Positions 1-64,000 of a stretch of DNA of 64,000 nucleotides are shown piece by piece. The notes under the pieces are model-generated. The model searched no databases, had not been told where the DNA came from, and was given only the letters and a program-made list of their open reading frames with translations. The stretch covers positions 744,001 to 808,000 of the forward strand of contig NZ_CP093442.1 of the NCBI RefSeq assembly GCF_022814725.1, read 5' to 3'. Made by a program: the position numbers and the translations under genes. Every line of letters begins with the position of its first letter. The first letter of the stretch is position 1. The DNA comes from Bdellovibrio reynosensis (GTDB lineage: Bacteria > Bdellovibrionota > Bdellovibrionia > Bdellovibrionales > Bdellovibrionaceae).

Positions 1-3000
1 CAACAGAACCGTTTCTTGTCGATTTAAATTGAAAATCCCAGCGGAAAAGATTCACGTTGCGCGGATAATAGAATGTATGAATTTGGCTACCATCATTGAT
101 GGTCCCTTTTTCAGCTAACTGGAAATCCATAAACAAAGTAGGCCTGATGCTTACGCCATCTTCCACCTTACTAAATTCCACCTCATGCTCTAAAACATCC
201 ACATCAAAAATTCTAACGTTTTTGTAGTATTGGTATTTTGACTCAGGAAGCAGGATATCCACGTATCCATAGTGATTTAGCACAGCCAGTTGTTCACTGT
301 TAAGAGTGAGAGGCGCGGTCGTCGCCAAAGTGATACCGTGATTCGATTTTAAAAGATTCGTCGTCAACTCTCCGATTAAGCTTTGAATTTGAGCGAAATA
401 AAAATCTTTCAATAGTGCAATAGCCACCTCAGTGTCAGTTTTGTCTAACTCGACTTGAAGCTTTTCACGCAAAGCTTTTAGGCTGTCAGCTTGCTTTGAC
501 TGATACTCTTGCAAAGTAAGGTATTTATAGGAACGAGTTAATTCACTAAATAAGTAAATCAAACGTTCTTCCGCATCCCGCGCTGCATTTTCCGCAAATC
601 TCGGAAGAGTCCCATCAAAATTCCACTCACCATCAAGATATTTTTTTGAAATCAATCCGCTAGCTTTTACTAAATCATTGGTATGGGTGAAAAGTTTTTC
701 AACTAAGTTGCTATACTCAACATGATCTTTTTGAATTTGCAGTTTTGTTTGCATTAAATCTTCTAACAACGAAGTCAATTGATTGAACATCGGAGCTAAA
801 ACGGGATCGCTCACGCGAAGTTTAGCAATTTCTTGTTCGATTTCTGATTGCGGAAATTGAGGTTGCTTTAGCGGAATGTCTGCTTTCTCAATTTTCTTAG
901 CAGTGTCATAGAGGTCTTTTTGTAAACGACTGTAATGGTCGAATTTTTCCTCAATAGTCAAACCATCCAATTTTGAATGATCAAACTTATCCTTGAATTT
1001 AATCCAATCTGCCTTTGATTCATTGAACTTGGCTTTATTTTCGAATCCATCAAGGTGACCACGAATTTCTTCATAGTGAGCAACAAAGCCCTCTAGGGTC
1101 ATAGCATCTGGTCCTGACCACACTGTTTCTAATAGGCCTGCAGTAACCCCTAATGCCGGTTGAGCGTAGGGTATTACCTTCGCTATGGCGGCGGCTGATT
1201 TTAAAAAGTTTTTAAACTGATCAGCTCGTTGGCGCGAAATTACATTTTGCTTCGCCTTTTCCTCAATCTGCTTGTTGATGTTTTCAAGATAAGCAGCAAG
1301 ATAAGCTTCTTTTTTTTGTGCCAAATCCAGATTCGAAGAAAGGTTGGTAAATTTCTGTTGTGCATGGGAAATTTCTTTCAAAGTAGTCGCTAGATTAGCT
1401 TCTACTGCTTCCATGGCGCTTTTTGCCGCGGCTTCTTTTTCTTCTTTGGTTTTTAGTGATTTCTTAAAGATGGAAGCTAAGTAATAAGACCTTATAGCTC
1501 GATCTACTTCAGCTTTGTAAAGAGCTGCATTAAAAGAGAAAGTAAATTTGGGAACGTCGTTAAGGCCCCGCCCGAAATAATCTTTCTGCGCTAGAAGGGA
1601 ATTATTAATTTTTTGGGCACTTAGTTTTACAGTTAAGTAGTCAGGATGATTTTCAGCATTTTTTAACTTTTCTTTAAAAGCTTTCAACAATACGGCCGCT
1701 TCTTCGAAGTTATTTTTCAAATAAGCTTCCTTAATTCTTGCAAGATTTAATTCAAAATAGATTCGCGAAAAATAAAAACTTGGACTTTGTTCAGAACGAA
1801 CTCTACCGCCCTGATTCTGATGATCTGGTTGCGACGGGCTTAGTACTGAGGCGCCGTCTTTTTTATAGTACGGCCCATTGAGCTCAGGTACATCTTCCTT
1901 AAAATCATCTCTGTGGGTTGGAACTTTTCTCCAAGAAATTTTATAGTAAGGATTAGGCGTTCCCGCCAAGGAGCCAAATCTTTCCGGATCACCTAGTCCA
2001 TTATTTCCCACAGTTAAATCAAAATAAATATTAGGAATATTTTTCGACTCTGCACTTAGAAATAAATTTCCACCTGCACCGCCAGCGCCTGGAAGTCCAC
2101 CAGCTGTTGCATCTTTTCCATCGTCGGGAGTCACGCCCTCTAATCCAAGGGCCTTAACTATATCAATAAGAGTTTTGCAGGATAAGATAGGGTCATTTTT
2201 AGGCCCCGTATATTTACAGAGGTCTCTGCCTAGTGTTCTATGTTCGGCAGAAAAAATAATAGAACTAGCATGACTTAAGAATTGTTTTGGGACTGCGGCA
2301 TCAGTGATCGGCACAATACTTTTTGCTCGAAGGCGGCCAAACTTATTAATTTCTTCCTGGGTCTGTCCCGTGCCTTTTCTTGCGTTTTGACCCTGCCCGC
2401 CGCGAATGATGATTCGCGCGTTTTGTGCACCCAGAACTTTGAATGATTTAGTATGAAGAAAGACGTTGCTTCCAGCAGCGCCATCGATCGCTTCTTTTGA
2501 TGAATGTCCTTCACCAAGAGCAATTGGAGTCAGATCAATCTTTCCATTTTCTTCAAAAATGATCTCATCCGCAATTAAACGTAAATGAGTCGAGGGGAAA
2601 TGCACCCGAGTTCTTACGATGATTTTATCCGCTTCGATTTTAAGATTTTTTAAATCCCTTGCTGAATGCAACACATTCCAAGGACTTTTATTGGCGTCGA
2701 CAATCACAACTTGTCCACTATAAAGAATATTTCGAAGTTCTATACTTTGAGGGCATTCATTGTTTTGGTCAGGAATGCAATTGAATGATCCGTCGTATTT
2801 CTTTACTGCCGTGTGAATGGATCTGTAACTTGAATTTGTTGAAAGGTCTTTTTCCTTATCCGAAAGATAAGGAAGTTGATTTGATGATGCTGCCACAATT
2901 GCAGCTTGGGCTGATTCAAGATCCAGCATCTTGCCACTGTGAAGTTTCTGATCACAACCTACAAAGGTTAGGATCACTATGACTGCGAACGAACCGGCAT

Positions 3001-3028
3001 ATAACTTTTTAAGAATCTCCTGTCCCAT
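1..3028 (-). CDS. Very long exported lipoprotein, truncated by left edge
   Basis: The minus strand is open from an ATG at 3028 to base 1 with no stop, giving about 1009 residues and a missing C-terminus. An AGAGGTG ribosome binding site sits just upstream. The N-terminus is a lysine-containing lipoprotein signal ending in FVGC near residue 23, so the protein is probably lipid-anchored in the envelope. Two glycine-rich stretches follow: RGGQGQNARKGTGQ, encoded near 2.4 kb, and GLPGAGGAGG, encoded near 2.1 kb. From about residue 450 onward the sequence is rich in Lys, Glu, Gln and Leu and looks like long helical or coiled-coil segments. I recognise no enzymatic family. A stalk or surface-structural role is only a guess. 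Confidence 0.8.
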   Translation of the reverse strand, partial: MGQEILKKLYAGSFAVIVILTFVGCDQKLHSGKMLDLESAQAAIVAASSNQLPYLSDKEKDLSTNSSYRSIHTAVKKYDGSFNCIPDQNNECPQSIELRNILYSGQVVIVDANKSPWNVLHSARDLKNLKIEADKIIVRTRVHFPSTHLRLIADEIIFEENGKIDLTPIALGEGHSSKEAIDGAAGSNVFLHTKSFKVLGAQNARIIIRGGQGQNARKGTGQTQEEINKFGRLRAKSIVPITDAAVPKQFLSHASSIIFSAEHRTLGRDLCKYTGPKNDPILSCKTLIDIVKALGLEGVTPDDGKDATAGGLPGAGGAGGNLFLSAESKNIPNIYFDLTVGNNGLGDPERFGSLAGTPNPYYKISWRKVPTHRDDFKEDVPELNGPYYKKDGASVLSPSQPDHQNQGGRVRSEQSPSFYFSRIYFELNLARIKEAYLKNNFEEAAVLLKAFKEKLKNAENHPDYLTVKLSAQKINNSLLAQKDYFGRGLNDVPKFTFSFNAALYKAEVDRAIRSYYLASIFKKSLKTKEEKEAAAKSAMEAVEANLATTLKEISHAQQKFTNLSSNLDLAQKKEAYLAAYLENINKQIEEKAKQNVISRQRADQFKNFLKSAAAIAKVIPYAQPALGVTAGLLETVWSGPDAMTLEGFVAHYEEIRGHLDGFENKAKFNESKADWIKFKDKFDHSKLDGLTIEEKFDHYSRLQKDLYDTAKKIEKADIPLKQPQFPQSEIEQEIAKLRVSDPVLAPMFNQLTSLLEDLMQTKLQIQKDHVEYSNLVEKLFTHTNDLVKASGLISKKYLDGEWNFDGTLPRFAENAARDAEERLIYLFSELTRSYKYLTLQEYQSKQADSLKALREKLQVELDKTDTEVAIALLKDFYFAQIQSLIGELTTNLLKSNHGITLATTAPLTLNSEQLAVLNHYGYVDILLPESKYQYYKNVRIFDVDVLEHEVEFSKVEDGVSIRPTLFMDFQLAEKGTINDGSQIHTFYYPRNVNLFRWDFQFKSTRNGSV

Positions 3029-3131
3029 ATTCACCTCTAGATAAAGAGGTTCGCAAGGATCATTCCAGCCTCAGATGTAATATATTGCATATGAGATCCA
3101 CTATTCCAGAATCCTGGATGAATTCGAGCAT

Positions 3132-3161
3132 AAAAAAAGACAGCCCGAGGGCTGCCTTTTT
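3132..3161 (-). terminator. Bidirectional intrinsic terminator
   Basis: A hairpin with arms CAGCC and GGCTG and a short loop is flanked by A and T runs on both sides. It lies just downstream of the minus-strand exported protein that ends at 3186 and fits a Rho-independent terminator for it. Confidence 0.75.
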
Positions 3162-3185
3162 AGAAACTTAATTCTATAGCAGAAA

Positions 3186-4166
3186 TTAGAATACGTTAAG
3201 AGTCGTGTTAAGACCAACGTTTGTAAGTTCTGGCTTCAAGTTTTCTGGAGCGAACTGCATGTTTGGATACAAGTAGATGTCACGAGTAATCGCGATACCA
3301 AGACCCATAGATTGAGTGTACATGCTCTTTTCGAAAGTGCCTGCTTCATCAGATCTCATGTGGCTGTAGCTGAATGGACGGAATACAGTGCGGAAAGAGA
3401 AAGTGTCATTGAAAGCGTACTCAGCAAACGGATAAACACCGAATGAGTAATCGCTTCTTCTTCTTTTATTGCCGATTACGTCAGTAGCAGTAGCGTCGTC
3501 GCTAAACACAGAGTAACCGATAGAAGTAGAGATACCTGGTTGCCAGTTTGAGTTTGCGATATCAAAGATCATTGTGTGACCGAAACCTACAGCACCAATT
3601 GATTTGGTAACGTTCACATCATAGTCTGCAGTTGCATGTGAGTAGCTAGCAGAGAATGAATTTTGAGTCGTACCAATACGAGCCGTGTGACCGTAAGAAA
3701 TAGATGGAGTAGAAACGTCAGTAGCACCACCATCAGAAGACATTTTAGAGATTTCATCAGCAGAGCTGTGAAGAGGGTGAACTACAGAAATACCTGTTGA
3801 AAGGCTCAAACGGTTTTTTGGGTCAATACGGTAAGAAACACCGATATCACCAAACATTTGAGTTACACCTTGTTGACTTGCTTCGCCAGAGTAGTTAGGA
3901 CGAACTTTACCCAATGGATCAACCAAGTTACCACCATTGTAAGTAAGGTCAGCGCTCATAGACCATTTTGATTTAGAACCAGATTCAGCACGCATTTTAG
4001 CGTTTGTGATCTCGTTATCGATGTCTTTTGCTGCTTCTTCTTTGTTTTGAACGTCAGTCACTTTTACAGTGCTAGTGTTCGCTTGTTGGTTAGCTTGCTC
4101 TTCAGCGTGAGCAGCAGTAACCATAGATCCCGCCAAAATCAGTGATAATAAAATTTGTTTTTTCAC
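3186..4166 (-). CDS. Exported protein, probable outer-membrane beta-barrel
   Basis: The protein has a classical signal peptide (MKKQILLSLILAGSMVTAAHA, then EEQ) and a body rich in alternating polar and aromatic residues (Tyr, Phe, Ser), with repeated strand-like segments such as SISYGHTARIGT and FSFRTVFRPFSYSH, ending in aromatic Phe. This resembles an outer-membrane beta-barrel of about 300 residues. I place the start at GTG 4166, because AAAGGG lies 6 nt upstream of it. The ATG at 4181 would add five residues before the signal peptide and lacks a Shine-Dalgarno sequence. The mature N-terminus (about 30 residues, rich in Gln, Asn and charged residues) may be a short periplasmic plug. The specific channel or substrate is unknown. 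Confidence 0.8.
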   Translation of the reverse strand: MKKQILLSLILAGSMVTAAHAEEQANQQANTSTVKVTDVQNKEEAAKDIDNEITNAKMRAESGSKSKWSMSADLTYNGGNLVDPLGKVRPNYSGEASQQGVTQMFGDIGVSYRIDPKNRLSLSTGISVVHPLHSSADEISKMSSDGGATDVSTPSISYGHTARIGTTQNSFSASYSHATADYDVNVTKSIGAVGFGHTMIFDIANSNWQPGISTSIGYSVFSDDATATDVIGNKRRRSDYSFGVYPFAEYAFNDTFSFRTVFRPFSYSHMRSDEAGTFEKSMYTQSMGLGIAITRDIYLYPNMQFAPENLKPELTNVGLNTTLNVF

Positions 4167-4181
4167 TGGATTCCCTTTCAT

Positions 4182-4560
4182 TCGTGGTTATTTGTTTCTT
4201 AATTTGTGAAACTTTATTTTTAAAACTTATCTAAAACCCCAAACACCACGATCCATGTGTTGTTCCATGAGCATTCTGTGGTCCCAAATTGGATCCGCCG
4301 AACGCTAATGAGCAAGTAAGGTGCCACGACTTCGGTCCCGATTCAACACCATTTATTCTGCATTTGACGAGCTGTAATCAAATATAGGCGATCTAAGACA
4401 AATGCGTCCGACTTTATTACGCGCCGTGCAATATTGGCCACAACACTGGTTTGTTGAAATCACATTCGCTGGTGAAAATTATTCACCTTTAATTGCGGTC
4501 TGCAAACCTACAGATTGCGCGGTTCTTCGGGTGTTTTAATACTTAGTACACGGAGGTTTT
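4182..4560. other. Intergenic region between divergent genes
   Basis: This 380-base stretch separates the divergent genes at 4166 and 4561. Apart from the possible 45-codon ORF at 4402..4539 I see no long ORF, tRNA or strong hairpin. It must contain promoters for both directions, but no clear -35/-10 pair stands out. Confidence 0.4.
4402..4539 (+). CDS. Possible small ORF, 45 residues
   Basis: An ATG-initiated frame of 45 residues begins MRPTLLRAVQYWPQHW and ends in VLRVF. It stops 21 bases before the next gene on the same strand (4561). Composition is protein-like, with two Trp and two Cys. There is no convincing Shine-Dalgarno sequence, so it could also be the untranslated leader of the downstream gene. 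No family is recognised. Confidence 0.35.
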   Translation: MRPTLLRAVQYWPQHWFVEITFAGENYSPLIAVCKPTDCAVLRVF

Positions 4561-4860
4561 ATGGCTGAGGTTACTAAGGTTCACTCCCAGGAAAAGGAAT
4601 TCTTGCATGACGTGGGAGTTTCTTTGAATGCGGCTCTTTTCATCGTAGATCGGCTTACAGAAGAGCTTAAAGAAGAGCAGGGAAAATTAGAAACCGACGC
4701 TGAAGTAGAAAAACTCTTTAATCATCTCGCGACCTATTTGATCAAAATTGATCGCCTGGTAAAATCCCGCCACTCTCACCTTTCAGACATCATGGATGAA
4801 GAGCTGCAAAAAGAAAGAAGGGAGAGACTGGTGAAAGCCTCTCCCTCGCGAAGTTTATAA
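4561..4860 (+). CDS. Small helical cytoplasmic protein
   Basis: 99 residues, preceded by a good CGGAGG ribosome binding site 4 nt from the ATG. There is no signal peptide or membrane segment. The sequence is almost entirely predicted helix, with a segment EKEFLHDVGVSLNAALFIVD that resembles the phospho-acceptor (H-box) helix of histidine-kinase dimerisation domains, followed by a second amphipathic helix near residues 45-70. From this I infer a possible stand-alone DHp-like or histidine-phosphotransfer-like fold. The resemblance is short and the ATPase domain is absent, so the function stays open. The C-terminus is basic (KERRERLVK). Confidence 0.7.
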   Translation: MAEVTKVHSQEKEFLHDVGVSLNAALFIVDRLTEELKEEQGKLETDAEVEKLFNHLATYLIKIDRLVKSRHSHLSDIMDEELQKERRERLVKASPSRSL

Positions 4861-4871
4861 ATTTTTAGCTC

Positions 4872-5459
4872 TTAGGGTAAAGATTCAACATCCACTAAGC
4901 TTGCTTCATACAACACGTTTGTAAGAGCTTCGAATGATTTAGCGCTGTCTGGAGCATACCATTGGTATCTGTTCTTATCTGGATCAACGAAATCTCTAAG
5001 AACACCTTCTTGAATAACTAGGGCACCGTTTTTATAGATTTCTAATGAAGCGTAGTAGCGCGAACATGCTAATTCCGTATTTGATGCGCAGAAGCTGCGG
5101 AAAACGATAGTAAATCCTGCTTTTTCAACGGTACCTTGAGCAACGCCGCTAGCATCATAATTTCCTGAATTTCTAGCATGAGTCGTAGAGACTAACATTT
5201 CTTGATCATTAATAAGAACAAAAGCTTCAATTTTTGCAGATTGAGAATTGTTATAAGCGCTTTCAATTCGAACCACATCAGCTAATAGACCTTGGGCCTC
5301 TGCATTTTCAGCAGCCTCTTGAGTTTTCTTACCATCAGCCACTGGCGCACCCATTCTGTTTCTTGCATAGCGTGCAGCGAATTCAGAATCCTTCTTAGCG
5401 CAGGCAGCAGTCATAGACATAATCATTAAAGAGCAAAAAATCAGTTTAAGGTTTTTCAT
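4872..5459 (-). CDS. Putative lipoprotein
   Basis: Start chosen at ATG 5459, where AAGGAG lies 6 nt upstream and a lipoprotein signal begins (MKNLKLIFCSLMIMSMTAAC). The longer open frame up to 5558 would bury this signal behind 33 residues. Lipobox TAAC gives Cys20 as the lipidated residue. The mature part of about 175 residues has two further cysteines close together (SFCASNTELACSRYY) that may form a disulphide. No domain is recognised. It is convergent with the helical protein gene that ends at 4860. Confidence 0.75.
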   Translation of the reverse strand: MKNLKLIFCSLMIMSMTAACAKKDSEFAARYARNRMGAPVADGKKTQEAAENAEAQGLLADVVRIESAYNNSQSAKIEAFVLINDQEMLVSTTHARNSGNYDASGVAQGTVEKAGFTIVFRSFCASNTELACSRYYASLEIYKNGALVIQEGVLRDFVDPDKNRYQWYAPDSAKSFEALTNVLYEASLVDVESLP

Positions 5460-5644
5460 AGTGAACTCCTTGTTCACAGTGAGGTATTGCAACAGCTTGG
5501 CCAAGCCAGTGGCACAGACAAGTGCCTGAAACGAAAGATGATTCTCACAGTGAAACAAGAAGGACAGAAAGAATTAAAGCCCGCGAAGACATTTTAGGCG
5601 CTAAGCTGCCAAGGAATTGGTCGGGACCAAGAGTAGTCTCAGAA

Positions 5645-5680
5645 TGAGAAAAAAGAAAAGGCCCCATTTCTGGAGCCTTT
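5645..5680 (-). terminator. Intrinsic terminator after YceI gene
   Basis: Read on the minus strand, AAGGCTCC pairs with GGGGCCTT (one G-T wobble) around a 6-nt loop, followed by a T-rich run. It lies 27 bases beyond the stop of the YceI gene. Confidence 0.7.
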
Positions 5681-5706
5681 CAGGTTTAGACTAACGAGGT
5701 GGCGGT

Positions 5707-6297
5707 CTATTTTTTAGCGATCAATTTAAGCGTCAATTCAAACTCATCATTGATGATCTTATCACCAGCAAGTTCTTTAAAGAAGTTACCAGATCCATAT
5801 TTAAGACCCCATTTAGTACGATCGATTTTAACAAGGGCTTCACCAGTCACAGTGTTTTTCTCTACAGAAACCTTCGCTGGGAATTCGATAGGTTGTGTCA
5901 CACCGATCATTGTTAAATCACCAACCACAGTCACTTCACCTTTTTTGACAGAAGGCTTTACTGTTTTAAGCGCAAATGTAGCCGTCGGGAATTTAGTCAC
6001 GTTAAAGAAATCTTCATTAGAAAGATGACCCACAAGTTTTTTATTGTACTCAGCATCTTTGACGTCAGCGTTAGTAATAGTTGCCATATCCATAACAACA
6101 TTACCTTTCGTGATTTGACCTTTATCAACGGTCACTTCACCAGCCTTAACTCCGATAGCACCATCATGAGAGCTTCCCGTTTTCTTAGAACCTTTCCAAG
6201 CAACTGTACTAGCCTTAGTATCAATTTTATAAACATCAGCCGCGAAAGAAGTACTAGCAGCCGCAAACACCAATGCACTTAAAACCAACTTCATCAT
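5707..6297 (-). CDS. YceI family periplasmic protein
   Basis: 196 residues with a signal peptide (MMKLVLSALVFAAASTSFAA) and a YceI lipocalin-like beta-barrel. Typical features are the opening strand YKIDTKASTVAWKGSK, the segment LSNEDFFNVTKFPTATF, the strand GDLTMIGVTQPIEFP and the closing RTKWGLKYGSG. Known members bind isoprenoid or long-chain lipid in the periplasm. An E. coli relative is base- or osmotic-stress-induced, but the role here cannot be told from sequence. The ATG at 6297 lies 7 nt from AGGAG and is preferred to the adjacent in-frame GTG at 6300. It appears to be transcribed alone, with a terminator behind it. Confidence 0.93.
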   Translation of the reverse strand: MMKLVLSALVFAAASTSFAADVYKIDTKASTVAWKGSKKTGSSHDGAIGVKAGEVTVDKGQITKGNVVMDMATITNADVKDAEYNKKLVGHLSNEDFFNVTKFPTATFALKTVKPSVKKGEVTVVGDLTMIGVTQPIEFPAKVSVEKNTVTGEALVKIDRTKWGLKYGSGNFFKELAGDKIINDEFELTLKLIAKK

Positions 6298-6472
6298 CAC
6301 AAAACTCCTAAATTGTGGTTTGTTGTTTTACACCATCAAACTATTTACCAAGATTTTTTTCGAAGCAACAATCAGCACAGAGAATTAAACCTTCATCCAT
6401 AAAATAGAATTTAATACCCCAAATAAAGTGTGCAGAAAAAATCACGAAAGCTAATTCTAAAATCCAGTCATC

Positions 6473-6520
6473 GACGGAGCGAAACCGCAAAAAGCAAAAA
6501 ATAAGCGAGACACCTTTCAG
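6473..6520 (+). repeat. Dispersed CACCTTT-family repeat, copy at 6.5 kb
   Basis: The segment starts GACGGAGCGAAACCGCAAAA and ends GAGACACCTTTC. The start matches the copy at 42631 (GACGCAGTGAAACCGCAAAA) with three mismatches in 20 bases, and the end matches its CAGGCACCTTTC. The middle differs in length. Confidence 0.55.
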
Positions 6521-6583
6521 CGACGACGAAGTCGAGCGCCCCCAGCGAAGGCGAAGCCCAGCCAGGAAGCCTAACGAGAGTTA

Positions 6584-6710
6584 AGACGGATCAAAAGGGT
6601 TCAAGCACAAGGCGGAGGGGTTCTTGCGAAACGGAGGCGTACCCGCAGGGTACGTCGGAGAGAAGCAAGGTTCCCGACAACGCAGTCGATTGAGCCCTTT
6701 TCATCCGTCT
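6584..6710. repeat. Large inverted repeat, possible structured RNA
   Basis: Two 21-base arms (6584..6604 and 6690..6710) are complementary except at two positions, and enclose about 85 bases. Inside, GTACCC and GGGTAC form a nested hairpin with a 3-nt loop, and CTTGC pairs with GCAAG around it. A strong terminator follows at 6726..6759. This could be a non-coding RNA with its own terminator or a palindromic mobile repeat. I cannot tell which. Confidence 0.55.
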
Positions 6711-6725
6711 CCGTTCGAAGCAAAG

Positions 6726-6759
6726 AAAAAGGAGAGCTTTTTGCGGCTCTCCTTTTTTT
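6726..6759 (+). terminator. Strong intrinsic terminator
   Basis: GGAGAGC and GCTCTCC form a 7-bp stem followed by seven T residues on the plus strand, with an A run upstream. No plus-strand gene ends here, so it would end a transcript from the inverted-repeat region. Confidence 0.75.
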
Positions 6760-6939
6760 GTGAACCTAAGGCCTACTTGAATTTGTTCCAACTTGTGGAA
6801 CGTGATTGATAACGCTTTTTGGTTATCTGACCTTGGTTACACATTTATAGTCTCTCTGTTTGTATTTTCTAACAAGTCCAGATTTCCATTCTAAATACTG
6901 CCTCGGGGGAATAGATTTATTTTAATAAGAGGAAACGAA

Positions 6940-8076
6940 ATGTCATCCCTAGGTCTGGTCCTTTCTGGCGGCGGCGCTAAGGCTGCATACCAAGCAGGAG
7001 TGATTTCTGCTGTGGCTGACATATGCTCTGATGAAAAGATCGCTAATCCCTTTGATTATTATTCAGGCTTAAGCGCAGGCGCTCTTAACACCACGTTGTT
7101 GGCAGCAACCCCACACTGCCATTTCGGTGAAGGCGCAAAGAAACTTGCAGATCTATGGAGCAACGTTCAAGCAGAGCAAGTGTACGTCACAAGTCCACTG
7201 TCGTTATCCCTTGGTGGTTTGCAATTGATGGCGGATTTATCTTTGGGAGCTTTTAAAAAGAATGCTCCGCGAATGGCTTTGTTAGATACGTCACCACTAA
7301 AAAAATTAATTAATGAACACTGCAATTTTACGAACATTCAAACCAACATCGACAATAAAGCTTTTAAGGCCCTAGCGATTTCAACGCTGGATTATTTCAC
7401 AACTTCGACGGTGACATTCGTTCAAGGTCACCCCGAAATTCCCATGTGGCAACGAGTGCGCAGGCAAAGCGAAAGAAGTATTATCACTGAAAAACATGTG
7501 CTTGCCTCTGCATCGATCCCCGTCTTGTTTCCACCAGTCACCATCGACAATCGTCACTTCGGTGATGGCAGTATTAGGAATCAATCCCCGTGCGGTCCTG
7601 CGATCTATATGGGGGCGCAGAAAATTCTGGCGATTGGCGTAAGGAAAAAACAAGATCTCTGTTATTCCGCTCAACAAACGAATCATAGTAAACCGCCGAC
7701 GGTGGGTCGAGTGCTTAACGTTTTACTTCATACGCTGATGATGGATGGGATGGAAATTGATATCGAAAGGATTGAGCGCATTAACGAGAATATCGAAAAA
7801 CTCACAGAGACTCAAAGAGCGACACTTTCTGTTCGTCCAATAAAATATTTATGGATTTGCCCAAGTCGCGAAGTCGGCGAAGTCGCAGCAGACAAACTGC
7901 AAAACCTTCCACCAATGATCAGATATCTATTAAAAGGTTTAGGCTCACTTCACGATGCCACAGAAATCGCAAGTTTTTTGTTATTTGAAGCCGAATATTG
8001 CAAACAACTTTTACAACTTGGCTTTGAAGACGGAATGAAACAAAAAGATCAAATTCGAAGACTCATCTTAGATTAG
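6940..8076 (+). CDS. Patatin-like phospholipase
   Basis: 378 residues with the patatin catalytic dyad: glycine-rich oxyanion loop LSGGGAKAAYQAG (residues 8-20), nucleophile elbow GLSAG with Ser45, and the Asp-Gly motif FGDGS with Asp209. The family hydrolyses acyl esters of phospholipids or related lipids. No signal peptide is visible, so it is cytoplasmic or exported by a specialised route. AAGAGGAAAC precedes the ATG. The last codons run into the 52-bp tandem duplication that separates this gene from convergent kup. A housekeeping lipid role and a role in digesting prey lipid are both possible. The sequence does not decide. Confidence 0.92.
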   Translation: MSSLGLVLSGGGAKAAYQAGVISAVADICSDEKIANPFDYYSGLSAGALNTTLLAATPHCHFGEGAKKLADLWSNVQAEQVYVTSPLSLSLGGLQLMADLSLGAFKKNAPRMALLDTSPLKKLINEHCNFTNIQTNIDNKAFKALAISTLDYFTTSTVTFVQGHPEIPMWQRVRRQSERSIITEKHVLASASIPVLFPPVTIDNRHFGDGSIRNQSPCGPAIYMGAQKILAIGVRKKQDLCYSAQQTNHSKPPTVGRVLNVLLHTLMMDGMEIDIERIERINENIEKLTETQRATLSVRPIKYLWICPSREVGEVAADKLQNLPPMIRYLLKGLGSLHDATEIASFLLFEAEYCKQLLQLGFEDGMKQKDQIRRLILD

Positions 8077-8173
8077 TCGACGCGCTGTAGACCCAAAAAA
8101 GAAGCAGGCACCTTTAGATTTAGATTAGTCGACGCGCCGTAGACCCAAAAAAGAAGCAGGCACCTTTAGATTT
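8068..8173. repeat. 52-bp tandem duplication between patatin gene and kup
   Basis: Two direct copies with a 52-base period (8068..8119 and 8120..8171) differ at one base (T8085 versus C8137). Each holds GTCGACGCGC, a poly-A tract and AAGCAGGCACCTTT. The first copy includes the last patatin codons and the second includes the kup stop codon, so the duplication fills the whole convergent spacer. The 3' part belongs to the CAGGCACCTTT family also seen at 6.5 and 42.6-42.8 kb. Confidence 0.9.
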
Positions 8174-10172
8174 CTACTTGAATGCCCACTTCGATAACTT
8201 GGTTCGGTGGAATGCGGAAGAACGCTGTTGGTCTTTGGGCATTTTTCGACATCACGGCGAACAATCTTTCTCGCCAGTGGGCTAAGCCCGGCTCACCGCT
8301 TCGGACTTGTTGAGACTTATCAGCAATGATGGTTTCCCGCCCCAGAACGAAAGTTGTTTCATTCACGTTGAAGTTGATATCGCGTTGGCGACACGCCTCT
8401 AAGATGTGCTTCATCTTTGGAATTTCCATAAAGCCGTAGTTCGCTAAAATACGGTACATGTTTGGAATGACTTCCTGAATAGTGATGCGATCTTTTTTAG
8501 AAACAAACGGAACTTCGCGAGTTTGAATTGTTAGAATTGCCACGCGCTGGTGCAAAACTTTATTGTGCTTCAGATTATGTAACAGTGGAACTGGCACACC
8601 CCAAGGGTCGCCGGACATGTAGATCGCGGTTCCTGGAACGCGTAAAGGGGGTTCGCGCAGAAGCTTCTGACAGAAGTCTTCAATCGGCATTGAGCGTTCT
8701 TTTAAACGACGGAATAAAATCTGACGACCTTTTTGCCAAGTCATCATCATTAAGTAAACCCCAGCGCCTACAACCAATGGCACCCAGCCACCGTGGGTGA
8801 CTTTACGAATGTTTGCACTAAAGAAGGCAAAGTCGACAACAATAAAGCTTCCGAAAATGGCTGAAGCTTTTAATAAGCTCCAGTTCCATTTTTGGCGTGC
8901 TACTTCGAAAGCAAGGATCGCTGTAATAACCATGGTGCAAGTCACGGCAATGCCGTAGGCCGCAGCTAGGTTGCTAGAGGTTTTAAATGTGATAACCAAC
9001 CAGATCGTACCGAAGAAACAAAGCCAATTGACTGCAGGAACATAGATCTGACCGATTTCTTGGCTTGAGGTATGGATGATTGAAATGCGCGGGCAGAATC
9101 CCAACTGTACGGCCTGCCGAGTGATCGAAAACACTCCCGAGATTAAGGCTTGAGACGCGATGACGGTCGCAAACGCCGCAAGAATGACTAACGGAAACTG
9201 GGCCCACTTAGGCGCCAACATATAAAACGGATTTGTGATGGCTGCGGGATCAGTTAAAAGCAAGGCGCCTTGTCCGAAGTAATTAATTAGCAAGGCTGGA
9301 AGTGCGATAAAAAACCAAGCAAGACGAATAGGTCGTTTACCGAAGTGTCCCATGTCTGCGTAAAGAGCTTCACCACCGGTTACCACCAGGACTACCGATC
9401 CCAACACTAAATAACCATGAACACCATTTCTTAAGAAGAACTCAAGGGCATAGGTGGGCATGATCGCTTCTAAGATGACGGGATTTTGAATAATCCCGCC
9501 CACACCAAGAACTCCCAGGACAAAAAACCAAATCAAAATCATTGGACCAAAAATCACACCGATTTTACCGGTTCCGTATCTTTGCACTAAGAAAATCCCG
9601 TTAATAATCACGACCGTCAGCGGAATAATATAAGGCGCTAAATGAGGCTCAGCGATGGAAAGACCTTCCATTGCTGAAAGAACCGAGATCGCAGGGGTAA
9701 TTATAGCATCGCCATAAAGCAGGGCGGCTCCACCAATTCCCAGAACAGTCATTACGCGACGGCGACTGACGACATCTTTATCGTGCTGGCTTCGTACGGC
9801 CAGAGCCATTAACGAGAGGATTCCACCCTCCCCTTTATTATCGGCGCGCATGACAAAGGCCATGTACTTTACGCAAATGATGACGATCAACGTCCAAAAG
9901 ATCAGAGAAAGAATACCGAAGATATTTTCCGGCGTTGGGTGCAGACCGTACTCACCACCAAAACATTCGCGAAGAGCGTAAAGAGGACTTGTTCCAATGT
10001 CTCCGAAAACAACGCCAAGAGCGCCAAGAGAGAGCATTAAAAGATTATTATTTTTTGAGTGGTGACCTGTTTCTATAAAAGAAACCCCTTTTAAATTTTC
10101 ACAAGTCTTAAGTTTAGAGAATATAAAGGGGCTTGTCAGCTGGGACACCGAGACAATGACGCGACCCCGCAA
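8166..10172 (-). CDS. kup: Potassium uptake protein Kup
   Basis: KUP/HAK/KT family potassium:proton symporter of the inner membrane. The N-terminal signature GALGVVFGDIGTSPLYALRE, about twelve hydrophobic segments and a C-terminal cytoplasmic domain of about 150 residues match the family over its full length. The start is uncertain. The open frame begins at a TTG (10172), but its first 32 codons contain a promoter-like pair (10111..10139), and the only good ribosome binding site, AAAAGGGG at 10085..10092, precedes an in-frame ATA (10074..10076), not a standard start codon. The first ATG (residue 46) is already close to the conserved core. Functional assignment is firm; the N-terminus is not. 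Confidence 0.93.
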   Translation of the reverse strand: MRGRVIVSVSQLTSPFIFSKLKTCENLKGVSFIETGHHSKNNNLLMLSLGALGVVFGDIGTSPLYALRECFGGEYGLHPTPENIFGILSLIFWTLIVIICVKYMAFVMRADNKGEGGILSLMALAVRSQHDKDVVSRRRVMTVLGIGGAALLYGDAIITPAISVLSAMEGLSIAEPHLAPYIIPLTVVIINGIFLVQRYGTGKIGVIFGPMILIWFFVLGVLGVGGIIQNPVILEAIMPTYALEFFLRNGVHGYLVLGSVVLVVTGGEALYADMGHFGKRPIRLAWFFIALPALLINYFGQGALLLTDPAAITNPFYMLAPKWAQFPLVILAAFATVIASQALISGVFSITRQAVQLGFCPRISIIHTSSQEIGQIYVPAVNWLCFFGTIWLVITFKTSSNLAAAYGIAVTCTMVITAILAFEVARQKWNWSLLKASAIFGSFIVVDFAFFSANIRKVTHGGWVPLVVGAGVYLMMMTWQKGRQILFRRLKERSMPIEDFCQKLLREPPLRVPGTAIYMSGDPWGVPVPLLHNLKHNKVLHQRVAILTIQTREVPFVSKKDRITIQEVIPNMYRILANYGFMEIPKMKHILEACRQRDINFNVNETTFVLGRETIIADKSQQVRSGEPGLAHWRERLFAVMSKNAQRPTAFFRIPPNQVIEVGIQVEI
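10111..10139 (-). promoter_or_regulatory. Candidate promoter inside the annotated kup N-terminus
   Basis: On the minus strand CTGACA (10139..10134) and TAAACT (10116..10111) are separated by exactly 17 bases, close to the housekeeping -35 and -10 consensus. Transcription would start near 10104, downstream of the TTG used by the longest frame and upstream of AAAAGGGG. Confidence 0.4.
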
Positions 10173-10256
10173 GATTAGTGATTATTTAATCAAAGATCTT
10201 TTACATTACATGAAGTTCAGTTGCCAGATCCTAGGGTGAACGAGAACATAAAGCCT

Positions 10257-10391
10257 ATGATTCCACAGTCCATCTTACATTCGAAATGGTTTCTGGCGGC
10301 TTTGATACTGATCGGCCTTCTTTATTTCGAAGGCCGAGTTCACGCAAAACATTTAGAGAAAAATGCTAAGGCTTCTTTTTCTGTGCAATAA
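10257..10391 (+). CDS. Possible small membrane protein, 44 residues
   Basis: An ATG frame of 44 residues with one hydrophobic segment (WFLAALILIGLLYF) and a basic C-terminus. It overlaps the 3' end of the convergent FMN-reductase gene by 26 bases and contains the inverted repeat at 10312..10337. There is no clear ribosome binding site, so it may be chance. Confidence 0.25.
   Translation: MIPQSILHSKWFLAALILIGLLYFEGRVHAKHLEKNAKASFSVQ
10312..10337 (-). terminator. Inverted repeat downstream of FMN reductase gene
   Basis: TCGGCCTTC and GAAGGCCGA form a perfect 9-bp stem with an 8-nt loop, 28 bases past the stop of the minus-strand gene. There is no T run, so it could be an RNA-stabilising hairpin or a factor-dependent terminator. 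Confidence 0.45.
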
Positions 10392-10947
10392 CGGCATTGG
10401 CATCTAGTTTTGAAGTTTTCAGCGCCTCAGTGAATTTCTGGAACCCTTGAGCTTGTTTCATTAACAGGTTTTTAATCAATTCATCTTGAACCGATCCATC
10501 CGCCGCTAAAATTTTGTGCACATTCATAATGAACACGCGCTCTGGAAAGATAAACGCATTTCTGTAACCAAAAACTTGTTGAAGATGTTCCACCGGGCGA
10601 AGCGCGCCGAACATTCCCCCAAGTCCTACGAAACAAACTGGACGATACTCAAAAGACTCTGGAAACTTCAAGTGATCGATGAAGTATTTTAGGACGCCCG
10701 GCATAGATCCATTGTACTCAGGAACGACAACAATTAAACCATCACTTCCTAAAACTTTGTCGATATAGGGCTGCATGCCTGCGCTGGTTTTTCCGTAGTG
10801 AATGTCATCATGAAGGTGGGACTTCATTTCCTTCATGTCGATGATCTCAACTGCTTCCCCTAAACTTTGATAGATCGATTGGATGTGTTTAGAAATTTTA
10901 AGAGTGTTGGAATCAGGACGATCAGTGCCCGCGATAATGTACTTCAT
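10366..10947 (-). CDS. NAD(P)H-dependent FMN reductase family protein
   Basis: 193-residue flavodoxin-like protein. The segment VVPEYNGSMPGVLKYFIDHL near residue 75 is the FMN-binding signature of the NADPH-dependent FMN reductase/azoreductase family, and GLGGMFGALRPVEHL forms the following loop. Such enzymes reduce FMN, quinones, azo dyes or chromate with NAD(P)H in the cytoplasm. The preferred substrate cannot be read from sequence. AGGAGAATTA precedes the ATG. It is divergent from the GYF-PilZ gene with 74 bases between. Confidence 0.9.
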   Translation of the reverse strand: MKYIIAGTDRPDSNTLKISKHIQSIYQSLGEAVEIIDMKEMKSHLHDDIHYGKTSAGMQPYIDKVLGSDGLIVVVPEYNGSMPGVLKYFIDHLKFPESFEYRPVCFVGLGGMFGALRPVEHLQQVFGYRNAFIFPERVFIMNVHKILAADGSVQDELIKNLLMKQAQGFQKFTEALKTSKLDANAVIAQKKKP

Positions 10948-11021
10948 GAATTAATTCTCCTAGACAAAGTGATATACATTTCGCTGTAATAAAGCACAAG
11001 CGGCAATTATTAGGAGACTCT

Positions 11022-11705
11022 GTGGCGCATCCAAAAATTTGGTTTATTCTTAGCGAAGGTCAAACCACCGGCCCTTTTGATCAAGATGAAATTGAAGCTC
11101 GCTTGGGCTCTGCAAAAGACCCACAAATCTGGGGCCGCGGTCAGAGCGAATGGATGACTCCTTCAAAATGGCGTCAGGCTTTAAATGACGTGGGAATGAA
11201 AGTTTCAAATGCAGAACCTCCGGGTCTTTGGCGCATTCGTGTGGAAGGCCAAGAGCTGCCGCCGCGAAAATATTCTGAGTTGATCGCCCATTTAAAAACT
11301 CTTTCTGATTATTCGTTCGTTGATATTTCCCCTGATGAGAAAACCCCATGGAAAGAAGTCTATTCTGTTCCACGAGTTGTGGAAGATTTAGGAATCAGTC
11401 GCCGTTCACACCCACGGGTTCCAATCGTCGGGACATTGGCTTGTGAAGGTCCGAAGGGGTCTTTTAGCTGTCGCGTGATTTCTATCAGTGAAGGTGGCAT
11501 TGGAATCAACGATGCCCGCAACTTGCAAATCGGCGAACGCTTCGAAGGCACTTTAACCAGTCCGAATTTATTCATCACTATTCCTGCCACTTGCGAAGTC
11601 GTTTACGTAGGCGGCGATGGCTATGCGGGACTGCGTTTTATCAATTTACCAACAGAATATAAAAGTTCCGTGATCGAATACGTGAACAAGTTCGCCACCA
11701 CTTAA
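11022..11705 (+). CDS. GYF-like plus PilZ domain protein
   Basis: 227 residues starting at GTG, with AGGAG 6 nt upstream. Residues about 5-55 (IWFILSEGQTTGPFDQDEIEARL) match the GYF_2/DUF4339 domain, a small domain that in other proteins binds proline-rich peptides. The C-terminal half is a PilZ domain with the RxxxR motif (RRSHPRVP, near residue 126) and the second motif SISEGGIG, so c-di-GMP binding is likely. The combination suggests a c-di-GMP-responsive adaptor, an inference. It is cytoplasmic, with no membrane segments. Confidence 0.85.
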   Translation: MAHPKIWFILSEGQTTGPFDQDEIEARLGSAKDPQIWGRGQSEWMTPSKWRQALNDVGMKVSNAEPPGLWRIRVEGQELPPRKYSELIAHLKTLSDYSFVDISPDEKTPWKEVYSVPRVVEDLGISRRSHPRVPIVGTLACEGPKGSFSCRVISISEGGIGINDARNLQIGERFEGTLTSPNLFITIPATCEVVYVGGDGYAGLRFINLPTEYKSSVIEYVNKFATT

Positions 11706-11757
11706 GCCTGTCTTTTCACAAATAGTTTTAAACCAAAAGCTGTGATCTTCTATAAAG

Positions 11758-13062
11758 ATGAAATCATGGCTTTTATTTTTTCTATCACTCATGCCCGTCT
11801 TTTCGTGGGCAGCCAGCGCGACTGAATGGAGTCTTAATTTAGATTCAAAAATAGAAAGCACCTATTTTCCTGAAATTTATGGCTACGATACCAATCGCGA
11901 GCTTTATAAATTGGAACTAAACCCTATCTATAAATGGAAATACAAAGATTCCTTGCGCTTATATTTAAAGCCGACACTGATCGCTAATCCCAATAACAAC
12001 TCTGAAGAAGAAAGATATTTCGCTGACCCCACCGAAGCCTACCTACGCTACAAAGGCGAAACCGCCTCTGTGCAAGTGGGCTACACGATTTTTTCTTGGG
12101 GAGTCACGGATGGCTATAATCCCTTAGACGTGATTAACTCTAAACAATACTTTGATCCTTTGCACAGCCGAAAACTTGGGGCACCCGTTGTTGATTATTC
12201 TCAGACCTTCGGTTCTTGGGATATTGAGCTGGTCTATATTCCGCAAAACCGTGGCGCCATATTGCCAGGAACAGAAAGCCGGTGGCTGCCGCGGGAAATT
12301 TATGTTCCTGAAGCTCCGGAAAATGACTTGGTCTTAGCTTTGCCCGATCGCCCCCGATATAAGTATGGAACTGAAACAGAACTTGATGATGCTTTAAAAA
12401 ACAATGCTGCTTTTCGCGTGCAGTATCACGGAGCTATAGTAGATGTGGGTTTAAGTTTCTATGAAGGCGTTGCTGCTTTTCCCATAATTCAGCCTGTGGT
12501 TACAGGAGACGTCATCGAGGTCTCGCCCAAAACAGTCCTCGCAGTGGCCCCCGATATCACTTTAAACACCCGCAACTATCGAACTCGTCATGCGGGCCTT
12601 GCATTTACTAGCAATCAATTTGGATTCCTTTTTAAACTTGCTAGCGCCTACAACCAAAGCTTAGGAACAGACCCTTACTTACCCGGTTGGAGTAACGACA
12701 GTGTTGTCGGCTTCGAAAAACAATTTAGTTTTGATAAAGGTCTTTTAGTTGCAGTCCTTCAGCATTCTTTCACGAGATCGCAAAAAGAAAGCGAATCCAA
12801 TCTTTCCGTGAGTGAGATTTTCCGAAGTGCTTGGATGATGGGGTTTAGACTAAGTTGGGCTGAAGTTTGGACTTATTCCTTATCCGGCTTGTATGATAGT
12901 AACCACGGCAGTAACTTTTATGAAGTCGGATTGAGTCGTCGTTTCTTTGATCGCTGGGTCTTGGGAGTCTCAGGAAGTTATATTGCAGGTGAAAGCGATA
13001 CTCCTTTGGGAGTGTACGAAAAGAATGATTCCTTCAGTATGAATCTATCCGCTTCGTTTTAA
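11758..13062 (+). CDS. Outer-membrane beta-barrel protein, DUF1302-like
   Basis: 434 residues with a signal peptide ending near SWAASA, many alternating aromatic strands, and a C-terminal strand SFSMNLSASF with terminal Phe, as in outer-membrane barrels. The segment FSWGVTDGYNPLDVINS resembles the conserved part of DUF1302 porin-like proteins. In many proteobacteria these sit beside RND/MMPL permeases with LolA-like partners, and such a gene lies at 14725, so a shared export pathway for a lipid-like substrate is an attractive inference. The ribosome binding site is weak. It shares a bidirectional terminator with the convergent gene. Confidence 0.75.
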   Translation: MKSWLLFFLSLMPVFSWAASATEWSLNLDSKIESTYFPEIYGYDTNRELYKLELNPIYKWKYKDSLRLYLKPTLIANPNNNSEEERYFADPTEAYLRYKGETASVQVGYTIFSWGVTDGYNPLDVINSKQYFDPLHSRKLGAPVVDYSQTFGSWDIELVYIPQNRGAILPGTESRWLPREIYVPEAPENDLVLALPDRPRYKYGTETELDDALKNNAAFRVQYHGAIVDVGLSFYEGVAAFPIIQPVVTGDVIEVSPKTVLAVAPDITLNTRNYRTRHAGLAFTSNQFGFLFKLASAYNQSLGTDPYLPGWSNDSVVGFEKQFSFDKGLLVAVLQHSFTRSQKESESNLSVSEIFRSAWMMGFRLSWAEVWTYSLSGLYDSNHGSNFYEVGLSRRFFDRWVLGVSGSYIAGESDTPLGVYEKNDSFSMNLSASF

Positions 13063-13100
13063 AAAAAAAAAGGAGCCTTTTTACGGGCTCCTTCTATTTA
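13061..13100. terminator. Bidirectional intrinsic terminator
   Basis: AAGGAGCC and GGCTCCTT form an 8-bp stem with an A run before and a T-rich run after. It lies between two convergent genes and can serve both; the uninterrupted T run is on the minus strand. Confidence 0.8.
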
Positions 13101-13119
13101 GGTCTTAATATTTTTTCTA

Positions 13120-14637
13120 TTACAGATTTAACTCTAGAACTAAATCTTGCGACGAGCTCGAAAGAACCTTTTTCACTTTTAAAGACAAACCTTCTGTTAG
13201 CGGAATATCTGGAATCGCCACAGAAACAGTTTTTCCCCAAAGTCCACCTACGATCTTATCGCGAATCGTGGACGCCTTAAATTTACGGTTCGCCCCGTAT
13301 CTGCTTAAGTAAGACGGTTCCCAGTATGGAGTCAGACCCATAGTTGGATTTACAAAAGTAGCTTGTGCTTTTGAATTTTCAACTTTCAAAGTCACCTTTG
13401 AGGTCAACGGAATAGCAAAGTTCATAAATGGAACGTATTGCGATCCTTTAGGTGCCTGCATCTTAGAAAGGAAGGTTCCCTTCACTTGGTAAGACATCCC
13501 TGATCCATCCACTGTCACATCTTTAGATGAAAAAACTGAGAAAAGGAATTTATCGTAACGAGAATAGCTCATCAACTCAGGCCATACAAACCACTGAGCA
13601 AAACGAGAAGCCATAACATTAGAAAAGCCAGGAAGGTTGTCTGAAGTTACTTTATGCAACCAAGAGTTCGCTGAATAGGCGTGGCTAACAACTTCTTTAA
13701 TAAAGTCTTTAGGCAGACGTAGGCTAGCTACCGTCGCGTCGGCGAAGGCTTCTTCTTGGGAAAGATTAAGCACTTTGACTTCACTATCAGCCGCCTGCAA
13801 GAAATCAATAATCAAGCGACCTTTAACTAAAGCACCTTGATTAGCAACGTCTTTAAACTCATCAACCTTCATAGTGACCTTGATATCAGGTCGAGCTACG
13901 ACCAATTGACGACTTTGTGAGAAATCGAATTGATATCCACCTAAATAGTCTTGCACGTACTTTTTAATTAATTCTTTTTGCGGCTCGACGAAACGTGCAG
14001 AGTCGTTGGCAATCTTATTGATTTCATCTCTGATCACCGTTTCAAAACCCTGGGCACCCTCACATTGCATCCCTTGAGCGGTCCAGCTGCCCGGAAGCCA
14101 TGAGATATTCACAGACTGAAGTTGAGTTCCTGCCGTAGAATTTTCTAGCGACGGCGAAATCATCATCGAAAAATTTCCCTGGCCTGGATTCAAAGATAAC
14201 AAAACGTTTTTACAGCTTGCTTGAATTCTAAAACGTCCGATAACGCCGCTGACTTCCCGTTCGACTATAGTGTCGACAGAAACTTCAGACATTTGAATTT
14301 CTGCTTCCAATTTTTTTGAACTCAACTGCAACACGGTGGCGTTCGGATCAAGTGAAGGTTTCTCTAAAAACGTTTTCACTTTCATTGTGATGTTTTTAAA
14401 TTTCACCGGCACTGCTTGAGCCATCACCTCTTGATCAGGAAATTGCCAATTTCCCTGAAACTCTTTGTTCATGAGGGATTCCCATTTTTTGTTGATCAAA
14501 TTTTGTTGGAATTGTCTAGGTATCGACAGTTGAAATTCTGAATTAATTTGCGAAACTGAAAATGCATGCGAGCATGTAAAGAATGTGAATAGTGCAGCCG
14601 AAAGGCTTTTTATATTTTGCAAACAAGTTTTTCTCAT
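13120..14637 (-). CDS. Large exported protein of unknown function
   Basis: About 505 residues with a signal peptide (MRKTCLQNIKSLSAALFTFFTCSHAF). The start is set at ATG 14637, which has GGGA 6 nt upstream, instead of ATG 14655, which has none. The protein seems to contain two related halves, each opening with a similar phrase (LSIPRQFQQNLINKKW near residue 30; LRLPKDFIKEVVSHAY near residue 300) followed by long beta segments. This is reminiscent of TULIP-type lipid-binding proteins, but the similarity is weak and only inferred. It is divergent from the RND-LolA gene, with 87 bases between, consistent with a periplasmic lipid-handling partner. Confidence 0.75.
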   Translation of the reverse strand: MRKTCLQNIKSLSAALFTFFTCSHAFSVSQINSEFQLSIPRQFQQNLINKKWESLMNKEFQGNWQFPDQEVMAQAVPVKFKNITMKVKTFLEKPSLDPNATVLQLSSKKLEAEIQMSEVSVDTIVEREVSGVIGRFRIQASCKNVLLSLNPGQGNFSMMISPSLENSTAGTQLQSVNISWLPGSWTAQGMQCEGAQGFETVIRDEINKIANDSARFVEPQKELIKKYVQDYLGGYQFDFSQSRQLVVARPDIKVTMKVDEFKDVANQGALVKGRLIIDFLQAADSEVKVLNLSQEEAFADATVASLRLPKDFIKEVVSHAYSANSWLHKVTSDNLPGFSNVMASRFAQWFVWPELMSYSRYDKFLFSVFSSKDVTVDGSGMSYQVKGTFLSKMQAPKGSQYVPFMNFAIPLTSKVTLKVENSKAQATFVNPTMGLTPYWEPSYLSRYGANRKFKASTIRDKIVGGLWGKTVSVAIPDIPLTEGLSLKVKKVLSSSSQDLVLELNL

Positions 14638-14724
14638 CGTGTTTCCCATCATCATGTTTATAAGATACGGCGCTATTGAGTTTTTCTAAAGGGACAAATT
14701 TAAAAAAGATCGAAAGAAGACATC

Positions 14725-17700
14725 ATGATGAAGAAATCTAAATCACCAGGGATGAATTTTCCTAAATCTGTAAAAAGACTTTCCATTTCTACTCTCCTAT
14801 TTGTATTTGCAATGACCGTGTTAAGTCTTTTTGCTTTACCTAAGTTGCAGACTCAGTACAGCTTAAAACAATTTCTTCCTGCGGATAACCCGCTTTTGAA
14901 GAAAGATGAGAACGTGCGACAGTTGTTTCAACTTTCTGAAGCTCAACCGTTCATCATTACAGCAAAAGTTTCTGACGACCAAAAGACCTGGTTTGAAAAA
15001 GATAAGATTCAAAGCTTAGAAAGACTCACAGATCTTCTTGCGCATTTTCCTGGCGTGAAGAACACATTAAGTCTGGCTACTGTTCAAGGCGCTATTAATA
15101 ATGAAGATGGCTTAAGCGTCGGGCCTCTTTTAAAAACTTTGCCACAGGAAAAATGGCAGGCCGAAACAGTGAGCAATCCGTTGATCTCCCCGACTTTGAT
15201 TTCAAAAGACGGAAAGACGGCTTCGGTTATTGTGAATATCAAATCCTTGAACACTCAGGATCTTTTAAAATTGCGCCAGAATTTACAAGTGACTGCGATG
15301 GCCTCTGTGCCATTTGCGCAGGTTGAAATCGGCGGAACTCCAGCGGTGCAGACTGATGTCGGCGTATTACTGCAAACTGAAATTAGAAACTTCGTTGTAC
15401 TTGGTTTCTTTGCGTGCTTTATTGTTTTAGGCTTGGTGTTTGCAAACTGGTCGCCATTGATTGCAGCTTTCATAGTTATTATTTGTGCGAACATCATTGT
15501 ATTAGCAGTAATGGCTTTAGCAGGATATCCTTTCTCGGTTCTATCTAGTACTATTCCAATTCTGACCACCGTGGATGTGGTGTCGCTGATAATCCATTCG
15601 CTTCTTCGCTATACGGAAGAACGAAAAAACCAACCCCACTTAAGTCACCATCAGCTGGTAAACTACACTTTCAAAGTTTTGCTGGGACCAAACTTGATCG
15701 CATCAACGACGACGATGATTGGTTTCTTGGCATTATTAACGGTGAAAGTGCCTCTTATTAAAGATTATGGCTTAACAGCTTCCATCGCGATTATGCTGGG
15801 TTGGCTTGTAACGACTGTGACATTGTTCCCTCTTTTGCATTTCTTAAACCCACCGAAGGCAAGACAATGGGCATGGAGCAAAGCGCGTTGGGGTCTTTAT
15901 TTATTCCGTCGTTCTGGGGTGTGGGCTTTCTTGATTGTGCTTGTGTGTACGGCACTTGCTTTCAAAGGCCAGACTCTATCTTGGTCAGCTCGTTTGTTTG
16001 ATGATCTGCCAATGAATCATCAGGTTCGTTTATCAACAGAAACAATTGATAAAGAACTGGGCGGAATGATTCCCGTGGATATTTCCATTAAAGGACAACC
16101 TGATTCTTGGAATGATCCAGCGCTATTAGGTAAATTGGATCAGCTATTAACTGATTTAAGAAAAATCGAGGGTGTAGGTAGCGTTGTAGGTCTTCCTGAC
16201 CTTGTGGCTGCAGCCAACATTCATCACAACCGTTTGCCAGCAAGTCGTTCGTCGACCGCCGAGGTGTTCTTCCTTTATTCTTTATCTAGCAATAGTCCTT
16301 TAAAGAACTTCTTAAATACGGACTCTTCAAACACGCGTGTGTCGGTTCGTACTCAAGATTTACCAGGAAATAAATTGCAGGAAGTGGTTTCAAAAATTGA
16401 AGCAACTACTTTAAGCAGCTTCCCTGAAATGAAAGTGGAATTAACAGGTATGGGTCGCACGATCCATCATCTAAATAATGAACTTTCCCATGAACTGATC
16501 TTCGGGTTCTGGCAATCTATGGCGGCTATCTGCTTGGTGTTGGTATTTGTCTTTAGATCTTTGCGTTGGGCCTTGGTGGCTTGTATTCCGAATCTAGTTC
16601 CACCGGCAGCGCTTTTAGGCTTCTTGGCGCTTTCTGAAACTCCAATCAAACCAAGTGTGGCGATTATTTTCTCTATCGCTTTAGGTCTGGCGTTTAACAA
16701 CACTGTTTATCTGTTAGAGCGACTGAAGTTGATTCAGAAAACATCCAAGTCTAAAACTCTTGATATCGAAAAGGCCCTATGGCGCGAAGGCAATCCTTGT
16801 CTAATTGCAAGTTTAACTTTGCTAGCGGGATTCTCGGTGTTTATGGCGTCTTACTTTGCGATGAACCGCATCTTTGGATTCTACATGCTGCTATCAATGG
16901 CAGCTGGACTTGTGGGAGATTTGATTCTTCTACCAACGATGTTGAAAAGTTGCCCATGGCTATTGACTTCAGTACCTTGGAAAAAGGAGAGAGTTATGGC
17001 CACAGCTGCTTCTTTATTAATCGCGTTCTTTATTTCTTTTGCTCCAATGAAAACCTACGCCCAGGAACCTGCGGCGGGTGCTGTCACGGTTGAACAAATC
17101 GGCGAAAGAATGAGTGCAAATCTTAAAACCAAGGATGAAGAATTCAACACCAAGATGAAAATCATCGAGGCTGATGGATCCAGCAAAGACCGCGAAATGA
17201 AAATTTGGCGTTTAAGTCTTGGCAAGAAAGAACACTATCTTTTAGTGCGCATGCAAAAGCCCCAAGATCTTAAGGGAACAGCTTTGCTAGCGACTCTTAA
17301 AGGCGAACAAGAAGAAAAGTGGATTTACCTTCCATCGACCAAACAAACTCGTCGTTTAACGGGCGAAAGTGGTCAAGGTGGAATTCTGGGATCAGAACTT
17401 GCGGTGGAAGATTTTGATTTCAATCGCGAGCAAGGCGCAAAGAACGAGCTAAAAAAACAGATCGAAGTTAAAGGGAAAAAGTACTTCGTGGTTGAAAGTG
17501 ACGTGAATGCAACTTCGGCGAATTATTCTAAAGTTGTGAGCTATATCTCTGCTGATGATTACTTGCCAGTGAAAGCGGAATGTTATGACAAGCAAGGTAA
17601 GCAGATGAAAGTCCTAGATATCACTGGCTATAAAAAGGTCGGCGGTAATAAGTTTCGTGCTGGCAAAATCAAAATCCGTAACTTGCAAAACAAACGCGGC

Positions 17701-17784
17701 ACTGAAATTTTAATTTCCCAAGTGAAATTAGATCAAGGCTTAAAACCCACGCGTTTCACACCAAAAGCTTTAGCCGAAGACTAA
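14725..17784 (+). CDS. RND/MMPL permease fused to LolA-like domain
   Basis: 1019 residues. Residues about 15-755 form an RND-type permease: one N-terminal membrane helix, a periplasmic loop, five or six helices (about 220-385), a helix near 395, a second loop and a last helix cluster (about 620-755). Residues 787-1019 match the LolA-like 'outer membrane lipoprotein-sorting protein' domain, with KGTALLATL, KWIYLPSTKQTRRL and a final beta region. In most genomes these are separate adjacent genes. The join contains a signal-peptide-like stretch (residues 758-786, ending TYAQE) and an in-frame ATG with its own AAGGAG. The function is probably energised extraction of a lipid or lipoprotein from the inner membrane; the substrate is unknown. 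Confidence 0.88.
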   Translation: MMKKSKSPGMNFPKSVKRLSISTLLFVFAMTVLSLFALPKLQTQYSLKQFLPADNPLLKKDENVRQLFQLSEAQPFIITAKVSDDQKTWFEKDKIQSLERLTDLLAHFPGVKNTLSLATVQGAINNEDGLSVGPLLKTLPQEKWQAETVSNPLISPTLISKDGKTASVIVNIKSLNTQDLLKLRQNLQVTAMASVPFAQVEIGGTPAVQTDVGVLLQTEIRNFVVLGFFACFIVLGLVFANWSPLIAAFIVIICANIIVLAVMALAGYPFSVLSSTIPILTTVDVVSLIIHSLLRYTEERKNQPHLSHHQLVNYTFKVLLGPNLIASTTTMIGFLALLTVKVPLIKDYGLTASIAIMLGWLVTTVTLFPLLHFLNPPKARQWAWSKARWGLYLFRRSGVWAFLIVLVCTALAFKGQTLSWSARLFDDLPMNHQVRLSTETIDKELGGMIPVDISIKGQPDSWNDPALLGKLDQLLTDLRKIEGVGSVVGLPDLVAAANIHHNRLPASRSSTAEVFFLYSLSSNSPLKNFLNTDSSNTRVSVRTQDLPGNKLQEVVSKIEATTLSSFPEMKVELTGMGRTIHHLNNELSHELIFGFWQSMAAICLVLVFVFRSLRWALVACIPNLVPPAALLGFLALSETPIKPSVAIIFSIALGLAFNNTVYLLERLKLIQKTSKSKTLDIEKALWREGNPCLIASLTLLAGFSVFMASYFAMNRIFGFYMLLSMAAGLVGDLILLPTMLKSCPWLLTSVPWKKERVMATAASLLIAFFISFAPMKTYAQEPAAGAVTVEQIGERMSANLKTKDEEFNTKMKIIEADGSSKDREMKIWRLSLGKKEHYLLVRMQKPQDLKGTALLATLKGEQEEKWIYLPSTKQTRRLTGESGQGGILGSELAVEDFDFNREQGAKNELKKQIEVKGKKYFVVESDVNATSANYSKVVSYISADDYLPVKAECYDKQGKQMKVLDITGYKKVGGNKFRAGKIKIRNLQNKRGTEILISQVKLDQGLKPTRFTPKALAED
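16984..16998 (+). promoter_or_regulatory. Internal ribosome binding site and in-frame ATG
   Basis: AAGGAG (16984..16989) lies 6 nt before an ATG (16996) that is in frame with the RND-LolA ORF (codon 758). The protein starting there would have a perfect signal peptide followed by the LolA-like domain. This suggests that the LolA-like part may also be made separately. Confidence 0.5.
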
Positions 17785-18266
17785 AATACGTCTTTAATTT
17801 TTTCTGTTGGGAGCTGATAAGCAATCGCTCCCAATTCTTTTAGATAAATCGCTAAAATTTGATCGTCCGATAAATCCGGGAATTCTTGCTTCATCGTTAG
17901 CAGCATCATTTTTTCTGCTTGCTGCAAAAGTTTACCGACCTCTCCCCCACCGTTTTTTTCTAAAAAGAATAAAACGAAAAGAAATGGCATTTTACGGATA
18001 TCCATTAAAATAATCTTAAGTCGTTCTTGCAGGCTGGTGGTCTTGACTCTTTCCACATTAAAGAAGTGGGCGATCACGAACTTGTAGGCTTCCTGCAGAG
18101 CTGATTCTTTTTCTTTACCGAAGTAATAATAGATCAAGGACCTAGTCACCCCTGATTCCCGGGAAATTTCAGAAAGGGTCCACTGAAGATGACCTTGGGC
18201 CACTTCCATTTTTAGAATGGCGTTACATACCGCAAAATAGATATCTTCTTTGGATTGAGTCGACAT
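17781..18266 (-). CDS. TetR family transcriptional regulator
   Basis: 161 residues. The N-terminal helix-turn-helix is TLSEISRESGVTRSLIYYYFGK (about residues 30-51), with the TetR-typical aromatic end of the recognition helix. The C-terminal half is a short helical ligand domain, near the short end for the family. Its stop overlaps the stop of the RND-LolA gene by 4 bases (tail to tail), and it is divergent from the GH3 operon with 143 bases between, so it probably controls that operon and perhaps itself. Ligand unknown; a lipid or acyl compound would suit the neighbours. Confidence 0.9.
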   Translation of the reverse strand: MSTQSKEDIYFAVCNAILKMEVAQGHLQWTLSEISRESGVTRSLIYYYFGKEKESALQEAYKFVIAHFFNVERVKTTSLQERLKIILMDIRKMPFLFVLFFLEKNGGGEVGKLLQQAEKMMLLTMKQEFPDLSDDQILAIYLKELGAIAYQLPTEKIKDVF

Positions 18267-18409
18267 TTGGCAATTTTGACAAATACTTCCGTTTTATGTC
18301 AATGGAAGAGGTCGTTTTCGACAGATTTGGGCTTTTTCTGTCAATGGGTTCTCGGGACACCTGGAATTACTTGCAATAGATTCTTCTTCACACAGAAGGA
18401 GACCTATTT
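18267..18409. promoter_or_regulatory. Divergent control region, candidate TetR operators
   Basis: Between the TetR gene and the GH3 operon there is an inverted pair TTGACA...TGTCAA (15-base spacer, ending at 18302), a direct repeat TGTCAATGG at 18297..18305 and 18339..18347, and TCGACA motifs near 18260 and 18318. The recurring TGTCRA/TYGACA core is a reasonable operator candidate. AGAAGGAGACC precedes the GH3 start. Confidence 0.4.
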
Positions 18410-19933
18410 ATGTTTGCAGATTCCATGATTCACAGCTTAGGGCAAAGATATTTAAAGACCTACTCCCAATACATGAGCACCGGCCACCAGGATCTTTTAG
18501 CGAAACAGGAAAGCAATTTCCATAGCTTAAAAAGATCACTGACCGGGACGCGCCTTTATAAGGACCTGCGCCTTTCCCACATTCATAACTACGAAGAGTA
18601 CATTCAACATGTCCCAGTATGGAATTACGATGATTACGCTCCGTATGTAGATATGATCGCAGCAGGTCACGACGACATTCTATTTAAAGATGAAGTTGCG
18701 CACTTCGGTCTTTCTTCTGGGACTTCAGGTAAAGACAGCAAAAGAGTTCCATATAACGAAAAAATGATTCGTATGTTTTTAAAATCTCAAAAGCGCATCG
18801 CTTCTCGGTTAAGCGAATTAGAACCAGCCATCAACTTTCTTAAAGTAGCCAGACTTACTTTTGGTTCTGATCCCTACGTCTATAGCCATAATGGTTTTAA
18901 ATTTGGATATATTTCCGGGATTCTTTCGACTCGCATTCCAAAAGCGTTAAAGAAAAATACTTATCCTTCCCAGGAAGTTTTAACGATTTCTAACTGGGAT
19001 AAAAAAATAGACATGCTTATTGAGGAGTCTTTAAAGCAAGACATCCATGTTGTTAGTGGTATTCCCACTTACATCATCAGTATTTTTGAAGCGATCTTAG
19101 AAAAAACGGGTGAAGAAAATATCGCAGCTATTTGGCCGAATCTAAAAGTTTTCGTTTACGCGGCTACACCAATTAAACAATACCAAGAACGCATCGACCG
19201 TTTGGTTGGTCATGAGCTTAATTATTACGGAGTTTACGCAGCGACTGAAGCGGCCGTAGGTCTTCCTTACGAAAAATATCAAAATGGCAGACAACGCTAT
19301 TTTTTAAATCCTGATCTGATTTATTCTTTTACCCCTGTTGAAGGCGAAAAAGTACAGGTGGGCCTTAAAGATATTAAAATGGGTGTAAGTTACTATATCA
19401 ACATCGGTACACCTAACGGCTTTGTTCATTATGCGATGAAGGATGTTATTAGCTTTGAAGAATACAATGGCGACCTTGTCTTTGAATTTGTGGGCAGAAA
19501 AAGCACCGGCATGAACTTAGCTGCTGAAAAGGTCAGTGATGATGAAATCTTAGACTGCTATATAAATGCTAAAACTATTAATAACGTGGATTTGCGTCAT
19601 TTCTTCTTATCGCCGACTTTAGGCAATGATGGTAAAGCGTCTTACCTTTGGACATTGTTTGTTCCATCGAACACTACAGTAAATGAAGAAGCCCTGGCGC
19701 AGTCGTTAGATAAAAAAATGATGGAACTGAATGGTGACTATTCGGACTGCCGTGAAGTGGGCGTTTTAGGTCCAGCGAAGGTCACAGTTATTAATGCGGA
19801 TCGCTTGCAAGCTTACTTTGAACAAAACCGCAGTCGCGGTCAGTTTAAATTAAAAACCACTTTTGAAACGGCAGAAGAATATCTGCGCTTCTTAAGCCAA
19901 AACATCGATAATACCCAAGGAGCCCTGCAATGA
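18410..19933 (+). CDS. GH3 family acyl-acid amido synthetase
   Basis: 507 residues of the GH3 branch of adenylate-forming enzymes, which activate a carboxylic acid with ATP and join it to an amino acid. Visible motifs: the phosphate-binding loop SSGTSGKDSKRVP (residues 103-115), YYGVYAATEAAVG near residue 272, and FEFVGRKSTGMNLAAEKVSD near residues 358-378. Length agrees with bacterial members. It has no signal peptide. The stop overlaps the LysE gene (ATGA), so the two are translationally coupled. In plants GH3 makes jasmonoyl- and auxin-amino acids; the bacterial substrates are mostly unknown. Together with the exporter and Ntn-hydrolase downstream, I infer production of an N-acyl amino acid. 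Confidence 0.9.
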   Translation: MFADSMIHSLGQRYLKTYSQYMSTGHQDLLAKQESNFHSLKRSLTGTRLYKDLRLSHIHNYEEYIQHVPVWNYDDYAPYVDMIAAGHDDILFKDEVAHFGLSSGTSGKDSKRVPYNEKMIRMFLKSQKRIASRLSELEPAINFLKVARLTFGSDPYVYSHNGFKFGYISGILSTRIPKALKKNTYPSQEVLTISNWDKKIDMLIEESLKQDIHVVSGIPTYIISIFEAILEKTGEENIAAIWPNLKVFVYAATPIKQYQERIDRLVGHELNYYGVYAATEAAVGLPYEKYQNGRQRYFLNPDLIYSFTPVEGEKVQVGLKDIKMGVSYYINIGTPNGFVHYAMKDVISFEEYNGDLVFEFVGRKSTGMNLAAEKVSDDEILDCYINAKTINNVDLRHFFLSPTLGNDGKASYLWTLFVPSNTTVNEEALAQSLDKKMMELNGDYSDCREVGVLGPAKVTVINADRLQAYFEQNRSRGQFKLKTTFETAEEYLRFLSQNIDNTQGALQ

Positions 19934-20505
19934 TTTTGTGGATTGCTTTTTTGGGATTCATATCAGCGTTTGCCCTGGGTCCTGCGACATTTAATATTAT
20001 TCAAAATCTCATTCAGAAAAAGACGTGGCCATGGAAGGAAATCTTCGGCTTTATGGTGGGGGATATTATTTATCTAGCTCTAGCGTTAAGCCTGATAAAT
20101 ACTCCGCTACTACTGGGGTCCAAGATCAAGTCAGTCTTGACCTTACTGACAGTCGCATTTCTAGTTTTCTATTCACTGAAAATTCTTTTAAAGAAAAAAG
20201 CGAAAGTGGAAACAGCTTTGGCAGAAAGTCACGGCTTTTGGCGCAGTCTTTTTATCACCTTGTGCAACTTTCACTTGGTGTTTATTTATGCCGGACTTTT
20301 TGCTCCGTTTGCTTCTACTTCAGGAAGTGAACTTTTATTGGGCGCAGGCTCTTACCTTGCTGCGTTTTTTGTTAGCTTTATTAGCTTGCTGTGGGTTTTG
20401 CAAATTGCGCAGAAGCACCTAGAGCGTTTTTTACGAAAAATCGAAATCATCGCTGCTTATGGCTTTTTAACCTTTTCATTCATTCTTTCTTTGGAACTAT
20501 TATGA
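19930..20505 (+). CDS. LysE/RhtB-type exporter
   Basis: 191 residues, six hydrophobic segments. The N-terminal GFISAFALGPATFNIIQN resembles the LysE/RhtB signature, in which GPxxxxI follows the first helix, and the first loop holds basic residues (QKKTWPWKE). The family exports amino acids or small derivatives by proton antiport across the inner membrane. It overlaps both neighbours by 4 bases (ATGA at each end), placing it in the middle of a tightly coupled operon with the GH3 ligase and the Ntn-hydrolase. Export of the GH3 product is the natural inference. Confidence 0.82.
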   Translation: MILWIAFLGFISAFALGPATFNIIQNLIQKKTWPWKEIFGFMVGDIIYLALALSLINTPLLLGSKIKSVLTLLTVAFLVFYSLKILLKKKAKVETALAESHGFWRSLFITLCNFHLVFIYAGLFAPFASTSGSELLLGAGSYLAAFFVSFISLLWVLQIAQKHLERFLRKIEIIAAYGFLTFSFILSLELL

Positions 20506-22478
20506 AACATTTATTATTCATCTTTGTATTTCTAATTCCATTTTATGCTAGTGCTGAATGTTTATTAAAAAATGAACTGAACGGCCAAAAACATTTTTCC
20601 TGCAAAGCTCCGGGCACCAATAAGTCTTTTCACGTATTAGATCTTAAGGGCGGCTATGCTGAGACCGCTTATTATCATGGTTACTTTCTGAAAAATGAAA
20701 TCGACACAGGAGTTCTAAAAGGAATTATCGTGCGCACTGAAAGAGCCTTTGCGGAATTAAGCGCTAAAGAGCTGGAACAAATCCAACTTATTCGCAAATG
20801 CGTAATTAATAATTATCGCGCCAGCGTGTCTGAAGAATTCAAGAACGGCCTAGTAAACTTGTATGCAGGATACAAAGCTGGCGGCGGCACGACACCATGG
20901 AAAACTTTTGAAGAAGCCAATTACATGGTGGAGTTTTCGATCTTTGCTGATTCCATGCAAAGACAGCTTGCGGAAAACCCCACAAAGGGAAAACTTAAAG
21001 TCTTTGGTTCTTGCGCGCCATACATTATTGGCAAAGCCTTATTATCACCGTTTAAAAAGCTGGCCGAAGGATTGCGCTCATTAAAAATGGGTTGCACAGG
21101 GATCAGTGCTGCAGCTTCCTTTACAGGCTCGGACTTAGTTCACGGCAGAAACTTTGATACAGGGCTTTTAAGTTTTTATGAACCTGAACAAGTTGTTATT
21201 ATCAATCGCCAGCGCAGTGGCTTAAATGCTGTGGGCCTGGCTTCACCAGGTCTTCATTATGCGGGTGGAATTAGTGGTTTTAATAACTATGGGATTTCAG
21301 TAAGCCTGCATGAGTTGCAAACTGAAGGCACAAAAATTCGCTATGCAGATGGAACGTCTGATGTTGCACCGTATCTGTTACATAAAGTTCTATTAACAGC
21401 GCGTACTTTGGATGATGCCATCCATATTATCAAAACCAGAAAAGGCTTCGGCGCTTGGACTTTCTTTGTTTCTGATTCTAAATCTGATGAACAGGCTTCG
21501 ATTGAACTTAGTGGTGACACGGTCGTGGTTGCTAGACGTGCGAAGAATAAATACTTAGCACAAAGCAATCACTTCGTTGCTGCAGAAACTTCCGCTGAAG
21601 GTTATGAATACAGTCTTAATAAAACTTTAGAAACTCGCGCACGTTTTAAACACGTGTCTCGCACGCTGGAAGAAAACCAAGGCCGTATTGATGCACAATG
21701 GGTTATTGATCGTTTAACCGGTCACTATGATGAGCTTGTGGGACCTAGAGCTTTTGGTCGCACCACAACCAAACTTTATACGGCTGCGACCCATGTCATC
21801 GTTCCAGGCCGTCAAGAATGGTGGATGAGTGTCGCTGAAACTTATCCAACCAATCGTTCACACTTTGTGGGTTTACGACTGGGTGCTGGTGGTTCGACAC
21901 CTGTTGAATTTATCGGTGTGACGAAAGCTTACGAAGAACCAGGTAAAGAACTTTGGTATGACTCCATGAAATATTATGTTCAGAGTTATTTAAGTAATGA
22001 ACATGATCATAAAACGATTGCAGGACTAGATCGCACACTAGGTCTTTTAGAACAAGCCCGTGCTAAATCATTAGAAAATGATATCTATGAATACACCTAT
22101 GAATTCATGTGGGCTCGTATCAAAGTTTTGCGTGCAGCAAAAAATATCATGAACAAAAATAGAACTGCGGCGTTGCAAGATTTGACGCAAGCTCAAGATA
22201 ATTTCAAAAAGATTTTTGAGAATGTCCCAAGTCTTCATGCTTACGAAAAGTTTCAAGTCCACATGTGGATTTTTAGAGCAGAAAGTTTGAAATCCCAAAA
22301 GCTTCAAAACGCCACGACTTTAAATTTCCATCGCACACAAGCATTAGGAATTTTAAAGACATTGATTCAACAATACCCACGACAAAGCGAACTTTATGAT
22401 CTTGAGTGGAGCTTAAATCAGTCAGAACAACTTTATACAGTTTTAGGCGCAGGTATTCGCTTAGGAACTGTGGAATAA
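20502..22478 (+). CDS. Exported C45-type Ntn-hydrolase
   Basis: 658 residues from ATG 20502, which overlaps the exporter stop. The signal peptide is MKHLLFIFVFLIPFYASAE; the frame upstream of it is a shadow. The central domain looks like the C45/acyl-CoA:isopenicillin acyltransferase group of Ntn-hydrolases: MGCTGISA with the putative nucleophile Cys198 behind Gly197, followed by HGRNFD and an alternating beta region ending near residue 480. Such enzymes self-cleave before Cys and hydrolyse or transfer acyl amides. A helical C-terminal domain of about 150 residues has a TPR-like feel. It should act in the periplasm or outside. Its stop directly abuts the mnmD-like stop. Confidence 0.8.
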   Translation: MKHLLFIFVFLIPFYASAECLLKNELNGQKHFSCKAPGTNKSFHVLDLKGGYAETAYYHGYFLKNEIDTGVLKGIIVRTERAFAELSAKELEQIQLIRKCVINNYRASVSEEFKNGLVNLYAGYKAGGGTTPWKTFEEANYMVEFSIFADSMQRQLAENPTKGKLKVFGSCAPYIIGKALLSPFKKLAEGLRSLKMGCTGISAAASFTGSDLVHGRNFDTGLLSFYEPEQVVIINRQRSGLNAVGLASPGLHYAGGISGFNNYGISVSLHELQTEGTKIRYADGTSDVAPYLLHKVLLTARTLDDAIHIIKTRKGFGAWTFFVSDSKSDEQASIELSGDTVVVARRAKNKYLAQSNHFVAAETSAEGYEYSLNKTLETRARFKHVSRTLEENQGRIDAQWVIDRLTGHYDELVGPRAFGRTTTKLYTAATHVIVPGRQEWWMSVAETYPTNRSHFVGLRLGAGGSTPVEFIGVTKAYEEPGKELWYDSMKYYVQSYLSNEHDHKTIAGLDRTLGLLEQARAKSLENDIYEYTYEFMWARIKVLRAAKNIMNKNRTAALQDLTQAQDNFKKIFENVPSLHAYEKFQVHMWIFRAESLKSQKLQNATTLNFHRTQALGILKTLIQQYPRQSELYDLEWSLNQSEQLYTVLGAGIRLGTVE

Positions 22479-23234
22479 TTAGAAGTTCTTTGTACCTAAC
22501 GTAGAATTCCGTTTTGACATAAAACCAGGACGGATAACAAGGTTAAAGCCTGCACGGGTAAGAGCATTTTTAAAACTCACCCTGCAGGCATAACTTGATA
22601 CTAAAGCATTCTCAGCAGTGCCTTCTTTAAAAAACTCCGTTAGAAATTCTTCTTCCCACAGGTGCGGCGTCGTCTTAGAGCTAAAAGCGTCGTATAAAAT
22701 GCAGTGATATTTTGATAACGGTTTTGAGTCCGGCAACAGTGCGGTTTGGATATCATCAACAGACTTAAAATGATTTAAGACAAAATTCTTTAAATCTTGC
22801 GCTTTAAGGTTTGAATCAGCTAACACTGCGGCTACGACAGCCTCATAGGTTTTTACGACCTCAGGATGTAACTCTGTCGTACGACCCTGAAGCCACTTAT
22901 GAAAATACTCACGCAATTCAGGAAGGCTTTCATAACTTGTGATCAATCCCACATCTTGCGAAGATCTTCCCAGCAGCAAAGCTTCTTTAGCGATAACCAG
23001 CTCAATATACCCGATCCCTAATCCAACGACTAAAAAGTGAGGATTCTGGATCTTTTCAAGAGTCTCCTTGATCGGGGCTCCATAGATTAGAAAGGTTTCA
23101 GTGGCGGCGCCCCCTGAATGGTGCATGGATTCCCCATAAGGCTTATTAGGATCGATAGAATGAAGTAAGCGCAACGAAGGGCTTTCATCCCTCGTGATTT
23201 CGATCTCAAACCCGATATCCGCCCATGACTTCAT
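22479..23234 (-). CDS. mnmD: MnmD-like tRNA methyltransferase
   Basis: 251 residues of the methyltransferase half of MnmC (Methyltransf_30). A glycine-rich SAM site VVGLGIGYIEL lies near residue 69. The conserved segments ILYDAFSSKTTPHLWEEEFL and SYACRVSFKNALTRAGFNLV, and the closing SKRNSTLG, are characteristic. It would methylate the aminomethyl group at U34 of some tRNAs in the cytoplasm. The FAD oxidase half of bifunctional MnmC is absent, as in stand-alone MnmD. It is convergent with the Ntn-hydrolase gene with no gap and divergent from the radical-SAM gene. Confidence 0.82.
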   Translation of the reverse strand: MKSWADIGFEIEITRDESPSLRLLHSIDPNKPYGESMHHSGGAATETFLIYGAPIKETLEKIQNPHFLVVGLGIGYIELVIAKEALLLGRSSQDVGLITSYESLPELREYFHKWLQGRTTELHPEVVKTYEAVVAAVLADSNLKAQDLKNFVLNHFKSVDDIQTALLPDSKPLSKYHCILYDAFSSKTTPHLWEEEFLTEFFKEGTAENALVSSYACRVSFKNALTRAGFNLVIRPGFMSKRNSTLGTKNF

Positions 23235-23267
23235 TGACTTCCCGCAAAATAAAACTATAAGTGTTCT

Positions 23268-24275
23268 ATGGAAAAAGGCTGGTTAGGACTTCCCTATCAT
23301 ACAATCAGTGAGCACTACAATAAGCTCTTTGGCGAAAAGGTTTATAAGGTGCCTGTATCTGTCGTGGATGATTGTCCCAACCGCCGTGGCCTTAAGGGCA
23401 TGCAAACTTGCGTGTTTTGCGATGTCTGGGGATCAGCGGCCAATGCGGAAAGCCTTTCCATGGAATTACGCACGCAAATTGAAAAGTATCAGACTCAGAT
23501 TGGTGATCGTTACAAAGCGAAAGCTTTTTTGATCTACTTCCAAGCTTACACAAATACATTCACTAAAGTTTCAGCTCTTCGTCACAACTTTGATGTGGCC
23601 CTTTCTTATCCGTGGGTAAAGGGTTTTACCCTAGGAACTCGTCCCGATTGTCTTTCGAAAGCGGTTTTAGATTTATGGCAGGAATATCACGAAAGATCCT
23701 TTGTCGCTGTTGAACTAGGTGTACAGAGTTTCTTTAATGACCAACTAGAATTCATGCGTCGCGGGCACACTGCGGAAGCTTCGATTGAAGCCGTTCACAA
23801 GATTGCGAACTCTACGAAAGTGGATTTAGGGATTCATTTGATTTTCGGAAATCCTGGCGAAACGGATGAGCATATCATCAAGACTGCTGAGATCGTAAAT
23901 ACCCTGCCAATCACAAATGTAAAGCTTCATAACCTACACGTCCTAAAACAAACCCCACTTGAAGAGATGTATGCGAAGGGTGAATTCACTCCGATTGATC
24001 GCGAAACTTACGCTCATCGTGTAGAGGTGTTTTTAAAACATTTATCTCCGAAATTTGCGATGCATAGACTTGCTGCTTATTCGTCTCGCTGGGATGAATT
24101 GATCGCTCCAGAGTGGACGAAAGATAAAATGGGCACTCACCAGTATATTATAGATCATTTGCGCGCTCAGAAGGCCTATCAGTCGCAGAATTTCGTGGCG
24201 ACGACGGCGGAAGACATTGCGGCCCAAAGTTACTTACAAAAAAAATCGGTGCCTTTGTCCCCAAACCTTGTTTAG
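23268..24275 (+). CDS. Radical SAM protein, YhcC family
   Basis: 335 residues matching the YhcC family (TIGR01212). The [4Fe-4S] site is C-x12-C-x2-C in DCPNRRGLKGMQTCVFCD near residues 35-52, an arrangement typical of this family and not the common CxxxCxxC. Further segments LGTRPDC, VELGVQS, GIHLIFGNPGE and KLHNLHV also fit. The reaction is unknown for the family. It begins 33 bases from the divergent mnmD-like gene. It is probably monocistronic, as a 490-base leader region follows. Confidence 0.9.
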   Translation: MEKGWLGLPYHTISEHYNKLFGEKVYKVPVSVVDDCPNRRGLKGMQTCVFCDVWGSAANAESLSMELRTQIEKYQTQIGDRYKAKAFLIYFQAYTNTFTKVSALRHNFDVALSYPWVKGFTLGTRPDCLSKAVLDLWQEYHERSFVAVELGVQSFFNDQLEFMRRGHTAEASIEAVHKIANSTKVDLGIHLIFGNPGETDEHIIKTAEIVNTLPITNVKLHNLHVLKQTPLEEMYAKGEFTPIDRETYAHRVEVFLKHLSPKFAMHRLAAYSSRWDELIAPEWTKDKMGTHQYIIDHLRAQKAYQSQNFVATTAEDIAAQSYLQKKSVPLSPNLV

Positions 24276-24767
24276 GTTTTCAGCAATTTAAGATCTTGTA
24301 AGATCAGTACAGAGAAAATACCGTTTAAAACAGCTAAAAACAGACTTTTCTACCTAGACTTAGGTTTTAAGAGGTAAAATGGCAAACCTTTGCCGCATTT
24401 CTTTGCAGGAAATTTAAGTCAACAAGGGTTCCAAGATTGCTTAATTGATGAGCAACGTCACAAAAAAGTTAGCGTTATCTGCAAAAATATACTTGCCAGC
24501 GCCCGGAAAGAATTACAAAGTTTGAATTGAGACCGATACCCGCCTTATGGACAAGGCGCCTGTAACTCACCCCTAGATATAGGGGGTAAGAGAGGGAGGT
24601 TCGAAGAGATCAGACAAAGATACTCTAGAAACCAAATCGCTAAGGAATAGCAACTCAGTCTCATCAATTAGACATTTTTATTTAACCACGACCTGACTTT
24701 TTACGAGGGGTAAAAGGACGGGCGGGGATTTTTTTGCCCAGAGGGAACGGGGCAGAGGGGATTCAAC
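24276..24767 (+). other. Long structured leader region of nrdA
   Basis: This 492-base stretch before nrdA has no long gene. It contains the inverted repeat GATCTTGTAAGATC near 24292, a 12-codon frame (24379..24417, MANLCRISLQEI) preceded by AAGAGGT, two perfect hairpins (24541..24585) and a G-rich end (24705..24764) with several runs of three or four G immediately before the start, the last being the ribosome binding site GAGGGG. I could not recognise an NrdR box or a B12 box. Regulation of ribonucleotide reductase by leader RNA is plausible but not shown. Confidence 0.5.
24541..24585 (+). promoter_or_regulatory. Twin hairpins in the nrdA leader
   Basis: CGCCTT-ATGGAC-AAGGCG (24541..24558) and CCCCTA-GATA-TAGGGG (24570..24585) are two perfect stems separated by 11 bases. 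Neither has a T run, so they look like leader-RNA structure, not a terminator. Confidence 0.5.
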
Positions 24768-27179
24768 ATGTTGGAAACAACAGCTCACATCATGAGAGTA
24801 AAAAAGAGAGATGGCACACTTGAGCCGGTTGACGTAACGAAAATCGTTGAGCGTGTTACAAGAAATTGCCAAGGGTTGACTCAAGTAGACCCTCTTCGCG
24901 TAGCTACAAAAGCTATTAGTGGTCTATATGATGGTGCAACGACAAACGAACTAGATAATCTTTGTATTCAGACAGCGTCTTTGCTTATCGGTGAAGAGCC
25001 TGAGTATTCTCGTTTGGCTGCCCGTCTTCTTTCTACTTATATCGATGAAGAAGTGCGTTCTCAAAAAATCCAATCATTTGCTGATTCCGTTTCTTTTGGT
25101 TTCAACAAAGGCCTTTTGTCAGAAGCTACATATAAATTCGTAGAAGCTAACAAAGCGGCTCTTTGTGCCGCAATTGAACCATATCGCACAGATCGTTTTG
25201 AGTATTTCGGTCTTAGAACGGTTTATGACCGTTATCTATTGAAAAACCCAACTTCACGTCAGGTGTTTGAAACACCTCAATACTTCTTTATGCGTGTGGC
25301 TTGCGGTTTGGCGCAATCTGTAGACGAAGCAGTCGAGTTCTATCGTTTGATTTCTTCCCACGATTACATGGCGTCTACACCGACTCTATTTAACTCTGGT
25401 ACAGCTCGCCCACAAATGTCTTCTTGCTATCTTTTGGATTCGCCAGATGACGACTTGTCTGCGATCTACGCTAAGTACACAGACATCGCTTTGCTTTCTA
25501 AATTCGCTGGCGGTATTGGTGTAGCCTACTCTCGCGTTCGTTCCCGTGGTTCTTTGATCAAAGGAACTAATGGTCACTCAAACGGTATCATTCCTTGGTT
25601 GAAAACCATGGATTCTTCCGTTGCGGCTGTGAACCAAGGTGGAAAACGTAAAGGTGCTGCCTGCGTTTATCTTGAAACTTGGCATGCTGACATCGAAGAG
25701 TTCCTTGAAATGCGCGATAACACCGGTGATGAAGCAAAACGTACTCATAACTTGAATCTTGCGAACTGGGTTCCAGATTTATTCATGAAACGCGTTGAAA
25801 CTGATGGCATGTGGTCTTTGTTTGACCCACGTGTAGTGCCTCATTTCGTCGACACTTACGGTCCCGAGTTTGAAGCGGCTTACGCTGAAGCGGAAGCGAA
25901 CAAACTTTACTCTAAGCAAATCAAAGCCCGTGATCTTTACTCTCGCATGATGAAAACTCTTGCGCAGACTGGTAACGGCTGGATGACATTTAAAGACGCT
26001 GCGAACTTAAAAGCCAACCAAACTGGCGAAGCTGGCAACGTTATTCACTTGTCAAATCTTTGCACTGAGATCTTAGAAGTGACTTCAAATAAAGAAACTG
26101 CAGTGTGCAACCTTGGTTCTGTAAACCTTGGTAGACACGTTGAAAACGGTCAATTCAACTTTGAAAAGCTTGCGAAATCTGTTCGCACAGCTGTGAAGTA
26201 CCTAGACCGCGTTGTAGATATCAACTTCTACCCTATTCAAACTGCTCAGGACTCTAACCACAAATGGCGTCCAGTAGGTTTGGGAGTGATGGGTCTTCAG
26301 GATGCTTTCTTCCAATTGAAGCTTCCATTTGACTCTGCAGCGGCTCGTGATTTGTCTATGAAAATCCAAGAAGAGATCTACTACAATGCGCTAGTAACTT
26401 CTTGTGAATTAGCTGAAAAACACGGCCCTCATGGCGCTTACGAACAAACAAAAGCGGCTAAAGGTTTATTGCAATACGATCTTTGGGGCGTGACTCCGTC
26501 TCAACCAGAGCGTTTTGAAAAACTAAAAGAGCGCATTAAAAAGCATGGCCTAAGAAACTCTCTTCTTATCGCTATTGCTCCAACTGCGACTATCGCTTCT
26601 ATCGTAGGTTGCTACGAAGCCATCGAACCGCAAGTTTCTAACTTGTTTAAACGTGAAACACTTTCTGGTGAATTCATGCAAATCAACAAGTACTTGGTTT
26701 CTGATTTAAAAGCGATTGGTCTTTGGAATGAAGACGTTCGTAACGAAATCAAACTTCAAGAAGGTTCCATCCAAGACGTCGCTGCAATTCCTCAACAATT
26801 GAAAGAATTGTACCGCAACGTATGGGAAATCCCGATGAAGTCATTGATCGATATGGCTGCTGATCGTGGCGCTTACATTGACCAAGCTCAATCTTTGAAC
26901 TTGTTCATGGAAAGCCCGACAATCGGAAAAGTTTCTTCAATGTACATGTACGCGTGGAAGAAAGGTGTAAAAACCACTTATTACCTTCGCTCTCGTCCAG
27001 CGACTAAAATCGCTAAGACTACAGTGAAGGCAACTTCAAACAACGCAGGTCTTGATTCAACTCCAGCGAACATGATGGATGCAGCTCCTGCGGAAGCAGC
27101 TCCGAAGAAAACTTATACTGATTCAGAAGTGATCGCATGCTCTTTGGAAAACCCAGAAGCTTGCGAGGCTTGTCAGTAG
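24768..27179 (+). CDS. nrdA: Ribonucleoside-diphosphate reductase, alpha subunit (class Ia)
   Basis: 803 residues. An N-terminal ATP-cone (residues about 8-95) precedes the catalytic barrel. Active-site residues are visible: SSCYLLDS (first redox Cys, near residue 219), NLCTEI (thiyl-radical Cys, near 431), AVCNLGSVNL (second redox Cys, near 447), the tyrosine pair in TTYYLRSRP for radical transfer, and a C-terminal CEACQ redox pair. It reduces ribonucleoside diphosphates to deoxy forms with NrdB. The ATP-cone suggests dATP feedback inhibition. It is separated from nrdB by 101 bases holding a repeat element. The strong GAGGGG ribosome binding site lies 7 nt from the start. Confidence 0.97.
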   Translation: MLETTAHIMRVKKRDGTLEPVDVTKIVERVTRNCQGLTQVDPLRVATKAISGLYDGATTNELDNLCIQTASLLIGEEPEYSRLAARLLSTYIDEEVRSQKIQSFADSVSFGFNKGLLSEATYKFVEANKAALCAAIEPYRTDRFEYFGLRTVYDRYLLKNPTSRQVFETPQYFFMRVACGLAQSVDEAVEFYRLISSHDYMASTPTLFNSGTARPQMSSCYLLDSPDDDLSAIYAKYTDIALLSKFAGGIGVAYSRVRSRGSLIKGTNGHSNGIIPWLKTMDSSVAAVNQGGKRKGAACVYLETWHADIEEFLEMRDNTGDEAKRTHNLNLANWVPDLFMKRVETDGMWSLFDPRVVPHFVDTYGPEFEAAYAEAEANKLYSKQIKARDLYSRMMKTLAQTGNGWMTFKDAANLKANQTGEAGNVIHLSNLCTEILEVTSNKETAVCNLGSVNLGRHVENGQFNFEKLAKSVRTAVKYLDRVVDINFYPIQTAQDSNHKWRPVGLGVMGLQDAFFQLKLPFDSAAARDLSMKIQEEIYYNALVTSCELAEKHGPHGAYEQTKAAKGLLQYDLWGVTPSQPERFEKLKERIKKHGLRNSLLIAIAPTATIASIVGCYEAIEPQVSNLFKRETLSGEFMQINKYLVSDLKAIGLWNEDVRNEIKLQEGSIQDVAAIPQQLKELYRNVWEIPMKSLIDMAADRGAYIDQAQSLNLFMESPTIGKVSSMYMYAWKKGVKTTYYLRSRPATKIAKTTVKATSNNAGLDSTPANMMDAAPAEAAPKKTYTDSEVIACSLENPEACEACQ

Positions 27180-27259
27180 GCCGGCAGGCCGCAGTGCCGA
27201 AGCGCGCTCTCGGGCGCGCGTAGGCTGAAGCAGCTCCGGAATATCTTGCGATATTCCGG
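27179..27259 (+). repeat. GC-rich double-hairpin element, copy A
   Basis: Starting at the nrdA stop codon, GGCCGGCAGGCCGCAGTGCC leads into a GCGCGC/GCGCGC hairpin (27201..27218) and CTGAAGCAG, then a second perfect hairpin CCGGAATATC-TTGC-GATATTCCGG (27236..27259). Related copies lie at 30131 and 37261. It sits between nrdA and nrdB and could act in mRNA processing or in setting subunit ratios, an inference. Confidence 0.65.
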
Positions 27260-27280
27260 TTCAATTAAGGAATATATTTT

Positions 27281-28279
27281 ATGATTTTAGATCCCGGTTT
27301 TGACTTAACATTACGCCCGATGAAATACCCAGTTTTTTACGAAATGTACAAAAACGGTATTAAGAACACTTGGACTGTAGACGAAGTAGACTTCTCTACA
27401 GACCTTGTAGACCTTCATTCAAAAATGACTCCAGCAGAAAGACATTTGATCTCTCGCTTGGTGGCATTCTTTGCAACTGGTGACTCTATCGTGGGGAACA
27501 ATCTTGTATTGAACCTTTATAAACACGTGAACTCTCCTGAAGGTCGCATGTACTTGTCTCGTCAGCTTTATGAAGAGGCTTTACACGTTCAATTCTATTT
27601 GACCCTTTTGGATACTTACATTCCAAATCCAGATGAAAGAGCGGAAGCTTTCGCGGCGATTGAAAACATTCCTTCTATTAAGAAAAAAGGCGATTTCTGC
27701 TTTAAATGGATGGATTCAATCAACGAATTGGATTCTTTGAAAACCAAAGAAGACCGTCGTCGTTTCTTGATGAACTTGATCTGCTTTGCAACTTGCGTGG
27801 AAGGTCTGTTCTTCTATGCAGCTTTTGCTTACGTATACTTCTTGCGTTCAAAAGGTCTATTGCAAGGTCTTGCATCTGGTACTAACTGGGTATTCCGTGA
27901 TGAATCTATGCATATGGCATTTGCGATGGAAGTGATCAAAACGGCTCGTAAAGAGGAGCCAGATCTTTTCAATTCTCAGATGGAAGACATGGTCACTCAG
28001 ATGCTTGAAGATGCTATCGAGTGCGAAATGGAATTTGCGAATGACGTACTTCAACTGGGTGTTGCCGGTCTTTCACCAAAAGACATGAGACAATACCTTG
28101 AGTACTGCGCAGACCAACGCCTTGAAAGCTTAAGCATTGCTCCTCGTTACAACGTGAAAAATCCATTCGCGTTCATGGAGCTTCAAGACATGCAAGAGCT
28201 TGCAAACTTCTTTGAAAGAAGAGTTTCTGCTTACCAAGTCGGCGTTAGCGGAGCTGTTGCTTTCGACGAAGCATTCTAA
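27281..28279 (+). CDS. nrdB: Ribonucleoside-diphosphate reductase, beta subunit
   Basis: 332 residues of the ferritin-like radical-generating subunit. Metal ligands are recognisable: the Asp of FATGDS, YEEALH (Glu and His), CVEGLFF (Glu), and the Glu and His of DESMH. Four residues after the first His is a Tyr (HVQFY), matching the position of the stable tyrosyl radical, so this is a conventional Tyr-radical enzyme. The C-terminus should carry the tail that docks on NrdA. AAGGAATATATTTT precedes the start. nrdA and nrdB form an operon with a hairpin spacer and a strong terminator after nrdB. Confidence 0.97.
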   Translation: MILDPGFDLTLRPMKYPVFYEMYKNGIKNTWTVDEVDFSTDLVDLHSKMTPAERHLISRLVAFFATGDSIVGNNLVLNLYKHVNSPEGRMYLSRQLYEEALHVQFYLTLLDTYIPNPDERAEAFAAIENIPSIKKKGDFCFKWMDSINELDSLKTKEDRRRFLMNLICFATCVEGLFFYAAFAYVYFLRSKGLLQGLASGTNWVFRDESMHMAFAMEVIKTARKEEPDLFNSQMEDMVTQMLEDAIECEMEFANDVLQLGVAGLSPKDMRQYLEYCADQRLESLSIAPRYNVKNPFAFMELQDMQELANFFERRVSAYQVGVSGAVAFDEAF

Positions 28280-28678
28280 TTTTTTTTACCCGCTAGCCGA
28301 TCTCAAGGGCTGGCTCACTAAGGGTAGCTCTGCAGGAGCGAAGACTGGGACTTTTTAAGTAAAAAAAAGAGCGTTCACAAGACGCTCTTTTTTATTTTTA
28401 ATCCCACCAAATCTTAAAATCTGTCCCACTTCTATTCCATTTAACTCAGCGATACCTGGCGCCCCTATAGTTACACGTAATCTTACTACCGCGTCGGTGC
28501 TGCACACAGTCATCGGAGCGGTGGTGATTTTTGTAGCTTTGAAATGTATAGAGTGGATTGCCAATAGAAACTTCATCGTTATTTTTAAAGCTATTTTCCG
28601 ATTATCGAAAGTTCGAAGTTCTCATATCAACTAAGACACTTCCGAAGTTTCCAATTAAAAAAAAATCTGAAACAGGCT
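28280..28678. other. Intergenic region after nrdB
   Basis: This 400-base stretch holds a GC-rich segment after the nrdB stop, a strong terminator (28361..28397) and about 280 bases before the next plus gene. A 73-codon minus frame (28355..28576, MKFLLAIHSIHFK...) crosses it, but it has no ribosome binding site and its C-terminus is encoded by the terminator hairpin. I regard it as doubtful, perhaps a relic. Confidence 0.5.
28361..28397. terminator. Bidirectional terminator after nrdB
   Basis: AAAAGAGCGT and ACGCTCTTTT make a 10-bp stem around a 7-nt loop, with A and T runs on the two sides. It ends the nrdAB transcript. Confidence 0.88.
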
Positions 28679-29647
28679 ATGATTGTCCCAATGAAAACGA
28701 AAATTCTGTGGTTTCTTTTTTTTCTAGTATGTATGGGTGTGGGCTTTCTTCATGGCGTTCTTCCCCATGGACTTTCAAAAAGCGTTTTCATTAGCCCTGA
28801 AAAAATCCAAATCATCACAACAGACGCAGCATTCTTTCCTGAACAGCTTCAAAAAGAATTAGAAGCTGAAATGCATGTGAAGTTTTCTGTCACCGTCAGT
28901 CGTGATTGGGAAAGTTTACTTGCGCACACCGTAGCAAGCCCTGGCGTGGATCTTTTGTTACTTCCGTCCTTTTGGGCACATACACTTGCACAGCAAATTC
29001 TGCTTTTGGATCTTTCTAGTCATGGTGAATTAGCACAAAGAACTGCCTCTGATTTCTTAGGTAAAAACGACAACGGATTTTTCTTTCTGCCCTTTTACTG
29101 GATGAAAACCCACATCCAAACTCCGGATGGAACTGGTTTTCAGAATTTCCTTAAAAACAAACAGGTTTCCACTTTATTTTTACTAGCCGATGAAGACCTA
29201 CTTTTAAAGCACTTCCAAACTTGGAAAGAACAAGGCCTGCTAGAACAAGTAAACCAAAAGAAAATCCTGACTTTGCAATTAGATCAGCTTCTTGCTAAGA
29301 ACGCAGATGAAGGTGCCATTGAGCTTCCGTTAAAAGAAGATTCTAAAGATACACTTGCTAACTTAAGCGCACTGTTAGTATGGGGAGCCGCGATCCCTCA
29401 GACATCAGAGAATAAAGACTTGGTGTTAGAAATTATTGATACTTTGGCGACACCCTATTATCAGGAAAAATACCTTTTACAGACTCCGTTTAATTCTACG
29501 TTCGCAACTGTTACCGGCGATGAAATCCCCTTACAGCGAAGAGCTGAATACATTCGCAATTTACAGTTAAAGGACATCTTGATCCTAGAAAAAAAGGATT
29601 TCGAAGCTAAACAAAAGTTAAAGTCCGAGTTTAATTTTACTTTGTAA
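28679..29647 (+). CDS. Membrane-anchored periplasmic solute-binding-like protein
   Basis: 322 residues beginning with a single hydrophobic segment (ILWFLFFLVCMGVGFLHGVL), probably an uncleaved anchor or signal. The rest resembles an extracellular solute-binding protein of the spermidine/iron type: an opening strand IQIITTDAAFFPEQLQKELE, a segment VDLLLLPSFWAHTLAQQ, and a C-terminal part ending TPYYQEKYLLQTPFNSTFA. No permease or ATPase gene is adjacent. Two possible ATG starts (28679, 28691) both have weak ribosome binding sites. The last 11 bases overlap the convergent lipoprotein gene. Ligand unknown. Confidence 0.72.
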   Translation: MIVPMKTKILWFLFFLVCMGVGFLHGVLPHGLSKSVFISPEKIQIITTDAAFFPEQLQKELEAEMHVKFSVTVSRDWESLLAHTVASPGVDLLLLPSFWAHTLAQQILLLDLSSHGELAQRTASDFLGKNDNGFFFLPFYWMKTHIQTPDGTGFQNFLKNKQVSTLFLLADEDLLLKHFQTWKEQGLLEQVNQKKILTLQLDQLLAKNADEGAIELPLKEDSKDTLANLSALLVWGAAIPQTSENKDLVLEIIDTLATPYYQEKYLLQTPFNSTFATVTGDEIPLQRRAEYIRNLQLKDILILEKKDFEAKQKLKSEFNFTL

Positions 29648-30119
29648 GAGTGATGGCACTAGCACCTTGGGCATCATTCACAACCACAGCGCCGTTTTCG
29701 TCATAGGCTTGTAATAACAAGCGAATAGAATGGATACCTCCAGCCAAAGCTGAAGTATTGATAGCTAAATTAAACTTCCCGTTTTTGCAAACAGCGAACC
29801 TACCGTTGGCGTCCGTCGTGGGATTTAGATCTACGATATCTAACTGCACGCCATTTTCTAACGCGACGATTTTGTGATTCGGATAAGTGGATATATAACA
29901 CTCTCCAGAAACTTCGGCCTTAGCTTGACCTGCAATAGTGTTGATTGTGGGACTGTAGGATTTTAAATAAAGCTCTTCAGACTTTGGCGTTTTATCTAAA
30001 GTATGACTGGAATCATCAGATCTTTCGTTGGTAAGTAGTGACTGACCTTCCATCGGAGAACACGCCGTCATTAATAAAATGCTCAGCAAACTTAAAATCT
30101 TAAGTGCTTGTTTGGACAT
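29637..30119 (-). CDS. Putative lipoprotein
   Basis: 160 residues with a lipoprotein signal (MSKQALKILSLLSILLMTAC), so Cys20 should be lipidated. GGGGG lies 7 nt upstream of the ATG. The mature part starts with a Ser/Asp-rich linker and continues as one beta-rich domain with two Cys (GECYIS, AVCKNGKF), perhaps an immunoglobulin-like fold with a disulphide. No family recognised. The start is next to repeat copy B. Confidence 0.72.
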   Translation of the reverse strand: MSKQALKILSLLSILLMTACSPMEGQSLLTNERSDDSSHTLDKTPKSEELYLKSYSPTINTIAGQAKAEVSGECYISTYPNHKIVALENGVQLDIVDLNPTTDANGRFAVCKNGKFNLAINTSALAGGIHSIRLLLQAYDENGAVVVNDAQGASAITLTK

Positions 30120-30130
30120 GTTTTCCCCCT

Positions 30131-30202
30131 GGTCGGCGGATGCCAGCAGAGCGCAGCGGCCCCGGGCCGCGTAGCTGAAGCAGGATCCTCTTGATAGGAT
30201 AA
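30131..30202 (+). repeat. GC-rich double-hairpin element, copy B
   Basis: GGTCGGCGGATGCCAGCAGA leads into GCGGCC/GGCCGC (a hairpin with a 3-nt loop), then GTAGCTGAAGCAG and a second short hairpin ATCCT...AGGAT near 30185..30200. Orientation on the plus strand matches copies A and C. It lies between two minus-strand genes, just upstream of the lipoprotein start. Confidence 0.65.
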
Positions 30203-30224
30203 AGAAATATACAAAAAACCTAAA

Positions 30225-31130
30225 TCAGATTCTACGGCGGTCTAGTTTTGAGACAAGGGGCAGGACTTTCTGTTCCAAAATGAGCGGATCAATAAACAGA
30301 AAATAGGTCGACATCATAGTTGTGGCAAAAGGCCCTAGACCCATAAACACACCAATCCCCATATGGAAAGCAACCCCAATAAGAAGCCAGACGTTGCGGG
30401 TTTTAGGCCAAGCCACCATCGCAGGGAAGTAAACCTCAAAAAGAATGGTCAGATAAGCCATGATAGGGATAATCCACGGAATGGATCTTAGGAAAGAAAA
30501 ATCCATGGTGGTCATTTGCGGATTGGCCATTACACTCCATAAGGCCGTCCCGTCCCACCAGCTACCGCCCTTTAATTTTTCAAATCCTGTGTAAGCGTAA
30601 ATCACGCAAATTTGAAATTGCATCATGCGAATCATGAGCGAACTTAAGATGTCGGCATTCTTAAAATAAGTCTTCTTCCGGAAAAGATTGATAATACTTA
30701 AACGCTCGCAGGAGTTTGCGAAGATCATATAGAATAAAAATAAATTAGCGATGATATCAGCACCGAAATTCACCGAATAATTGCGCTGGATAAATCCCGC
30801 ACCAATCACCCACGCTAGCGCCGCAAAAATTCTTCCGCCTACACCTAAAGTTAGACAGCCCAAAAAGAAAACCAATAATCCGTGCATCAGCGGGTTGAAA
30901 GAATCGGGCCAAAAAGCCCATAAAAATAACGGGCGTGACAGCTCTGGCATTACCTCTATTGCCAGGGATTTTGGGATCCAGCTTTCATCGGTATAGTAAT
31001 GCAGATTAGATAAACGTACTGAGTATAAATAGAACATGGTTCCGCATAAAAGAATGCGCATGAATGCTAAGCCTAAAAGACTTTGCGGAGCAAACCAGAA
31101 GTCATCCCAACGCTGCCATAAACGCTTCAT
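30225..31130 (-). CDS. HTTM domain membrane protein
   Basis: 301 residues with about seven to eight membrane segments. The sequence matches the HTTM family (horizontally transferred transmembrane domain, related to the membrane part of vitamin K-dependent gamma-carboxylase): ALWSVMANPQMTTMDFSF, YAYTGFEKLKGGSWWDG and VAFHMGIGVFMGLGPFA. The catalytic soluble domain of true gamma-carboxylases is missing. It overlaps the upstream gene by 4 bases and ends the long site-2 protease/trpS/scpAB operon. The role is unknown. Confidence 0.82.
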   Translation of the reverse strand: MKRLWQRWDDFWFAPQSLLGLAFMRILLCGTMFYLYSVRLSNLHYYTDESWIPKSLAIEVMPELSRPLFLWAFWPDSFNPLMHGLLVFFLGCLTLGVGGRIFAALAWVIGAGFIQRNYSVNFGADIIANLFLFYMIFANSCERLSIINLFRKKTYFKNADILSSLMIRMMQFQICVIYAYTGFEKLKGGSWWDGTALWSVMANPQMTTMDFSFLRSIPWIIPIMAYLTILFEVYFPAMVAWPKTRNVWLLIGVAFHMGIGVFMGLGPFATTMMSTYFLFIDPLILEQKVLPLVSKLDRRRI

Positions 31131-31693
31131 AACTCCACCTCATCAGCCCCACCGCGGCAGGACACTTCTTCGCGGATGTATTGCACTTCTTGGGAAAGAT
31201 CAGCCAAGGTCTGTTCCTTTAAAGTCACCACTTGGTCAAGAGAAGGAACGGTTTCAATAATGTGTTCCATTTCAACTGAACTTGCGCCCGGGTATTGTTT
31301 GCAAAGCCATGGGCCTAGAAGAATCTTTAGGCGCTTGGGATCAATGACCATAAAACGCATGGCGTACAGATCGCGCTTGTGAGCGGGGTTTACGATCCCC
31401 TTGTTTTTTTCTTCAGGGAAAAATCCTTCGATGGACTCTTTGATCTCATTGCCATCTTGATCATAGAAGCGAGCCACATAACGAATGTACATGGTGTGGG
31501 CCGGATCTGGAGAAAAGAAATTCCAGGTGGCATTTAAGCCCACAGTGTTTGCGTAGGGAATTATGAATCTAGAAGCAGAACGCCCAAAGTAGTTACCTAC
31601 GTTGGGCATTACGAACATTGTAAATATATTATAAACGATCCACAGGCTTAGTAAGCCCTTAAACAGAAGCTTCGCCTTCTTCGTCGATGTCAT
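31127..31693 (-). CDS. DUF5819-like partner of HTTM protein
   Basis: 188 residues with one N-terminal membrane helix and a periplasmic-looking domain. The phrase LNATWNFFSPDPAHTMYIRYVARFYD is typical of the small partner proteins found beside HTTM genes. Its start lies inside the 3' end of scpB (35 bases shared, different frame), and its end overlaps the HTTM gene by 4 bases, so translation of the three is coupled. Biochemical role unknown. Confidence 0.75.
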   Translation of the reverse strand: MTSTKKAKLLFKGLLSLWIVYNIFTMFVMPNVGNYFGRSASRFIIPYANTVGLNATWNFFSPDPAHTMYIRYVARFYDQDGNEIKESIEGFFPEEKNKGIVNPAHKRDLYAMRFMVIDPKRLKILLGPWLCKQYPGASSVEMEHIIETVPSLDQVVTLKEQTLADLSQEVQYIREEVSCRGGADEVEL

Positions 31694-33095
31694 CAGCTTC
31701 TCCTAAAAATGGCAGCTCATCTTCATCAGAAGACTCTTCGTCGTCAGAGTCAACATCAGATTCTGCATCTGCCAAAAGCTGATCATCAGAAGCTTCATCA
31801 AGGTCTTCGTCATTATCGAAGTCCTCAATCGCCTCAGCCATTTCGTCTGACATCTCTTCAGACTCTTCGCCTTCAGAAGCCATCATTTCTTCTGAAGCTG
31901 CTTCAGCTTCCGCGTCGTCTGACGCTTCAGCACCGCCGGCTTCCGCCGATTTCGGCTTCATGAAAGCAGCTTTCTTTTCAGCAGCAATTGCTACAAGTGA
32001 AGTACCCGCAGCCAAAGCTTCATCGTATTTTTTTAACCAATTCGCATCACGAGTCGACACAGGCTCACCGAATGCCAAAGCATCACGGATGTTTTGTGCG
32101 CGCTCTTGATCGCGTTTTTCAGCTTGGCGACGTTTTTCTTCTTCAAAGAAATTTGAAGTTGTCGCGATATCTTCAAGCTGAGATTGGATTTTCATAAGTT
32201 CTTCTTCACCTTGAGAGTAAGAACCGTTGAAAGTCTCAGACATGGAATCTGTGATTGAGGCTAGAGTTGGTTTTTCTTCAGCTTGAACTTCATCGATACC
32301 TTCCGGTAACAACTCATCGATTTGTGATAAAGTTGGAAGTTCTTTTAAAGTGCGAAGACCAAAGATTTCTAGGAACTTTTTAGTCGTTCCGTATTGCATA
32401 GGGCGACCTGGAAGTTCTGATTTACCTTCAAAGCAAACCAAGTTCTTTTCCATCAATGCGCGCAACAAGTGACCAGACTCTACGCCACGGATTTCATCCA
32501 CCTCAGCTTTTACAGTTGGCTGTTTATAAGCAACGATAGAAAGAACCTCTAAAGCTGGACCAGAAAGCTTGAATTGACGAGCTTTCAAAGTGCGCTTTAA
32601 GAATTCCATATTGTCGATTTTGGTACGAAGCTGGTAGCCGCCTGGAACTTCTTCCAAAGTAACACCACGACGCCCGCCCGCGTACTCAACCGCTAATTGA
32701 TCAAGGGCTCTACGGATTTTATCCGTGCGGATATTTGTGCCTTTAAATAGTAATTTTAATGATGCTAGGCTCACTGGACGATCGCTCGCGAAAAGAACGC
32801 TTTCTACGATGCTTTCAAGGCGCTCTTCTTCTACGAATTCAACTTCTTCGATTTCAGCTGAATCAAAGCCATCAAGCTCTGTACCTTCAACAGAAACGTC
32901 ATCAGCAGCCATTTCAGCTTCTTCAGTTTCTTCATCTGTTGCTTCAGGAAGGAAGCCTTCTGATTCTTCCTCTTCTTGTAGGAAGATTGAAGCTTCAGAC
33001 TCAATTCCATCTAAAGAAAGTTCAGCACCTTCTTCGATTTCAGTTTCTACAGCTTGATCTAATTCGTCGTTCATCAAATCTTTTTCGTCTGACAT
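31659..33095 (-). CDS. scpB: Segregation and condensation protein B with acidic extensions
   Basis: The conserved ScpB winged-helix pair is at about residues 90-255 (ESIVESVLFASDRPVSL, VLSIVAYKQPTVKAEVDEIRG, LPGRPMQYGTTKKFLEIFGL). ScpB binds ScpA and SMC to compact chromosomes. At 478 residues it is more than twice the usual length: about 90 residues of Glu/Asp-rich sequence precede the core, and about 220 follow, ending in a highly acidic tail. The start is 9 bases after the scpA stop. The tail is coded by the bases that also carry the start of the next gene. Confidence 0.95.
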   Translation of the reverse strand: MSDEKDLMNDELDQAVETEIEEGAELSLDGIESEASIFLQEEEESEGFLPEATDEETEEAEMAADDVSVEGTELDGFDSAEIEEVEFVEEERLESIVESVLFASDRPVSLASLKLLFKGTNIRTDKIRRALDQLAVEYAGGRRGVTLEEVPGGYQLRTKIDNMEFLKRTLKARQFKLSGPALEVLSIVAYKQPTVKAEVDEIRGVESGHLLRALMEKNLVCFEGKSELPGRPMQYGTTKKFLEIFGLRTLKELPTLSQIDELLPEGIDEVQAEEKPTLASITDSMSETFNGSYSQGEEELMKIQSQLEDIATTSNFFEEEKRRQAEKRDQERAQNIRDALAFGEPVSTRDANWLKKYDEALAAGTSLVAIAAEKKAAFMKPKSAEAGGAEASDDAEAEAASEEMMASEGEESEEMSDEMAEAIEDFDNDEDLDEASDDQLLADAESDVDSDDEESSDEDELPFLGEADDIDEEGEASV

Positions 33096-33104
33096 CGTTC
33101 CCTC

Positions 33105-34196
33105 TTAAACTTCAGCATCCGGCATGTCATTAGTAGCCACCTGATCCACTCTAGCTTCACTGGAGAATTCTAATTCAACTCCAACTTCGCTAGCGACTTC
33201 TACAGGCGCAACTTCTTCATTAAACAATTCATTTTCAGCGGCAAGAATTTCGTCATCAGACGCAATGTCGTCTGCTGCGTTTTCTAAAAAATCAATTCCA
33301 TCAGGAAGACCTGCACCCAGTTCCAATTGCAATTGTGCTGGTTGCGCTTGCTCTTCTTCTGTATCCGCCAACAAATCTTCGTCTTCAGCGATCTTTTTGG
33401 AATCTTCCATCATCTTCGCTGCGACTTCATCAGCTCTCATAGAATCGTACTCTTCAACACGGCTAAGAACGTCGGTCTCAATCGGTTTTTTAGTATCAAC
33501 CCAGATGTCAGAATAAGCTTCTGATTGGTAAAGGCCAACAAAGCCCATTTTACCAAGTTCAAGCAAAGATAAGAATGTGATCAAAGTTTGGCGAGCACGG
33601 TCTTCTGTTGCTGTTACTAGCTCAATCAAAGTGATTTTTTGACCCACTAACAAACGATCCTTCATTTCAAGGATGCGGCTAGAGATCGACTGAGCTTTCG
33701 CAGCCACTTGGTGAATTTTCTTTTTCACCGAACGAAGAACGCGGCGGTAGCTAGAAATTAAAGAAAACAAAGCATTGTCTTCTAGGATAATTTCTTCTTC
33801 TTTTTCAGTTAATGATTCACGGGTCCCGCGCAACCATACGTCACGACCAACCAACGGACGATCATAAAGAAGTTTTGCGGCTTCCTGGAACTTTTGATAC
33901 TCAAGAAGTTTTTGAACAAGTTCTTTACGTGGATCTTCCGCTTCAACAACCTCACCGTTTTCATCGTACTGAGGAAGCAGCATGCGGGATTTAATTTGAA
34001 TCAAAGTTGAAGCCATAGCGACAAACTCGCCGGCCACTTCCAGATCCAATTCTTTCATCAACTTGATGTAATCAAGGTACTGCTTGGTGATCTCATGAAC
34101 TTTTATGTCCATGATATCCATTTCTTCTTTACGGATTAGATAAAGAAGAAGCCCCAGCGGTCCTTCGAATTTAGGCAACTGAACTGTAATACTCAT
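33105..34196 (-). CDS. scpA: Segregation and condensation protein A
   Basis: Kleisin subunit of the SMC-ScpAB complex. The N-terminus (LPKFEGPLGLLLYLIRKEEM) and the region up to about residue 115 form the SMC-neck-binding part. The C-terminal winged helix is at about residues 190-240 (FLSLLELGKMGFVGLYQSEAYSDIWV). A further 120 residues beyond it are acidic and low in complexity, which the usual ScpA of about 250 residues lacks. It follows trpS by 16 bases and precedes scpB by 9. Confidence 0.95.
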   Translation of the reverse strand: MSITVQLPKFEGPLGLLLYLIRKEEMDIMDIKVHEITKQYLDYIKLMKELDLEVAGEFVAMASTLIQIKSRMLLPQYDENGEVVEAEDPRKELVQKLLEYQKFQEAAKLLYDRPLVGRDVWLRGTRESLTEKEEEIILEDNALFSLISSYRRVLRSVKKKIHQVAAKAQSISSRILEMKDRLLVGQKITLIELVTATEDRARQTLITFLSLLELGKMGFVGLYQSEAYSDIWVDTKKPIETDVLSRVEEYDSMRADEVAAKMMEDSKKIAEDEDLLADTEEEQAQPAQLQLELGAGLPDGIDFLENAADDIASDDEILAAENELFNEEVAPVEVASEVGVELEFSSEARVDQVATNDMPDAEV

Positions 34197-34212
34197 GAAT
34201 GATGGATCCCCT

Positions 34213-35244
34213 CTACCACTTCATATTGGAACGTACTATTTGCAGAGTCTTCTGTGCTTCGGCCCTCGCCTTTTCGCATCCAGCGTCGATAATTGAATCA
34301 AGCAGACCTGGATTATTCAACAATTCTTTTTTCTTTTCTCGAGGTCCTTTGGATACTTTTTCAATATTCTCGGCCAAGCGGGCTTTGCAGTCCCCGCAAC
34401 CGATTCCGGCTGTACGACAGCCGTGTTCAACCCACGGGATGTCTTCAGCAGAAGAATAAAGTTTGTGGTATCCATAGACAGAACATTTTGTTGGCTCCCC
34501 TGGATCTTCACGACGCACGCGCGCTGGATCGGTCACCATCATGTTCACTTTTTTGCGCAAATCTTTTTCTGTATCTTCAGTTAAATACAAAGAGTTGCCA
34601 TAGGATTTAGACATCTTACGACCATCCAAACCTGGCACTAGAGGAATTTCAGTTAAAAGCGGCTCCATCTCTGGAAGTTTCGCTTTATATAAATGATTAA
34701 AGCGACGAATGATCTCACGCGAGATTTCTAAGTGTGAAATCTGATCGGCACCCACGGGAACTTTTTGCGCGCGATACATCGCAATATCTGCAGCCTGCAG
34801 AACCGGATACATAAAACGGCCCAAATTGTGGGTGTCATTGGCTTTCATCTCTTCAATCGCATCTTTCCATGTATTCACACGCTCTAACCAGCCCATTGGG
34901 ACCATGTTTGCGAAAATCATGAAAAGCTCCACATGCTCTGGCACGCGGCTTTGAATGAAGATAGTGGATTTATTTGGATCGACTCCCCATGCGATGAATT
35001 CCGCGATCATCTCGCGAGTCCATGGCGCAATTTCTTTGGGCGCTTTGTAGGCCGTGGTCATCCCGTGCCAATCCATCGCACCAAAAAAGCAGTCGTAGTC
35101 ATCTTGAAGTTTCACCCAATTTTGTAAAGCACCCCAGTAGTGGCCGATATGAAGGCGGCCAGTGACACGCATCCCAGACATAACGCGTTGGCGTCTTGCC
35201 GGTGGAGAAGCTACTTTGGTTTCTACATTGGGTTCAGAACTCAT
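34213..35244 (-). CDS. trpS: Tryptophanyl-tRNA synthetase with four-Cys cluster
   Basis: Class I synthetase of 343 residues with HIGH as GRLHIGHYWG (near residue 29) and KMSKS as GLDGRKMSKSYGN (near residue 210). It attaches Trp to tRNA(Trp). An insertion near residues 255-287 has cysteines spaced C-x21-C-x6-C-x2-C, very close to the C-x22-C-x6-C-x2-C [4Fe-4S] motif described for Thermotoga maritima TrpRS, so an iron-sulphur cluster is likely. It overlaps the site-2 protease gene by 4 bases and is co-transcribed with scpA and scpB. Confidence 0.96.
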   Translation of the reverse strand: MSSEPNVETKVASPPARRQRVMSGMRVTGRLHIGHYWGALQNWVKLQDDYDCFFGAMDWHGMTTAYKAPKEIAPWTREMIAEFIAWGVDPNKSTIFIQSRVPEHVELFMIFANMVPMGWLERVNTWKDAIEEMKANDTHNLGRFMYPVLQAADIAMYRAQKVPVGADQISHLEISREIIRRFNHLYKAKLPEMEPLLTEIPLVPGLDGRKMSKSYGNSLYLTEDTEKDLRKKVNMMVTDPARVRREDPGEPTKCSVYGYHKLYSSAEDIPWVEHGCRTAGIGCGDCKARLAENIEKVSKGPREKKKELLNNPGLLDSIIDAGCEKARAEAQKTLQIVRSNMKW

Positions 35245-35903
35245 ATCCCGAAGCCTCCTAAAGCTAAGGTCACAAGATGGTTGTAACTCCAGATCACCGG
35301 CACAGAGAGAATTTTTAGGGTTCCAGTTAATACTAGAGCCATCAATACCATGCTGGTGATGTGTTCGTTTTGTTCTAATTTATAATTCAATTGCGCCGGC
35401 AAAAAGCGCGCAAGAACTTTACCGCCATCCAGTGGATGAAGAGGTAAAATATTGAAAAACGCCAAAAATAAATTCGTTACGATAAATGTTTTTAGAATTT
35501 CAATAACACCTGAAGCGTAACTTGCAGCTAAGAAGTACTTAGCAACAACGGCGATGACGATGGCTCCGACAAATGCCAATAAAACATTTGAAAGAGGTCC
35601 CGCAATCGCAATCCAGAACATATCAATTCTTGGATTTTTCAAGTTTCTTGAGTTCACTGGAACTGGTTTTGCCCAACCAAAGAAGATGGGGCTTGCAAAC
35701 AAGATAGAAACAATCGGAAGAACAAGTGTTCCAATCATATCCATGTGGGCCACAGGGTTCATCGTTAAACGACCCATCATTTCTGCGGTGTTGTCCCCAC
35801 GTTTTTTTGCCATCCAACCATGAGCGAACTCGTGGAAGCACAGTGCAAAAAGAAACGGAATAAAGTAAATACCAATCTTGGCGCCAATTTCGACCATATC
35901 CAT
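35241..35903 (-). CDS. Site-2 protease family (M50) membrane metalloprotease
   Basis: 220 residues, about six hydrophobic segments. The zinc site is ALCFHEFAHGW (HExxH, near residue 24) with the second motif LPLHPLDGGKVL (near residue 150), as in short M50 site-2 proteases without a PDZ domain. These cleave membrane-spanning substrates. It heads an operon with trpS and scpAB, an arrangement seen in several bacterial groups, without an obvious functional reason. Confidence 0.92.
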   Translation of the reverse strand: MDMVEIGAKIGIYFIPFLFALCFHEFAHGWMAKKRGDNTAEMMGRLTMNPVAHMDMIGTLVLPIVSILFASPIFFGWAKPVPVNSRNLKNPRIDMFWIAIAGPLSNVLLAFVGAIVIAVVAKYFLAASYASGVIEILKTFIVTNLFLAFFNILPLHPLDGGKVLARFLPAQLNYKLEQNEHITSMVLMALVLTGTLKILSVPVIWSYNHLVTLALGGFGI

Positions 35904-36094
35904 ATCACCTCACGCTAAAGCACACCTGGACCCTTGTCTAGTGTGTCCAATCAGTTGCTTATATAAAGTGCATCCATCGTAACACATCTTGTTAAGAGAA
36001 AAGCTCTCGTCCTTTCAACCCCTTGAATAATTTCTTTGAAGCGGATACTTTCCTGAGCGCACTTGAACTTATATGACTCTACGAAGGGGAAGAC

Positions 36095-37261
36095 ATGTCC
36101 AACGTAACTCATGCACGTCCTGCATTGACAACTTTATCTGAAGACGAAGCAGCATTTAGAGAAGCTGTTCGCTCATTTGCTGAAACTGAAATCAAACCTC
36201 ATGTGACACACATGGACGAAAAGGCAGCGATGAATCCTGAAATCATCCAAAAGCTTTTCCAAATGGGTTTGATGGGTATTGAAACTCCGGAAAAATTCGG
36301 CGGAGCAGGCTCGACTTTCACAATGGCGTGCTTAGCGGTTGAAGAAATCGGTCGCGTTGATGGATCTGTTTCTGTTCTAGTCGACGTTCAAAACACTTTG
36401 ACGACAAACGCCTTCCTTAAATGGGGTACTGAAGCTCAACAAGAAAAATACTTAAGCAAAATGGCTTCTGAATGGGTTGGCGCTTACGCACTTTCTGAAT
36501 CTTCATCTGGTTCTGATGCTTTTGCTTTGAAATTGAAAGCTGAAGACAAAGGTGACAAATGGGTTCTTAACGGAAACAAACTTTGGATCACCAACGGTAA
36601 TGAAGCAAACGTGTTCATCGTGTTTGCAAACATCGATTCTTCTAAAGGTTACAAAGGCATCACTGCTTTCGTAGTTGAAAGAGGTTTCAAAGGTTTCACA
36701 GTTGGTAAAAAAGAAGACAAATTAGGTATCCGCGCTTCTTCAACTTGCGAATTATTATTCGAAAACTGCGAAGTTCCTAAAGAGAACGTTCTTGGTGAAG
36801 TTGGTAAAGGTTATAAAATCGCGATCGAAACATTGAACGAAGGTCGTATCGGTATCGGCGCACAAATGATCGGTATCGCTCAAGGCGCTTACGAAGCAGC
36901 TCTTGGTTACGTTAAAGGCCGTGAGCAATTTGGTAAACCCATCGCCCACTTTCAAGGCGTTCAATTCCAGTTGGCTGAAATGCGTACTGAATTAGAAGCA
37001 GCTCGTTTGATGGTATACAATGCCGCTCGTTTAAAAGACGCTGGCCAAGATTTCATCGAAGAAGCTGCGATGGCGAAACTTTACGCTTCTCGCGCGGCTG
37101 AGAAAATCACTTCTAAAGCGATCGATCTTTTCGGTGGTAACGGATTCACTAAAGAATACCCTGTAGAGAAATTCTGGCGCGATGCTAAGATCGGTCAGAT
37201 CTACGAAGGTACTACCAACATGCAATTGCAAACGATTGCTAAGATGGAGTTGGATAAGTAG
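36095..37261 (+). CDS. Acyl-CoA dehydrogenase
   Basis: 388 residues of the FAD-dependent acyl-CoA dehydrogenase family, the first step of beta-oxidation or a branched-chain equivalent. Signatures: YALSESSSGSDAFALKLKA (near residue 131), GNKLWITNGNEA, and the catalytic Glu in QIYEGTTNMQLQ near the C-terminus, as in short-chain and butyryl types. ETF is the usual electron acceptor. GAAGGGGAAGAC precedes the ATG. It is monocistronic: repeat copy C and a strong terminator follow. The chain-length preference is an inference from the Glu position. Confidence 0.95.
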   Translation: MSNVTHARPALTTLSEDEAAFREAVRSFAETEIKPHVTHMDEKAAMNPEIIQKLFQMGLMGIETPEKFGGAGSTFTMACLAVEEIGRVDGSVSVLVDVQNTLTTNAFLKWGTEAQQEKYLSKMASEWVGAYALSESSSGSDAFALKLKAEDKGDKWVLNGNKLWITNGNEANVFIVFANIDSSKGYKGITAFVVERGFKGFTVGKKEDKLGIRASSTCELLFENCEVPKENVLGEVGKGYKIAIETLNEGRIGIGAQMIGIAQGAYEAALGYVKGREQFGKPIAHFQGVQFQLAEMRTELEAARLMVYNAARLKDAGQDFIEEAAMAKLYASRAAEKITSKAIDLFGGNGFTKEYPVEKFWRDAKIGQIYEGTTNMQLQTIAKMELDK

Positions 37262-37315
37262 TCGGCGGACGCCGGAGCGCAGCGGCCTTCGGGCCGCGTA
37301 GCTAAAGCAACTTCG
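37261..37315 (+). repeat. GC-rich double-hairpin element, copy C
   Basis: Starting at the last base of the acyl-CoA dehydrogenase stop codon, GTCGGCGGACGCC is followed by GCGGCC-TTCG-GGCCGC (a UUCG-type tetraloop hairpin) and GTAGCTAAAGCA. A second hairpin follows, here the terminator at 37318. The layout matches copies A and B. Confidence 0.7.
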
Positions 37316-37317
37316 AA

Positions 37318-37348
37318 GGCGAAGATCATACGGTCTTCGCCCTTTTTA
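37318..37348 (+). terminator. Intrinsic terminator
   Basis: GGCGAAGA and TCTTCGCC form a stem with an 8-nt loop, followed by a T run. It ends the acyl-CoA dehydrogenase transcript. Confidence 0.85.
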
Positions 37349-37355
37349 TTTTCTA

Positions 37356-37628
37356 CTAATTATCATCTGGGTAGGTACTGCACTTTTCATCCACTTGGGC
37401 TTGAAGATCATCAATGGATTTTTGTAGGTCCGCCATGATTTCGCGCATTTGGGCTTTCATCGCATCGGGAGTATAATCGTACTGCACTTTCATCATGCGT
37501 AATGAGTCTTTGAGCTTTCCGATTTGCAGTTCAGCTTCAATGCAATTGATTGTTTCTTCTTCTGCGAATGCAGGCGCTGACAAAGTTCCAAAAGCCGCCA
37601 CTGCTAACATTAAAATGATTTTTTTCAT
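37356..37628 (-). CDS. Small exported helical protein
   Basis: 90 residues with a clear signal peptide (MKKIILMLAVAAFGTLSAPAFA). The mature chain is one long helix pair with Cys near each end (TINCIEAE and EKCSTYP), which could be disulphide-bonded in the periplasm. The second of two adjacent ATGs (37628) has the better spacing from AAGGA. Several Met and Gln residues occur in the middle. No family recognised. Confidence 0.75.
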   Translation of the reverse strand: MKKIILMLAVAAFGTLSAPAFAEEETINCIEAELQIGKLKDSLRMMKVQYDYTPDAMKAQMREIMADLQKSIDDLQAQVDEKCSTYPDDN

Positions 37629-37631
37629 CAT

Positions 37632-37997
37632 GTATCCTTGGGTTTGTGTTTAAGAGCGACGCAAGTTATTCGCCCTTGCAGTAAACAACAATCACTTTCT
37701 TGTTTATGATTGAATAGCAATGAAAAGGTTAGAAAACGCCTGGAAAAATTATGTTCCAACATTGACGAGATCTGCAAAGCCATCGAGGTGTTTGGCTTTG
37801 AATCCGAAAGGAAGAAAAATTCAGGAGTATATCATTCAGATCTATGAGACGAACTGATACTCGTCCGTCTTTTTCTTATTTCTCTCAGTGTCTAGAATCC
37901 TGACACCTTAGAATATTTTTTACATTTGCCTTCTTGTAATCTGATTTTTGGTAAATATAGAGTAATTTACCTCCACTTTAAATCCGTGGAGAATTTC
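37632..37997. other. Intergenic region
   Basis: The 366 bases between divergent genes show no convincing gene. A 45-codon frame (37720..37857, MKRLENAWKNYVP...) is present but has no ribosome binding site. Promoters for the genes at 37628 and 37998 should lie here, and none is clear enough to call. Confidence 0.4.
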
Positions 37998-39170
37998 ATG
38001 AAGTTTCTTGTCTATTTCGCTCTGATTTTTACTCTTTCGTTGAACGCCCAGGCTTGGAAGTGGCCGAAGCTTGGCGGTGGTAAAAAAAGCGAACCCGTGC
38101 GTATTAAGACAGTTTTTTATAAGACTGAAAATAATTGCTCACTTGAATTACCGGAAACATATAAAAACGAAACTGAAAACATCCTAAAAAACTCTTGGCT
38201 TTGGGATGGAGCCTGCCCGAATGGTAGAGCTGAGGGCTTTGGATGGCTGAGATATCGAAATGCAGACGGCATCCCGTTGCCACAATTGTTTCTTCAAATG
38301 AGCAATGGATTATTCATGAAAAATCCAACAATCATTTATTTATCCGCCGGTCTATTTAATACTTCTACCGCTAAAGAGTTTTACGATCCTCTCTTTACAG
38401 ACTGCTTCAAAACTAAAAACTCTTCCTGTGATGTCTTCTTTTCAGAATTAAACAAACGCAGTTCTCCGAATGAAATTACAACAGCCGAAGGCTGCAGATT
38501 AACTTACCCTCAAAGGTTCAAACAAATAGTCAAGCCTTCTTGGCAAGGGGCCTGTATAAACGGAAATGCCGATGGTATTGGTATTCTTGAGTATGAGGAA
38601 ACTCATTCCGGTACCGTAAAGGTAAACTTACAAGAGGTACTTAGTTTTTCGAACGGAGTATCAAATAATCCCTTCGTCATCGGGAAGCGAGCAGACCTCT
38701 TAGAGTACCTTCTCTTTCACCGTTATTCTGAATTCCAAACTTACTATCCACCCACACAAGAAGAGTGTTCTAAAATGCCACAATGCAATCGTATTCTGAC
38801 GGCAGCAAAGAGTCTTCTGCGTGGAGGCAGTCATCAAGACCCGAGAAAGACTCCTCCGCAAGAAAATGGCTCTTCCAATTCTGGTACATCCGGTCTGCGC
38901 GGTACAGGCAAATACAAGGCGCCAACAGTGGCGTGTAATGATGCGGCTCTTTCAGCAGAGTTTGATCGATGGTCAGCCCTAGAGATTAAACCGATTCCAG
39001 ATGCTGTTTGTTACAACGCGAAGCTGGCCGCCAAAATGTATGAGTACGTGTTCAACCTTTATTCAAACAGCTGTCCTAATTCTATTGAAGAGCAAAAAAG
39101 GCAGGCATGGGAAGGGCTTCAAAGCGCCAAAGAAACTATTGCTGGAAGCTGTGTAGACTCGACATACTAA
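37998..39170 (+). CDS. Secreted protein with two MORN-like repeats
   Basis: 390 residues from ATG 37998, which has GGAG 7 nt upstream and begins the signal peptide MKFLVYFALIFTLSLNAQA. The longer frame starting at 37926 is rejected. Two related blocks resemble MORN repeats: WDGACPNGRAEGFGWLRYRN (near residue 68) and WQGACINGNADGIGILEYEE (near residue 183), each preceded by an SLELPETYK/RLTYPQRFK phrase, so the protein has two homologous halves. A Gly/Ser/Thr-rich linker and a Cys-rich C-terminus follow. MORN repeats often bind lipid or scaffold membranes. The role here is unknown. Confidence 0.78.
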   Translation: MKFLVYFALIFTLSLNAQAWKWPKLGGGKKSEPVRIKTVFYKTENNCSLELPETYKNETENILKNSWLWDGACPNGRAEGFGWLRYRNADGIPLPQLFLQMSNGLFMKNPTIIYLSAGLFNTSTAKEFYDPLFTDCFKTKNSSCDVFFSELNKRSSPNEITTAEGCRLTYPQRFKQIVKPSWQGACINGNADGIGILEYEETHSGTVKVNLQEVLSFSNGVSNNPFVIGKRADLLEYLLFHRYSEFQTYYPPTQEECSKMPQCNRILTAAKSLLRGGSHQDPRKTPPQENGSSNSGTSGLRGTGKYKAPTVACNDAALSAEFDRWSALEIKPIPDAVCYNAKLAAKMYEYVFNLYSNSCPNSIEEQKRQAWEGLQSAKETIAGSCVDSTY

Positions 39171-39265
39171 AACAAGCCAAGAATTATGTTCCAGGGGCAA
39201 TCACTTAGGTTGCCTCATGGAAAAGACGCTTCTTTTTTAAATTCATTACAGCTAAGATCTTAGCT

Positions 39266-40732
39266 ATGAAATACATCTTTGCAATTTTAGTTCTTTTAGC
39301 GTGCTCGACAGGTACTGCTGCAGAAAAAGTATTTAGACTGCATCTGGCGAACGAGCCTGGCGGGCTTGATCCCAACAAACAACGCACATCTTCTTCCAGC
39401 TATTTGCTGACCAACCTTTATCGCAATATTTTTTCATTTGATGATTCTAAGGGTTTAACTCCTGATCTTGGTGAAGGTTGTAAACGCGATAAGAAAAATG
39501 CAACACTGACTTGCACACTTAAAAAAGATCTTACCTGGAGTGATGGCTCGCCCATTACCTCTGCAGATTTCCTTCAAACTTATAAAAAGATTCTGAATCC
39601 TAAAACGGCCGCCCCCCGTGCGGATTTACTTTTTAGCATTAAGAATGCCGAAGAAGTTTACGCCGGCAAAAAGCCAGTGGATTCTTTAGGTGTGAGCGCT
39701 CCTGATAAAACAACTTTGAAATTTGAGCTGAGCAAGGTTGATCCAGACTTCGAACACAATTTGGCGAATTATATTTTAGCGCCGACAAAAGAAAAGCTTG
39801 ATGCGTATACTGGTCCTTACAAATTAAAAGAATGGAAACGCGGGCAGAAAATTGTTTTAGAATCGAATCGGACTTATAAGATGGGTCATCCGGATCGCCC
39901 TCTGGTAGAAGTTCTTTTCATCGAGGAAGACACCGTAGCTTTGCAGCTTTATGAAAAAAACGAACTGCAATTTTTAAGGCGTCTTCCGACATTATTTATT
40001 CCAAGTTACAAAAAACGTTCTGACTTTTATTGGGTTCCGGTTTCACGTTTAGATTATATTGGTTTTGGCCCTGAATTAGCCAATCAAGAGGATGTCAGAA
40101 AAGCCTTCACTTACTCTCTAAACTACGTGGAACTGCAAAAGATCTTTTCTTCTGAGGGAAGACCTGGTTGCATCGGACTTCCCGACTCTTGGTTTCCGGA
40201 AAAAGCGCCGTGCTTTGATTATGATTTAAAGAAAGTACCGAAAGTTAAAAGCGATAAGACTTATAATATGATGTTTTCAGCTTTGGGCGGAGAAGATCAT
40301 AAAAGAGCTACTGAATGGCTGCAAAACCAGTGGAGCAAGAATGCGGGACTTAAAACGCATTTAGAGGTTAAAGAGAACAAAGTTTTCTTGCAGATTTTAG
40401 GTCAAAATCCTCCGGCATTATTTAGAAAAGGTGTCGCGGCAGACCGCCCGACTTGCCTTGCAGCTTTAGAAACCTTTGGACCTTTAAGCCCAGAAAATTA
40501 TCTCAGAATTAAATCGCCAGAGTACGATAAGCTTTTGGCTAACCTTGGCAAAGCGAAGACTCAAGCTGAACAGAAAAATGCGTGTCTTGCCGGTACAGAA
40601 TACCTAATGAAGAATCATCTGATGATCCCATTAGGCGCGATTCAATTTTCAATCTTAGTAAAACCTGAATTCACCGGATGGAAACTCAATCAGCTGAACC
40701 AACTGGATCTAGCCAACCTAAAAGCAAAATAA
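39266..40732 (+). CDS. OppA-type peptide-binding lipoprotein
   Basis: 488 residues of the extracellular solute-binding family 5 (SBP_bac_5): NEPGGLDPNKQRTSS at the mature N-terminus, then TLKKDLTWSDGSPITSADFLQTYKKI, matching the DG..vTA.D signature. The signal ends LLACST, so Cys13 may be lipidated; otherwise cleavage would fall after GTAA. No ABC permease or ATPase gene is adjacent, so it must share a transporter encoded elsewhere. Peptides are the likely ligand, by family. Its stop is within the A run of the shared terminator. Confidence 0.88.
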   Translation: MKYIFAILVLLACSTGTAAEKVFRLHLANEPGGLDPNKQRTSSSSYLLTNLYRNIFSFDDSKGLTPDLGEGCKRDKKNATLTCTLKKDLTWSDGSPITSADFLQTYKKILNPKTAAPRADLLFSIKNAEEVYAGKKPVDSLGVSAPDKTTLKFELSKVDPDFEHNLANYILAPTKEKLDAYTGPYKLKEWKRGQKIVLESNRTYKMGHPDRPLVEVLFIEEDTVALQLYEKNELQFLRRLPTLFIPSYKKRSDFYWVPVSRLDYIGFGPELANQEDVRKAFTYSLNYVELQKIFSSEGRPGCIGLPDSWFPEKAPCFDYDLKKVPKVKSDKTYNMMFSALGGEDHKRATEWLQNQWSKNAGLKTHLEVKENKVFLQILGQNPPALFRKGVAADRPTCLAALETFGPLSPENYLRIKSPEYDKLLANLGKAKTQAEQKNACLAGTEYLMKNHLMIPLGAIQFSILVKPEFTGWKLNQLNQLDLANLKAK

Positions 40733-40763
40733 AAAAAAAGGCGCTGGTAAGGCGCCTTTTTTT
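40731..40763. terminator. Bidirectional intrinsic terminator
   Basis: AGGCGC and GCGCCT with a 7-nt loop, A run before and T run after. Shared by the convergent genes ending at 40732 and 40785. Confidence 0.85.
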
Positions 40764-40784
40764 GTTTCATATTTTTTAAACCAA

Positions 40785-41165
40785 TTAGCGGATGTAGATA
40801 ACTACGCGAGCTGGACGACCGTTACCCTGCAAGTTCTGCATTTGAATTCGTAAAGAGCGAAGTTTTGAAATTGGGAAACTCGCACCACCACGACGTGGGG
40901 ACACATAATCACCTTGCACATTCCACAATGGAAGTTGGTGCAACGACTCTGTCATAACGATCGCTTGTGAAACTCTCACGACTCCCACATCAACTTGGAT
41001 CATCACTTCCGAATACTCGTTTCCATCATTAAGATGGTAATCTCTAAAGAAAGGAGCATTGGGCCAAATCGTCTCGTTTGCCATTGGCTTCCAACCGCTA
41101 TTTGAGCGAGCTTGCGCAGTTAGACCAGAAAGAATTATCATCACAGTAGCTAAAAATAGTTTCAT
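40785..41165 (-). CDS. Small exported protein
   Basis: 126 residues with a signal peptide (MKLFLATVMIILSGLTAQA) and GGGAG upstream of the start. The mature part is beta-rich, with no Cys, and ends in a basic strand RPARVVIYIR. The segment ISKLRSLRIQMQNLQGNGRPA looks like a compact beta-sandwich edge. No family recognised. Confidence 0.75.
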   Translation of the reverse strand: MKLFLATVMIILSGLTAQARSNSGWKPMANETIWPNAPFFRDYHLNDGNEYSEVMIQVDVGVVRVSQAIVMTESLHQLPLWNVQGDYVSPRRGGASFPISKLRSLRIQMQNLQGNGRPARVVIYIR

Positions 41166-41297
41166 AAAAATCTCCCGAGGCGGTTAAGTATCAAGACTCC
41201 AGAGCCTTGTCCAGAGGATGACCTTTAAAACCTCTGTAATGGGAGTCGACCGAGATATAATTACCGGAAATTTTTAGAAAATTTCGGGGACCTGGAC

Positions 41298-41326
41298 TTG
41301 TCGCTGCACCTTCTAAAGCCTAGAAT
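41298..41326 (+). promoter_or_regulatory. Candidate promoter, possible leaderless start
   Basis: TTGTCG (41298..41303) and TAGAAT (41321..41326) are 17 bases apart. Transcription would start at about 41333, that is directly at the ATG (41334) of the cNMP-EAL gene, which lacks a good ribosome binding site. A leaderless mRNA is therefore possible. Confidence 0.4.
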
Positions 41327-41333
41327 TAGATCC

Positions 41334-42536
41334 ATGAATTCACCAGCTCAGTCCGTCGACATACATAAAGATCAGATTATTTTTAGTGAAGGTGATGCAG
41401 GAGATTGTGCCTACATCATCGAAAAAGGCCGGGTGCTGGTTTACATCAGCAAAGACAAAGAGGAAATCCCTTTAACCATTCTAGGTGAAGGTGAAATCTT
41501 CGGTGAGATGTCCTTGATCGACAATCAGAATAGATCGGCTTCCGTTCGTGCTCTTGAAGATGTGCGTTTAGCGATCGTTACTAAGCAACAAGTCCTAGAG
41601 CGCGTATCCACTGCCGATAAAGTCGTGCAGCTTTTAATGCGTGTTCTTTTAAAACGTTTACGCCGTAAAAATTTGAATACTCCTGCTGGCACTAAAATGT
41701 CTGAAGTAGAGTTTGAAAATTCAGGTGCTGGTGATGACGGGACTCAAGGCGCTTTAGATCAAATCAAACTTGAAAATCAAATCTTTCAGGCTTTTCAAAA
41801 TAAGGAATTTGAACTTTTTTATCAGCCGATCGTGAATCTAAAAACCAAGCAAGTTATGGGTTGCGAGGCGCTTCTTCGTTGGAACTCTCCGGTTCATGGA
41901 TTGATTTCTCCGAATTTGTTTATCGATGTGATTGAAAATTCTTCGATGGTCATTCCCATCGGTCATTGGATTATCAATCAAGCTTTGAAAGATTTAAAAA
42001 CGATTCAAGATCAACTGCGTGACGCTAAAAAGACCAAGCTTGCAGATGATTTTATGATGAGTATCAATATCTCTGGTCGTCAGTTCACGCATTCTGATTT
42101 CGTGAATAACTTAGAAGACCTTCGTGAAAAACATGATCTGCAAACGAAAAATATTAAATTAGAGATGACTGAACGAGTGATGATGGATGGCGCGATTGCT
42201 CTTGAATCACTGAATCAGTGCCGCAACCAAGGTTACGCGATTTCTATTGATGATTTCGGTACAGGATTTTCAAGCTTGCAGTATTTGACTCAGATGCCAA
42301 TCAGCTTCTTGAAAATTGACCGCTCTTTTGTGATGAAAGTGCTTTCTGATCCAAAATCAAAAGCCGTTGTAAGTTCTATCATCCACTTAGCGCACGCTAT
42401 GGATTTAGAAATTATCGCAGAGGGTATTGAGAACAATGAAGAGTCCTTGGTTCTAGAAACTCTTGGCGCTCGTTATGGACAAGGTTACCTGTTCTCGAAA
42501 CCTGTTGATCTTGGTCGCTTTCTAAAACTGATCTAA
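41334..42536 (+). CDS. Cyclic-nucleotide-binding EAL phosphodiesterase
   Basis: 400 residues. Residues about 8-115 are a cNMP-binding domain (GDAGDCAYIIEKGRVLVYIS, then FGEMSLIDNQNRSASVRA, the phosphate-binding cassette with Arg). Residues about 155-400 are an EAL c-di-GMP phosphodiesterase with all usual catalytic residues: CEALLRW, MSINISGR, LEMTE, IDDFGTG, FLKID and EGIE. It likely hydrolyses c-di-GMP under control of cAMP, cGMP or a related ligand. The start at ATG 41334 is preferred to the TTG at 41298, which overlaps the -35 element. A strong terminator follows. Confidence 0.93.
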   Translation: MNSPAQSVDIHKDQIIFSEGDAGDCAYIIEKGRVLVYISKDKEEIPLTILGEGEIFGEMSLIDNQNRSASVRALEDVRLAIVTKQQVLERVSTADKVVQLLMRVLLKRLRRKNLNTPAGTKMSEVEFENSGAGDDGTQGALDQIKLENQIFQAFQNKEFELFYQPIVNLKTKQVMGCEALLRWNSPVHGLISPNLFIDVIENSSMVIPIGHWIINQALKDLKTIQDQLRDAKKTKLADDFMMSINISGRQFTHSDFVNNLEDLREKHDLQTKNIKLEMTERVMMDGAIALESLNQCRNQGYAISIDDFGTGFSSLQYLTQMPISFLKIDRSFVMKVLSDPKSKAVVSSIIHLAHAMDLEIIAEGIENNEESLVLETLGARYGQGYLFSKPVDLGRFLKLI

Positions 42537-42552
42537 TTAAAAAAGAAATATA

Positions 42553-42582
42553 GAAAAAGGCTGCATCTCGCAGCCTTTTTTA
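42553..42582 (+). terminator. Intrinsic terminator
   Basis: AGGCTGC and GCAGCCT with a 5-nt loop followed by T residues. It ends the cNMP-EAL gene. Confidence 0.88.
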
Positions 42583-42601
42583 TTTTGAACGTGCAATATT
42601 C

Positions 42602-42618
42602 ACCACCGAATCGGTGGT
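42602..42618. repeat. ACCACCGA-A-TCGGTGGT palindrome, intergenic copy
   Basis: Two perfect 8-base arms around one A. Similarity to the HNH-gene copy (58611..58627) continues outward: TGCAATATTC before and TAGAG after differ by only one base each from TGCAATAATC and TAGAA there. So this is a fragment of about 31 bases related to the HNH gene, not just a chance palindrome. Confidence 0.75.
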
Positions 42619-42630
42619 AGAGACCCATTT

Positions 42631-42668
42631 GACGCAGTGAAACCGCAAAAAGAACCAGGCACCTTTCG
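42631..42668 (+). repeat. Dispersed CAGGCACCTTT-family repeat
   Basis: Begins GACGCAGTGAAACCGCAAAA and ends CAGGCACCTTTCG. It shares its first half with 6473..6494 and its second half with both units of the tandem duplication at 8.1 kb. A further AGCAGGCACCTTTT is at 42783..42796. Confidence 0.65.
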
Positions 42669-42921
42669 AAAAACCCCTTCCAGAAAACGCGCACTTAACG
42701 CGGCAAAACCTTAAAAAGCAATAAATGCTACGATGGCATTTTTTCGCGTTTACCCGAAGGGCAAGGGCAGGAGCTCGCAGCAAGCAGGCACCTTTTGGCT
42801 TTCTCGTTTTGAGACGGGGAATTGCGAGAAATAGTCGGAGTGTTAAGTTCCTTTGTGGGACGCCGATAAGACCTATGTCTTAAGACTTTTTTACGGCTTA
42901 AGAAACAACATGGGGGTCACA

Positions 42922-43140
42922 ATGGCTGACAAGAAATTCGAAAAACAAATCCCAAACAACGTAGTGTCGCTTGAATCTTCTCGCTGCACGGGCGAGGGCT
43001 GCAAAAAGAAAGCTGAAAAAGCAGGTTTCTGCGCAGAACACTTTGATTGGTTTAAAGCGGGTCTTATCACGAAGGATGGAATGAAAGCTCCGGACTTCGA
43101 TAAGAAGCATTATCACTACACTGCGAAAAAAGCGTCTTAA
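42922..43140 (+). CDS. Small protein with Cys/His zinc motif
   Basis: 72 residues from ATG 42922, preceded by GGGGGT 6 nt upstream; the frame extends to 42853 but without a better start. The centre has CTGEGCKKKAEKAGFCAEH, a C-x4-C-x9-C-x2-H arrangement suited to one zinc ion, then an aromatic segment FDWFKAGLITKDG. The rest is basic. There is no signal peptide. It looks like a small nucleic-acid- or protein-binding zinc module. Function unknown. Confidence 0.78.
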   Translation: MADKKFEKQIPNNVVSLESSRCTGEGCKKKAEKAGFCAEHFDWFKAGLITKDGMKAPDFDKKHYHYTAKKAS

Positions 43141-43160
43141 TCGCTTTGTTTCGTGGAAAC

Positions 43161-43192
43161 AAAAAAGCCGGGTGCTCCCCGGCTTTTTTTAT
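43161..43192. terminator. Bidirectional intrinsic terminator
   Basis: AAGCCGGG and CCCGGCTT around a short loop, with A and T runs on both sides. It is shared by the zinc-motif gene and the convergent small membrane-protein ORF at 43217..43297. Confidence 0.88.
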
Positions 43193-43216
43193 TTCTAAAA
43201 TCTAAGGTGTTTAGAA

Positions 43217-43297
43217 CTAAAAAGATCCCCAAAAGGCGACAAATAGCACAACGCCAATTACAAAATATTTTATCGCCACATTCATCGCTTCGCGCAT
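43217..43297 (-). CDS. Small single-pass membrane protein, 26 residues
   Basis: The minus frame reads MREAMNVAIKYFVIGVVLFV and ends AFWGSF, one amphipathic start plus a membrane helix. GGAAGG lies 7 nt upstream of this ATG; an ATG two codons earlier (43303) is too close to it. The bidirectional terminator at 43161..43192 lies 25 bases beyond the stop, and the gene is divergent from the SDR gene. This arrangement supports a real gene, although it is very short and no family is known. Confidence 0.5.
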   Translation of the reverse strand: MREAMNVAIKYFVIGVVLFVAFWGSF

Positions 43298-43359
43298 CGA
43301 CATGCCTTCCTATCGGTCCTTATTTTTGCTAGCATAAGTCCAGTCTGGAGAACGTTGTT

Positions 43360-44103
43360 ATGAAAAAAGCCGCCCTCATTACCGGAGCTAGCAGCGGAAT
43401 CGGTGCTGCCACTGCCATTGAATTCGCAAAAAACGGATATTTCGTTTATTTGATGGGAAGAGATAAAGAAAGACTTCAAGAAGTCGCTCTTCGCTGCCGC
43501 AGTGGCGCGACCTTACTTTCATGCGATATCACGGACGTGGCTGCTGTTCAAAAGCGTCTTGATGAAATGCTTTCTTCTAAAATTCACAAAATCGAAGTGT
43601 TAGTGAATAACGCCGGCATTTATGAAACCCACACCACGGAAACTGGGACTGATGAAATTTGGAAACGCCAGTTTGAGGTGAATCTTTTTGCCCCGATCCG
43701 CATCGTGCGCACACTCTTCCCCTATTTTAAAGAGCACGGCGGCGGAAGCATCGTGAATATTTCTTCAACATTGGGACTTAGACCTAATGGCCCAACGGCA
43801 GCGTATTCAGCTAGTAAGGCCGCCATGGTGAATTGGACTCATAGTTTAGCTGTCGAAGGTGGCCCAGCGAACATTCGCGCCAACTGCCTATGCCCAGGTA
43901 TTGTCGACACTCCTATTCATAGTTTTCATTCATTAGAGACAACACAGAAAACAGCGGCTTTAGAAAAAATGAAGTCCCTTCAACCTTTGGGAAGAATCGG
44001 AACCCCTGAAGATGTGGCTAGGGCCGCTTATTTCTTCGGCTCTGAGCTTTCAAGTTGGACCACGGGCGCCATTGTCCCAGTGGATGGCGGTATCAACCTA
44101 TGA
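43360..44103 (+). CDS. Short-chain dehydrogenase/reductase
   Basis: 247 residues of the classical SDR family: TGASSGIG cofactor loop (residues 8-15), NNAGIY near residue 88, catalytic Ser in NISST, YSASKAA with Tyr and Lys, and PGIVDTP. An Arg after the second strand (MGRDKERL) suggests NADPH. The stop overlaps the pterin-synthase-like gene by ATGA, so the two are coupled. Because of this partner a sepiapterin- or pteridine-reductase role is possible; most SDRs cannot be assigned from sequence alone. Confidence 0.93.
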   Translation: MKKAALITGASSGIGAATAIEFAKNGYFVYLMGRDKERLQEVALRCRSGATLLSCDITDVAAVQKRLDEMLSSKIHKIEVLVNNAGIYETHTTETGTDEIWKRQFEVNLFAPIRIVRTLFPYFKEHGGGSIVNISSTLGLRPNGPTAAYSASKAAMVNWTHSLAVEGGPANIRANCLCPGIVDTPIHSFHSLETTQKTAALEKMKSLQPLGRIGTPEDVARAAYFFGSELSSWTTGAIVPVDGGINL

Positions 44104-44489
44104 TCCTGACTCTTTCAACCATCTTTAGCAGTGCGCATTTTTATGCTCAAAAAGAGTGGTCGGAAGAACAGAACCTAAAAAACTTTGGTCGCTGTTATAC
44201 GCAATACGGCCATGGCCATAACTATAAGCTAGAGGTGGGCTTTAAAATCAGTGGGGTTTTAGAGCTAGAAAAAAGAAACTTTTATCAGGAAACCCTTAAA
44301 GTTTTGACCAGCCCTTTGGATCATGAGCATTTAAATTTCGTGATTCCAGAATTTAAAGACAAAGTCCCGACCACGGAAAACATCAGTCTTTATTTGCTAG
44401 AGAAATTAAAGTTATCCATCGATGAAAAACAGATTTCCTATCTGCGCCTGTATGAAATGGATAATTTATGGACGGAGATCCGCCTATGA
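44100..44489 (+). CDS. 6-pyruvoyl-tetrahydropterin synthase-like protein (QueD/PTPS family)
   Basis: 129 residues from ATG 44100. Zinc ligands His13 (FSSAHFY), His38 and His40 (YGHGHNY) and Cys32 are in place, with LDHEHLN and a C-terminal Glu (LRLYEMDN). The C-x5-HGHNY spacing is that of eukaryote-type PTPS; the E. coli QueD spacing is shorter. It converts dihydroneopterin triphosphate either to 6-pyruvoyl- or to 6-carboxy-tetrahydropterin. It overlaps both neighbours by 4 bases. A queuosine role is the usual default; a biopterin-like pathway with the SDR is the alternative. Confidence 0.88.
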
Positions 44490-45217
44490 GCGAAGAAAAA
44501 GTAAGATTATCAAAGTTAATGGCGGAAAGAGGCATTTGTTCTCGTCGTGAGGCCGATGCTTATATCGAAAAAGGTTTGGTTCTTGTTGATGGCATCAAAG
44601 TCGATCAACTTGGTACCAAGGTTGATCCAAAGGTAAAAATCACTTTAGAAGCCCAGGCGCTGAAACAACAAAAGCGTTTAGCAACGATCATTCTAAACAA
44701 ACCCGTAGGATGGGTTTCAGCACAACCAGAACCACCCTACCAACCAGCGATCAAACTTATCACTCCAGAAAATCAGTTCGGCGAATCTAAAGTTCGTCTG
44801 AATCAAGATCACTTCCAAGGTTTGGCCGTAGCAGGTCGTCTGGATATCGACTCCCAAGGTCTACTACTTTTCACTCAAGACGGTCGTATCGCTAAAAAGA
44901 TCATTGGCGAAGAAACCAAGGTTGAAAAAGAATATATCGTGCGCGTGGAAGGAAAACTTCCTCCCGAAAAGTTGAAACTTCTAAATCACGGACTTTCTTT
45001 GGACGGAAAACCTTTAAAGCCAGCAAAAGTAGAATGGTTAAATGAAGACCAACTGCGCTTTGTTCTTAAAGAGGGAAAAAAACGTCAAATCCGCCGTATG
45101 TGCGAGATGGTGGGACTTAAAGTGACTGGCCTTAAACGCGTACGCATTGGAAATTTGCGCCTAGGAAAATTGCCTGAAGGCAAATGGCGCTTCCTCGAAG
45201 AAGATGAGTCAGTGTAG
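44486..45217 (+). CDS. Pseudouridine synthase, RsuA/RluB family
   Basis: 243 residues from ATG 44486 (overlap ATGA with the preceding gene). An N-terminal S4 RNA-binding domain ([25 protein letters not shown]) precedes the catalytic domain with [13 protein letters not shown], which contains the catalytic Asp, and the closing [25 protein letters not shown]. It isomerises a specific uridine in rRNA (RluB, RluE or RluF-like); which one cannot be told. It is the last gene of a coupled three-gene operon. A loose stem (AAAAGTAC/GTGCTTTT) follows at 45225..45258. Confidence 0.92.
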
Positions 45218-45262
45218 TAAGTCAAAAAGTACCAAGCGCAAAGCGGAGGCGCCAGTGCTTTT

Positions 45263-46048
45263 TCACTTACCGCGTGGCTTTAGGAAATCCTGGCGAAGAG
45301 CTTCGTAATACGCGATTTCCTCTTCGCTAAACCCCGCCTTCATTCGCAAGTCACGATTTAACGGCTCTACCCGCTTCGGCAAACGAACTCGCAAAGAATC
45401 CATGCGCGCCGGGAAATCATTGGCTGGATCTAATTTTTCTAACTTACAAATCTCTCGATACCAGCGCGAACCAAAATCAACGTGACCGATTTCTTCAAAG
45501 TTAATTTGTTTTACAATATTTTGAATTGTGCTTTTACTTGCGGGGCCTTCCAGGCGTTTAATCAAGGTATCCCCAGCATCAAGGCCGCTGCCTTCAAGAT
45601 AACGATGCACGATCAAAATACGATCTAATAGGGTGTCTTCAACACTCACCGATTTCCATAAAGCCAAGTGTACAGGCCAATCACCCCATTTATAACCCAA
45701 AGACTCAATGCCTTCGATGCACATGCTTAAATGTTGAGCTTCTGAAACTGTGACTGCCAATAATTCTTCTTTAAAGCCTTGGGGCGCATCGGGATACTCC
45801 ACCAGCGTTCTTACCCCTAGCTCCATGGCCTGCAGTTCAATGCTCGCCAAATCATGAAGCATACGAGCTTGGCCTTCGATAGTGGCAAAACCCTTCTTTG
45901 GGGGATGGAATTTGGGATGTAAAACTTGAATATCTCTGGCTGGGTCTTCAGGAACCAAGTACGGCGAGGTCAATTTTAAGGCCTCTTCGCAGGTATTTTG
46001 GATATTTTTGATCTTTTCCCAGACATCCGGGGTCGAAAAGCTGAACAT
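45263..46048 (-). CDS. DUF455 ferritin-like protein
   Basis: 261 residues matching DUF455. Likely metal ligands are in HDLASIELQAMEL (near residue 66), VSEAQHLSMC (near residue 98) and NFEEIGHVDFGSRWY (near residue 185), the E-xx-H pattern of a ferritin-like di-iron helix bundle. Cytoplasmic. The reaction of this family is not established; related proteins modify tRNA or oxidise small molecules. It is divergent from yebC, with 85 bases between. Confidence 0.88.
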   Translation of the reverse strand: MFSFSTPDVWEKIKNIQNTCEEALKLTSPYLVPEDPARDIQVLHPKFHPPKKGFATIEGQARMLHDLASIELQAMELGVRTLVEYPDAPQGFKEELLAVTVSEAQHLSMCIEGIESLGYKWGDWPVHLALWKSVSVEDTLLDRILIVHRYLEGSGLDAGDTLIKRLEGPASKSTIQNIVKQINFEEIGHVDFGSRWYREICKLEKLDPANDFPARMDSLRVRLPKRVEPLNRDLRMKAGFSEEEIAYYEALRQDFLKPRGK

Positions 46049-46133
46049 AGAGGCTTTTTACATCCCGCTCCCTTTGTTGCCAAATAATTCCTGAACTGGT
46101 GCAATGAATACCTTCAAAAAGGGAAGGATACTC

Positions 46134-46835
46134 ATGGGAAAATCGTGGAAAACCGCCGGAAAAGTAGAAAAAGCCCAACAAAAAGGGCAAATCTTCACAA
46201 AGCTAGCACGTGAAATCGCCGTTGCTGCTAAAGCTGGTGGCCCTGATCCCGCAGCCAATTCCCGTCTTCGTTTGGCGATCGATGCTGCTAAAAAAGTGTC
46301 TTGCCCGAATGACACTATCGAACGCGCCATCAAAAAAGGCGCGGGTCTTTTGGATGACGGCAAAGTTATCGAAGAGATTACCTACGAAGGTTACGGCCCC
46401 CATGGTGTGGGCGTGATCGTTGAATGCCAAACAGATAACAAACACAGAACAGCTCCAGACATGCGTCACGCTTTCAAATCCCACGAAGGAAATATGGGCG
46501 AGGTGGGTTCCGTTGCTTGGATGTTCGAACGCGTAGGACACATCGTTGGCACTAAAGATGGCACTTTTGATCCAGATGAAGAAGCCATCGAAGCTGGAGC
46601 AAACGAAGTTGCTTCTGACGACGAAGGTGGTTACGAGTTTTATACAAACTCTGATGACCTAGATGCAGTTCGCGATGCCCTTGTAAAACGCGGCTGGAAA
46701 GTCACGACAGCGGAACTTTCTTACAAAGCAAAAAACATCACCGAGCTTAATGGCGATCAGAAAAAAGACGTCGAAGAGTTCCTAAATTATCTAGATGATA
46801 TGGATGACACTCACAGAGTCCATGCGACGATCTAG
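46134..46835 (+). CDS. yebC: YebC/PmpR family protein
   Basis: 233 residues from ATG 46134 (AAGGA 7 nt upstream); the frame extending to 46104 is longer only by non-conserved residues. The N-terminus MGKSWKTAGKVEKAQQKGQIFTKLAREI and the segments NDTIERAIKKG, EGYGPHGVGVIVE and EVGSVAWMFERVG are diagnostic. The family has been described as a DNA-binding regulator and, more recently, as a factor that helps ribosomes through difficult sequences (TACO1 relatives). Followed by a strong terminator. Confidence 0.95.
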   Translation: MGKSWKTAGKVEKAQQKGQIFTKLAREIAVAAKAGGPDPAANSRLRLAIDAAKKVSCPNDTIERAIKKGAGLLDDGKVIEEITYEGYGPHGVGVIVECQTDNKHRTAPDMRHAFKSHEGNMGEVGSVAWMFERVGHIVGTKDGTFDPDEEAIEAGANEVASDDEGGYEFYTNSDDLDAVRDALVKRGWKVTTAELSYKAKNITELNGDQKKDVEEFLNYLDDMDDTHRVHATI

Positions 46836-46867
46836 TTAGATCAGACTTAATTCATAAATAGTTCATT

Positions 46868-46897
46868 AAAAAGCCGGAAGAAATCCGGCTTTTTTTA
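46868..46897 (+). terminator. Intrinsic terminator
   Basis: AAAGCCGG and CCGGCTTT with a 7-nt loop and a T run. It lies 32 bases after yebC. Confidence 0.88.
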
Positions 46898-46989
46898 TAC
46901 CTTCGAAGAGCATTCACCAACACTTCCCCTGCTCGCTTTAGATACATGATAAAATACTAATGAAAGACGAACAAAAAAAAGGAGGTCAT

Positions 46990-47322
46990 ATGAGATCCAC
47001 TCTTTTGGTAGCCCTTCTTTTAGCACTAACACCAGTCACATTCGCTGCGCCTGCTGCGGAAACACCTAATGGTGATGCCGAATCTTTTAGAAGAGAAACT
47101 TTGCGACGGGACCTTATGGAAGAACAATATGAAAATCGCGAAAGCGATCGTTATATAAGTCGAGATCCAAGTGCTATGCCTTGTCCTTCGCCTCAAACGA
47201 AGTTAGATGAAGCGCGCACCATGTCTCAACTTGAACCTCATAGCACAACCTGCCCCGCGGATGGAGCCATCATGAAAAGTGAAGCCCCTGAAGCATTCTC
47301 TCCCAACTCAACGGTTGAATGA
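46990..47322 (+). CDS. Small exported protein
   Basis: 110 residues from ATG 46990, which has an unusually strong AAGGAGGT 3 nt upstream; the frame starting at 46960 is rejected. Signal peptide MRSTLLVALLLALTPVTFAA. The mature part is charged and apparently disordered (EESRRETLRRDLMEEQYENR-like composition) with two Cys in MPCPS and TTCPAD. No family recognised. Strong translation signals suggest high expression. Confidence 0.75.
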   Translation: MRSTLLVALLLALTPVTFAAPAAETPNGDAESFRRETLRRDLMEEQYENRESDRYISRDPSAMPCPSPQTKLDEARTMSQLEPHSTTCPADGAIMKSEAPEAFSPNSTVE

Positions 47323-47330
47323 GGTTAAAT

Positions 47331-47366
47331 AAAAAAGAGGAGTATCTTGTACTCCTCTTTTTTTTA
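47331..47366. terminator. Very strong bidirectional terminator
   Basis: AAAAAAGAGGAGTA and TACTCCTCTTTTTT pair over 14 bases around a 5-nt loop. Shared by convergent genes ending at 47322 and 47388. Confidence 0.92.
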
Positions 47367-47387
47367 TTTTTAAATCTTGAAGTCAGA

Positions 47388-48263
47388 TTATTGGTTCAGA
47401 GCCTGAACGATGTAAGAGATGTTCGTTACATCTTCACCGCGGCAAGAATCATTCGTGCACACGTTACTGCGCGTGCACTTGTTAGCGCGATCGTAGGCAA
47501 AATCTTGAGCACCGCGAACTAGGATACCAACCACTTCATTTGTTGCAGCATTAAATACCGCTGAACCCGAGTTACCACCGTAGGTGTCTAAGTTTGAAGA
47601 AAAGTAGTTTCCATTTTGTGCGCGAACTTCAGCACCATCAGCAACCTTCGTTGGCAATCCCGCTGGGTGACCAACGACGTAAATCTGATCACCTGGTTGC
47701 GCTGGAGTTTGCTGTAACTTTAATACGCGATGACCACGAACAGCGCGATCCAAACGAACTAAAGCGTAATCTTGCGATCCTGTGTATTCACGAGCTACGA
47801 TCTCCTTACACGTAAACACATCGTCCGTCGAAATCATTTGCGGACCTGTTTTCGCATCGGTCATTTTGAAACCAAAGACGAATGAATAAGAGTTGTTGAT
47901 GCAATCAGAAGCGCTGATACAGTGACCTGCTGTCGCAATAAGGTCTTCACCCACCAACGAACCAGAACAGTTCGCTGCCACCGGTTGGTGGTAATAAGGT
48001 TCGTCAGCGCACAAGTTCATTTGAGTGCCGTATTTTTCAGTCAGAATTTCAAAATAGCCGTTATTTTTATTAACTACATCTCTGGATGGAATCAAAGCCA
48101 CTGTGGAATCCGCGATATCTCGGATATCACTGCGAGTTACTTCGTATACATCGACACGATTGTCGTCACCATAAATGACCTTGGGTGTGACATTCACAAA
48201 TCCAACTGAAAACGTCGCCAGAACCGCAACACTGATGGTTGCTACAAATGAATTCCTTTTCAC
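47388..48263 (-). CDS. Secreted trypsin/V8-like serine protease
   Basis: 291 residues. The catalytic triad is clear: His in IATAGHC (near residue 115), Asp in GSQDYALVRLD (near residue 167), Ser in YGGNSGSAVF (near residue 235). Six or more Cys suggest disulphides and an extracytoplasmic location. The N-terminus MKRNSFVATISVAVLATFSVGF is a signal peptide, and a pro-region up to about residue 55 is likely. It resembles the glutamyl-endopeptidase-like branch. In a predator it could act on prey proteins, which is inference. Confidence 0.9.
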   Translation of the reverse strand: MKRNSFVATISVAVLATFSVGFVNVTPKVIYGDDNRVDVYEVTRSDIRDIADSTVALIPSRDVVNKNNGYFEILTEKYGTQMNLCADEPYYHQPVAANCSGSLVGEDLIATAGHCISASDCINNSYSFVFGFKMTDAKTGPQMISTDDVFTCKEIVAREYTGSQDYALVRLDRAVRGHRVLKLQQTPAQPGDQIYVVGHPAGLPTKVADGAEVRAQNGNYFSSNLDTYGGNSGSAVFNAATNEVVGILVRGAQDFAYDRANKCTRSNVCTNDSCRGEDVTNISYIVQALNQ

Positions 48264-48335
48264 TTTTTCCCCTCTGAGAGTTCATCCTGAACTTCTCTTA
48301 CAAAAATTTTCTGTAATCAACGGGGGAAAGACAAA

Positions 48336-48773
48336 CTATTTTTTAGATTTGACCAGGTAATCGAAAGCCGTTGCATAAAGCTTAATTTGCTTAAGCATCG
48401 AGTGCAGGCCATTGGCCCTGCTTGGTGAAAGATTACCTTCAAAACCCAAAGCCTTTAAAAATTCAGGTGGAGTTGAAAGAATCTCTGATGGAGTTGCGCC
48501 GGAATAAACATACAAAAGCAAACCCACTAAACCTTTAACAATCAAAGCATCACTATCCCCGTGAAGCAGCACTTGATTGTTTTCATTCAAATTCGCAGCA
48601 AGCCAGACCTGCGACTGGCAACCTTTCACAGCGTTTTGTTCGACCTTCAAGGCTTCCGGCATAGCAGGCAAGGCTTTACCCATTTCGATGATTTTCTTAT
48701 AGCGATCTTCCCAGTCAGTTAACGCTGAAAAATCTTGAATCACTTTGGCTTGTCTATCTTGAATCGTGGACAT
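48336..48773 (-). CDS. sufE: Cysteine desulfurase activator SufE
   Basis: 145 residues. The sulphur-accepting Cys is in AVKGCQSQVWL (near residue 51). The flanking helices WEDRYKKIIEMGKALP and VKGLVGLLLYVYSGATP are typical. SufE takes persulphide from SufS for iron-sulphur cluster assembly. It is the last gene of a tight operon with the multi-Cys protein 4 bases upstream. No suf genes are adjacent. Confidence 0.94.
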   Translation of the reverse strand: MSTIQDRQAKVIQDFSALTDWEDRYKKIIEMGKALPAMPEALKVEQNAVKGCQSQVWLAANLNENNQVLLHGDSDALIVKGLVGLLLYVYSGATPSEILSTPPEFLKALGFEGNLSPSRANGLHSMLKQIKLYATAFDYLVKSKK

Positions 48774-48777
48774 CGAA

Positions 48778-49593
48778 CTAATCTACTTTCTTCAAAGTCG
48801 GTAACAGGGTGAAAATATCTTCTTCTAAGGACTGTCCTTGCTCACCCAGCAATTCATGGAAGTCTTTCTTTTGCATGTTGGCGATGACGGAATAGGCTTT
48901 TTTATAAAAGCCTTCTTGGTCATCGTAATAACCATTCCATAATTCTTTGGCTTTCGCTTCCGGCATCACCCAGGATTTCTTTTCAGCAGCAGTTCCTTCG
49001 AAACGATTGTGATAATCAAGAAGCGTCATCACTTGGCGCGGGGAAAAATCCAGCATCACTAAAGCTTCCTCTAACAACGCAAGCTCTACGTACCACAGGT
49101 AACTTCCCATCTTTTCCCAAAACTTAAGACCAGGTTTACCGTAGGAACTTTTGCAGAAGAATGTGGTGCAGACGACGCCGCGATTTCTCCACACGTTGCA
49201 GTTTTGCTTTTCTTTATTGTAGTACGGGCAAAGCCACTCTTCGCGCTGACCGAAGTCACCTTCTTCGCGTGCATTGAAAGCCACTTGGTATTTTACGGGC
49301 GCAACCATACCGATCGGAAGCGCGTATTCACGGCGTTCGATTTTATCGCGGAAAATTCTGTGGGCGTCGGTGGAAGACGACTCGTTAAACAATGCACCCA
49401 CCATGAAATTTGGAAGAAACGGATGAAAAGTACAGCACTTCAAATCTTCACGATAATGAATCTTGCCGCGATGACGAGGCTTCGACATCGCACAAGTATC
49501 GCAGGTCGCTTTTTCTTCCTGGGGTGAAAAATCTAAAATTTCCCGCGGCAGTAAATTTTCATAAACGCGCGGTAGCTGGTACTTTAAAATCAT
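48778..49593 (-). CDS. Multi-cysteine protein, possible metal-cluster binder
   Basis: 271 residues with many cysteines: CDTCAMSK (near residue 31), LKCCTFHPFLPNFMVGAL (near residue 53), and CPYYNKEKQNCNVWRNRGVV followed by CTTFFC (near residues 121-147). The pattern is reminiscent of YkgJ-type zinc or iron-binding proteins, but with extra cysteines and a C-terminal helical domain of about 110 residues. There is no signal peptide. Position next to sufE suggests an iron-sulphur or persulphide link, by inference. It is 1 base after the App1-like gene. Confidence 0.8.
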   Translation of the reverse strand: MILKYQLPRVYENLLPREILDFSPQEEKATCDTCAMSKPRHRGKIHYREDLKCCTFHPFLPNFMVGALFNESSSTDAHRIFRDKIERREYALPIGMVAPVKYQVAFNAREEGDFGQREEWLCPYYNKEKQNCNVWRNRGVVCTTFFCKSSYGKPGLKFWEKMGSYLWYVELALLEEALVMLDFSPRQVMTLLDYHNRFEGTAAEKKSWVMPEAKAKELWNGYYDDQEGFYKKAYSVIANMQKKDFHELLGEQGQSLEEDIFTLLPTLKKVD

Positions 49594-49594
49594 C

Positions 49595-50419
49595 TTACGG
49601 CTTCAACTTACAGCGATCAAAAATTCTGCCTTTAACGTCTTTCATGATCGCAAAACGCGAAAGACTGTCATCCCAAGACCACGCAAGGTCGCGGCAGTTT
49701 ACAAAATAGGGAAACACAACATCGCCGTTCGCCATGAAGGAGCTTGCCCCTGCCGAATAACTAGGTGCCATTAGAATACTTTGAGCAAAGTTATCTATCA
49801 TCCATTGGACAGAGGAACTGGTCAGTAGACCCGCTTTTTCTAATTCAAATGAAACTTCCAAAGGGGTCACGAAACCCACTTGCTGACCCAAAGGACGGGC
49901 TGCTTGGAAATCCATAAAGTTATTTGAATAAACAATGCGAATGAACTGATAAAACTGAATCGGTTTATGGGCAAACTCTAGGGAGATTTTATTATAAAAC
50001 TCTGCATCTCTTTCACCGTTATCACCCAGCAAAATAACTTTGTCTGGTTTTACTTCGTTAATCAGGCGGCGAAGATGAGTAAGCTTATGGAAGTCAGCAC
50101 TTAAATCAGTGCGAGGAATGTAGGTTCCGCTTGGGAATTTTCCGTTCAGTAAAAAACGACGGTGGGTATTTCCCATGAGCCAATTTGGAGCATTGGAAAG
50201 ATAAACGATCTCTAAATCCGGCTGATCATTAACGATCAAATCATAAAGCGCATTCATTCCCGCAAAACGGCTGACGTCGTCGCGAGAAAATCTAATGGCC
50301 TCGGTGATATCTTTAACGTGTGCAAGCTTGATGGTGTCGTCTACGTCACTTACTAGAAGCGTTCGTGCCTCTGCAGTAAAACCCAGAAGCAAAATAACTA
50401 AAGCAATCCAGTTTTTCAT
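49595..50419 (-). CDS. Exported App1-like (DUF2183) phosphatase
   Basis: 274 residues with a signal peptide (MKNWIALVILLLGFTAEA). The HAD-type catalytic motif LLVSDVDDTIK starts at residue 21. It is followed by IVYLSNAPNWLM, TDLSADFHKLTHL and KVILLGDNGERDAEFY, the features of DUF2183/App1 phosphatidate phosphatases. It would dephosphorylate a lipid or sugar phosphate in the periplasm. The gene is the first of a tight operon with the multi-Cys protein and sufE, although the functions look unrelated. Confidence 0.88.
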   Translation of the reverse strand: MKNWIALVILLLGFTAEARTLLVSDVDDTIKLAHVKDITEAIRFSRDDVSRFAGMNALYDLIVNDQPDLEIVYLSNAPNWLMGNTHRRFLLNGKFPSGTYIPRTDLSADFHKLTHLRRLINEVKPDKVILLGDNGERDAEFYNKISLEFAHKPIQFYQFIRIVYSNNFMDFQAARPLGQQVGFVTPLEVSFELEKAGLLTSSSVQWMIDNFAQSILMAPSYSAGASSFMANGDVVFPYFVNCRDLAWSWDDSLSRFAIMKDVKGRIFDRCKLKP

Positions 50420-50458
50420 TAAATAGCCTCCCCTTTTTTAGAGAGGCTTTTATAACAT

Positions 50459-50487
50459 AAAAACCCAAGACTTGAGGAAGGGTTTTT
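50459..50487 (-). terminator. Intrinsic terminator
   Basis: On the minus strand AAAAACCC pairs with GGGTTTTT around a 13-nt loop, just after the exported protein that ends at 50501. Confidence 0.65.
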
Positions 50488-50500
50488 CCCTTAAGATAAT

Positions 50501-50971
50501 TTAAACACCCTGCTCATTATATTCGATAATAAAGCTTTCTGGGGTCATGTGCACCAGAGTCTTCCCCGCCTCGTCTTTAAACGTCAGTGAAACGCCATTG
50601 GTGTGGAATTGATCAAAAAGAGCCTTCGCTTGCTCCCCTTGCATAACAAACTTCCCCCTGCCTGGCCCGATTAGGGCAAACGCGGTTTTATGAATGAGGA
50701 TCGCGCAGTGATAGTTATTTTCAGCTTTTTTAGCGCAGATAAAATTCAAAGTCTTTTTATCAATCTCTAGGGCTTTTCCGGGACCCAACATAGAGCTTTG
50801 TTCAGGTCGATTCATAAGTCCATAAAGCACCTGGGGCGATCCATCATTAGAACCATCCGGGGAATTCGAAGTTATATTCACAATGAAGTTGATTCCCATA
50901 AAGTTACCGCGAGTCACGGCATGGGCATTTAAAGAAAGAAGACCTACAAAAATCAGTGCAAAAAATCTCAT
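50501..50971 (-). CDS. Small exported protein
   Basis: 156 residues with a signal peptide (MRFFALIFVGLLSLNAHA). The mature part is beta-rich, with two Cys (NFICAKKAENNYHCAIL) close enough for a disulphide. No family recognised. Monocistronic, with its own terminator. Confidence 0.75.
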   Translation of the reverse strand: MRFFALIFVGLLSLNAHAVTRGNFMGINFIVNITSNSPDGSNDGSPQVLYGLMNRPEQSSMLGPGKALEIDKKTLNFICAKKAENNYHCAILIHKTAFALIGPGRGKFVMQGEQAKALFDQFHTNGVSLTFKDEAGKTLVHMTPESFIIEYNEQGV

Positions 50972-51214
50972 CCGACACGTCCCTTTGTTTGATTTTTTTA
51001 AAAGCTTAGCACTGACTAAACTTTAATCAACCGCCTTACCCTGGCTGTCATTTTTGGCCCCTAGATAGGGAGCATAAAAGTGACTCACTATGAGACTGTT
51101 TTCCTTTGTATTTACAGTTACTTACGCGGTTTTTTAGCGGTGCCAGATGATCATCTCTGGCCCGCCCCTTGCTCCTTTAATTCTACAAAGACTGAAACCG
51201 ATAAAGGGGAACTT

Positions 51215-51487
51215 ATGAAAACATTTAAAACTTTCGTAACTATCGCGATCCTGGCTTTTAGCTGCACTTCATTTGCGTGGATTTCTAAAGAATCCACAGG
51301 CAAAGAGTTTACTTTTAAATACAAACTTTCAGGTCAATCTTTAGAGATTAAAAAAGCTGCTGGTAGCTATGAAGAAGCTTATGAAATGGCAGCGCAACAG
51401 TGCTTTAACTTTTATAAAGGTGCCGGCAAAGTGTCTGAAGACCGTGGTCTAGACATTATCGACGTGTGCGCCAACCCTCGCTCATAA
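51215..51487 (+). CDS. Small exported protein
   Basis: 90 residues from ATG 51215, with AAAGGGGAACTT immediately upstream; the frame from 51080 adds 45 unlikely residues before the signal peptide (MKTFKTFVTIAILAFSCTSFA). The mature chain of about 70 residues has two Cys (AQQCFNFY and DVCANP), a possible disulphide, and a helical centre SYEEAYEMAAQQ. Unknown function. Confidence 0.75.
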   Translation: MKTFKTFVTIAILAFSCTSFAWISKESTGKEFTFKYKLSGQSLEIKKAAGSYEEAYEMAAQQCFNFYKGAGKVSEDRGLDIIDVCANPRS

Positions 51488-51575
51488 GTTTGACTAAGAG
51501 CATAAGTCCCTCGTTTCAGTCTACCCTGATTGCTGCGCCTGGCTTATAATGGGGCCATATAAGGAGCGCAGCTTC

Positions 51576-51770
51576 ATGGGAATTCTTAAAGCCATCGGTG
51601 ATTTTTTAGTTGGAAAAGATCCAGAAATTTTTGACGAAAAGGGAAATGTTTCCCACAAACTTCCAAAGAAAAAATGGGAAGCTTGGCACAACCGCACTAA
51701 AACAGATCCACAATACAACTGGAGAAACCACACTGGTATCTCTGGCGCACCAAAGAAAAAATCTAATTAA
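51576..51770 (+). CDS. Small cytoplasmic protein
   Basis: 64 residues from ATG 51576; AAGGAG lies 10 nt upstream. An in-frame ATG at 51549 would add nine residues. It begins MGILKAIGDFLVGKDPEIFD and continues with a basic, Trp- and Asn-rich half (KKKWEAWHNRTKTDPQYNWR). No signal peptide. It overlaps the 3' end of convergent glnD by 8 bases. The composition suggests nucleic-acid or ribosome binding, but this is only a guess. Confidence 0.68.
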   Translation: MGILKAIGDFLVGKDPEIFDEKGNVSHKLPKKKWEAWHNRTKTDPQYNWRNHTGISGAPKKKSN

Positions 51771-54075
51771 TTTTGTATTTTTCCTTAAGGGCAGCAATCA
51801 GCTGTGAAGCTTCCCCTGCTGCCTTTACAAAAAAGACGTCATCCACCTGACGACCCCAAGTGTGAACTCGCGCAGACTTCACACTGATCCCCAGATCACT
51901 TAAAGATTTAGCAGCACTCGCAAGCAATCCTGTTTGATCCGGTCCTTTAAAGCTGATCACCCATTCTTTATCATCGGCACTGACTAATTGAATGCTATCG
52001 AATTTCACTTCTGGCACGGCTTTGCTTTGCACTTGCGAGTTTTCTAAAACTTTCGCAAGGGCCTGAATATTTTTTGAAGTGGAAACCTGGAACCAGTCGT
52101 AAACTCCGACATTGGGAAGAGTATGAATAGAGGCATGGCGTACGCCCAGCCCCAGTGAATACAACTGCCCCACATAATCGCTTAAAAGGCCTTTACGGTC
52201 CTTCTTTTCGTGGAAGCGTATCCACACCTCCCCTTTGCGGGTTTGATAAACCCAAGGCTTTAAGGCGTGTTCACTGAGTTCGGCTTTTTTCATATCGCCG
52301 ACGAGATCCTTCATCGCAAGGCTATCTAATAAAACAGGTCCTAACTCTTCGATGACCTCAGAGGTGATTTTTAATTTTTTACTTTTCCCTAGACTCTGGA
52401 AGGCGAAATAGTCTTGGGCTTTTTTGGATTCTAGTGAAAGTACGAGATCTCTTAAAAGTTTAGCCTTCCATTCATTCCACGCTTCTGGATTTGTGGCGCG
52501 AATATCAATAGCAGTGAATAAAGCTAAGCGATACAGGCGAGCTTCTTGAACACCGGCATCGCGCAGCTCTTGCCACACCTTGGGATCTTTTGGATTTTTT
52601 CTGAAAGCGGCTTGGGAAAGTTCCAGGTGGTTTTTCACCATCCATTTTACTTCCTGAGTAAATGATTTTGAAAAACCGTAGGTTTTAAAATCTCTTTCGA
52701 CAATAGTCACACCTAGATCACTGTGATGATCTCCACTTTCTAAACCTTTCGCTAGGTCATGATACAGACAGCTCCAGGAAAGGATGCGCCAGTCTTCGGG
52801 GGTGAGTTTTGTATGCAGGGACTTTAATGGCCCCAACTCGGAAGGTTTTTTGTAAATGCGTTTTACTTCGCGGCAGGCCTGCATGATATGGGAATCAGCG
52901 GTAAAGCGATGGTACTGATCATGCTGAACATAACCTACTAATCTGCGCATTTCTGGAAGTAATTTATCGATAAATCTGCTGCGAAAAATACTGACAAGAT
53001 GCTCATCGGTATTTTTAACCTGAAGCACGTTTTCTAATACAGCAGCCCTTCGTTTCGCGAAACTTTTTAGTTTCGCATCTGGCATCAAGGCATCTAGATT
53101 TTCACGAACTTTCTTTTGCACTAAAACCGTAGAACTCTTATGTAACGCAACTTCCATGTCTTCGAATTTTTTGAATTCTAAATTTTCTAAATTGCGAAGT
53201 TCTTGATCTGAAGATTCAGCAACCTCTACGATCCAGTCAGAATAAAAATGCACTCGCGAAAGACCGCGCTGCAAATCGCGCATGAAATCTTTGTGGGTTT
53301 TAAATCCCATCCAGCGGCCCAAATCAAATTGAATGGCGTTAGAAAGTATATCGCCGTGGCCTTCTAAATGAAGCCTTTGACGGATATTCAGTAAGTAACT
53401 GCGATAGTAGTTTAAGACATTTAAAGCATGACCAGGATGGGTGAACTTTTCTGCGAAGAGTTCATAGATCTGTAAGCCCTGTTCTAAATCTCTTAAACCA
53501 CCAGGACCGAATTTTAAATTCGGCTCTAGGTAATTTGTGATGGAATCAAATCTTTGCGCGCGTTGTTTGCGCTCATCTTTCACAGCTTTTAATAAAATTC
53601 TGCGATAGTGTTTTTTCTTAGCCCATATTTTCTTTTGTTGCTCGTAAAGTTTTTGCGCAGCTTCTGGTGTTGTCGGACGAGCTTTAAGCAACGCTAAGAT
53701 ATCAAAGGCTTCGACATTCTCGGTCCAATCCTCAGGATTATGAGGCATGCGATAACGAAGCTTTAGACCTTGTTCTTGGATATGATCCACGAAGGCCTTT
53801 ACTTTTTCTTCAGGACCGCAGAATAAAATATCAATATCCGATTTTGGGCACAACTCACCGCGGGCCCAGGAACCTAGAATGATCGGATGACTTTCTTGCC
53901 ATAGCGGTGAAGCTTTGAAGCGTTCTTCCAGTTTAACTCCAAGTAAACTAGAAAAGTTGCTTGAAGAGAAAGTAAACACCTGACGAACATCTCCATCAGG
54001 TGTCATTAATGGCGGCGTTAATGCTTCTTGGGCTTGTTGCCATTGTTCTGAAGTCAAAAACGACCGGTGTGCCAT
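51763..54075 (-). CDS. glnD: GlnD-like nucleotidyltransferase with HD and ACT domains
   Basis: 770 residues. The nucleotidyltransferase motif GSWARGELCPKSDIDIL is near residue 68, close to the canonical GG-RGE-SD-D. The GlnD middle segment KFGPGGLRDLEQGLQIY follows. An HD phosphohydrolase motif (CLYHDLAKG, near residue 437) and two ACT domains at the C-terminus complete the layout. GlnD uridylylates and de-uridylylates PII in response to glutamine. It begins 3 bases after mutS, so the two are co-transcribed. No PII gene is in this window. Confidence 0.9.
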   Translation of the reverse strand: MAHRSFLTSEQWQQAQEALTPPLMTPDGDVRQVFTFSSSNFSSLLGVKLEERFKASPLWQESHPIILGSWARGELCPKSDIDILFCGPEEKVKAFVDHIQEQGLKLRYRMPHNPEDWTENVEAFDILALLKARPTTPEAAQKLYEQQKKIWAKKKHYRRILLKAVKDERKQRAQRFDSITNYLEPNLKFGPGGLRDLEQGLQIYELFAEKFTHPGHALNVLNYYRSYLLNIRQRLHLEGHGDILSNAIQFDLGRWMGFKTHKDFMRDLQRGLSRVHFYSDWIVEVAESSDQELRNLENLEFKKFEDMEVALHKSSTVLVQKKVRENLDALMPDAKLKSFAKRRAAVLENVLQVKNTDEHLVSIFRSRFIDKLLPEMRRLVGYVQHDQYHRFTADSHIMQACREVKRIYKKPSELGPLKSLHTKLTPEDWRILSWSCLYHDLAKGLESGDHHSDLGVTIVERDFKTYGFSKSFTQEVKWMVKNHLELSQAAFRKNPKDPKVWQELRDAGVQEARLYRLALFTAIDIRATNPEAWNEWKAKLLRDLVLSLESKKAQDYFAFQSLGKSKKLKITSEVIEELGPVLLDSLAMKDLVGDMKKAELSEHALKPWVYQTRKGEVWIRFHEKKDRKGLLSDYVGQLYSLGLGVRHASIHTLPNVGVYDWFQVSTSKNIQALAKVLENSQVQSKAVPEVKFDSIQLVSADDKEWVISFKGPDQTGLLASAAKSLSDLGISVKSARVHTWGRQVDDVFFVKAAGEASQLIAALKEKYKIN

Positions 54076-54078
54076 ACT

Positions 54079-56601
54079 TTAAGCTTCCTGTCCTGTGCGA
54101 GCGACGATTTCTTTCCACTTCGCGATTTGATTCATGGCCTCTAGCGGGCTCATATTCATCAGCGGAAGTTTTTCAACTTCATCGATCAGGTTTTTCCAGT
54201 TTTCAGGCATTACTGGTGCAGCGACATCTGAATGGATTTCTTCCGTCTCAAAAGACAAACTATCCAGAAGTGATAACTGGCTGCTAGCTTGAACGCGTTT
54301 TGATTCAATATCGCGCAATAAGCTTTTCGCTCTCTTAGTCACAGACGCCGGAAGCCCCGCTAGTTCTGCCACTTGAACCCCGTAGGATTTTAAAGCAGGA
54401 CCTTTAACAAGAGTGTGCAAGAAACGAATTTCGCCGTTTCTTTCTGCCACTGTCATGTGGGCATTGGTGATTTGACCAAAGCTTTGATCAAGCGATGTTA
54501 GCTCGTGATAGTGAGTCGCAAAGAACGTTAACGCTTTCACGTCACTTAAAAGATGCTCTAATATAGATTGCGCCAAACACATACCATCAAAGGTGCTCGT
54601 ACCGCGACCAACTTCATCTAAGATCACTAGTGAATCTTTCGTCGCGTTTTTTAACATCGCAGACGTTTCAGTCATCTCAACCATGAAAGTTGAAAGTCCT
54701 TCTGACAACTGGTCACTAGCCCCAATTCTTGTGAAAATCGCATCAAAGATTGGCAGTGAAGCCTCATCACACGGAACATAAGAGCCCATTTGCGCAAGGA
54801 TTGAAGTCAAAGCCACCTGACGCATTAATGTTGATTTACCGGCCATGTTCGGACCTGTTAGCAACAAACAAGAATGTTTACGAAGCTCGATGTCGTTTGC
54901 GACAAAATTCTTTTTAACTGTTTGTTCAACCACTGGGTGGCGGCTGGCTTTAAGCTTTAATGCGCCATCTTTACTGAAGGTTGGACGAACATATTTTTCT
55001 TCAAGACTTAACCATGCAAGGCTTGAGATCACATCAACTTCACTGCACTCGTGCGCAAGTTTTAAAAGATCAGGACATTGGCTTAGGATTTGTTTTCTTA
55101 AGGCTTCAAAGAATTCAAATTCAAGATCCGCGCGTTTTGTATTCGCGCTTAGAACTTTTCGTTCAAGCTCAACCAGTTCATCCGTGCAATAGCGTTCCGC
55201 ATTCGTCAAAGTCTGTTTACGTTGATAGTGGGCAGGCGCTTTATCTTTATGAGTGTTCGTGATTTCGATGTAGTAACCGAAAACATTGTTATACCGAATC
55301 TTAAGACTAGAAATTCCGGTCTTTTCTTTTTCTTCAGCTTCCATGCGCGCCACTAACGCTTGGGAGTGAGTTGATAGTTCAATAAGCTCATCAAGCTCTG
55401 AAGAAATCCCTTGGCGGATCAGGTAACCTTGTTTTGTCGCTAAAGGCGGTTCTTCAACGATGGTGCGTTCGATTTTATAAGCAAGCTCTCTTAATGGTTC
55501 AAAGTTCGCCGTGGTTTTTGCGGCATTTACGAAAATCTCTAAAGCACTGACGCCCGCGTGGATACTACCAGCTAGCGCTAATAGATCTCGACCGTTGCAC
55601 TGAGGTTGCGAGATTTTACCTAGACGACGTTCGATATCACCCATCTGGCCTAGGATTTGGCGTACGCGCTTTAATTCAAGCACGTGATTTCGCCAGAATT
55701 CGACAGAGTCTAAACGCTGCTCGATGGCTTTTTCATCTCTGAGTGGGAAGCTTAACCACTGTCTTAAAAGACGACTGCCTGCTGAGGTTTGCGTGCGGTT
55801 GATAGAATAGAAAAGACTGCCATGACCTTCACCCTTGTAAGTTGAAAACACTTCAAGGTGGCGCATGACCGTGCCCGAGATATCTAAGCGGTGTTCAAGA
55901 TCTCTTTCAACAAACGGTGAAAGTGTCGCTAAGGACTCTTCACCAGAAAGCTGCTTAACATAAGATATAAGTCTAGCAGCGGAAAGTGGCGCTTCATTCT
56001 TTAGTAATGGATGAAGTGCATCGGCGTGATCTTCATGCAAGCTGATCAAAACGCCTGATACCGATTTTAGTAATGCTTCGTCATCTTGAGAAACAACGAT
56101 CTCTGCCACGGGCAAGATTTGCACGAAGCGCAAAAGCTCTGTCGTGTTTTGGGATTTAAAAAAGAAAGCTTCCCCCGTCGTCGTGTCTAAGAAGCTGATC
56201 GACGAAGAATCAAGACTCACAAGATAGTGTGGCTTTGTTCCATCTAACGTATCAGAGTCATAAACCATTCCGGGAGTAAGCACGCGAGTCACTCCGCGCT
56301 TTACAATACCTTTAGCCATCTTTGGATCTTCAAGCTGATCACAGATAGCCACTTTAAAACCTGCAGCTAAAAGTTTGTTGATGGGTCCCGCGATACTGTG
56401 ATGGGGAACTCCGCACATCGGAGTTTCGTCTTGGGATTTTTTATTTCTTTGAGTCAGAGCAATGCCAATGACCGGAGCTGCTTTTACAGCATCATCAAAG
56501 AACATTTCAAAAAAGTCCCCCATGCGGAAAAGAAGGATCTTATCTTGATGAACGGATTTAATATCCCAGAACTGTTTCATAAGCGGAGTTTGATTCGACA
56601 T
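54079..56601 (-). CDS. mutS: DNA mismatch repair protein MutS
   Basis: 840 residues. The N-terminal mismatch-binding motif is GDFFEMFFDDAV, whose F-x-E contacts the mispair. The ATPase Walker A is TGPNMAGKSTLMRQ, followed by Walker B LVILDEVGRGTSTFDG and the ATHYHEL switch. It recognises mismatches as a dimer and recruits MutL. No mutL is adjacent. It is the first gene of a pair with glnD. All family domains are present with normal length. Confidence 0.98.
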   Translation of the reverse strand: MSNQTPLMKQFWDIKSVHQDKILLFRMGDFFEMFFDDAVKAAPVIGIALTQRNKKSQDETPMCGVPHHSIAGPINKLLAAGFKVAICDQLEDPKMAKGIVKRGVTRVLTPGMVYDSDTLDGTKPHYLVSLDSSSISFLDTTTGEAFFFKSQNTTELLRFVQILPVAEIVVSQDDEALLKSVSGVLISLHEDHADALHPLLKNEAPLSAARLISYVKQLSGEESLATLSPFVERDLEHRLDISGTVMRHLEVFSTYKGEGHGSLFYSINRTQTSAGSRLLRQWLSFPLRDEKAIEQRLDSVEFWRNHVLELKRVRQILGQMGDIERRLGKISQPQCNGRDLLALAGSIHAGVSALEIFVNAAKTTANFEPLRELAYKIERTIVEEPPLATKQGYLIRQGISSELDELIELSTHSQALVARMEAEEKEKTGISSLKIRYNNVFGYYIEITNTHKDKAPAHYQRKQTLTNAERYCTDELVELERKVLSANTKRADLEFEFFEALRKQILSQCPDLLKLAHECSEVDVISSLAWLSLEEKYVRPTFSKDGALKLKASRHPVVEQTVKKNFVANDIELRKHSCLLLTGPNMAGKSTLMRQVALTSILAQMGSYVPCDEASLPIFDAIFTRIGASDQLSEGLSTFMVEMTETSAMLKNATKDSLVILDEVGRGTSTFDGMCLAQSILEHLLSDVKALTFFATHYHELTSLDQSFGQITNAHMTVAERNGEIRFLHTLVKGPALKSYGVQVAELAGLPASVTKRAKSLLRDIESKRVQASSQLSLLDSLSFETEEIHSDVAAPVMPENWKNLIDEVEKLPLMNMSPLEAMNQIAKWKEIVARTGQEA

Positions 56602-56852
56602 AGGGTCAAAAAGTTAGCGAACAACCTGGGGTATTTCACTCTAGAACGCACTGCATCCACGACCCTCGCGGGGAAGAATTTTTGAAGCTTTCGCTTTCAA
56701 ACTTAGTTTTTTGTTTGCAATGGGCAAAATACATTATTTTTGGCCATTTTTTAGGCTCTTACATGACAAGTTTGGTAAACGACATCGCCGTTTTGACGAA
56801 AAGTAGTTTTGCTCACTAGCCTCCAGGCAAATCTTTTTTCGCGGAGGAAAAA

Positions 56853-57161
56853 ATGAAAATCGCAATCGCAGTTTTGGGACTACTTGTATCAACAACGGCT
56901 TCAGCTAAGTGGGGTTTAGAGAGCTTTTACGGTAAAGTTCGTTACTCTGACGGACAATACCACTGTGTGTACACGAATGATGGTGGCACTAAAGATTTTA
57001 AATACGTTTACTTCCAAATGGAACGACGTGTGGGTAAGGAAAGAGAATTCTCTAAGCAAATCCGTATCGATGAAGTGGTAGAGTCTGGCGACACTATTTC
57101 AGCTCCATCGGGCTTGTCTATGCAGTATGTAGCTTCTTACTGCAAATTCCTGGCTAGATAG
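56853..57161 (+). CDS. Small exported protein
   Basis: 102 residues with GCGGAGG 6 nt upstream of the ATG and a signal peptide (MKIAIAVLGLLVSTTASA). The mature part is a compact beta-rich chain with two Cys (YHCVYTN, SYCKFLA), probably one disulphide. The segment FQMERRVGKEREFSKQIRI is positively charged. No family recognised. A terminator follows directly. Confidence 0.75.
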   Translation: MKIAIAVLGLLVSTTASAKWGLESFYGKVRYSDGQYHCVYTNDGGTKDFKYVYFQMERRVGKEREFSKQIRIDEVVESGDTISAPSGLSMQYVASYCKFLAR

Positions 57162-57166
57162 TTGAT

Positions 57167-57197
57167 GAAACCCCTGAGTGATCGGGGGTTTTGTTTT
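57167..57197 (+). terminator. Intrinsic terminator
   Basis: AAACCCC and GGGGTTT with a loop of about 10 nt, followed by T residues. It ends the exported-protein gene. Confidence 0.8.
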
Positions 57198-57590
57198 TCC
57201 ACCCTATCACTTCCTCTTTCTACTTTAATTTAATTCTTCCTTTCTTCCACTACCTCAACCGCTTGCTTTTCGCCCATCTCTGCTTTTCTACTTACTCCTA
57301 CTTCATTTTTTTCTTATATTTTCCGCTCCTCTTTTATTGTCGTCTATTTTTCGTTTTCCACTCACAATCAATTACTGCTGATTCTCTTTCCTTTTCCTTT
57401 TCCTTTTCCTTTTCTCTTTCTTTTTTCTTACTCTTTAACTTACTTCATCATCATCTTTACTTTTTCGATTACTGTTCTAGTGTCGTATCTATTCTCACTA
57501 CCAAGCAGAAAGTACTTACTTATAAATTCAGAATCAAAATTTGTGTTCCGATTTACTTTACTTTGGGACATCGATTGGTTTTGTAGACAT
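57198..57590 (+). other. Pyrimidine-rich low-complexity tract
   Basis: About 390 bases in which C and T strongly dominate the plus strand. It includes a short tandem array of CTTTTC units at about 57386..57412. The open frame across it (131 codons, rich in Phe, Leu, Ser and Tyr) is a by-product of the composition, has no ribosome binding site and is not called a gene. Confidence 0.55.
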
Positions 57591-57872
57591 CAAAAATATT
57601 TATTTATTGTCTTCGTTTACCACCGATTCGGTTACTCTGTATGTCATAACTAATTTGTCATTCATGAATTACTTGACGGGTTTTTTTAAGGTTTAACTTT
57701 CGCTAGATTCAATTTCGTATTCATTTTTTCTTTCAACAGTGAAACTGATCAATTTCTCTCTTCTGAGGCGAAGTGTGTGCGAATAAACCGATCCTACACC
57801 CATCGATCAGTCGTGATAAATTCATCAATTTAAAACCCATGATATACCTTTCTTAAATTCAGGGAGGTTTAT
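57591..57872 (+). other. Region upstream of the HNH gene
   Basis: About 280 AT-rich bases before the HNH endonuclease gene. It includes ACCACCGATTCGGT at 57619..57632, which matches 14 of the 17 bases of the palindrome found inside the HNH gene, and a GGGAGG ribosome binding site at the end. No other gene or strong hairpin was seen. A long pyrimidine bias continues into its first half. Confidence 0.45.
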
Positions 57873-58862
57873 ATGAATCCACTTTCACGATTCACGAATG
57901 AAGAACTTGAAGCACGTTTAAAGGATCTTGTTCAAAAAGAGCGAAAGCTTTTGCATGTGATCATTGAGCATATTCGTGAAATCGATGGTCGAAGGATTTA
58001 TCTCACTAAAGGTTATTCATCTATTTATGACTATCTCACTAAAGAGCTGGGATACTCTGGATCAGCTGCTATGAGAAGACTTGAAGCTGCTAGACTTCTT
58101 CGTGAAGTACCGCAAGTTGCTGAGCACCTTCAAGAGGGTACTTTAAACCTTTCACAAATCGGTGAACTTTCTAGAGCCATTAAGGAAAAGGAAAAATTGT
58201 CTGGAGAAAAGGTGTCTTCTTTCCAGAAGCAAGACCTCGTTGCTGCTGTTTTCGGAAAAACAGCCCAAGAGACACAATATGAAGTGGCGCGAATTTTTGA
58301 TTTACCTTTGAAGGATTATGATACACAAAGACTTCAAAAAGATGAATCTGTGAGACTTGAATTCACGCTTACTAAGGAACAGCATGAGAAACTTCTTCGA
58401 TGCAAGGATCTAGCAGCGCATATTCTTTTACAAGGAAATGGTTCTGTTTCATTAAATGAAGTCATAGAGTTTTTGGCTGATCAATATCTTGATGAGAAGT
58501 TTAAGAAACCTAAATCTTCACGTATCCCTCAACAAAAAAGCCTACATGAAGAAATCAAAAAATCAGTACGTCCTTCAGCGCAGAAATTAATGTCCAATCC
58601 TGCAATAATCACCACCGATTCGGTGGTAGAAAGAAAATCAATTACTCCAAAAATGCGAAAGCTCATTTTAGCGCGGGATAAATGTTGTCAGTACGTAAAT
58701 AAAGATACGGGAGCTAAATGTCACAGCACCTTCGCACTTCAGATAGATCATAAAACTTCTAAATGGGCTGGTGGAATGAACACGATAGATAACTTACAGC
58801 TCCTGTGCTCCCAACATAACAGAATGAAATACAAACGCGAGGCAGGAATTGAATCTCGCTGA
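57873..58862 (+). CDS. HNH endonuclease
   Basis: 329 residues. The N-terminal half is helical and charged (KDLVQKERKLLHVIIEHIRE, YGYSGSAAMRRLEAARLLRE-type phrases). The C-terminal HNH nuclease lies at residues about 265-325: DKCCQYVNKDTGAKCH with two Cys of a zinc site, LQIDHKTSKWAGG with the catalytic His, and NLQLLCSQHNRMK with Asn and His and the second Cys site. The overall layout resembles DUF222-type HNH proteins, which often occur in multiple copies. Codons for TTDSVV (near residue 248) form a perfect 17-nt palindrome found elsewhere in the window. It is likely a selfish or defence-related nuclease. Confidence 0.88.
   Translation: MNPLSRFTNEELEARLKDLVQKERKLLHVIIEHIREIDGRRIYLTKGYSSIYDYLTKELGYSGSAAMRRLEAARLLREVPQVAEHLQEGTLNLSQIGELSRAIKEKEKLSGEKVSSFQKQDLVAAVFGKTAQETQYEVARIFDLPLKDYDTQRLQKDESVRLEFTLTKEQHEKLLRCKDLAAHILLQGNGSVSLNEVIEFLADQYLDEKFKKPKSSRIPQQKSLHEEIKKSVRPSAQKLMSNPAIITTDSVVERKSITPKMRKLILARDKCCQYVNKDTGAKCHSTFALQIDHKTSKWAGGMNTIDNLQLLCSQHNRMKYKREAGIESR
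58611..58627. repeat. ACCACCGA-T-TCGGTGGT palindrome, inside HNH gene
   Basis: Two perfect 8-base arms around one T, inside the linker between the helical part and the HNH domain. Related sequence occurs at 42602..42618 (with flanks) and, as a partial copy, at 57619..57632. Confidence 0.85.
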
Positions 58863-58994
58863 CCGACAATTACACGCCCATGTTACGCTTGAAAGATGGC
58901 GATATTGGTAGATGAAGTATCTAGACCTGACCGATTTAGAAGCACCTAAGGGGTATATACTATTGGAATAAGTGTAGGATTGTCTTGGTTCAAA

Positions 58995-59029
58995 AAAGAA
59001 TCCCCTGATTTTATTCAGGGGATTCTTTA
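58995..59029. terminator. Bidirectional intrinsic terminator
   Basis: AAGAATCCCCTGA and TCAGGGGATTCTT pair over 13 bases around a 6-nt loop, with A and T runs. It ends the minus-strand heme operon (stop at 59052) and could also stop plus-strand transcripts. Confidence 0.9.
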
Positions 59030-59051
59030 TATTTTGATTTTCAATTTCTAT

Positions 59052-60335
59052 TTATTTCGGAGCCCCCGTTGAAACCCATTTTTCGACCACGGCTCTCATG
59101 GCTGAGCTCATCAGTCCATTTGTCGGCATCGGGCTTCCGGCATCGTTGATTCTCGTAAGAATCACACTCGCCTTCGCTTTCGCGGCATTGTAATTCGTTA
59201 AATCAAGACCCGCACGCGCACCAGCACCTGTGTGACAGCTTAAGCATTGCGACTTAAACACGCCCAGTTTAGGATCGTTTGATACCAGCTGCGTAAAGCT
59301 CACTGTCGCTGGAGTATTATCCACTGGAACTGTTTCAGTCGAAGTCGTACCGCACTTCGCAGTAGCATCCACTTTTTCAATTGAAGAGAACTGCAACGCA
59401 AACTTATCAGTCGCCTTGATTGAAGACAGAACCAACAACTGCGCATTACCCACTGGGGCTAAATTCACCGGCGTCCCAGCACAGATCACCGCATCGATAT
59501 TGCGATAGACTGTCGCCGAATCTAAAAGTTTATCATTTACATAAAAGAACAAACCTTTTACGCGATATTTTTGTGTACCGGTCGTTAAAGACATAATAGG
59601 ATTACGAACTGCATACCCAACTTGATTACCACTGACCATCGCCACTTGCGCTTCAATCTTGATAGACAAAGGAAATTTAGCAGCATTTGTCGGCATATCA
59701 GCCGCTGTACTCATATTCCAAGAAAGCGCACCCCAGTAAGCTGCATTGGCTTTATTTTCTAAGATCGCCGCATTGGTTTTATAACCGGTGACGACCGAAT
59801 TATTCGCTACAGATCCGCCTTTACAATCAACCCAACTGTTTACAGCCGATTCCCACTCTGTTTTTAAAGACGAAATAGTGCCTGTATGGTGAGTGCCTGT
59901 GTAAGGGGGATTGTGGGCTGCACTCAACGCATTCGTTGAAATCAACTGATAACCTTTATCTTTAAACACTTGATAGGACATCAAAGAGTTCTTAGAAGCA
60001 AAACCCGGAGCTTCATGGTCACCATTATGACAGGAAGCGCAGTTGTTTTTTAAGAAGACATAATAACCAGAACCGAACTTTGCATAAAGTTGATCTTCAC
60101 AAAGATCCCCGGTGCTTTGTTCCTCTGGGACTTCTTCTTCATCTTCATTTTCATCAGCGGATTTGTCGCCAGCATTCAGTTCGGCGTTTTGACTTAGCTC
60201 TTGCAAAGCCTTTTGGTCCATCTGAAAACCTTCACCTAATTGCTGACCACAGTTTTGAAAGGCTGTAATCAGAAGCAAGGCTCCGGCAATAATAGCTACA
60301 ATTTTCCCCACATGCATTCGCTTGATTCGCTTCAT
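59052..60335 (-). CDS. Diheme cytochrome-like lipoprotein
   Basis: 427 residues. The N-terminal signal ends LITAFQNC, a lipobox, so Cys29 should be lipidated; an acidic linker (DENEDEEEVPEEQ) follows. Two c-type heme motifs are visible: NNCASCHNG near residue 101 and SQCLSCHTG near residue 366, the latter with a short C-terminal cytochrome-like domain. The middle of about 170 residues is beta-rich and unassigned. Fourth and last gene of the minus-strand operon, 13 bases after the DUF1501-like gene. An envelope redox role is likely; partners and acceptor are unknown. Confidence 0.85.
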   Translation of the reverse strand: MKRIKRMHVGKIVAIIAGALLLITAFQNCGQQLGEGFQMDQKALQELSQNAELNAGDKSADENEDEEEVPEEQSTGDLCEDQLYAKFGSGYYVFLKNNCASCHNGDHEAPGFASKNSLMSYQVFKDKGYQLISTNALSAAHNPPYTGTHHTGTISSLKTEWESAVNSWVDCKGGSVANNSVVTGYKTNAAILENKANAAYWGALSWNMSTAADMPTNAAKFPLSIKIEAQVAMVSGNQVGYAVRNPIMSLTTGTQKYRVKGLFFYVNDKLLDSATVYRNIDAVICAGTPVNLAPVGNAQLLVLSSIKATDKFALQFSSIEKVDATAKCGTTSTETVPVDNTPATVSFTQLVSNDPKLGVFKSQCLSCHTGAGARAGLDLTNYNAAKAKASVILTRINDAGSPMPTNGLMSSAMRAVVEKWVSTGAPK

Positions 60336-60348
60336 TCGCTTCTTCCCC

Positions 60349-61758
60349 TTAAGCTACGTGAAGTTTCACTACTTTTTCAACGTCATCGGCTTGCAATGTT
60401 GCTGGAGCCAACTGTTTGAACATCCCCAATTTTTTATTCAAATTCAGATAATTTGCTAAGATCGCTGCCGCTACGTAGTCTGGGCGTGAACCAACAAGAG
60501 TTGTTGTATCCACACTTTGATCATTCAAATAGTGACCGATCTGAGTCCCGCTGGTTTTTAATTTTCCAGTCGGATCATAAGCAATAATAAACTGCACAGA
60601 AGAACTGTAATCACTCGACCAGATGCTAGTCGCAGACTCAGACACCTCTGAAGAACAAGCTCCATCCGTCGTAACCAGAATGAAAAGTGGCTTTTTCATA
60701 CGGCTAGCAAGCTCAAGCATGCGACCAATTTGCACACCCGCTTGAAAGTCTTTTTGATCTGCCGCAGTTCTAATACCCGGAGCATGGTAATCGTAACCAC
60801 CTAAAGTAATTCGACCATGGGAAACATTTCCTTTTAAGGCATTATAAACAACCCCCGCGGAAATCGCGTCAGCATTGTTAGCCGCCGTGGTTGACGTGAT
60901 TTTATAAACTGCAGAGGCATTCGCATCAGTGCGTGGATCCACACCCGAAGCGCCACCGGCTGCGATAATATCACCTTGTTTTACACCGGCTTCTTCAAGA
61001 ACTGTTTTAATACCGTCATCTTTGGCATTTAATTTTGCCACTTGGGTTTTTGTCATACGACCCACAAAGCGGCTTAAAAGATCTTTTTGTTTCTTATTTA
61101 AGATCCCATTGTTTGCTAGAACACTTGAATAGTTCAAAGCACCAAACATGGAATCAAGACTTGCTAATTCTAAAGTCGAATTAGGAGCACCGAAAACAGG
61201 TTTAATATTTTCGGCATTGGATCCTTGGTGAACTGTTGGCAAGATTTTACCTACTAAGCCCGCTTTTTCTAGTGGGCCAGATAAATCATAAAATGGGCGA
61301 AGTGCTGACTGACCCGCAGTGTCGTTAGCCGTGTTCGTACAAACGCCAATCAATTTTGATTTTGATAAAGCGTCAGCTGAAGCGACCGATTTAATCCCTT
61401 TATGCAATTGCGCTGTCGCTGCGAAATCAGCACCCAGTACTTTTTCTATTTGGAAACCCGCGCTTCCAAGACCTAATTTCGTGTAAGCACTAAGTAAATC
61501 ACCACCTGCATTTTTAACCACGAAGTTACCGTGAAGGGCAGCTCCCCCGCTCAGACTTAAAGTCACAAACGGCATCATTGCTGCTTCTTCGGCAGCCATC
61601 GCGTTTTGCATCGTAAGAATAGATGTCACCGCACCGGGTACTGCCATACGTGCAGCAAAGGTGATGATGCCCGCCTCTAATAGCTCGCGGCGAGACAGGC
61701 GGAGGCTTGAGTGGTCTGTTTTTTCATCCAGGACTTTTTTTAGTTTATCGTTTTTCAT
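60349..61758 (-). CDS. DUF1501-like exported protein with twin-arginine signal
   Basis: 469 residues. The N-terminus has a twin-arginine motif (RLSRRELLEAGIITFAARMA), suggesting folded export by Tat. The later segments LGGYDYHAPGIRTAADQKDF and LFILVTTDGACSSEVSES resemble the metal-binding core of DUF1501 (sulfatase-like) proteins, although the usual GWDTH motif has changed to GGYDYH. DUF1501 proteins in Planctomycetes and others are co-encoded with heme proteins of the DUF1592/DUF1588 type, as here. Gene three of the operon, 26 bases after the lipoprotein gene. Confidence 0.75.
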   Translation of the reverse strand: MKNDKLKKVLDEKTDHSSLRLSRRELLEAGIITFAARMAVPGAVTSILTMQNAMAAEEAAMMPFVTLSLSGGAALHGNFVVKNAGGDLLSAYTKLGLGSAGFQIEKVLGADFAATAQLHKGIKSVASADALSKSKLIGVCTNTANDTAGQSALRPFYDLSGPLEKAGLVGKILPTVHQGSNAENIKPVFGAPNSTLELASLDSMFGALNYSSVLANNGILNKKQKDLLSRFVGRMTKTQVAKLNAKDDGIKTVLEEAGVKQGDIIAAGGASGVDPRTDANASAVYKITSTTAANNADAISAGVVYNALKGNVSHGRITLGGYDYHAPGIRTAADQKDFQAGVQIGRMLELASRMKKPLFILVTTDGACSSEVSESATSIWSSDYSSSVQFIIAYDPTGKLKTSGTQIGHYLNDQSVDTTTLVGSRPDYVAAAILANYLNLNKKLGMFKQLAPATLQADDVEKVVKLHVA

Positions 61759-61784
61759 TTTCCCCCCAATCCCTTTTTGCTACA

Positions 61785-62468
61785 TCACAGAAGATATGAT
61801 TCAGGCACTGATAACATTCCTGAACACATAAAAATGGCTAATTTATCTGACTCTGCTGCTTTCCCCATCGCTGCAGAATCTAAGGTACTAAAATACTCAT
61901 CCACTGTTTCAGAGAACATGGTGATTTCTTCCTTTGAAGGTTTGCGCATCCAAAAGCGATCGACCATCAGAATATAAGTATTGATTGCACCCATTTTTCC
62001 GTAGGCTTTGGGACCTTGAGCAAAATCAATATATTTAAAAATATCCTTCGTGCCTTTTTTCTCTTTAGCAACGGCCTGTTTACAAACCACGGCTGCTAAC
62101 GAAGTCATAGCGATAATAGAAGGTGAGTTAATAAGTTTGATATCGTTTTGCGGCACAAGTAAGTTACGACGATAATTGATCTCGTTATTTACTTCCGTCA
62201 TATTGATATCAGCGCCTGATAGATTCAATAAAGACATCATTGATTCCAAAGTTTGTTTGGCATCCGTGGGTGCGCCTTCAATTGGATTTTCAGACTTTTG
62301 TGCCACTGTTCCTGAATCAGTTTGCTCTTCACCGCCACCATCGCCAAACGCCACTGGGTCTGAAGACGCAAAATCAGATTGCTGGGCACAGTTTTGAAAA
62401 GAAAGAGTGACGCATAAAAATGAGAATGTAATACCGATGAAGACACCGATTTTTTTAGTCGTGATCAT
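61785..62468 (-). CDS. Lipoprotein of heme/DUF1501 operon
   Basis: 227 residues with a signal ending VTLSFQNCAQQ; Cys27 should be lipidated. This FQNCxQQ form is nearly the same as in the diheme lipoprotein of the operon. A disordered acidic linker of about 45 residues is followed by a helical domain with two or three Cys (VVCKQAV, FMCSGML). No heme motif. It starts 3 bases after the preceding gene. Probably an envelope partner of the heme protein. Family not recognised. Confidence 0.78.
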   Translation of the reverse strand: MITTKKIGVFIGITFSFLCVTLSFQNCAQQSDFASSDPVAFGDGGGEEQTDSGTVAQKSENPIEGAPTDAKQTLESMMSLLNLSGADINMTEVNNEINYRRNLLVPQNDIKLINSPSIIAMTSLAAVVCKQAVAKEKKGTKDIFKYIDFAQGPKAYGKMGAINTYILMVDRFWMRKPSKEEITMFSETVDEYFSTLDSAAMGKAAESDKLAIFMCSGMLSVPESYLL

Positions 62469-62471
62469 GAA

Positions 62472-64000
62472 TTACTCCCCATCCTTAATAAGGCCGCACA
62501 CTGGATCCAGAGCGATCTCTTGATAAAGACCTTTTAAGTTATAATTCAAAGCTTCGAAACGATCACCCAGGCGAACCAAAGTCGTGTACTGTGTTGATTC
62601 AAGTTTCTTCATACAAACGCCTTCATAAACACGTTTTGCCATACACTGACTGAAACGACGCGAATCCGCCAACATGCGGCCGAAATCCTTCGGACCATTA
62701 CCGCCATCCTTATTGGGACCACGCCAGCCAAAGAACGTAGCCTTGCTACCCAAAGTCGCATTGTTCACGAAGCTATCGCTTTTAACTACGAAACCGTAAG
62801 CGTAACTTCCTTTATTCATTTTCGTCGCAACACCTGTGTCTGAATCAAACACGTTACGTGGGTAAAGCTTTAGTTGTTCTTTCGCTTCGAGGTAGGGACG
62901 AATGTAGTTGTTATTCGTTTGGCGATTGCGATTCACTAACTTACCCTGAAGTTTGTCAATATCCGCCTGTGATACACCTTTAGCAGCCATCGATTCACCA
63001 TAGTAAGCGTAAAGAACTGACATATCTTTTTTAGAGTCCAAGTTACACTGTAAGAAACGTTGCTCTTGAACTTCGGCAGTGATTGCCGTGTTACCCAAAT
63101 GGTCTAAGCACGTTTTTACGTAATTTGTTCTGTAAGTTGCATCATTGCGGTTCGTTCTAAAGTCAGCAAGTGCCGCTGCTTTTTTAACGCGATATTCAGC
63201 AATCAAAGACGTCACAATCTTTGGATCGCGGATTTGAATCAAAGCCGCATCTAGTGTGTTTTTAGCGTTAACAGCCGTTTGCCCACGCATAATCAAATAA
63301 TCATAACGAGTTTTATACCAGATCGAGTTTTCTTGGTTAGTCTCTAGGTCTGGAATGATGGAAGCTGTTGTCGGATTCACGACATCCGCAAGGTACTTGT
63401 TATAAGCTGCTGCGATATCATTATCTTTAAAGAAATCACCATGCATCACAGAGTAAACGCCCGTTGCGCCTGAGTTTGTGAAGTTGGCATAATCCATCTT
63501 CGCAAAGGCACCCCGCATACCATCCATTACCGAGTGGCAGCTCTTACAAGAAGTAAGATATTTATTATAATCACCAGCTGGGAAACGTTCAACGTCGCGA
63601 CCTACATATTGGTCAGAAGCGCTTGAATCCGCAGCTTCCGCCATGGAAACACAAAGAAATTGTTTTAATGAAAATTCAACCGCACGACGGTTGGTACCGC
63701 CTCCCAACGCTCTTTCAGCAAAGGTGCGAGTCGAAAGAACACCCGCTGGTTCTGGATTGTTCGCTAAAGTCATTAGCGGATAAGATTTGTCTTTTTGGTT
63801 GTACGGGGTATCCACCGAGCTAACAACCATCTGCTGGCGAGGCTTATGAACCAACGCTTTCGTTAAATCCATGTACGTCGTTTCAGCAGGAACGAAGTGG
63901 CTTTGATTGTAATGACGAGTTCTTAAGTCATCTTGGTTTGTAACGCCATTGAGTTCATAGAAATAATCAGCAGTGAGAATGTCGCGGAAGTCTTTGTTAT
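62472..64000 (-). CDS. c-type heme protein, DUF1592/DUF1588-like, truncated by right edge
   Basis: The minus frame is open from the right edge (no stop or start up to 64000) to 62472, at least 509 residues. A methionine at 63872 is internal: the frame before it is coding (DYFYELNGVTNQDD...). A heme motif SCKSCHSVMDGMRGAFAKMD lies about 115 residues after that Met. It resembles the C-x2-CH-x2-MDP-x-GFA of DUF1588, and the preceding RRAVEFSLKQFLC resembles DUF1592. First of the four genes of the operon inside the window. Probable periplasmic or surface heme protein. Confidence 0.8.
   Translation of the reverse strand, partial: NKDFRDILTADYFYELNGVTNQDDLRTRHYNQSHFVPAETTYMDLTKALVHKPRQQMVVSSVDTPYNQKDKSYPLMTLANNPEPAGVLSTRTFAERALGGGTNRRAVEFSLKQFLCVSMAEAADSSASDQYVGRDVERFPAGDYNKYLTSCKSCHSVMDGMRGAFAKMDYANFTNSGATGVYSVMHGDFFKDNDIAAAYNKYLADVVNPTTASIIPDLETNQENSIWYKTRYDYLIMRGQTAVNAKNTLDAALIQIRDPKIVTSLIAEYRVKKAAALADFRTNRNDATYRTNYVKTCLDHLGNTAITAEVQEQRFLQCNLDSKKDMSVLYAYYGESMAAKGVSQADIDKLQGKLVNRNRQTNNNYIRPYLEAKEQLKLYPRNVFDSDTGVATKMNKGSYAYGFVVKSDSFVNNATLGSKATFFGWRGPNKDGGNGPKDFGRMLADSRRFSQCMAKRVYEGVCMKKLESTQYTTLVRLGDRFEALNYNLKGLYQEIALDPVCGLIKDGE

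Follow-up and report, generated by a model that had tools for sequence, protein, structure and literature searches.

How an RND-type transporter and a LolA-like periplasmic carrier can arise from a single reading frame, and whether the carrier is then set free, is the question raised by a fused ORF (14725..17784, plus strand) in a 64,000-nucleotide stretch of the genome of Bdellovibrio reynosensis (contig NZ_CP093442.1, positions 744,001 to 808,000; hereafter the window, from whose first letter all coordinates are counted). Bdellovibrio is a predatory bacterium, and the ORF encodes, from an ATG start, 1019 residues comprising an RND/MMPL permease, a signal-peptide-like segment and a LolA-like domain. 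On the basis of comparative sequence analysis we favor, with a probability of roughly 0.55, a reading in which one precursor provides both an RND permease and a LolA-like carrier, which would be separated by cleavage and, in Bdellovibrio, also by an internal start, with a lipid-like substrate being handed over to a barrel.

Domain architecture of the fused protein

A first-pass annotation had described one ORF joining an RND/MMPL permease to a LolA-like protein, and this description holds: the frame is open throughout 14725-17784 and both Pfam cut-offs are passed. The permease part (residues 1-745; 14725..16959, plus strand) matches MMPL (PF03176) in two stretches with 84.5 bits against a cut-off of 20.5, and LolA_like (PF17131) is recovered at residues 837-1017 with 145.6 bits against a cut-off of 30. 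The proposed mature periplasmic carrier spans residues 780-1019 (17062..17784, plus strand), and this LolA-like domain matches the PDB entries 3bk5 (E 5.8e-23) and 9tp6 (E 1e-18). The full-length model is of low confidence (pLDDT 42), is unusable as a fold and was kept out of the fold search; its permease part contains 12 helices that fit membrane helices (approximately residues 12-36, 205-238, 244-265, 276-302, 308-337, 343-373, 399-427, 576-610, 613-637, 643-673, 691-713 and 715-742). The permease scores below the NCBIfam cut-off for the HAE3 transporter (TIGR00921; 163.5 bits versus 351.9), and its weak matches to HpnN (TIGR03480; 40.8 versus 751.85) and BstA (NF045600; 14 versus 1400) lie far under the curated cut-offs. 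MmpL3, HpnN and BstA are members of the RND superfamily with lipid-type cargo, and we know of no fused LolA domain in any of them.

Distribution of fused and split forms

An orthologue is present in 62 genomes of Bdellovibrionales, with the two parts fused in 53, split in 8 and undetermined in one (L075), which the tree labels as split because its contig ends. The tree omits duplicates (L026-L029), copies of the window (L001 and W), the distant L024 and the partial sequences L065, L066 and L069. The first-pass annotation had raised the case of a sequencing error at the join, to be checked by comparing orthologues; since 53 of the 62 genomes carry the fusion, sequencing error is ruled out, and pseudogene formation was likewise rejected. 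Its statement that the two proteins are usually encoded separately is borne out by plasmid-borne relatives annotated as two genes, but within Bdellovibrionales the fused form prevails, and fusions occur elsewhere too.

In Pseudoalteromonas (L105), Haliovirga (L107) and Sulfitobacter (L108) the same domains are found in the same order as two annotated genes, coding for an MMPL protein and an "outer membrane lipoprotein-sorting protein". In four tandem split relatives the LolA protein has a signal-peptide-like N-terminus, and the start of its gene overlaps the MMPL stop codon in three cases; in the remaining one it lies about 10 nt downstream of that codon. A fusion outside the order is found in Thalassolituus, a gammaproteobacterium. 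As this fusion, TOL_3187 of Thalassolituus oleivorans, is in print (PMC6304351), the MMPL-LolA fusion as such is already known.

A cleavage-type motif and a candidate internal start at the join

The fusion is conserved, and its join is constrained in both residues and codons. The features that the first-pass annotation had pointed out at the join are present: TYAQE (residues 777-781; 17053-17067) and, upstream of it, AAGGAG followed after six bases (AGAGTT) by an in-frame ATG (16996-16998). Residues 758-779 (16996..17061, plus strand) form a signal-peptide-like segment with a proposed signal peptidase I site at Ala779|Gln780 (TYA|QE). All 53 fused ORFs have a hydrophobic segment at the join, and in 49 it is followed by a small-x-Ala motif, against a mean of 29.8 and a maximum of 40 in shuffled tails (1000 rounds); this is the arrangement expected of a cleaved polyprotein. 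A shorter-range test gives a weaker contrast (37/53 at the join versus 236/579 other hydrophobic segments), and the motif alone is therefore not decisive. Conservation within the genus was counted in 21 of the 22 Bdellovibrio sequences, the divergent L023 (58% identical, nested within Bdellovibrio in the tree) having been set apart before the codon counts. A779 is conserved in 21/21, and Q780 and P774 each in 19/21, amid variable residues.

The AAGGAG (16984..16989, plus strand) is a Shine-Dalgarno-like element encoding Lys754-Glu755 in frame, and the ATG that follows (Met758; 16996..16998, plus strand) is the candidate start of a 262-residue LolA-like precursor. Constraint on AAGGAG is visible at the codon level: it is used at Lys754-Glu755 in 19/21 genus orthologues versus 3/100 other Lys-Glu pairs of the same genes, and K754 among 43 Lys columns and E755 among 27 Glu columns are the only ones with an AAG or GAG fraction of at least 0.9. 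M758 and A759 are each present in 21/21. Counting all 22 Bdellovibrio sequences, the internal ATG occurs in 21 and the exact AAGGAG in 19; L023 has neither, and a single sister genus (L030) has both. An internal start with strong Shine-Dalgarno pairing, ranking in the top 5% of windows of equal width from the same ORF, is found in 20/21 genus members. Among the other 32 fused ORFs, which include L023, 8 have one where 1.6 would be expected, and L023 is not one of them; in 14 of these 32 the join has no start with any Shine-Dalgarno pairing. Nucleotide-level conservation of both elements, as expected of an in-frame internal gene start, is thus a property of the 21 genus members and is not general in the order, and the candidate start looks like a lineage-specific feature of Bdellovibrio. 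No Lys or Arg lies between M758 and the hydrophobic core in any of the 21 genus members with M758, whereas in the four tandem split LolA genes Lys/Arg precedes the core; this should weaken export of an internally started precursor. Overlapping plus-strand frames near the join were rejected, as stops interrupt one frame in 23/23 sequences and the other in 9/23.

The cleavage-type motif is kept order-wide, including in fusions without a usable internal start, and L023 retains SNA|K at the cut position despite its loss of the Shine-Dalgarno element, the ATG and most of the conserved island described below. Because such an internal start is lacking in 14 of the other 32 fusions, the predicted cut site is the more widespread of the two devices. 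The first-pass annotation had offered cleavage and a second start as alternatives; each has evolutionary support, but the evidence favors both together, with the cut motif conserved order-wide and the candidate start in Bdellovibrio.

A synonymous-site conservation island upstream of the candidate start

Codons 731-743 (16915..16953, plus strand), 43-81 nt upstream of ATG 16996, show the strongest synonymous-site conservation of the gene, a level reached by 0 of 100,000 draws, and are a candidate for a regulator site or for a promoter in either direction. The island contains two plus-strand blocks, GATTTGATTCTT (16918-16929) and TTGAAAAGTTG (16942-16952), and most of it is lost in L023. No convincing consensus RNA fold was detected at the join among 21 sequences. 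A sigma-70 consensus scan of 13000-18500 recovered 8 sites (shuffle mean 9.4), none of them in the island, and inspection by eye revealed no match there to the FliA consensus TTAAG-N16-CCGATA as given in the source cited (PMC3627812).

With a promoter matrix based on E. coli frequencies, weak plus-strand matches rank second (16973) and tenth (16945, TTGATT-N18-AAAAGT) of 2995 positions; 16973 would place the RNA start inside the Shine-Dalgarno element. On the minus strand weak matches rank first (16875) and second (16924) of 3007, the latter being a sigma-70-like TTTTCA-N18-TCAAAT formed by the two blocks of the island and present in 19/21 sequences. As all these matches are weak, both sense and antisense promoters are possible, the antisense one fitting about as well as the sense one.

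Alternative readings of the join

If the segment stayed uncut, it would be a thirteenth membrane helix that anchors the LolA-like domain next to the mouth of the permease; the internal start would then be the remnant of a once separate gene. Such a tether would agree with the fused form being the majority state in the order, with the hydrophobic segment in 53/53 fused ORFs and with the lack of a usable internal start in several fusions. An Ala at -1 is not required for a tether, yet A779 is invariant among varying neighbors and the motif is enriched order-wide, and a remnant would not be expected to retain AAGGAG at the codon level; we thus regard this reading as unlikely. Internal initiation might instead separate the parts by itself, in which case the carrier would be made from ATG 16996 and exported by a signal peptide of its own, and the full-length protein would be minor or unprocessed. 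While the codon-level conservation of the Shine-Dalgarno element, the invariant Met758-Ala759 of the 21 sequences and the location of the island at a possible promoter position speak for this, the start is absent from L023 and not found in 14/32 other fused ORFs, and the n-region is devoid of Lys/Arg in 21/21 genus members, making it quite improbable.

There might also be no second start at all: AAGGAG could serve to pause translation or to time insertion, or the join region could be a regulatory DNA site such as an antisense promoter. The position of AAGGAG shortly after the last permease helix, the conserved island upstream of it and the fit of the island blocks to the weak antisense element (second of 3007, in 19/21 sequences) are compatible with such roles; neither role needs an ATG at the usual Shine-Dalgarno spacing or an invariant Met-Ala in 21 sequences, and L023 lost the Shine-Dalgarno element and the ATG together, so that this reading appears very improbable.

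Partner genes

Upstream lie two genes, the first (11758..13062, plus strand) coding for a 434-residue outer-membrane-barrel-like protein related to a porin-like partner from Acinetobacter (424 residues; hhalign 99.1%) and to a DUF1302 protein, from which we infer that it forms a barrel. The second, divergent gene (13120..14655, minus strand) codes for a 511-residue protein with a signal-like N-terminus that, in a low-confidence model (pLDDT 52.6), resembles a two-domain TULIP fold of the BPI/LBP/CETP type. Foldseek recovered 1bp1 with E 2.5e-8, but with a TM-score of 0.21 to 0.23 and an rmsd of 17.5; VIA gave Z 11.3 (309 residues, rmsd 14.2), and Der f 7 gave Z 10.6 (161-169 residues, rmsd 3.5 to 3.9). 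No PDB sequence match was found for it at E 5. The barrel-like protein, mostly at the same locus, and the TULIP-like protein each occur in 59 of the 62 permease genomes; with the thresholds used here, 57 of 140 genomes have all three components and 72 have none.

Proposed mechanism

In the favored reading of cleavage plus internal start, the 12-helix permease of the inner membrane would end in the cytoplasm, and the Lys-rich linker together with the hydrophobic segment would act as an internal signal peptide. Signal peptidase I would cut after Ala779, releasing the carrier in a 1:1 ratio with the permease, and in Bdellovibrio the in-frame Shine-Dalgarno element and ATG would also yield the carrier alone, raising carrier copies above those of the permease. 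Driven by the proton gradient, the permease would deliver a lipid-like substrate up to the carrier, from which the carrier and the TULIP-like protein would pass it on to the outer-membrane barrel. We read the fusion and its partners as a putative trans-envelope lipid or lipopeptide exporter.

More tentatively, the locus might represent a lipid export machine of Bdellovibrionales that has not been described before and consists of four parts (RND permease, LolA-like carrier, full-length BPI/CETP-like TULIP protein and outer-membrane barrel), in which one ORF gives three forms, the uncut fusion, the carrier released by signal peptidase and the internally started carrier, in a ratio set by signals inside the permease gene. 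No account of the locus was found in the open-licence literature on Bdellovibrio RND/LolA proteins, MMPL-LolA fusions or Bdellovibrio TULIP/BPI proteins. The locus would offer a clean natural test of a pump fused to its periplasmic partner while that partner stays free, and the combination of an order-wide cut-site motif with an extra in-frame start in one lineage allows comparison through natural losses. If the fold is confirmed, RND transport would be tied to a bacterial BPI/CETP-like protein, making TULIP-mediated periplasmic lipid traffic accessible to experiment.

Comparison with known systems

The FbcH protein of Bradyrhizobium is a cytochrome b/c1 precursor in which signal peptidase separates a membrane protein from one on the periplasmic side; it shares the one-precursor principle with the window, but the proteins are unrelated, and to our knowledge it has no internal start. 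The combination of RND permease, LolA-like domain and barrel partner at our locus is of the type seen in TOL_3187/TOL_3188 of Thalassolituus oleivorans (PMC6304351) and A1S_0116/A1S_0117 of Acinetobacter baumannii, part of the Ac-505 lipopeptide operon (PMC5376624, PMC7997844). The TOL_3187/TOL_3188 system is 42-fold up on n-C28 alkane, and its authors proposed a role in alkane uptake in which the fused protein brings the porin to the outer membrane (PMC6304351). Compared by description only, the parts of that account considered here mention neither an internal start nor a cut site, and no protein of the TULIP type.

An Acinetobacter locus (L106), which we assign to this Ac-505 operon from its NRPS context and its 424-residue partner, resembles the window in joining MMPL and LolA_like in one ORF, in a signal-like segment ending in TSHA|DE and in an overlapping porin-like partner gene whose product is related to the barrel-like protein of the window. 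Unlike the window, it has an extra N-terminal Polyketide_cyc2 domain and no Met in the linker preceding the hydrophobic segment (only Met was looked at), and none of the three ORFs of at least 200 residues listed in the stretch is TULIP-like. Among the split forms, the Haliovirga pair has a DUF1302 gene immediately upstream, and the Sulfitobacter genes overlap by 4 nt and lie downstream of a polyketide synthase gene.

The fused gene and its phyletic distribution

The genome carrying the window is a single contig of 3.58 Mb, and the ORF at 14725-17784 (+) encodes a protein of 1019 residues, with Pfam matches to the MMPL permease in two stretches (84.5 bits) and to PF17131 (LolA_like) at residues 837-1017 (145.6 bits). 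The last permease helix leads into a stretch rich in Lys, followed by a hydrophobic segment with a short polar tail behind it. The first-pass annotation correctly described one ORF, with an in-frame AAGGAG (16984-16989) six bases ahead of an ATG (16996, Met758) and a TYAQE sequence (residues 777-781). It had also considered that a stop or frameshift at the join in orthologues might betray a sequencing error. This is contradicted by the related genomes: the fusion gene is found without internal stops in 22 of the 24 genomes of the genus (copy L017 being cut by a contig end), and 53 of the 62 genomes of the order Bdellovibrionales with an orthologue above 300 bits (140 genomes compared) carry both domains in one ORF. 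In eight the domains lie in separate ORFs (G028, G071, G074, G075, G091, G130, G131, G132), and G098, at a contig edge, was placed in neither class.

A permease tree with 60 members, 53 of them fused and seven labelled split (one of the seven being the contig-edge case), has at least three changes between the fused and the split state. As MMPL stop and LolA start overlap in three of four tandem split loci, and in the fourth LolA begins about 10 nt past the MMPL stop, the simplest history suggested by these sequences would be a coupled operon, followed by fusion and perhaps re-splitting. The fused open frame of one orthologue (L040, genome G039) extends about 190 codons further 5' than that of the window (1221 codons stop to stop). 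A stand-alone LolA-like paralogue is encoded elsewhere in the same genome as the window (G000:C1:3275317-3275826).

Conserved features of the junction

A candidate cut-site motif, defined as Ala at the third to tenth residue past the hydrophobic core with A/V/S/T/G/L/I two residues before it, is present in 49 of the 53 fused ORFs, against an average of 29.8 and a maximum of 40 in 1000 rounds of shuffled tails. An earlier, shorter-range version of the motif was found in 37/53 joins, and in 236/579 of the hydrophobic segments that these proteins have elsewhere. Among 21 genus sequences A779 is invariant and Q780 and P774 are each kept in 19, while residues 775-778 and 781-787 are variable or gapped. 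The hydrophobic segment might be a plain membrane tether, but a tether has no need for an invariant A779 and a motif kept amid variable neighbors; the pattern points instead to a candidate signal peptidase site at Ala779|Gln780.

For the candidate internal start, 21 of the 22 genus orthologues were counted; L023 (58% identical) was treated separately. Of 43 Lys columns only AAG754 has AAG at a share of at least 0.9, and of 27 Glu columns only GAG755 has GAG at that level. AAGGAG occurs at 754-755 in 19/21 sequences, whereas 3 of the 100 Lys-Glu pairs found elsewhere in these genes are spelled this way. M758 and A759 are present in all 21. When pairing with an assumed 16S tail was ranked among same-width windows of each ORF, the internal start fell within the best 5% in 20/21 genus sequences. 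The remaining 32 fused ORFs, which include L023 and the sister-genus copy L030, would be expected to yield 1.6 such cases and yield eight; 14 of these 32 ORFs have no start with any such pairing at the join. L030 possesses both AAGGAG and ATG; L023, nested within the genus on the permease tree, has neither. The four tandem split LolA genes have a Lys or Arg ahead of the hydrophobic core. None of the 21 genus sequences has one between M758 and the core, which speaks against the second product being fully functional.

Synonymous conservation in the gene peaks at codons 731-743 (16915-16953), where the top windows of both scans fall; when columns of the same residues were resampled, 0 of 100,000 draws reached this level. 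This island consists of two blocks, GATTTGATTCTT and TTGAAAAGTTG, 12 nt apart with freer positions between them. Its position would suit a promoter of an internal transcript; a consensus promoter scan found none in the island, and a matrix scan gave weak matches in the sense direction, which ranked second and tenth among 2995 positions. On the minus strand the blocks fit a weak antisense TTTTCA-N18-TCAAAT in 19/21 sequences (rank 2 of 3007). The blocks may form a promoter in either direction, sense or antisense. No convincing RNA fold common to the sequences was found at the join. Most of the island is also missing from L023, but as L010, L014 and L030 retain the start with a degenerate island, the link between the two is suggestive rather than strict.

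Partner genes

Two genes accompany the fusion across the order, one encoding a barrel-like protein of 434 residues (11758-13062) and the other, transcribed divergently, a 511-residue protein (13120-14655, (-)). With thresholds of >300 bits for the permease, >150 bits for profile A3 hits and E up to 0.001 for profile A2, the permease (62 genomes) shares 59 genomes with the barrel-like protein (63) and 59 with the 511-residue protein (63); all three are present in 57 of 140 genomes and none in 72. These counts leave out weaker hits, most of them to distant proteins of the RND, LolA-like or barrel-like types. Fisher values overstate independence here, because the thresholds were chosen after the hits were seen, the profiles were made from these loci and the genomes are related. 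In the two genus genomes that lack the fusion (G002 and G011) the 511-residue protein is also absent, as is the barrel-like protein save for one weak hit in G002. A GH3-family gene (18410-19933) follows a divergent TetR-like gene, and both are kept in 4 of 11 large genus loci (L078-L088). In six genomes (G071:C80, G073:C26, G088:C188, G091:C182, G097:C1, G139:C5) a second RND gene, distantly related, has a separately encoded LolA-like protein and a weak barrel-like match nearby; this arrangement has the appearance of an unfused, paralogous form of the system.

The barrel-like protein itself matches no Pfam family, and Wzi is matched weakly by 2 of 30 relatives (best E 0.0019). In hhalign comparisons its profile matched two proteins: the 424-residue partner encoded with a fused MMPL-LolA gene in Acinetobacter (99.1%), and a DUF1302 protein whose gene immediately precedes a Haliovirga pair of MMPL and LolA genes (97.2%).

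A sequence search of the PDB gave no match for the 511-residue protein, and any one Pfam family is matched by at most one of its 29 relatives (best E 0.0031); DUF4403 matches no member. A low-confidence model from a three-row alignment (pLDDT 52.6) retrieved BPI, LBP and CETP as its first PDB matches (1bp1 at E 2.5e-8, although with a TM-score of 0.21 to 0.23), with VIA Z 11.3 and rmsd 14.2 over both domains; against Der f 7 it gave Z 10.6, with an rmsd between 3.5 and 3.9 for 161-169 residues. Cys148 and Cys198 are invariant in 29 aligned members, and BPI has a disulphide in the domain corresponding to that with these cysteines. On the low-confidence model, this is possibly a bacterial two-domain BPI/CETP-like TULIP protein. 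DUF4403 is described as a bacterial full-length BPI homolog by Levine 2019 (PMC6791001).

Proposed export system

The permease and carrier may be made as one precursor that signal peptidase would cut, with extra carrier supplied in Bdellovibrio from the internal start, and cargo might pass from permease to carrier, possibly to the TULIP-like protein, and then to the barrel. This scheme, in which we infer cleavage, initiation, direction and cargo, accounts for most of the constraints seen, the island excepted. The cargo may be a lipopeptide or a lipid, as the Acinetobacter lipopeptide operon (PMC5376624, PMC7997844) and the polyketide synthase neighbor of the Sulfitobacter locus suggest. The export reading differs from the role proposed for the Thalassolituus system in PMC6304351, in which a porin would be carried to the outer membrane so that alkanes can be taken up.

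The MMPL-LolA fusion itself is already published; among the open-licence papers that our searches listed, none was found to describe a nested start, a cut site or a TULIP-like partner for it. The fused ORF of the Acinetobacter comparison locus L106 (NZ_CP077849.1) differs in having an additional N-terminal polyketide-cyclase-type domain. This replicon is labelled a plasmid in PLSDB, yet at 3.66 Mb is of chromosome size.
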